Below the pieces are notes generated by a model. It was not told the origin of the DNA and searched no databases. It saw only the letters and a program-made list of their open reading frames with translations. From a virus, in IMG/VR virus record IMGVR_UViG_3300024054_000064, positions 1 to 20,196 of that record: a stretch of 20,196 nucleotides of DNA, one strand, 5' to 3'. The stretch's first letter is position 1. Each line of letters opens with the position of its first letter. The translations under genes and the position numbers were made by a program. Positions 1 to 20,196 of the stretch are shown piece after piece.

Positions 1-170
1 CCCATCTCTGCCCCAATGCCCGGGAGCGCACCAAAAGCCCCCCCTGCCGCCAGGCCGCCGCCGACCACGCCGCTGGCGAGTCCGGCGTATTCTAGTTCCT
101 CTGTTCTGGTCACTTTCCCTGCCACTGTCAGGGCAATCGACGTGATCACAATGGCTGAGACGACTCCCAT
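1..170 (-). CDS. Small hydrophobic Gly-rich protein, 3' end outside window
   Basis: This is the first 56 codons of an open frame that runs off the left edge. It begins at ATG 170-168, ten bases after the acetyltransferase stop. The Shine-Dalgarno sequence AGGAGG overlaps that stop (TAGGAGGACATCATG), so start and coupling look secure. The product opens with a hydrophobic stretch (MGVVSAIVITSIALTVAG), then a short charged segment (KVTRTEELEY), then a long Gly/Ala run that could be a second hydrophobic helix. It is probably a membrane-associated or membrane-penetrating phage protein. Position next to an internal virion-type protein would fit a virion role, but this is inference. I do not recognise the family. 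Confidence 0.6.
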   Translation of the reverse strand, partial: MGVVSAIVITSIALTVAGKVTRTEELEYAGLASGVVGGGLAAGGAFGALPGIGAEM

Positions 171-179
171 GATGTCCTC

Positions 180-650
180 CTACAGCGGAAACTCCCACGT
201 AGATTCGCAACGCACGCCGCCTAGTCTCTTATAGAGACTCGTGAGCTGCTCTACGCGCGGGTCCGTCTCGCTGAGAATCATGCGACACCGTTTCGCCCCA
301 TGCTCCCGCGCCCACGCCATGAACGCCCGGAAGAGTCGCAACGCTCCAGACCCGGCGCGATACGCCGGTTGCACATACCAGAAATAATCGGCCCCCAGCC
401 TGACCCCGGAATTGATGTTTGGCGAAACCACCGCGCCCAATCCGCCGACCAGCGTGTCGCCGTCCCAGAGCCCAAGAATGACGGCATCTTGGACGCACAG
501 CATCGTGGTCCAGGCCTCGATAAAGTCAGATGGCGAGAACGCATCAGGAAGACGCAATTCCTCGTAGAACGCATGGCCAAACGGCACACATCGCGCCACT
601 TCATTCACTGCCAGCGGTCTTACCGTCAAGTTCGTGGTCGCTGCGATCAT
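180..650 (-). CDS. GNAT-family N-acetyltransferase
   Basis: A 156-residue protein with the GNAT fold layout: an N-terminal beta strand (LTVRPLAV), a helix region with FYEEL, central strands ending in DYFWYVQPAYRAG, and the acetyl-CoA pyrophosphate loop YRAGSGALRLF at about residues 97-107. A long helix (FRAFMAWAREHGAKR) follows, then a C-terminal strand (YKRLGGVRCESTWEFPL). The family transfers an acetyl group from acetyl-CoA to an amine; the substrate cannot be read here. Phages carry such genes among virion genes, and their targets are mostly unknown. The start at ATG 650 is forced, because an in-frame TAG lies two codons upstream. No Shine-Dalgarno sequence is visible; the sequence before it is a T-run and ATAGCCC. 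The gene lies just past a probable terminator, so its expression may differ from that of the late genes. Confidence 0.85.
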   Translation of the reverse strand: MIAATTNLTVRPLAVNEVARCVPFGHAFYEELRLPDAFSPSDFIEAWTTMLCVQDAVILGLWDGDTLVGGLGAVVSPNINSGVRLGADYFWYVQPAYRAGSGALRLFRAFMAWAREHGAKRCRMILSETDPRVEQLTSLYKRLGGVRCESTWEFPL

Positions 651-657
651 GGGCTAT

Positions 658-685
658 AAAAAAACTCAGGATGGTCCGTATCCTG
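658..685 (-). terminator. Probable intrinsic terminator at the end of the internal virion gene
   Basis: Read on the minus strand, CAGGAT (685-680), a 7-base loop and ATCCTG (672-667) form a perfect 6-bp stem. AG and then seven T (664-658) follow. The stem's 3' arm overlaps the TGA stop of the upstream gene (668-666). The stem is short, so termination may be partial. The T-run ends only 7 bases before the acetyltransferase ATG. Confidence 0.5.
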
Positions 686-1976
686 GTCGCCAACCTTCCG
701 TCGAGGTCCACACGACATCGAGATCATCTGGTTTCCGGGCAACCGTATGGGTTCCGCCGCCGATCATCTCTTCGTCGCGCACGATATATCCCCACAGATC
801 GGGTTGTCCTGCCGAGCTGCCCGTGGCGGCCCCCGAGCTGCCTGCGGCGGCCCCCGAGCTGCCCGTGGCGGCCCCCGAGCTGCCTGCGGCGACAGAGTCA
901 CTGGCAGCGGCAAGAAAGTATTGGCCCAAGTTCAACCGGCTGATCGCCGTGCGGTCTGCGGTAGCCACAGCGGTAGCGGCTCTGAGTCCTTCGTTTAATA
1001 GATTCAACTGGGAGTCTGTTGCAGCCCGTTTCGCTTCCGGGGTCATCGTCTGACTGGCGGCGATGGAGGCAATGTTCTTGACCGTCTCCTGGTACATATT
1101 TGCCAAACTCGCGTTCGTCTGAATCAACTGCCGGTTATTGGCGTCGAGTTGGCCAAGATATTTCTTGGTCTCTTGGTCGATTTGTGCGATCTTTAACTGC
1201 GTATCGGCGGTGAACTGGGTTCTGGTCAGCGCCGCCTTATCGGACATGGATTGCAGGAGCGTCTTAGTGTCGTTATCCGCTGTCTGGAGGACTTGCCGAA
1301 GAGCGGCATCGGCTCCTTGGGCGAGAGCCGCGTTCCTAGCGGCCGCGTTGGCCTTGGCGACATCGGTTCCTAGGGCCGCATTGGCCTTTGAGATATCAGT
1401 CATCAGGCCGGCATTAAACTTCGAGACATCGGTTCCTAGGCCGGCATTAAACTTCGAGACATCGGTTCCTAGAGCCGCATTGGCCTGTGAGGCCGTATTT
1501 TCTGCCCCGGCTTTGAATGCCCGACTAGCCAAGAGCGCATTGGTGGTGTTGGTCCCGGCCCGCTCATAGGTCTGAGCATCAGCCGACGCGATCGGCAGGG
1601 CAATATCGTACAGAGCTTTTTGGCCCTCCCCAACGGCGATACTGGAGTTCAGGAGCCCACGCTCATTAACCAACTGCCTCGCTCGCGCTTCTGCCTGTTG
1701 GAGCAGCGGTGAGTTCTCCCCGATCACTCGACGGATTTGTTCCTGGACCGTCTGCTCCGGCTTGACCTCGAACGCAGCCGGCTCATACCCCACCGCCTTT
1801 GCTTCCCTCGCGGTAGCTTCCTTTGCGAAGGCGTCACTCGCCGTGGCTGGCTTCGCCGTGGCCGTGGCTGGCGTATAGAGCGTTACGGGTCCGGTTCCGA
1901 CCGGTATGGTGTTGATCAATCCGGGCTGTTGGTAGCCCGACTCACCGGGTAAGGGATTTCCATTTTGGTCTGGCAC
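666..1976 (-). CDS. Repeat-containing probable internal virion protein
   Basis: A 436-residue Ala/Thr/Gln-rich protein starting at GTG 1976-1974, with GGAG seven bases upstream. The N-terminal 75 residues are low-complexity. Residues about 75-165 carry a helical segment with ARQLVNERGLLNSSIAVGEG, a motif I associate with phage virion-associated proteins that follow tail genes. Residues 166-220 hold about five 11-residue units of the type NAALGTDVSKF. A long, probably coiled-coil helix follows (about 215-345), then a Gly/Ser/Ala linker of 7-residue repeats (about 360-388) and a C-terminal domain of about 48 residues. The size, helical content and place after the tail and lysis genes suggest an ejected internal or tail-tip protein. 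That is inference; no catalytic motif is seen. Confidence 0.75.
   Translation of the reverse strand: MPDQNGNPLPGESGYQQPGLINTIPVGTGPVTLYTPATATAKPATASDAFAKEATAREAKAVGYEPAAFEVKPEQTVQEQIRRVIGENSPLLQQAEARARQLVNERGLLNSSIAVGEGQKALYDIALPIASADAQTYERAGTNTTNALLASRAFKAGAENTASQANAALGTDVSKFNAGLGTDVSKFNAGLMTDISKANAALGTDVAKANAAARNAALAQGADAALRQVLQTADNDTKTLLQSMSDKAALTRTQFTADTQLKIAQIDQETKKYLGQLDANNRQLIQTNASLANMYQETVKNIASIAASQTMTPEAKRAATDSQLNLLNEGLRAATAVATADRTAISRLNLGQYFLAAASDSVAAGSSGAATGSSGAAAGSSGAATGSSAGQPDLWGYIVRDEEMIGGGTHTVARKPDDLDVVWTSTEGWRPGYGPS
812..895 (-). repeat. Four 21-bp tandem repeats coding a Gly-Ser-Ala linker
   Basis: Four 21-base units begin with CCGAGCTGCC on the plus strand. Alternate units are nearly identical, so the array is also close to two copies of a 42-base unit. 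On the coding strand they give 7-residue units of the type A(A/T)GSSGA. They keep frame inside the internal virion gene and look like a flexible linker. Confidence 0.9.
1342..1491 (-). repeat. 33-bp tandem repeats coding 11-residue helical units
   Basis: Units of 33 bases start at 1342, 1375, 1408 and 1441, with a partial unit at 1474. The units at 1408 and 1441 are identical over 32 bases, which implies recent duplication. Each unit encodes 11 residues of the type NA(A/G)LGTDVSKF. An 11-residue period fits a right-handed coiled coil or extended amphipathic helix. Confidence 0.9.
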
Positions 1977-1988
1977 GTTAGGTCTCCA

Positions 1989-2234
1989 TCAGGCTACGCA
2001 CTGTAGGTCGTGCGCGATACGGACTTTGCGTAAGGCTCGGCGTCCCAACACAAACATCCCTGGGGTGCAACAGCCGCACCGCTGGAGCAGGCGGTTGAGG
2101 GCGATCTCCTCATCCCACATTTCCCCGCACATGATACAGAGATAGGCGTTCGGGCACCCCAGCACCCACCAGCGGAACATCCAATGTCCGCACCGGCGGC
2201 ACGTCTCGTCGTATCGTGAGTGACCGTTATCCAC
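1989..2234 (-). CDS. Small Cys-rich zinc-ribbon-like protein
   Basis: An 81-residue protein with several Cys pairs: CRRC near residues 12-15, a lone Cys in VLGCPN, CIMC near 33-36, and CGCC near 53-56. Such spacing is typical of zinc-binding knuckles, so a metal-stabilised DNA-, RNA- or protein-binding role is likely; no specific function can be named. I chose GTG 2234-2232 because GGAGGAG lies ten bases upstream. An in-frame ATG at 2255 would add seven residues but has no ribosome site. The chosen start overlaps the upstream gene by 8 bases. The C-terminus is basic (RRALRKVR). Confidence 0.75.
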   Translation of the reverse strand: MDNGHSRYDETCRRCGHWMFRWWVLGCPNAYLCIMCGEMWDEEIALNRLLQRCGCCTPGMFVLGRRALRKVRIAHDLQCVA

Positions 2235-2763
2235 GGCCTGAATACTCCTCCACATGGACAGCCTGCGTTCGCCCGCCGATCTGCGCAGTCCCCTTCCGCC
2301 ACTGGTATTGCAACATCATCTGCCCGTCTGTTCGCTCCGGGAGGGGAATCGTGACCATCGACATCGGGGACCAGAAAATGAGGGCATGGTTCTCTATGTC
2401 TATCCGCCACCGGACCCCCATGCAGGAATCGGCCTTCGTGAAGTCGGGCGGCACTCCCGGCATGACATATATGTACCCCTGCACGCGGCAGGTCACAGGG
2501 TCGGCGACGGCGCCGGTCGGCGTGGCGCGATCCGAGAGCACCATGATTTTGGCGTCCGGCGGGACGACGCAAAGAATGTCGTTAAATGACAGAGACTCGG
2601 TTTGCCTTGTCAGGGCCAACATGGCCCCATTCCCCCAATTAAATGGACCCCAATCACCAACCTCTCCCAACTCACACCAGCGGAATCGCATCGGCTCCCC
2701 GGCGAGTCCGGCAAGCTGGCCGGCCAGCACTAGCAAGATGGCAATGGTCCACGCTCGTTTCAT
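2227..2763 (-). CDS. Secreted protein with signal peptide and four cysteines
   Basis: A 178-residue product starting at ATG 2763, which overlaps the upstream lipoprotein stop as ATGA. Residues 1-22 are a classic Sec signal peptide (MKRAW, then a Leu/Ala core, ending LAGLAG before EP). The mature part is Trp- and aromatic-rich, probably beta-sheet, with Cys at about 30, 65, 92 and 114. These could form two disulfides in the periplasm. The gene sits just after the spanin-like genes. A periplasmic role in lysis or in excluding other phages is conceivable, but no family is recognised. An upstream in-frame ATG at 2793 would bury the signal peptide and was not used. Confidence 0.75.
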   Translation of the reverse strand: MKRAWTIAILLVLAGQLAGLAGEPMRFRWCELGEVGDWGPFNWGNGAMLALTRQTESLSFNDILCVVPPDAKIMVLSDRATPTGAVADPVTCRVQGYIYVMPGVPPDFTKADSCMGVRWRIDIENHALIFWSPMSMVTIPLPERTDGQMMLQYQWRKGTAQIGGRTQAVHVEEYSGRG

Positions 2764-3059
2764 TTCGGCCTGTCCAGATACCGCTTGGCGCACCCGCGGT
2801 CGATTTTCGCCAAGAGCCCCTTCGACACCTCGTAGACATCGGGGTCATCGGTCGCGTACACCGGGTCGTCATCGGACGCCACCGGCACGTTGCAGCGAAT
2901 CCGCTGCGCCTTCAGGTTATGCCGGTTGACGCGGAAGTGGTCGGTCCTCGTACCGGATGTCACCACCTGGCTCGATTGCAGGATCAGCTCCGGCGAGCTG
3001 GTACAACCGAGCACGTAACTGACTAATCCGGCCAGGATCATGGCTCGCATACGCATCAT
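2760..3059 (-). CDS. Lipoprotein, outer-membrane spanin (Rz1-like) candidate
   Basis: A 99-residue product starting at ATG 3059 with GGAG four bases upstream. The N-terminus is a lipoprotein signal: MMRMRAM, a hydrophobic core, and YVLGC with the acylated Cys at 19. Leu at -2 is slightly off the consensus. The first 143 bases lie inside the 3' end of the gene at 2917-3210 in another frame, the arrangement typical of Rz/Rz1 spanin pairs. In those pairs the lipoprotein sits in the outer membrane and fuses it with the inner membrane at the end of lysis. The mature part has CN, DDD and DDP motifs rather than the Pro-rich tail of lambda Rz1, so the spanin role is inferred from context. Confidence 0.7.
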   Translation of the reverse strand: MMRMRAMILAGLVSYVLGCTSSPELILQSSQVVTSGTRTDHFRVNRHNLKAQRIRCNVPVASDDDPVYATDDPDVYEVSKGLLAKIDRGCAKRYLDRPK

Positions 3060-3210
3060 CAATCTCCGTCATGAGTCCGGGCGCTACGGCATCCAGCGTC
3101 TCCCGGTGCCGACGCAGGACCGCCACCACCATTTTCCCAAGTTCGTTCGTCCCGTCCTTTAAGAACGGGAGTAAGACCGTCAGGAGTTCCAGGAGTAACG
3201 CGAGCATCAT
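2917..3210 (-). CDS. Small membrane-anchored protein overlapping the lipoprotein gene; i-spanin candidate
   Basis: A 97-residue product with a short Leu-rich hydrophobic N-terminus (about residues 3-17, MMLALLLELLTVLLPFL), then a charged, mostly helical region to about residue 75 and a Pro-rich tail. It starts at ATG 3210, one base after the TGA of the preceding gene. The ribosome site is weak (GGGTGAC), so coupling is likely. Its last 143 bases overlap the lipoprotein start in another frame. An inner-membrane anchor followed by periplasmic helices, paired with an overlapping lipoprotein, fits an Rz-type i-spanin. The hydrophobic stretch is short, so a holin-like or accessory role is possible. 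Confidence 0.6.
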   Translation of the reverse strand: MMLALLLELLTVLLPFLKDGTNELGKMVVAVLRRHRETLDAVAPGLMTEIDDAYASHDPGRISQLRARLYQLAGADPAIEPGGDIRYEDRPLPRQPA

Positions 3211-3211
3211 G

Positions 3212-3325
3212 TCACCCGTGCCTGATCAGCGAGGCAGACACCAACACATACTGCTCCAGCGCCCACCAGAGCGAGATGAGTGAGGCGAGTAAGCCGATCA
3301 ATCCACCGAGTAAGAGGTCGCGCAT
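3212..3325 (-). CDS. 37-residue single-span membrane peptide
   Basis: A very short gene: ATG 3325, one base after the TGA of the gene upstream, with GGGAGG about 14 bases before the start. The product has one hydrophobic helix (LLLGGLIGLLASLISLWWAL) and a short tail ending SLIRHG. It sits among lysis genes, so it could be a small holin-like, antiholin or pinholin-type peptide, but nothing beyond membrane insertion is shown by the sequence. A longer in-frame start at 3436 would add an Arg-rich stretch antisense to nothing known and inside the upstream gene, and is less likely. Confidence 0.55.
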   Translation of the reverse strand: MRDLLLGGLIGLLASLISLWWALEQYVLVSASLIRHG

Positions 3326-3326
3326 A

Positions 3327-3647
3327 TCAGAACGAGTTGCCTCCCTGCCGGGTGTGCCGCTCATCCCCGATACCGGGATCGACCGGGACCGTGGAGACCT
3401 GCCCATCCGCATGATGCACCAGCGCCTTGTTGCCATCAGTCAGGAGCGCCCCGCCTGCTTGGACGGCGGCGAAAATCTCCACATAGTTGATCGTGGAAAG
3501 GTGGCACCCCTGGGCGGCAAACGCCGCCACGACGGTGGCCACGATCCCTCCGACGGTCCCGACGCCGAACGTCGTGGTTGGGTTGGCGAGCGTGCGCTGA
3601 ATGAAGGAGTTGCCGAACCGGAGCGCCCAATAGCGGATAATGCTCAT
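3327..3647 (-). CDS. Small membrane protein, holin candidate
   Basis: A 106-residue protein with AGGAGG four bases before ATG 3647. It has one clear hydrophobic segment (about 25-47, TTFGVGTVGGIVATVVAAFAA). A second, weaker one lies near FAAVQAGGALL, followed by a polar C-terminus with His and Asp. The first part is amphipathic (RYWALRFGNSFIQ). It lies in the lysis block just after the hydrolase and a 62-residue membrane protein, so a holin or lysis-accessory role is likely by context. No named holin family is recognised. Confidence 0.65.
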   Translation of the reverse strand: MSIIRYWALRFGNSFIQRTLANPTTTFGVGTVGGIVATVVAAFAAQGCHLSTINYVEIFAAVQAGGALLTDGNKALVHHADGQVSTVPVDPGIGDERHTRQGGNSF

Positions 3648-3655
3648 AGTCCCTC

Positions 3656-3844
3656 CTACTTGTGAGACACCCAGCCCTGCACAACGGCCGTGACTGCCAA
3701 AATGGCTCCACCGAGCCAGATGAGCGCCCCCAGGACGGCCTTAAAGGCGCGGATGTCTCGATCGTGCGCGTCCACCTTCTCGGCCATAGGTTTCAGCTTC
3801 TCATCGAGCAACTTAGAGAGCGTGAGCATATCGTCGGCAGTCAT
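3656..3844 (-). CDS. 62-residue holin-like membrane protein
   Basis: Starts ATG 3844, overlapping the hydrolase stop as ATGA. Residues 1-33 are a charged amphipathic helix (LDEKLKPMAEKVDAHDRDIR). Residues about 36-58 form one membrane span (VLGALIWLGGAILAVTAVV), followed by a short basic end (SHK). This layout, a coil and then one C-terminal span, is seen in XhlA-type and similar small phage lysis proteins. Tight coupling to the endolysin-type gene supports a holin role: a pore that lets the enzyme reach the wall. The family call is from layout only. Confidence 0.65.
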   Translation of the reverse strand: MTADDMLTLSKLLDEKLKPMAEKVDAHDRDIRAFKAVLGALIWLGGAILAVTAVVQGWVSHK

Positions 3845-4296
3845 CGCGCCACTCCTTCTGCTGTCGGCATCGCCTCGTAGTCCTGATCTAAGTTATAAAA
3901 GATCAGCCGGCCGACCTGCCCCACCCGCTTGTCCTCTGCGGCCCATTTAGGCGGCGGAATGCTGAGGTCATAATAGCTGTCGGCTCCCGGTGTTGCCGGA
4001 CTGACCAACCGCCCGGAGATCACGCCCTCGGCAATCCCCAAGCACTCCTCGAACACATCGTCCGTTGCCGCCGGCCACGTTGTCAGTTGCCGGTCTTTCG
4101 GGTCGGTCATCGACGAATACTGCCACTTCTTCGTGAGGCAGGAGATATAGTCCGTGCCCCACCATTTCGGGTTCTGCACCCGGTTCCGCACCGAACAGCC
4201 GACCGCGATCTTCGCCTCGCGGGATTCCCCTCGGGCCTCCCGCCAAATCGTGATGGCCAGCAACACAATCTCGTACATCTGCCATAAGGTCAGCAT
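3841..4296 (-). CDS. SleB-type cell wall hydrolase (endolysin)
   Basis: A 151-residue protein matching the cell wall hydrolase SleB (Hydrolase_2) fold. The catalytic motif is IWREARGES at residues 17-25, with Glu20 the expected catalytic acid. It is followed by KIAVGCSVRNRVQNP, a middle CLTKKWQYS segment, and the C-terminal block GADSYYDLSIPPPKW ... GRLIFYNL. These enzymes cut the glycan strand of peptidoglycan. There is no signal peptide: the hydrophobic start overlaps the catalytic helix, so export would need a holin. ATG 4296 has no clear Shine-Dalgarno sequence and lies 14 bases after the fibre stop, which sits in a small hairpin. This suggests translational coupling or low yield. Confidence 0.85.
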   Translation of the reverse strand: MLTLWQMYEIVLLAITIWREARGESREAKIAVGCSVRNRVQNPKWWGTDYISCLTKKWQYSSMTDPKDRQLTTWPAATDDVFEECLGIAEGVISGRLVSPATPGADSYYDLSIPPPKWAAEDKRVGQVGRLIFYNLDQDYEAMPTAEGVAR

Positions 4297-4303
4297 TGAG
4301 CAA

Positions 4304-4319
4304 GCACCGCTTACGGTGC
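4304..4319 (-). promoter_or_regulatory. Perfect hairpin holding the tail-fibre stop codon, just before the lysin start
   Basis: GCACCG, TAAG and CGGTGC on the minus strand (4319 down to 4304) form a 6-bp perfect stem with a 4-base loop. The loop contains the fibre TAA stop (4313-4311). The lysin ATG follows 7 bases later without a Shine-Dalgarno sequence. No U-tract follows, so it is not a terminator. It could affect how terminating ribosomes reach the lysin start. Confidence 0.45.
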
Positions 4320-5990
4320 GCTACAGGCCAAGATCGGCTCGGTGTACGTGCAATGCTTCAGTATCCAGACCGACGGGGCCTCATCTTTGGCCCACTGTTG
4401 CAAAGTGCGATATTTCATGCGTGCTGCATCGTTGCGGTATCCCTTGGCGGCAATCCAGTCTCGCGCGGCACGCACGGCCGCCGAATGGGCCGTACGCACA
4501 TCGAGGTCATCCAGCGCGACTTGCACCGTCGTTCCTGACGGGTAGGCGCAGCCGGACAAATTGCCGGGGAGGGGGTCGTCCGAGACCCAAACACAATCGG
4601 GCTTCGAGTTGGCTGGACCTTTCCATCCCAACCAAATCGTGGGGTTGTCGGTCGAGTTTACATACCGCCACCGGACTGTGGTGGTTCCCACCGCCGCATT
4701 GATCGAGAAGCGCATGACCGTGTTGCCGGGATCGGCTAACGGACCGTAGGTATTCACCGTCTGAAGCCCCGAGGTGTCGTTTGTAATTGACGGGCCAAAC
4801 GAATAATCATTCGCTATGACCCCCAGCCCTCCCGCGCCAGACACACTCCCGGTTGACGTTTTTAACTGCGCGGTGCCGACACTCGAACTCGCGTGCATCG
4901 TTTGCGTCACCGTGCCGGAGTCGCCACTTCCAATCAACGTGCCGGTCGTCGTGGGGAGTGTAAACGTGGTTGTTCCGGCGGTCGCCTGCGCTTGCAAAAG
5001 GGAGTAGCCGGACGTTGAACCATAAAAAGCGGCGGTATTGGCACTCCCCACCGTGGCTCCCCCAATACCCAAGCGAGCTATCCGCGGGGTTTGGGTCGTC
5101 GACACCGACCAGGTTCCAGAGGACAGATGAGGCAGCCCGGATGACGAGGACGTATCCAGCCCGGTGCCCCCGTTCGCTGCTGGAAGAGCCCCGGTCACAT
5201 CAGCCGTTAAGCTCACAGTCGCGCACGTGGCGGCCCCTGCCGCGCTCAAACTTCGAGGAAACTGATTCGAGCAGGAAGACCCGCCGTAGGCGGCGATGGT
5301 CGAGCCGTTACCTAAGAGCAACCCACTGATATTGGTGGATGTTCCGCTGTTGACGTTGGTGATGTAGGTTGACGTATCTACACTGAGCGTCCCATCACCG
5401 CCCGAGGTCTTGACAAACCCGTTGGAAGTGAGGTTGGCGAGCTTCGCAATCGTGGGCGAAGTCAGCGTCTTGTTGGTCAGCGTATCTGTCGTGTCACGGC
5501 CTACCAGTGTATCCGTGCTCGTCGGGAGCGTGAGCGTCCCGGTGTTCGAGATGGTACTGATGATCGGGGCGGTTAAGGTCTTGTTCGTTAGGGTCTCAGT
5601 GCCGGCCAGGGTGGCGAGGGTGCCTGTCGTAGGTAAGGTGATACTCGTGGCTGCTGTCGCGGTCAGCGTGATGCTGTAGGCCCCGCTCGTCGTAAACGCC
5701 GCGGCGAGATTGAGATTGCCGCTGAGGGTCAACGTGCCGGTCGTAACGGTCAGTGCCGTACCGCCACTGTTGACCACGACGGCCTTACTGCCGTTGCTCG
5801 TCAGCGCAGGGAGTTTGTCGAATCCAGCGGAAATTAAATCGAGTTCCGCTCGCATCGTGGCGGAGGTGGCGGAGGAGCCGGTGGCGGGAAAAGAGCCGTG
5901 CGTATAGAAGTCATTGGCTGCCCACGCGGGCATCGTGGAGCAGGCCAGCAGGACCGCTCCCAGGATTGATCGCTTGATCACGCTCAGCAT
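4311..5990 (-). CDS. Tail fibre-like protein with N-terminal signal peptide
   Basis: A 559-residue Thr/Ser/Gly-rich protein. The repeat motif TETLTNKTLTAP / TDTLTNKTLTSP and several TLTLPT(S/T)TG(T) units are hallmarks of phage tail fibres that form trimeric beta-structures. ADVTGALPAANGGTGLDTS is another typical fibre linker. The C-terminal 200 residues differ: a beta-rich domain with WRYVNSTDNPTIWLGW, then a helical Arg/Ala/Lys-rich end. The start ATG 5990 lies two bases past the upstream stop, with GAGGTG just upstream. Residues 1-24 form a clear signal peptide (MLSVIKRSILGAVLLACSTM then PAWA before ANDFYTHG), which is odd for a virion protein. An earlier in-frame GTG (6020) exists but would bury this segment. 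Confidence 0.8.
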   Translation of the reverse strand: MLSVIKRSILGAVLLACSTMPAWAANDFYTHGSFPATGSSATSATMRAELDLISAGFDKLPALTSNGSKAVVVNSGGTALTVTTGTLTLSGNLNLAAAFTTSGAYSITLTATAATSITLPTTGTLATLAGTETLTNKTLTAPIISTISNTGTLTLPTSTDTLVGRDTTDTLTNKTLTSPTIAKLANLTSNGFVKTSGGDGTLSVDTSTYITNVNSGTSTNISGLLLGNGSTIAAYGGSSCSNQFPRSLSAAGAATCATVSLTADVTGALPAANGGTGLDTSSSSGLPHLSSGTWSVSTTQTPRIARLGIGGATVGSANTAAFYGSTSGYSLLQAQATAGTTTFTLPTTTGTLIGSGDSGTVTQTMHASSSVGTAQLKTSTGSVSGAGGLGVIANDYSFGPSITNDTSGLQTVNTYGPLADPGNTVMRFSINAAVGTTTVRWRYVNSTDNPTIWLGWKGPANSKPDCVWVSDDPLPGNLSGCAYPSGTTVQVALDDLDVRTAHSAAVRAARDWIAAKGYRNDAARMKYRTLQQWAKDEAPSVWILKHCTYTEPILACSAP

Positions 5991-5992
5991 AC

Positions 5993-8104
5993 TCACCTCA
6001 GTTGTGCGGCTTGAGCCCACCGCGTCATCATGGATGTGACCGTGAACGGATAGATATAGTCAGTGGAACTCGACAGACGGACCTGCATATTGACCGCGCA
6101 CCCCACCAGCTCTACTTCCGATGGAATCAACGTCTGGCCATCCCAAATAAATTCGTCCCAGTTAAGGCCGCTGCCATCCCAGTAGGCTTGACTGCCTAAG
6201 TTAGATTCATACTCGGCGGACGCAGGCTGGGGTTGCTCCGTGGAGTCCCCGTAGGCCAGCGAGTAGGCGAAGGTGAACGCGGCGTAGAAGTTCCCCTGGA
6301 TCTCCAGGGCGGCCTTGAGAAACTCTTTCAGCGTCCGCGGCTGCTTCATGGAGTTCCAGTTGAATGTGATGTACGCCTCGATGCTTGCCCCGTCGAAGGA
6401 CGATCCCTTGTCCATCTCGTAGACGTACCCGCCGGAAGCCGAGCCGGTGAGCATGACTTCGTCGCCGTTCGCTAATTGGCCGGTGTACGCGCAGTAGACC
6501 GCCGTTGGAAAGACCACCTGCATCGAGCCCAGGAGTTTCCCGTTCACCAGCGTCACGTAAAGTCCTGTGCCGTCTGTGAAAAATATGCGGTACTGGCTTT
6601 TCTGGCGACAGACGGTGGAATAGGCGACCCGCGACCGTTTATCGGAGATAAAGGTGCGAATGCCCCACGTCAGTGTGGCCTGCTCGAAATTCCCGTATTC
6701 ATGGACGGCATGAAGATCAATGAGGCCGTTGGCATCCATCGCGTATGTGCGACCGATGTTCTGTACGCTGTAATGCTGGGCGCCGACCCCCTCTTTGAAC
6801 GGCACGAGGTTCCACGTGGCCAGCGACTTGCCGTACAGAATATGCGTGTTCTCAAGGGCTGTGATTTCGAGGGCGGCGGTGTCTTGATTGCCCGGCTGAC
6901 GTTTCAGGCCGGTCACAGTGTCGCCGACCTGTAATTCGCTGGCTCCTCCGGCTGAACTCCAGTTGTAGGGCAGGCCTGGTCCTGAGTGAATAACGGAGGT
7001 TTGGAAGGCGAAGAAAAGAAAGTTTTTGTGCTCGCAAAGATGTTTCGGCGTGTCTGTGGATGTGCCCGTGGTGATCGGCACGGCCACCGTTCCGTCAAAC
7101 TCGAAGCCGCGGTTGACCCCGTCCACCCAATACAGCCGCCGGCTGCCCAGTGTCCCGGCGAAGTTGGCCCGCTCAAACTCAAACCTCCCCCCGGTCGAGA
7201 GCGTAATCGCGGTCTGGACTCCAGAGATGGTGACGGTCGCTCCAGAGCCAACGGATGTCGCTGCGCCAGCGGCGAAGTTTCCACCGGCCGGGGCATTAAT
7301 AATAAACCGCCCGGCAGCCGTGCCCGACCAGGCTCCAGATTGAAGAACTACTCGCCTGACGGTGGAAGTGACGCCTCCTTGGGTGAGGACATCGCCATCC
7401 AGGGCCGTCGCCGTGCCGCCGGCGGTAAAGCTGATCTCGTAAAAGAAGGACACCGCCGTCCATCCCGAGGTGGATGATTCATACATGACGGTCGCCGTGC
7501 CGCCTGCGTTGTCGCGGAAGGCGTAGATGTGATCGACGCCGGAGAAGACGCAATGCGCCACGCCACGAATCGGGCCGGAGCCAGGGACGGCCCCGATCAA
7601 CGCGCGGTACTCATCTGCCGCAAGATTGAGATATTGGGCGTTCTGGAGCGCGGTGAGGCTGACAGTTTGAGCCGTCGCTGTGCCAATGGTCGTCGAGCCG
7701 ACCTTGACGACCTCGGATGTCGTGAACGTGCCGGTGATCCGCGTCAGCACAACGTAGAGGCTTGACGTGGATACGGCAATAATGATGCCCGTGGCCCCAG
7801 AGGTCTGTCCCGTCAAGGTCTGGCCCGTAGAGGGAGTGTTGGTAAACGCCGTGACTTGGACGAGGGAGTACGCGGCATTCGAGGGTTTGGTCTGGCCATC
7901 GTACCGCTCGTAGCCGCTGATCCGGGCGTACCCGCCCGTCGGCGCCACCTCGAAGTTCTGGACATCGCGCAAGACGCCCGGCGGCAGGGAGAGGATGGGG
8001 GTCAGTTGATCCCACCCCCCTTTCATCTGGACGTAGTCGTACTGCGGCGACACGGCCTCTAGTGCCCGAAGCACGACGCGGTCACTGGCAGTCAGCACAT
8101 CCAT
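5993..8104 (-). CDS. Large tail protein (nozzle/stabiliser-like)
   Basis: A 703-residue, beta-rich protein with few charges. The opening helix and YDYVQMKGGWDQLTPILSLPPG, then NFEVAPTGGYARISGYERYDG, resemble the large tail-tube or nozzle proteins that cap short tails. The body has many YxxF/VYxxD-type strands (FFYEISF, RRLYWVDG, RGFEFDG, LFFAFQTSVIHSG), consistent with propeller-like blades. The order adaptor, small gene, this gene, fibre fits a short tail. ATG 8104 overlaps the upstream TAA by one base (TAATG), with GAGGG a few bases before. An earlier in-frame start at 8146 is less likely. Residues about 174-216 resemble the neighbouring 62-residue protein. The family name is inferred from position and composition. 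Confidence 0.7.
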   Translation of the reverse strand: MDVLTASDRVVLRALEAVSPQYDYVQMKGGWDQLTPILSLPPGVLRDVQNFEVAPTGGYARISGYERYDGQTKPSNAAYSLVQVTAFTNTPSTGQTLTGQTSGATGIIIAVSTSSLYVVLTRITGTFTTSEVVKVGSTTIGTATAQTVSLTALQNAQYLNLAADEYRALIGAVPGSGPIRGVAHCVFSGVDHIYAFRDNAGGTATVMYESSTSGWTAVSFFYEISFTAGGTATALDGDVLTQGGVTSTVRRVVLQSGAWSGTAAGRFIINAPAGGNFAAGAATSVGSGATVTISGVQTAITLSTGGRFEFERANFAGTLGSRRLYWVDGVNRGFEFDGTVAVPITTGTSTDTPKHLCEHKNFLFFAFQTSVIHSGPGLPYNWSSAGGASELQVGDTVTGLKRQPGNQDTAALEITALENTHILYGKSLATWNLVPFKEGVGAQHYSVQNIGRTYAMDANGLIDLHAVHEYGNFEQATLTWGIRTFISDKRSRVAYSTVCRQKSQYRIFFTDGTGLYVTLVNGKLLGSMQVVFPTAVYCAYTGQLANGDEVMLTGSASGGYVYEMDKGSSFDGASIEAYITFNWNSMKQPRTLKEFLKAALEIQGNFYAAFTFAYSLAYGDSTEQPQPASAEYESNLGSQAYWDGSGLNWDEFIWDGQTLIPSEVELVGCAVNMQVRLSSSTDYIYPFTVTSMMTRWAQAAQLR

Positions 8105-8292
8105 TAGCCCACCCTCACCCACGGATGTTCGCCATCTGTCACCCACATCACGGCATGTTGACCATCGGCATCATCGCGCAACGCATAGACGTTGCCCGAG
8201 GGCGCCCCGATGACCTCGCGAATCGGGCCAGTCCCAGGCACGGGGCCTCCGCCGAGCATCCTCCCGCAGACTACAATCACTTCGTCGTCCAT
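8104..8292 (-). CDS. 62-residue protein resembling one segment of the downstream tail protein
   Basis: Starts ATG 8292, overlapping the adaptor stop by one base (TGATG). GGGAAG lies nine bases upstream. Residues from PGTGPIREV to the end match the next gene's PGSGPIRGV segment. Shared features are PG(T/S)GPIR, an (I/V)YA(L/F)RD core with a following acidic/Gly turn, VM, and a Trp. The DNA agrees locally: CGAATCGGGCC occurs at 8219-8229 and 7566-7576. It may be a free-standing blade or a remnant of duplication that now assembles with the tail protein. I do not know a named family. The gene is intact and tightly coupled. Confidence 0.65.
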   Translation of the reverse strand: MDDEVIVVCGRMLGGGPVPGTGPIREVIGAPSGNVYALRDDADGQHAVMWVTDGEHPWVRVG

Positions 8293-9005
8293 CAGCAGAG
8301 ACTTCCCGCCAGGGCCACATCCGGCAAGCATTGTAGTTCCATCTGCGGCAACATCTGGTTATATTGCACAGCTCCCTCCTGGTAGATCGCCGGACTCCGC
8401 TCACTCGCCCCGTATTTCTTCATCACGGCATAGACGATGAGCATGAAATACTCCGCCGGGCAGGCCGGCACATCCGCATCCGCCGCTAATTGCACGGCTT
8501 TCCGGTAATAGTCCCCGGTCACGGTGTAGCCGGAGGCCGGCGTGGGCCCGAGTCCCACCGAATAGGACGGGTCGATCGTGACCTCATAGGGCCGCGTCCG
8601 CATGGATCGGTTGGCATTGAATAGCCAGATGTTCCGAAACTCCTCCCAATCTCGGTAGTTTAGGAACTGCTCATCGCTCGTGCCGGTAGCTGTGAGGTAG
8701 CACCGGAAGTTGCCACGGACCCACTCACGGAACTCACTGGCCGCCACGCCGACCGTGCCCGATCCGGTCCCGGTGGTGTAGAGGGTGGTTCCGTTCACGG
8801 TCGTCCAGGAAGCGGACAGGCGAAGGAATTTCCAGTCCCGATGGAGGTTCTGGATCTCCACCCACGCGGACGACGCCCACATGACCAGCCGCTGATTCAG
8901 CCCGGTCTGGCTCGTCACGGCCGACGGTCCAGTGCCCGGCACCCGGCACTCCCGCGCTGCCCGCTGAACGATGTCGAGAAAGTGCGCTGGGGCAACGACG
9001 GACAT
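8292..9005 (-). CDS. Head-to-tail adaptor protein
   Basis: A 237-residue protein with the pattern I know from phage adaptor/connector proteins: FLDIVQRAARECRVPGTGPSAVTSQTG at the start, then a helix with WASSAWVEIQNLHRDWKFLR. Next come a beta region ending in EFREWVRGNFRCYL, then YRDWEEFRNIW, GPTPASGYTVTGDYYRKAVQLAADADVPACPAEYFMLIVYAVMKKYGASE, and a C-terminal helix (QYNQMLPQM). Such proteins form a ring under the portal and link it to the tail. The stop of the upstream gene lies three bases before ATG 9005, and GGCGGGGG sits near it. Its place between head and tail genes supports the call. Confidence 0.75.
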   Translation of the reverse strand: MSVVAPAHFLDIVQRAARECRVPGTGPSAVTSQTGLNQRLVMWASSAWVEIQNLHRDWKFLRLSASWTTVNGTTLYTTGTGSGTVGVAASEFREWVRGNFRCYLTATGTSDEQFLNYRDWEEFRNIWLFNANRSMRTRPYEVTIDPSYSVGLGPTPASGYTVTGDYYRKAVQLAADADVPACPAEYFMLIVYAVMKKYGASERSPAIYQEGAVQYNQMLPQMELQCLPDVALAGSLC

Positions 9006-9008
9006 GCG

Positions 9009-9680
9009 TTACCCCCGCCCTCGCGACAACTGCATGAACCACTCCTGGTCTTCGCGTGAGGCCCCGATCAACGACATCTGCGTGCTGGAGACGAATTGGC
9101 GCCGGAGCCGATTCTGTTGGTCCTCGGTCGTATCATGGGACACTTTCATCTTCTTGGCCCGCAGCAAGTTCTCGATGAACTTCCGCTGAATGGTGATCTC
9201 CACCCCGCGCGGCAAATACCCATGCGATTGGATCAGCGTTCCGTCCTTGAGTCGCATGAACGGTTCCTGTCCACTGCAGGCCACGTAGTCCGTGAATTGC
9301 GGCAGGTTCTCATCGCCCGCGCTCTCGGCGATTACGACGGTCAGCCAGTCATTATTGAACTTCAGCCGTTCATGGTATTGGCGCCTGAGCATCCGTTGTT
9401 CCTCGGGCGTGACCACGATCACGTCAGGATCGAGGTCTAATGGTTCATCGATGTCCGTCACCACATCGGTCGGCTGTGAAATCTTGGCGTCCCCGCTGTG
9501 GACTTCCTTGCGCGGCTTTTTGGCCAGCGTGACGGCTCCCACCATAAAGGCCAGGCCCATCGTCGCAGCCGGATTCAGGACCAGATCAAGAACCCCGGCA
9601 TCGGACGCTAAGGCCGGGAGCGGCATCAGCGCCAAGACCGCCATAATCAGCACCCACCCGACAAAACTCTTGCGTGTCAT
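9009..9680 (-). CDS. Exported or membrane-anchored protein of unknown role in the head-tail module
   Basis: A 223-residue protein with GGAGG four bases before ATG 9680. Residues 1-25 form a signal peptide (MTRKSFVGW, hydrophobic core, PLPALA before SDAG). A second hydrophobic span covers about 32-52 (LVLNPAATMGLAFMVGAVTLA), then KKPRK. The soluble part (55-223) is charged and mostly helical, with PEEQRMLRRQYHERLKFNNDWL and a C-terminal helix rich in Arg/Gln/Glu. The topology fits a type I signal plus one anchor. It sits between the decoration gene and the adaptor, where a virion protein would be expected; a virion or assembly role at the membrane is possible. No family is recognised. Confidence 0.7.
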   Translation of the reverse strand: MTRKSFVGWVLIMAVLALMPLPALASDAGVLDLVLNPAATMGLAFMVGAVTLAKKPRKEVHSGDAKISQPTDVVTDIDEPLDLDPDVIVVTPEEQRMLRRQYHERLKFNNDWLTVVIAESAGDENLPQFTDYVACSGQEPFMRLKDGTLIQSHGYLPRGVEITIQRKFIENLLRAKKMKVSHDTTEDQQNRLRRQFVSSTQMSLIGASREDQEWFMQLSRGRG

Positions 9681-9698
9681 GGTTCCTCCCGGTGAAGT

Positions 9699-9722
9699 GG
9701 CGGGGTCCTTGCGAACCCCGCC
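9699..9722 (-). promoter_or_regulatory. Stem-loop without U-tract after the decoration gene
   Basis: GGCGGGGT (9722 to 9715 on the minus strand) and ACCCCGCC (9706 to 9699) make a perfect 8-bp GC-rich stem with an 8-base loop. It lies in the 68-base gap between the decoration gene and the membrane protein gene. There is no T-run after it. It may act as an mRNA stabiliser, processing site or weak pause rather than a terminator. Confidence 0.6.
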
Positions 9723-9748
9723 GGTTGTCCTTCCTCCCGACCGTCCGA

Positions 9749-10225
9749 TTACGAGGTCTGCGGCCGATCAGGAACGTCGTTGATGTCCACGAACGTCGCG
9801 GTCATCCCCGTTGCCGTCCAGTTGCTCGTCCCTGGAGTCCACGCCGATCCCGTGGACCCATTCTTGCAGACCACGTAGGCGAACGGTGCCAGCGTGTCCT
9901 TGATGGGCGGGAACTGCGGCGCGTACTGGTAGTTGTTGTTCGTGTCCAGGTCCACGGACGGCCCTTGCGCGGCCACCAAGTCGCCGGCGGCATTGCGACC
10001 CAAGATGAGCATACAGGCCTTGGATGCCGCAATCGACGTAAAGGCCGACCCGGTCGTGTGATCGGTCGAGGGAAACGCCTGATTGGTGAGGGCCGACCCT
10101 CGATAGGCTTTCCCCCTGATGGTGTACGGAACAACGCGGGACGTGGTTACGGTGGTGGTGGTCCCCGCCGATGACCCGGCCGCTTCGTTGGACCTTGTGA
10201 GAGGTGTGCCAAAATACTGATCCAT
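9749..10225 (-). CDS. Probable head decoration or minor capsid protein
   Basis: A 158-residue protein with AAAGGA seven bases before ATG 10225. It is Thr/Ala/Gly-rich, predicted mostly beta, with a flexible Thr/Ser start (GSSAGTTTTVTTSRV). Hydrophobic strands follow (ASKACMLILGRNAAGDLVAAQG; PFAYVVCKNGS), and the end is polar. It sits directly after the major capsid gene and is separated from it by a stem-loop, the usual slot for capsid decoration or stabilising proteins. This is inferred from position and composition; no family motif is recognised. Confidence 0.65.
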   Translation of the reverse strand: MDQYFGTPLTRSNEAAGSSAGTTTTVTTSRVVPYTIRGKAYRGSALTNQAFPSTDHTTGSAFTSIAASKACMLILGRNAAGDLVAAQGPSVDLDTNNNYQYAPQFPPIKDTLAPFAYVVCKNGSTGSAWTPGTSNWTATGMTATFVDINDVPDRPQTS

Positions 10226-10267
10226 GATCGTGTCCTTTCGCTAGATCGTGTTGAGTGGCTGCTCTTC

Positions 10268-10311
10268 GTGTGAGGATGGAGCCAGCCCAGGCCGGCCCCA
10301 CCCTCTCACAC
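10268..10311 (-). promoter_or_regulatory. Long intercistronic stem-loop just after the capsid gene
   Basis: It begins two bases after the capsid TGA. The outer arms GTGTGAG (10311-10305 on the minus strand) and CTCACAC (10274-10268) are perfect. An inner stem pairs GCCGGCC with GGCTGGC, with one G-U pair in minus-strand RNA that would be an A-C mismatch on the other strand. No U-tract follows. It is probably an RNA stability, processing or attenuation element that separates capsid from decoration output. Confidence 0.65.
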
Positions 10312-10313
10312 CG

Positions 10314-11393
10314 TCAGTTCGACAGGGCGACGGAGGCAACGTACGCCACCGCCATCCAGCCGTTGTTTTCCCGCATAACCCCCTTCCACCACATCGCCCC
10401 GACGTACCCGCGCTGCCCGAACTGATCGGACTTGCTCGGCACGCCGGTCGGGAGGAAGGTCGGCTTGATCGAGTCCATGCCGCGCACCGCGACATGGCTC
10501 CAAGCATCTTCGGCCATGATGATGACCGGGTAGACATCCACGCTCGACCCGCTGGTCGAGACGAACCCGCTGCCGCCCACGGAGGCCCCCGCGTCCTGCT
10601 GTTCGACCAGTTCCGGGCTCAGAATGAACCGGAACCGCTGGCACTTACCGACCTCGAACGGCAACGGCGTGCCCGAGGCGTATTCCACCGTCGGGGTGAA
10701 TCCCGTCAGCCGGCGGATGTCCGGCTCCAGGTTCGTGTGCCCGAACACGAAATAGCCCGCCTCGACCGGGTCCGTCCCGTAGTCACCCGAGGCCTTGAGG
10801 ATCTTCGTGACTTCCATCGCGTGGTTGGCTTGCAGGTTCCGCACGATGCGCTGGATCAGGTTGAGCGTCAGCCCCCCGTTCACCGTCGCGATGGACGTGC
10901 CGGTCCCACCGTAGAAGGTGTTCGTGCAGGCCTTCAGCTCTCCGTAGATGATCAGCTCGTTGACGAGCGTCACCCGCTCGCCCGTCTGCTTCGTCATCTC
11001 CTTGGGATAGTTGTCCTCGTAGAAATCCGAGGCCACATCCGTGTAGCCGAAGAGGCAGGCGTACTGCTGCATTACCACGGTCACATCCACCGGGGTAAGG
11101 CCTTCCGGGGTGGGCGTCACCCCTTCGGCCACCTGATGCGCCTGCACGACGGTCGCTGACCGATCACCGGTCCCGTCGATCTGCTGGGAGAACCGGTTTT
11201 GCGTGCTCGCGGTGGACGTGGTGGCCCCGTAGGGCAGGAACCGCCGCGCCACGTAGGTCTTGCTGTTGTTCTTCGGGAATTTCTCTGTCCGCCCGTGCTT
11301 CGAGAGCACTTCCCGGGGTTCTGCGTGTTTGAGAATACGGCCCTTGAACTTGCCGATCCGGGCCGCATTCCCGTCAAAGAGTTGCATGGACAT
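10314..11393 (-). CDS. Major capsid protein, N4-gp56-like family
   Basis: A 359-residue protein with AAGGAG seven bases before ATG 11393. The layout matches the N4-gp56 type major capsid family. The N-terminus is basic (GKFKGRILKHAEPREVLSKHG), followed by FPKNNSKTYVARRFLPYG and EGVTPTPEGLTPVDVTVVMQQY. The long spine helix is EMTKQTGERVTLVNELIIYGELK. The conserved C-terminal block is FVFGHTNLEPDIRRLTGFTP ... GKCQRFRFILSPEL, with YPVIIMAEDAWSHVAVRG later. Hundreds of copies would form the HK97-fold shell. The gene follows the scaffold by 26 bases, as expected. No proteolytic delta domain is obvious, consistent with a separate scaffold. Confidence 0.85.
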   Translation of the reverse strand: MSMQLFDGNAARIGKFKGRILKHAEPREVLSKHGRTEKFPKNNSKTYVARRFLPYGATTSTASTQNRFSQQIDGTGDRSATVVQAHQVAEGVTPTPEGLTPVDVTVVMQQYACLFGYTDVASDFYEDNYPKEMTKQTGERVTLVNELIIYGELKACTNTFYGGTGTSIATVNGGLTLNLIQRIVRNLQANHAMEVTKILKASGDYGTDPVEAGYFVFGHTNLEPDIRRLTGFTPTVEYASGTPLPFEVGKCQRFRFILSPELVEQQDAGASVGGSGFVSTSGSSVDVYPVIIMAEDAWSHVAVRGMDSIKPTFLPTGVPSKSDQFGQRGYVGAMWWKGVMRENNGWMAVAYVASVALSN

Positions 11394-11419
11394 TGTGAGG
11401 CTCCTTTGTCAGTGGAGGA

Positions 11420-12367
11420 TCAGGCGTCCCTGTATCCCTCCTCGAATCCATCTTGTCCTGTTGGGGCAGTCGGCATACTGCCGCCAGCCCCCTTCGGTTG
11501 CACCGCTGCTTCCTTCCTGGCCCGCCGATCCGGCTCGGTCTTGTTAGGTTTGACCTCCGGTGGAACGGCTGTGGCTTTCTCGAATTTAGTGATCGCCGCG
11601 TTGAGAATCAGCGGCGATTCGGTGCTCTCAATCTTCTGCCGGTATGCTTCCGGTTGCGTGGCCAGCCATTGTCGGAACGGCGTATTGGGCGGAGGCTCCC
11701 CGTTTGGACCGCTGAGGCCGATGATCTGCCCCCAGTCCTCGCGGAGTGCCGACATTTCATCGGCGGCCTCCGATCGAACCGACCCTGGCTTGGTGGTTGC
11801 CGGACTCTCGGCTGGCTTCGGTTCCGTGGCGGTTGCCGTCCCGGCGACCTTTGCCTGCCCGAGTTTCTTGTTCAGCCCCTCCAGAATGCTATCCGCCAAC
11901 TCTGGCCCAAACTCCTTGACCAGTGTGGGGAAATCATCCCGTGTCAGGGTCACTCCTTGCCCAGCCGGCGTTTCCGCCTGGATCTTCTTGATGGTGTCCT
12001 GCACGCTGCCCAGCCGGCCAAAGGTCTCGTCGAACTTCTGCTTCATCGCGGCCTTGAGCCCGTCCACTTCGCCCGCGGTCGCCATGAGCTTGTCGAGTTG
12101 ATCCTTGGTGATCGTCGCCGGTTCTGCGTGTTCCTTTTGAGCGTCCTGCTTCGGCTGGTCTGGCTTGGGTGCAGGTTCCGCCTTCACCGGTTCCGTGGCC
12201 TTGGCCTGTGTGGGTGCGGGTGTAGGCGCTTCCGTCTGAGCCGGCGTGGTCGTCGGCTTACCGGGAGCATCGTCGGTATACGCCGCATTGAGGGCGTCGG
12301 CCTCTACCTTCACCTCATCCACTGGCGGCACCACGGCCTGGTCTAATACCGCTCCTGCTTCTGGCAT
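11420..12367 (-). CDS. Capsid scaffolding protein
   Basis: A 315-residue acidic, Ala/Pro/Lys/Glu-rich protein with AGGAGG six bases before ATG 12367. An N-terminal acidic helix is followed by a Pro/Thr/Ala linker (about 35-85). A coiled-coil-like region comes next (about 86-130, DQLDKLMATAGEVDGLKAAM), then DDFPTLVKEFGPELADSILEGL, a further linker, and a basic C-terminal segment (DRRARKEAAVQPKG). Low-complexity, helical, non-membrane proteins between portal and capsid are typically scaffolds. They direct procapsid assembly through a charged C-terminus and then leave. The call rests on position and composition, since scaffold sequences diverge fast. Confidence 0.8.
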   Translation of the reverse strand: MPEAGAVLDQAVVPPVDEVKVEADALNAAYTDDAPGKPTTTPAQTEAPTPAPTQAKATEPVKAEPAPKPDQPKQDAQKEHAEPATITKDQLDKLMATAGEVDGLKAAMKQKFDETFGRLGSVQDTIKKIQAETPAGQGVTLTRDDFPTLVKEFGPELADSILEGLNKKLGQAKVAGTATATEPKPAESPATTKPGSVRSEAADEMSALREDWGQIIGLSGPNGEPPPNTPFRQWLATQPEAYRQKIESTESPLILNAAITKFEKATAVPPEVKPNKTEPDRRARKEAAVQPKGAGGSMPTAPTGQDGFEEGYRDA

Positions 12368-12381
12368 GGGCTCCTCCTTAT

Positions 12382-12401
12382 CGCTGGCCGTGTGGTCAGC
12401 G
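12382..12401 (-). promoter_or_regulatory. Weak stem-loop before the scaffold gene
   Basis: On the minus strand CGCTG (12401-12397) and CAGCG (12386-12382) can pair, with CC/GG able to extend the stem around one mismatch. It ends just before the AAGGAGGAG ribosome site of the scaffold gene. It has no U-tract. It is short and could be chance. Confidence 0.3.
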
Positions 12402-12408
12402 TGTGGGT

Positions 12409-12633
12409 CTAGCCGTCCTCTCCGGGCGGCGGTTCGACGATCGGCGCGTCCTGGTCAAAGGCCAGGGCACACTTCACTTCTGCAATCCGGCCAAGCAGTT
12501 CATTCCGCTCAGCCTCGGACATCCGGCCATCGTTTTGGGCGCGGAGTTCCGTGAGTCGTGTCTCGTAATGCTCCCGTATCCGCTTCCATAGCGGCTCGCT
12601 GCGCTCGTCGCGGCTAAGGAGTAAGGTCGTCAT
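12409..12633 (-). CDS. Small helical protein coupled to the portal gene
   Basis: A 74-residue protein whose ATG 12633 overlaps the portal stop as ATGA. It is highly charged and helical: LLSRDERSEPLWKRIREHYETRLTELRAQNDG, then SEAERNELLGRIAEVKCALAFDQD, and an acidic Pro-rich end. The pattern of an N-terminal (S)xDExxxPLW followed by two helices and RAQND is one I recognise from small conserved proteins next to phage portal genes. The function is not known to me. A chaperone or accessory role in portal or scaffold assembly is a guess from position. Confidence 0.7.
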   Translation of the reverse strand: MTTLLLSRDERSEPLWKRIREHYETRLTELRAQNDGRMSEAERNELLGRIAEVKCALAFDQDAPIVEPPPGEDG

Positions 12634-15083
12634 TTCTGAAACGCCTGCCCGTTCGGGGCGCGTCCGGGCGGCTCCGTCGGCGGAGTCGCTACCTGTGGCG
12701 CGGCCGTTGGGGTCCGTACCCCTGCCAGGTCCTTTTGGGTCCTGAGCTTCATCACCGTCTGCGCCAGGTCCGCCTTGACTTTGTCTTGGGCGATTCCGCG
12801 CCGGTTGCTGTAGTCGAGGACGGCGAGGTTAAACCGCTCTTCCAGTTCCTTCATGCGGGCCGTATGCTCATTCCGGGTGCGCTCGGTCTCTGCCTGGACG
12901 TAGGCGGTATCCCGGTCGGTGTCGATCCTAGCCAAGGCCTCGTCGAGTTGCAGCCGGCGTTCCTCCATCTGTGCATCCAGCCGAGCCACTTGCAGGTCAA
13001 AGTCTCGATCGAGCTGCCGATTCTTGGCGTCGGCTTCGGCCCTGATTAGGGCGGCTTGGACCTGTGGCGGGGGCGGCGGCGGCGTCTCTTCGAGCTTCTT
13101 CTGCTCCTCCTCGCTGTACTGGAAGTCCTTGGGATTTAGATGCTTCGACCTGAGCACCTGTTCTATCCATCGCTTAGGATCGATCCCGAACACGGGCGCC
13201 GCCTTCGAGACCAGCTCGCTCATGCCCTGGATCGTCTGGTCCTGAATGACCCGCTCGACCAGAGCCGAGGACCCGTGGGCATTGATCTGGAAGTCGCCCT
13301 TCTCGTCGTCCGGTACGTCCGGGTCGAGCATCAGCCACTCATACAAACTCCTGATCAGCGGCTCCGTCCCGAAATCGTCATAGTTGTTGGCGATGGCTCG
13401 GAGGAGCTGGTTGGCGTTGTTGTTCTGAATTTGCGTGGCGCCGAAGGTGTTCGGGGTCGTCGGGCCGGATTGCCCTTGCGTGATGAGCGGAATACTCGTC
13501 GATTCCTCCGCCAGCCGGAAGGCGAACTCGATGATCTTGAGCATCTGGGCGGTATCGTTAGGCACGGTAAACGCGCCGAACGCTTTGGTGACGTCGGCGG
13601 TGCCCTGCTTCGCCAGCCAGATTTTTTGGGCGTAGAGCAGCCACTCTTTGTCGGCGGGGTCCACCAGCTCCCGGTTGACGACAATCTGCGTACCTGCGCC
13701 CGCATTGTTGAGCATCGCCCGCACGGCAGCCTTGATGATCTTCTGCGCCGCGATCATCTGCTCACCCACCCCGATCCCCGCCCAGTAGTCGTCTCGCTCC
13801 AACCACGGGATCGCCTGGTAGGGGAACCGGCCGGAGTCCAGCATGTTCACGGAGGCGTAGACCGCCGTGTCGTTAATGAGCGTGACCACGGCATAGACAT
13901 CCGCTTGCTCCTCCGGGATACCCACCAGCGCCTCGGGATTCATCAGCTCTAGCTCGTCGCGGGTGATCGTCCCGTGGAAATACCAGACCTCGAAGCGGTG
14001 GCGTTCATCCTGTTGGATGTCCTTGTTGGCATAGGTGTCCGTGGTTGCGTACTGCGGGCCCTGCGCCAGCACCAGGTCAATCAAGTCCTGGTGGTAGCCC
14101 TTGCGCTTCTTGAGGGCGCGGACCTGCTTGGGCGAGAACCGGTCCACCTCGAAGATGTAGTCGCCATCGTGGATGTTCTCCCCGCACGCGGGGTCCGGGT
14201 AGAGATCCCACGGCTTGATCCGCCGAACCGCCGGCTGCACCCTCTCGGAGAGCTGATACATGATGCGGTCTTTCGCCCCGTTCTGCCCCTTGAGCACAGA
14301 CACCGACTGCCCTCTGACCCGCGAGGCAAACGGGCCCTTGAGCACGCCGACTCCATACGTGGCCATGTCGCGGATGACCCGCCGGGCTTCCTTGCGGTAG
14401 CCGCACTCGACGAGCCAGTCCTCGATGCGTCGCTCCGCCTTCTTCGCCTTCTCCTCCGCCAGCCGGTACGCCTCTTCGACCAGGTCCTTGGTCGTCAGGG
14501 GCACGCGGGGCGGCCACGTCTCCGGTTGGGGCTCCGGGGCTTGGCCAGCCGCCAGTCCAGTCATTTGTCTGGTTTCCTCTGGTGTGGCGGCTCGGTCCAG
14601 GAACATGCCGGGCACACTTCGGGATTCCACGGGCGTCAGATCGTCCTGCCCTTTCGCCAAGTCCGGGATCGGGGTCGGCGAAAAACTGAACGACTTGTCA
14701 TCTGGCGAAATAATGCTCTCGCTGACCTTGGCCGCACCGGCATCGACATACCGCGAGGTCAGCGGCGGAAAGACCGTGGACCGACGGTGCGCCGACTGGC
14801 CTGGCTGATCGGCCACGACCGGCCCGTCCTTCGTCATCGGCTTGACCCATTTGTTCGCGCCAAAGGCGCCCTGATTCGCCTCGTCGCGGCCGATGTAGGC
14901 GTCCCGGCAGACCTCCCACACATCCTCAATCCCGCAGCCCCGCCGATGTGCGATCGCCTCCTTCCGCTTGTCGGCGATGGCCCGCCCAAACGCCTCCAGC
15001 CTTCGCTTGACGGACTCCTCCCGTTCGGCGACTGGCCGAAGCAGCCGCTTAACCGCGTCCGGCAATTCGAAGCTCAGGTCCAT
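12630..15083 (-). CDS. Portal protein (head-tail connector)
   Basis: An 817-residue protein, long for a portal. Starts ATG 15083 with GGGAG four bases upstream; that site overlaps the previous gene's stop. The N-terminal half has the helical and loop pattern of podovirus-type portals: RRSTVFPPLTSRYVDAGAAK, then GYRKEARRVIRDMATYGVGVLKGP, RIKPWDLYPDPACG, then RFPYQAIPWLERDDYWAGIGVGEQM and AAQKIIKAAVRAMLNNAG. From about residue 658 there is EEEQKKLEE, a six-Pro stretch, a charged coiled coil (about 675-780) and a Pro-rich tail. The coiled coil resembles the C-terminal barrel helices of large portals. The protein forms the dodecameric gate for DNA entry and exit. Confidence 0.85.
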   Translation of the reverse strand: MDLSFELPDAVKRLLRPVAEREESVKRRLEAFGRAIADKRKEAIAHRRGCGIEDVWEVCRDAYIGRDEANQGAFGANKWVKPMTKDGPVVADQPGQSAHRRSTVFPPLTSRYVDAGAAKVSESIISPDDKSFSFSPTPIPDLAKGQDDLTPVESRSVPGMFLDRAATPEETRQMTGLAAGQAPEPQPETWPPRVPLTTKDLVEEAYRLAEEKAKKAERRIEDWLVECGYRKEARRVIRDMATYGVGVLKGPFASRVRGQSVSVLKGQNGAKDRIMYQLSERVQPAVRRIKPWDLYPDPACGENIHDGDYIFEVDRFSPKQVRALKKRKGYHQDLIDLVLAQGPQYATTDTYANKDIQQDERHRFEVWYFHGTITRDELELMNPEALVGIPEEQADVYAVVTLINDTAVYASVNMLDSGRFPYQAIPWLERDDYWAGIGVGEQMIAAQKIIKAAVRAMLNNAGAGTQIVVNRELVDPADKEWLLYAQKIWLAKQGTADVTKAFGAFTVPNDTAQMLKIIEFAFRLAEESTSIPLITQGQSGPTTPNTFGATQIQNNNANQLLRAIANNYDDFGTEPLIRSLYEWLMLDPDVPDDEKGDFQINAHGSSALVERVIQDQTIQGMSELVSKAAPVFGIDPKRWIEQVLRSKHLNPKDFQYSEEEQKKLEETPPPPPPQVQAALIRAEADAKNRQLDRDFDLQVARLDAQMEERRLQLDEALARIDTDRDTAYVQAETERTRNEHTARMKELEERFNLAVLDYSNRRGIAQDKVKADLAQTVMKLRTQKDLAGVRTPTAAPQVATPPTEPPGRAPNGQAFQK

Positions 15084-15091
15084 CTGGCTCC

Positions 15092-15370
15092 CTACTGCAC
15101 CGGCTTGAAGGCCACCACCGGCTCAGAGCACCCCGCCAACTTGCCGTCGCTGCCCTTCCGGCAGGTCCACGAAATCTCGGCTGACCCGTAGGTGGCGCCG
15201 TCCTTCGAGATGATCCCGGTCACTTTCCACTCCCCGGCGCCCAAGGCCCCCACCGCCAGCTCGATCTTGTCTTGCAGCATCTCCAGCTTGTCGCGCTGAA
15301 ACGCGGCGCACCCGCTCAGTGTGACCAGGAGCACGCCGGCCAGGAACGTCTCAGCACCATCGCGTTGCAC
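15092..15370 (-). CDS. Small lipoprotein with an anomalous start
   Basis: From GTG 15370 this gives 92 residues: a hydrophobic segment (FLAGVLLVTLSGC) with lipobox LSGC and acylated Cys about residue 21. A short periplasmic domain follows, with a coil (DKLEMLQDKIELAVG), a beta part with GEWKVTGIISKDGATYGSAEISWTC, and a second Cys (KLAGC). The n-region from this GTG is acidic (QRDGAET), which is poor for a lipoprotein signal, and the AAGGAG site is 12 bases away. The same site is ideally spaced for ATG 15375 or ATG 15360 in the next frame, which begins MVLRR. One extra base near 15348 would fuse it to FLAGVLL. A frameshift is therefore suspected. Role unknown. Confidence 0.6.
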   Translation of the reverse strand: MQRDGAETFLAGVLLVTLSGCAAFQRDKLEMLQDKIELAVGALGAGEWKVTGIISKDGATYGSAEISWTCRKGSDGKLAGCSEPVVAFKPVQ

Positions 15371-15425
15371 GTCATCGCTACTCTCCTTTCCGGTGTACCT
15401 CTCGCAACCCCCCGCAGCCCTCGAA

Positions 15426-15965
15426 TCAGCATCCCGCCATGTTCTCAACCGGGCAGACCGCGCCGGGCTCTAAATCGCTCTTGCCCCGCACGCCATGTTG
15501 CTCGCTCGGCCAGCAGTCCTCGATCCCGCGCAGCTCACACAGGCTCTTGGCGTGAAACTCCAGCGGGGTCCAGGACCAGCCGTTGCGGCGAAATTCCTTA
15601 TACTTCCCGCCCTCGACCTTCACCCCCTCGTACATCTGCACCCCGAACGACTCTCCCTTGCGCCTGGGGATCCCGCCCGGAAACCAGACATCCGACGTAA
15701 AGGGGTAGGGTCCCGTCATCCATTTGCTGTGGCGGAGTTGCCCAAAGGGAAACGCCTCTTCCACCCACATCTCGACCAGGACGGGCTCGCCCGGATAGAG
15801 CCGAATGTCGTGGCGGTTCTGCTCGGTCTGATAGCCGAGCGTCGTGTCAGACTTGAGCGACGGGTCCGGGATATAGACCCGCGTGTGCGGCAAGGCGCAC
15901 CCCGCGAGGAGTGCGCCCGCCAGACACAACCCGATGAACCTGCTCCGGCTACGCCGGGTTTCCAT
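15426..15965 (-). CDS. Lipoprotein of unknown function
   Basis: A 179-residue product from ATG 15965, overlapping the beta-helix gene by 17 bases. The signal is textbook: METRRSRSRFIG, hydrophobic core, LLAGC with the acylated Cys at 23. Gly22/Ala21 fit the lipobox. The mature part is aromatic and basic, with VYIPDPSLKS, LYPGEPVLVEMWVEEAFPFG, WMTGPYPFTSDVWFPGG and several Cys near the end (SLCELRGIEDCW, VCPVENMAGC). It would sit on the outer membrane facing the periplasm. Phage lipoproteins here can block superinfection or aid lysis, but no family is recognised. In-frame ATG 16004 lies upstream but would put 13 extra residues before the signal. Confidence 0.7.
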   Translation of the reverse strand: METRRSRSRFIGLCLAGALLAGCALPHTRVYIPDPSLKSDTTLGYQTEQNRHDIRLYPGEPVLVEMWVEEAFPFGQLRHSKWMTGPYPFTSDVWFPGGIPRRKGESFGVQMYEGVKVEGGKYKEFRRNGWSWTPLEFHAKSLCELRGIEDCWPSEQHGVRGKSDLEPGAVCPVENMAGC

Positions 15966-16884
15966 GTCGCAGCCCGCCCACGTTCCAGTTGTTAACCCAC
16001 TCATCGTTGCTGCCCGCGTAGTACCCGCCGGCGTTCGAGAACGTGCCACCGACGAAGCATTGATGTACGAGGTTGCGGCCAGTCGTCCCGTTGCGGAGGT
16101 CCAGCTTGACGGTCGCGGTCTTGCTCCCGCCTTGAGCTTGGAACCGGCAGCCCACCACCTCGCTGTCGTTCAGCCGGGCAACCACATGGTTGTCGTTGTT
16201 GAAGAACCGGCAGCCGGCCAGCATCCACCGCTTCGGATCCCCGTTGACGCACCGGATCGGGGTGTCCATGTCGTGCGCGAACACATTGATCACGCACACA
16301 TTGTCGATATCGCTGGCGTCCAGGAGGTACTTGCCGGTGTTGCCCTCGATGTTCACAAGCCAGAGATCGGCCGGGTTGACGGCCCCGGAGGTACGATGCG
16401 CCTTGATGAACGCCTTGGTCTCCCCCGCCTCCGCCTTGAAGTTGGAGAATATGCACCCCTTGGCCTGGAGCGTGATGGCAATGGCATCGGAGCTGGGATT
16501 CCAGATGCACTGGGTCCCGTAGTGCTGGCCCATGCCGTAGATGTGGACGCCCACCTTGTTCAAGGTTAGGCCCGATTCCGTACACCGTCCGACAAACCCG
16601 ATCGAGTCGTAGTTCTGAGCCGCCGTGATGGCGGCGGACATCGTCAGCAGGGGAGTTTCCGGGCTCAGGCCGTCGTTGCTGGCCGACCCTTTTCCGCCGT
16701 CTGACGCGCTGCGGAAGTCCACATACCGGGGCGTCCCCGACTTTTGCTCCAGCATGGAGTCTTCCAGCCAGATCGTGTCGCGCTTGCCGGTGTGGTCCTG
16801 GACGCCACGGGGGCGGCCGGTCTTGTCGCAGAGGATCGTCAGGTAGGGAGAGACGAAGAGGGGATTCATGTCTGTCCGCGGCAT
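15949..16884 (-). CDS. Right-handed beta-helix protein, tailspike or polysaccharide-binding candidate
   Basis: A 311-residue protein. AAGGAGGTG lies four bases before ATG 16884. The N-terminal 50 residues include PYLTILCDKTGRPRG. The region after YVDFRSASDGGKGSASNDGLSPETPLLTMSAA is the typical lead into a beta-helix: a Y(V)D ... G ... N(D)G ... PF/L pattern before helix stacking. Repeated short strands follow (IGFVGRCTESGLTL, VHIYGMGQHYG, CIFSNFKAEAGE, LWLVNIEGNTG, VCVINVFAHDMD, WMLAGCRFFNNDNHVVARL, EVVGCRFQAQGG). This fold occurs in tailspikes and sugar lyases. No catalytic pair can be assigned. It is placed before the portal rather than after the tail genes, so a virion role is inferred. 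Confidence 0.7.
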   Translation of the reverse strand: MPRTDMNPLFVSPYLTILCDKTGRPRGVQDHTGKRDTIWLEDSMLEQKSGTPRYVDFRSASDGGKGSASNDGLSPETPLLTMSAAITAAQNYDSIGFVGRCTESGLTLNKVGVHIYGMGQHYGTQCIWNPSSDAIAITLQAKGCIFSNFKAEAGETKAFIKAHRTSGAVNPADLWLVNIEGNTGKYLLDASDIDNVCVINVFAHDMDTPIRCVNGDPKRWMLAGCRFFNNDNHVVARLNDSEVVGCRFQAQGGSKTATVKLDLRNGTTGRNLVHQCFVGGTFSNAGGYYAGSNDEWVNNWNVGGLRHGNPA

Positions 16885-16900
16885 TGGGCACCTCCTTGAG

Positions 16901-16949
16901 AAAAAGAAAAAGCCCTACCGAACCGGTCAATGACCGGCTCGATAGGGCT
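16901..16949 (-). terminator. Strong intrinsic terminator before the beta-helix gene
   Basis: On the minus strand AGCCCTATCGAGCCGGTCA and TGACCGGTTCGGTAGGGCT (16949-16931 and 16929-16911) pair over 19 positions with one base between, so the tip must open. A T-rich run TTTTTCTTTTT follows (16910-16900). The two non-Watson-Crick pairs are U-G and G-U in minus-strand RNA, whereas plus-strand RNA would have C-A mismatches. This supports a minus-strand terminator. It lies between the terminase/regulator block and the virion genes. The next gene's ribosome site begins within a few bases of the T-run. Confidence 0.85.
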
Positions 16950-16982
16950 CAGGTGCTTCCCGCGCTCCCTATCGGAGGGCTA
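16940..16982 (-). promoter_or_regulatory. Possible antiterminator hairpin competing with the terminator
   Basis: CGATAGGG (16974-16967) can pair with CCCTATCG (16947-16940), which is the 5' part of the terminator stem. The two folds are mutually exclusive. An upstream CCCT (16979-16976), touching the stop codon of the preceding gene, could pair with AGGG of the first arm and release the terminator. The arrangement resembles an attenuator. The 8-bp match is perfect, but no ligand or leader peptide is seen beyond the upstream gene itself. Confidence 0.4.
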
Positions 16983-17159
16983 TGTTAGATTCACCGGGAG
17001 GTGCTTCCCTGGTGGATATCCGCGACCATCGCGGATATAGACAACCTTCGAGTTTTGAAACATCAGCTCGATCGGCCCAAAAACATCCTTGGCCTTGTAG
17101 AGCGCACGGATCATCTCAACCACTTCGTCAACTGTGTGGTACGGCTCCCGCTCCCGCAT
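16980..17159 (-). CDS. Short unknown protein preceding the terminator
   Basis: A 59-residue product from ATG 17159, chosen because GGAG lies seven bases upstream. The in-frame GTG 17183 would add eight residues, but its GGAG is only one base away. The sequence is MREREPYHTVDEVVEMIRALYKA... with one amphipathic helix (VDEVVEMIRALYKAKDVFG), two short strands (IELMFQNSKVVYIRDG) and a Pro/Gly end. It overlaps the upstream gene by 32 bases in another frame. I do not recognise the family. Its TAG stop is the first element of the attenuator-like leader. Confidence 0.55.
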   Translation of the reverse strand: MREREPYHTVDEVVEMIRALYKAKDVFGPIELMFQNSKVVYIRDGRGYPPGKHLPVNLT

Positions 17160-17346
17160 CCAGTGGCTCCATACCCGTGGCACGCTCCTGGGCGGTCAGC
17201 GTTAAGTCGGTCAGCCGCCCCTGTCCGCTGTCCGCAATCTCCAACAGATACTCATGCCCCCGCTCGACCCGCAACCGAGGCACGTTGAGACCCTCCACGA
17301 CCGACAACTGCCCCGTGAAGGCAGCGGTGAACCGGCGGGTCCTCAT
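17128..17346 (-). CDS. Short beta-rich unknown protein
   Basis: A 72-residue product; ATG 17346 overlaps the upstream stop as ATGA. It reads MRTRRFTAAFTGQLSVVEGL, then VPRLRVERGHEYLLEIADSG and LTDLTLTAQERATG, with alternating hydrophobic residues typical of small beta-barrels or sheets. The C-terminus (MEPLDAGAGAVPHS) is low-complexity and is encoded where the next gene begins. An earlier in-frame ATG (17376) would ignore the coupling. No family is recognised. Confidence 0.6.
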   Translation of the reverse strand: MRTRRFTAAFTGQLSVVEGLNVPRLRVERGHEYLLEIADSGQGRLTDLTLTAQERATGMEPLDAGAGAVPHS

Positions 17347-17648
17347 GCGGGCCTCACCATCCATCGTTGAGCCCACTCACACTGCCGGCGTAATTCCCGA
17401 TGGAGAATTTGACTGACTCGTTGCTGGCTCACATCAAAGAGAGGACCGATTTCCGCGGTGGCCATGCCCACCAGGTATGCCATGACCACACACCGCGCTC
17501 GCTCTCGCGCACGAGAGTCAGCAACCCGCGCTGGTCTCGGTCCTCGGAGCCAGAGCAGCCGCGGCACAGCGTCCGTGAACCGGCGAAATGCCGCCAGGCT
17601 CACCCTGCTACCCGTGACAGGATCGAGAACATGCTCATTCCAGCTCAT
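17343..17648 (-). CDS. Helix-turn-helix DNA-binding protein, sigma region 4-like
   Basis: A 101-residue protein with ATG 17648 overlapping the upstream stop as ATGA. Residues about 46-86 read RARERARCVVMAYLVGMATAEIGPLFDVSQQRVSQILHRELRRQ. This contains a helix, a turn (FDVSQQ) and a recognition helix (RVSQILHREL), like sigma-70 region 4 or related HTH domains. The family binds DNA and often tunes transcription. Its place at the end of the terminase block, one gene-pair before a terminator, makes a late-gene regulator possible. That link is inference; no operator is identified. Confidence 0.75.
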   Translation of the reverse strand: MSWNEHVLDPVTGSRVSLAAFRRFTDAVPRLLWLRGPRPARVADSRARERARCVVMAYLVGMATAEIGPLFDVSQQRVSQILHRELRRQCEWAQRWMVRPA

Positions 17649-17911
17649 TGTGCCCCGGCCTCAAGTTTCTTCACCTTGGCCTCCAGCACCCTATTGGCTT
17701 CCAGGAGTGCCTGCACCCGCGCCGCAAAGTAGGCCGCCTCGGTTTGTGCGTTCGCCCGGTCCTTCACGAGCAGCTCCAGATAGGCCCGGCATTGGGTAAG
17801 GGGATCGACAGGAGGAGCCTCTTGGGCCTCCAAACGAGCAACTACCAGCATCCCCACCAGAAGCAGGATCGTGACCGCAAGAATGGTCTCGTTTCGTATG
17901 GACCGCTTCAT
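17645..17911 (-). CDS. Membrane-anchored coiled-coil protein (i-spanin-like topology)
   Basis: An 88-residue product from ATG 17911, three bases after the upstream TAA, with GGGAG about 11 bases upstream. A TTG one codon earlier is possible. It has a short basic N-terminus (MKRSIRNE), one hydrophobic span (about 9-25, TILAVTILLLVGMLVVARL), a Pro-rich break (EAPPVDP) and a long charged coiled coil (about 38-85, ending NRVLEAKVKKLEA). This is the topology of an Rz-type inner-membrane spanin or a signal-anchored coil. It is far from the main lysis block and lacks an overlapping lipoprotein. Lysis is therefore only one option. Confidence 0.65.
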   Translation of the reverse strand: MKRSIRNETILAVTILLLVGMLVVARLEAQEAPPVDPLTQCRAYLELLVKDRANAQTEAAYFAARVQALLEANRVLEAKVKKLEAGAQ

Positions 17912-17914
17912 CAA

Positions 17915-18202
17915 TTAAATCGCTCCCGTCGGCGCCAAGACCAGCGTACAATCCACCGTGCCGCCGATCGTGATATAGAGTCCGGTCTTGAACTGCACCG
18001 GGATGAAATACCACGTGGCGGCGACTGGCGTAAACGTATTCACCAGGACCGTCCCCGAGGCGGCGGTATTGTCCCAGAGCTTGATCGTTGGCGTCGCGGA
18101 CGCCGAGGCCACAAAAATGCCGAGAAGTGCCCCAGCCCCATAGCGGACCACCTGGCTGCTGGTGGTATTAAGTGGCTCTCCTACTTGGATGGTTGGCTCC
18201 AT
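17915..18202 (-). CDS. Small beta-sandwich-like phage protein
   Basis: A 95-residue protein with AAGGAG five bases before ATG 18202, 12 bases after the terminase stop. The core GAGALLGIFVASASATPTIKLWDN, then ASGTVLVNTFTPVAATWYFIPVQF, then TGLYITIGGTVDCTLVL is a pattern I know from short conserved phage proteins of unknown detail, likely beta-sandwich and possibly a virion decoration. No transmembrane or catalytic feature is present. The function is not established here. Confidence 0.65.
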   Translation of the reverse strand: MEPTIQVGEPLNTTSSQVVRYGAGALLGIFVASASATPTIKLWDNTAASGTVLVNTFTPVAATWYFIPVQFKTGLYITIGGTVDCTLVLAPTGAI

Positions 18203-18214
18203 AACGTCTCCTTA

Positions 18215-19516
18215 TTACCCCAGCACCCCCGTCGCCGAATCGAACGGCTCGTAGGCGGGCACGTGGACTGGCCGAGGGTCAATCTCATTCGTCATGGACT
18301 CCGCCGCCTGGGCGGTGTAGCGAAACATATCTGCCGCGTGCGAGTGCTCATCGTGTAAGGGATCTCCGATGACCCCGGCTTTGCTCACGTGGCGCCGGTA
18401 TCGCTTGACGTGCTCGATGAACGCGGCCATCGCGTCAGCATCCAGATACGTCTGCCCGAACATCATCTTCGCGGCCTTGATCCCCGCCTCGACCGTGGGC
18501 AGCTTCGGGATGGCCTGCACCGTAAACCCAGCGGCCCTGAAAATCTCCTCCGCGCTTTTCCCCGTCGGATGCTGATAGTTCTGGACAAACCCGTCCGCCG
18601 GCAGCCAGACGGCCCCCCAATTCAGCCGCATATCTTTGAGCGTGGCCGCAAACCAGTCAATCGTTTTGTCCCGCTCCTCGATATAGCCGATCCCGCGCAA
18701 GGCCCCGCCCGGGCCGCGTTGCCACAACCCGCAGACCATGTTCCAGCCCAAGTCAAACACCGCATGTACCTGTAGGCGTGGTTCGTAGGGGACCTGCGTA
18801 ATACGGCCCCGCTGAGACAGGGCGAGAATCTGTTGCGCGTAGATCGCGCCGGCAACCGCGCTGCGCGTCTGTCCTTCCCAGATATTGTTATATTCGTCCT
18901 CGTCGAGCGTGGCTTTCGCGTGTACTCGCTCACCCTCCAGCACGGCATTGAACCACGGATTATCGCGCCAGTTCATTTCCACCACCACCGCGTCCGGCGG
19001 CGGCTTCACGACGAACCGAAGATAGACCTCATCGGTGTCCAGTTCCGGGTTGAAACTGATCCAGATTTCGCTGTGTTCCTTGCGGATCGTGGGGACCAGG
19101 ATATTCCACGACTCCCCGGAGACAGTTTGGGCTTCCTCGATCCAGCAGATATCGACCCCTTCATACGACTTGATTGAGGTAACGGTGTGCTCCAGAAGGC
19201 CGGTGAAGGCAAACTCCGTCCCGTTCTTACCGAGGATCGCATGGTTGTAGACCGCATAGAAGTCAGAGAGGTCCAAGTCCTTGATCTGATCGGAGAGCAG
19301 CTTGTGGACCGATTCCTTGATTGACTCCTGCACTTCACGGGCGCACAGAATACGGAGCGGCTTCTCCGTGCCCAGCACTAGGAGTTGCCGCGCAAACGTC
19401 CAGCTCTTGGCGGAGCCACGGCCACCATGCACGACCTTGTAGCGGTGCGCGTCCCGGAGAAACCGCAATTTCTTCGGCAACTCCACGATCGTCTTGCGCT
19501 CAACCACCGCCGTCAC
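18215..19516 (-). CDS. terL: Terminase large subunit (PBSX-like)
   Basis: A 433-residue packaging motor protein. Starts GTG 19516, overlapping the small-subunit stop (GTGA). The ATPase domain shows Walker A GGRGSAKS (31-38), Walker B VDICWIEEAQ (121-130, with the catalytic Glu at 127 or 128) and a coupling motif SFNP (154-157). The C-terminal nuclease has the expected acidic residues: AVFDLGW (Asp255), LPADGF (Asp308) and HDEHSHAADMFRY (Asp396). It binds the small subunit and portal, cuts the concatemer and pumps DNA using ATP. Length and motifs match the PBSX-type family well. The gene is separated from the portal by about 3 kb of other genes, which is unusual, since the two are often adjacent. 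Confidence 0.93.
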   Translation of the reverse strand: MTAVVERKTIVELPKKLRFLRDAHRYKVVHGGRGSAKSWTFARQLLVLGTEKPLRILCAREVQESIKESVHKLLSDQIKDLDLSDFYAVYNHAILGKNGTEFAFTGLLEHTVTSIKSYEGVDICWIEEAQTVSGESWNILVPTIRKEHSEIWISFNPELDTDEVYLRFVVKPPPDAVVVEMNWRDNPWFNAVLEGERVHAKATLDEDEYNNIWEGQTRSAVAGAIYAQQILALSQRGRITQVPYEPRLQVHAVFDLGWNMVCGLWQRGPGGALRGIGYIEERDKTIDWFAATLKDMRLNWGAVWLPADGFVQNYQHPTGKSAEEIFRAAGFTVQAIPKLPTVEAGIKAAKMMFGQTYLDADAMAAFIEHVKRYRRHVSKAGVIGDPLHDEHSHAADMFRYTAQAAESMTNEIDPRPVHVPAYEPFDSATGVLG

Positions 19517-19782
19517 TTGTAGACTACCTCCAGGCTGTGCTGAATCGGATCGCCGTTCGTGCCCGTATGCTCATTCCGCTGCACCGCCTTCCCGTATGCC
19601 CGCTCGATGATAAACGTGGCGGCAGCAAGGCGCACGCTATCCTTATCGGCACTGAGCATGAGAGACTCGATCACCCCCAGGGCGGCGGATGTTCGCGCTT
19701 TACATGCGGCCTCTAGGTCGCATTCCTCCTGCGTCTTCTTTGGCCGGCCAGACGGATTCCCGGATCGCCCAGACTTGAACAT
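19513..19782 (-). CDS. Probable terminase small subunit
   Basis: An 89-residue product from ATG 19782. It opens MFKSGRSGNPSGRPKKTQEE, the FK(S/P)GxSGNP(A/S)GRPK start typical of small phage DNA-binding proteins next to large terminases, then a helical region (ALGVIESLMLSADKDSVRLA, AATFIIERAYGKAVQ). GGGAAG sits five bases before this ATG. Two earlier in-frame starts exist: ATG 19836, and TTG 19851 overlapping the previous stop. Neither has a good ribosome site. It overlaps the large subunit by four bases. Its role would be to recognise the packaging site; identity as TerS is inferred from position and length. Confidence 0.75.
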   Translation of the reverse strand: MFKSGRSGNPSGRPKKTQEECDLEAACKARTSAALGVIESLMLSADKDSVRLAAATFIIERAYGKAVQRNEHTGTNGDPIQHSLEVVYK

Positions 19783-19800
19783 GGTCGCTTCCCGGCCCGT

Positions 19801-19828
19801 TTGACCTGTTTTTGACCTGTTAGCAGGT
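19801..19828. repeat. Two 11-bp-phased direct repeats and an inverted repeat ahead of the small terminase gene
   Basis: TTGACCTGTT occurs at 19801-19810 and 19812-19821, so the copies are 11 bases apart, about one helical turn. The second copy overlaps an inverted repeat: ACCTG (19815-19819), four bases, CAGGT (19824-19828). If the small terminase starts at 19782, the element lies in its 65-base leader; if it starts earlier, the element is coding. It could be an operator or packaging site. Confidence 0.55.
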
Positions 19829-19847
19829 GGCCTCATAGTCCCACTTT

Positions 19848-20072
19848 TCAACCAGACATCGCCGACTTCATAACACCGACATCGACGATTTCACACACAT
19901 GCTGATCGCAGATGAGTTTACCGCCGACAACGCACTCGGACATTAATACCTTCCAGCCGACAGGGAGAGACGGTCGTTGCCAGTTGATGCCCCAAACGAT
20001 CGAGCACGCCTGCTCGTCGGCGATCTCGCGCCTACAAACATCACATTGGAACACATACCGGATCGTGACCAT
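19848..20072 (-). CDS. Small Cys-rich protein, possible zinc binder
   Basis: A 74-residue protein with AAGGAGGAG eight bases before ATG 20072. Near the N-terminus is FQCDVC (Cys10, Cys13), and near the end ICDQHVC (Cys55, His58, Cys60), with further Cys at 23 and 47. The two outer pairs could form one zinc site. The middle holds a beta-like region with Trp (IVWGINWQRPSLPVGWKVLM). It precedes the terminase genes. The function is unknown; the call as a zinc protein rests on Cys/His spacing only. Confidence 0.7.
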   Translation of the reverse strand: MVTIRYVFQCDVCRREIADEQACSIVWGINWQRPSLPVGWKVLMSECVVGGKLICDQHVCEIVDVGVMKSAMSG

Positions 20073-20105
20073 CCGCTCCGCTCCTCCTCCTTGACGCAGC
20101 CAGCG

Positions 20106-20195
20106 TCAGAGCAGGCTCAGAATGAGCGCCAGTTTTCTCGTCAGCTCCGCACTCTGCGCCCGCGCCTCAAAAACCTGCCCGGCAAGTCCTCCCCC
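20106..20195 (-). CDS. C-terminal end of an unknown gene cut by the window edge
   Basis: The last 29 codons of a minus-strand frame that enters from the right edge and stops at TGA 20108-20106. The tail reads GLAGQVFEARAQSAELTRK then LALILSLL, an amphipathic helix with a hydrophobic end. It is followed by 33 bases to the next start, with a 6-bp inverted repeat TGACGC/GCGTCA between. The spacing and gene packing fit a real upstream gene, but too little is visible to name it. Confidence 0.45.
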   Translation of the reverse strand, partial: GGGLAGQVFEARAQSAELTRKLALILSLL

Positions 20196-20196
20196 C

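Follow-up and report, generated by a model that had tools for sequence, protein, structure and literature searches.

How are the virion genes at this locus transcribed when a strong terminator stands directly ahead of them? On the minus strand of the window (the whole stretch of 20,196 nucleotides analysed here), the terminase block, comprising TerS, TerL and small genes, leads into a hairpin at 16950-16910, and the hairpin leads into a 311-amino-acid gene with the portal, capsid and tail genes beyond it. A sequence-only reading had proposed that the leader in between works as a three-way switch. We assign a probability of about 0.6 to a simpler reading, in which the leader is an operon-internal intrinsic terminator that is passed by read-through. 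The features of the locus are collected in Table 1.

Table 1 Features of the leader and its flanking genes, in window coordinates and in the order in which they are transcribed
Feature	Position	Strand	Remarks
Gene of the 101-aa HTH protein	17343..17648	minus	Sigma-70 region 4-like domain (Sigma70_r4)
Small ORF	16980..17183	minus	Listed at 67 aa, or 59 aa if begun at an inner ATG; its TAG stop (16982-16980) lies at the foot of H1
11-base repeat, first copy	16999..17009	minus	Within the small upstream ORF; not retained as a repeat in L004 or L018
Conserved element ACATAGCCCTCCGATAGGGAGCGC	16962..16985	minus	22/24 identical in three lineages; contains hairpin H1 (16980-16962)
CGATAGGG, complement of the terminator 5' arm (16940-16947)	16967..16974	minus	Perfect in the window and L004; 6 contiguous pairs in L018
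Hairpin H2 (GGG-AAGCA-CCT)	16951..16961	minus	3-4 pairs; coincides with the second copy of the 11-base repeat
Intrinsic terminator hairpin	16910..16950	minus	GAGCCCTATCGAGCCGGTC-ATT-GACCGGTTCGGTAGGGCTT; 19 pairs, loop ATT
Terminator U-tract TTTTTCTTTTTCTC	16898..16911	minus	TTTTTGTTTTTCTC in L004, TTTTTGTTTTCT in L018
311-aa gene	15949..16884	minus	First gene after the terminator; 'beta-helix' is the label of the sequence-only reading

The hairpin has the anatomy of an intrinsic terminator, a stable G+C-rich stem with a U-tract directly after it. Its minimum free energy (MFE) is -35.8 kcal/mol (z -8.2; 0 of 200 shuffles equally stable), and it is the strongest terminator-like site detected in the window, which bears out the strong terminator that had been placed ahead of the 'beta-helix' gene. 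The product of that gene matched no family above its cut-off. Only 25 nt lie between the end of the stem and the ATG at 16884, and because the U-tract and AAGGAGGTG fill this gap there is no space for a promoter, as had also been claimed. The flanking genes are co-directional, and the layout is thus that of an operon-internal terminator of the Tphi type. A scan of the minus strand of the window for the sigma-70 consensus returned 0 sites (sigma-70 type only). Together with the missing promoter space, this therefore implies either read-through or a promoter of a type outside the scan, and this part of the sequence-only reading is supported.

Relatives of the leader are few. Only two diverged contigs that carry it were found: L004 (82% DNA identity, 593 nt matched) and L018 (78%). 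L017, which shows no difference from the window across 600 compared nt, and L006, which is a second cut of the L018 contig, were not counted as separate lineages. Searches of viral contigs with the 311-aa protein, as a single sequence and as an alignment, returned only L004, L017 and L018; an alignment of the HTH protein returned the same three. The 311-aa protein had no relative in genome contigs and no match in phages. The HTH protein and the leader DNA likewise had no match in phages, where the DNA search at E values of up to 10 gave six weak, unrelated hits. Scanning viral contigs for the leader motif yielded 9 stretches, 3 of the window's own lineage and 6 unrelated by context, and a looser motif found 3 places in genome contigs, all unrelated. 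A covariance model run over 100 sources recovered the three input leaders, their antisense strands and two matches with E values of 2.8 and 3.4. No papers on this leader were found in a literature search with general terms.

Across the three lineages (window, L004 and L018), 36 of the 41 terminator positions are identical. Three pairs of the stem vary, through one-sided changes, and all three are still standard pairs; both diverged relatives keep the hairpin together with its U-tract. L004 (4379-4684) and L018 (6151-6411) also carry some 260-300 nt between a 207-aa gene and the next gene, most of which the window lacks and which by eye seemingly holds an extra open frame.

To place the hairpin among those of related phages, we searched 20 relatives for U-tract hairpins with energies below -8 kcal/mol, covering each from TerL or portal as far as the capsid gene. 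The sample took in 8 phage records, out of 31 that had a portal match, and 12 IMG/VR loci (L008-L016, L028, L069 and L079); the other phage records, loci with TerL only, L087 (partial portal) and L068 (TerL gene identical to that of L069) were excluded. The sense strands hold 12 such hairpins, in 9 of the 20 records, against 2.0 expected from sense-strand shuffles. The antisense strands of the same stretches hold 7, the expectation of 2.0 being that of the sense strand. L010 and L016, and L011 and L014, are 99% identical; once each pair is merged, 18 distinct stretches remain, and 8 of these are positive, carrying 11 distinct hairpins on the sense strand. The positive records comprise 8 of the 12 IMG/VR loci and 1 of the 8 annotated phages, and 11 of the 20 relatives, including 7 of the 8 annotated phage records, have none.

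Eleven of the 12 hairpins lie 7-47 nt ahead of the ATG or GTG start of a frame of at least 60 aa, and the remaining one lies 87 nt ahead. Spacing alone is modest evidence, because 50% of random positions in the surveyed records are equally near such a start. Clear cases are the hairpins ahead of the capsid gene in L008, ahead of portal in L009 and after TerL in L028; L117 has two terminator sites, each ahead of an annotated gene. The window hairpin scores -35.3 kcal/mol in the survey scan, compared with -8.6 to -23.3 kcal/mol for the others of the group. A terminator without room for a promoter after it therefore recurs among several related contigs, and it is found in T7. Between TerL and portal the window has eight ORFs in about 3.1 kb (15083-18215); these two genes directly adjoin each other in the annotated relative MW202426.1, which has neither the leader nor the eight ORFs there.

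RNA polymerase coming from the terminase block would meet the hairpin directly ahead of the virion genes. Most complexes would be released there, and those that read through would go on to transcribe the 311-aa gene and the portal, capsid and tail genes, the hairpin stepping transcript levels down between the two blocks as Tphi of T7 and the terminators of phiX174 do. The hairpin most likely limits the RNA that continues into the particle genes; termination in the host, the supply of the virion genes by read-through and the size of that share are what we infer from the sequence. We favour the operon-internal reading because of the strength of the hairpin, its conservation in L004 and L018, the 0 sigma-70 sites, the hairpins of the relatives, the layout of T7 and the read-through of phiX174. 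Weighing against it are the conserved 24-nt element upstream, for which it does not account, the 11 of 20 relatives that have no hairpin and the 7 antisense hairpins. Simple leakage into genes that need high expression looks wasteful given so strong a hairpin, and this strength leaves room for help by a factor.

The switch that had been proposed begins from a real feature. CGATAGGG (16974-16967) is perfectly complementary to CCCTATCG (16947-16940) in the 5' arm of the terminator, as the sequence-only reading stated. Such a match can be obtained by chance, because shuffles of the upstream 70 nt give a match of at least 8 bases to the 5' arm in 3.2% of 5000 cases (5.5% for either arm); with the upstream 60 nt, the figure is 3.9% of 1000 shuffles. 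Six of the 8 pairs never vary among the three sequences. The other two change in L018, one to G-U and one to a broken, uncompensated pair, so that L018 is left with 6 contiguous pairs (5 Watson-Crick and one G-U) and an outer C-G. Loss of the pairing in a homologue that keeps the terminator, which would tell against a switch, is thus seen in part: the pairing of L018 is weakened, not abolished, and L004 keeps all 8 pairs. Against shuffles, pairing counts over the three sequences do not stand out (314 of 500 and 330 of 500 reach the observed values).

An RNA attenuator built from these parts, with CGATAGGG and the terminator 5' arm forming an antiterminator and H1 sequestering CGATAGGG as an anti-antiterminator, appears improbable. 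When the nascent leader is folded in 3-nt steps, the antiterminator is indeed the MFE fold from 47 to 71 nt in the window and L004 and to 68 nt in L018, with H2 or a variant of it nested inside. In the full RNA, however, forcing the antiterminator costs 11.7 kcal/mol in the window, 11.2 in L004 and 9.5 in L018. The terminator wins once its 3' arm has been transcribed, and a switch would therefore be possible only kinetically or with a helper. Nor does the pairing have counterparts in the group. The comparison set was made up of 13 terminators in addition to those of the three leaders; two came from outside the surveyed stretches, and L016 was omitted as the same as L010. None of the 13 has an upstream complement with P < 0.15. 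The nearest, in L009, has 6 bases and P 0.156, and by eye it also lies within a small upstream hairpin. Complementarity of this kind at the terminators of the group is at best rare. For sequestering by the further CCCT, the small hairpin H1 can form, but 16990-16950 folds no better than shuffled sequence (z -0.5; 56 of 200 shuffles equally stable). Neither a ligand nor a ribosome-stall logic is evident, and the distance from the upstream stop codon to H1 differs in L018. With a chance match at 3.2%, an uncompensated weakening in L018 and a full RNA in which the terminator is preferred by 9.5-11.7 kcal/mol, support for the three-way switch is weak at best, and the small number of relatives available does not back it.

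The repeat that was proposed to record the origin of the leader fares similarly. GGGAAGCACCT is exact at 16951-16961 and at 16999-17009, as described. At the aligned positions the two copies agree in all 11 bases in the window; L004 has 6 matches out of 11 and L018 has 7. With these lower counts the relatives do not preserve a duplication as such, and an origin of the leader by local duplication is not supported. Another exact 11-base pair within 400 nt is present in the 4.2 kb scanned. We also considered an anti-Shine-Dalgarno switch, in which GCACCTCC (17004-16997) pairs with the ribosome-binding site GGAGGTGC (16895-16888). This pairing is used in the long fold; it is absent from L004 and L018, and we rejected the candidate.

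What remains is the element directly upstream of the terminator. It is more conserved than its upstream surroundings, because the stretch from ACATAGCCCTCC to TAGGGAGCGC is identical at 22 of 24 positions in the three-lineage alignment compared with 73 of 165 in the adjoining upstream coding stretch. By itself the element is not exceptional: at least 22 identities are seen in 12% of all 24-nt windows lying between TerL and portal; the best 40 windows listed for that region all lie within genes. The element has a single full-length copy in the window, with up to about a quarter of mismatches allowed. Its hairpin H1 (GC.CTCC-GATAG-GGAG.GC, 6 pairs) is invariant in the three lineages, and one pair of the adjacent H2 is G-U, A-U and G-C across them, these being three sequences only. 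In L018 the upstream ORF ends earlier, with TAA, and ACATAG is nevertheless retained; a coding role therefore cannot account for the conservation of the element in that lineage. The 24-nt element is the sole part of the locus left unexplained and could be the sole part that is new.

The gene for the HTH protein had been named, by position, as a candidate partner of the leader. Its sigma-region-4-like domain is real (Pfam Sigma70_r4, E 3.7e-6, 26.8 bits against a cut-off of 24.1), and two of three members match the model at 0.01. HTH_23 and sigma-factor models stayed below cut-off, no PHROG was assigned, and the predicted structure (mean pLDDT 57) is too poor for use. A link to the leader was not found, and the protein remains a candidate partner by position. 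Domains of this type are also a feature of some phage late-gene regulators; at the limits used, the protein matched no family of such regulators. No Q-family protein was found in the part of the ORFs scanned in the window, itself a fragment.

Passage of terminators late in infection has precedents in qut-tR' of lambda and put of HK022. Factor-dependent antitermination, in which a phage protein (perhaps the HTH protein) or the RNA itself acts through ACATAG, H1 and H2 such that the terminator is passed late, is a reading that we regard as rather unlikely. In its favour, a conserved element lies directly upstream of a very strong terminator and is retained in L018 though noncoding there, a protein with a Sigma70_r4 domain is encoded upstream, and lambda Q, according to a passage of PMC4825925, lets polymerase pass a terminator upstream of the late genes. 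Against these points, no sigma-70-like promoter was found nearby, the HTH protein falls outside the late-regulator families as above, no Rfam family reached its gathering score in the window and no boxA was seen by eye. The leader also departs from a put-type RNA, which measures about 70 nt with two long stem-loops in an extract of PMC9378689: H1 has 6 pairs and H2 3-4, both within 35 nt. A more specific proposal is that ACATAG, H1 and H2 make up a new short antitermination site. The sigma-region-4-like HTH protein would recognize this site in the DNA or in the nascent RNA, switch off an unusually strong terminator and thereby turn on the head genes after the terminase block. This proposal is highly improbable on present sequence evidence.

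The hairpin might instead mark a true end of the operon; the virion genes would then depend on a promoter of an unscanned type that lies inside the downstream genes or overlaps the conserved element. The strength of the terminator suits such an end, and GATAGGGAGC is loosely similar to T7 promoters in their start region, going by six T7 sites. The T7-like motif is, however, single in the window, a T7-type RNA polymerase (PF00940) was found in 0 of 15 records, 14 of which are virus contigs and possibly fragments, and a promoter at the element would be followed immediately by the terminator. The polymerase search detected T7 itself as its positive control. With further copies absent from the window and the polymerase in 0 of 15 records, a T7-type promoter in the conserved element is unlikely, and a true operon end as a whole seems to us a poor prospect.

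Other structured or repeated sites occur elsewhere in the window. A strong hairpin at 10267-10310 (minus strand) follows the capsid gene directly and has no U-tract; the fold of 10230-10310 reaches -35.5 kcal/mol (z -3.3), and the hairpin is retained in L005, L003 and L007 with changes on both arms. It is possibly an mRNA-stabilising or processing hairpin. An intergenic hairpin at 9699-9722 (minus strand), GGCGGGGTTC-GCAA-GGACCCCGCC, lies on the coding strand and also has no U-tract. At 19800-19821, TTTGACCTGTT forms a perfect tandem pair in the 5' portion of the listed ORF for the terminase small subunit.

We conclude that what seemed to be a special switch is mainly a recurrent layout, shared by related contigs and T7, in which terminators stand directly ahead of virion genes. 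The excess of such hairpins (12 against 2.0 expected) makes either gene dosage by read-through or a wider antitermination mechanism testable. In T7, Tphi steps transcript levels down between gene blocks. The T7 record places Tphi at 24210, 18 nt ahead of gene 11 (24228), and TE at 7588, 20 nt ahead of gene 1.4 (7608). As in the window, each of these terminators is located within a series of genes, and no promoter is annotated between it and the start codon that follows. Tphi differs in its place behind the capsid gene and in its label as a T7 transcription terminator; the window hairpin precedes the genes for portal and capsid, and there is no known phage polymerase. The capsid genes of phiX174 alternate with terminators whose read-through yields stepwise transcript levels, as set out in a section of PMC9135205. 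This alternation is what the window resembles, although phiX174 is an unrelated phage with four terminators and the window has one U-tract terminator of such strength. The late genes of lambda, in the same passage of PMC4825925, lie like those of the window behind a terminator that polymerase must pass; in the window, neither a sigma-70-type promoter nor, among the ORFs scanned, a Q-family protein was found, and the terminator stands inside a gene series, after terminase. The put site of HK022, in the extract of PMC9378689, is likewise a short leader with two stem-loops, but its stems are long, whereas H1 and H2 are very small hairpins that directly adjoin the terminator. In LUZ100, a portion of PMC10134795 describes what appears to be a strong terminator immediately behind the capsid gene, and many of the transcription units are ascribed there to read-through.
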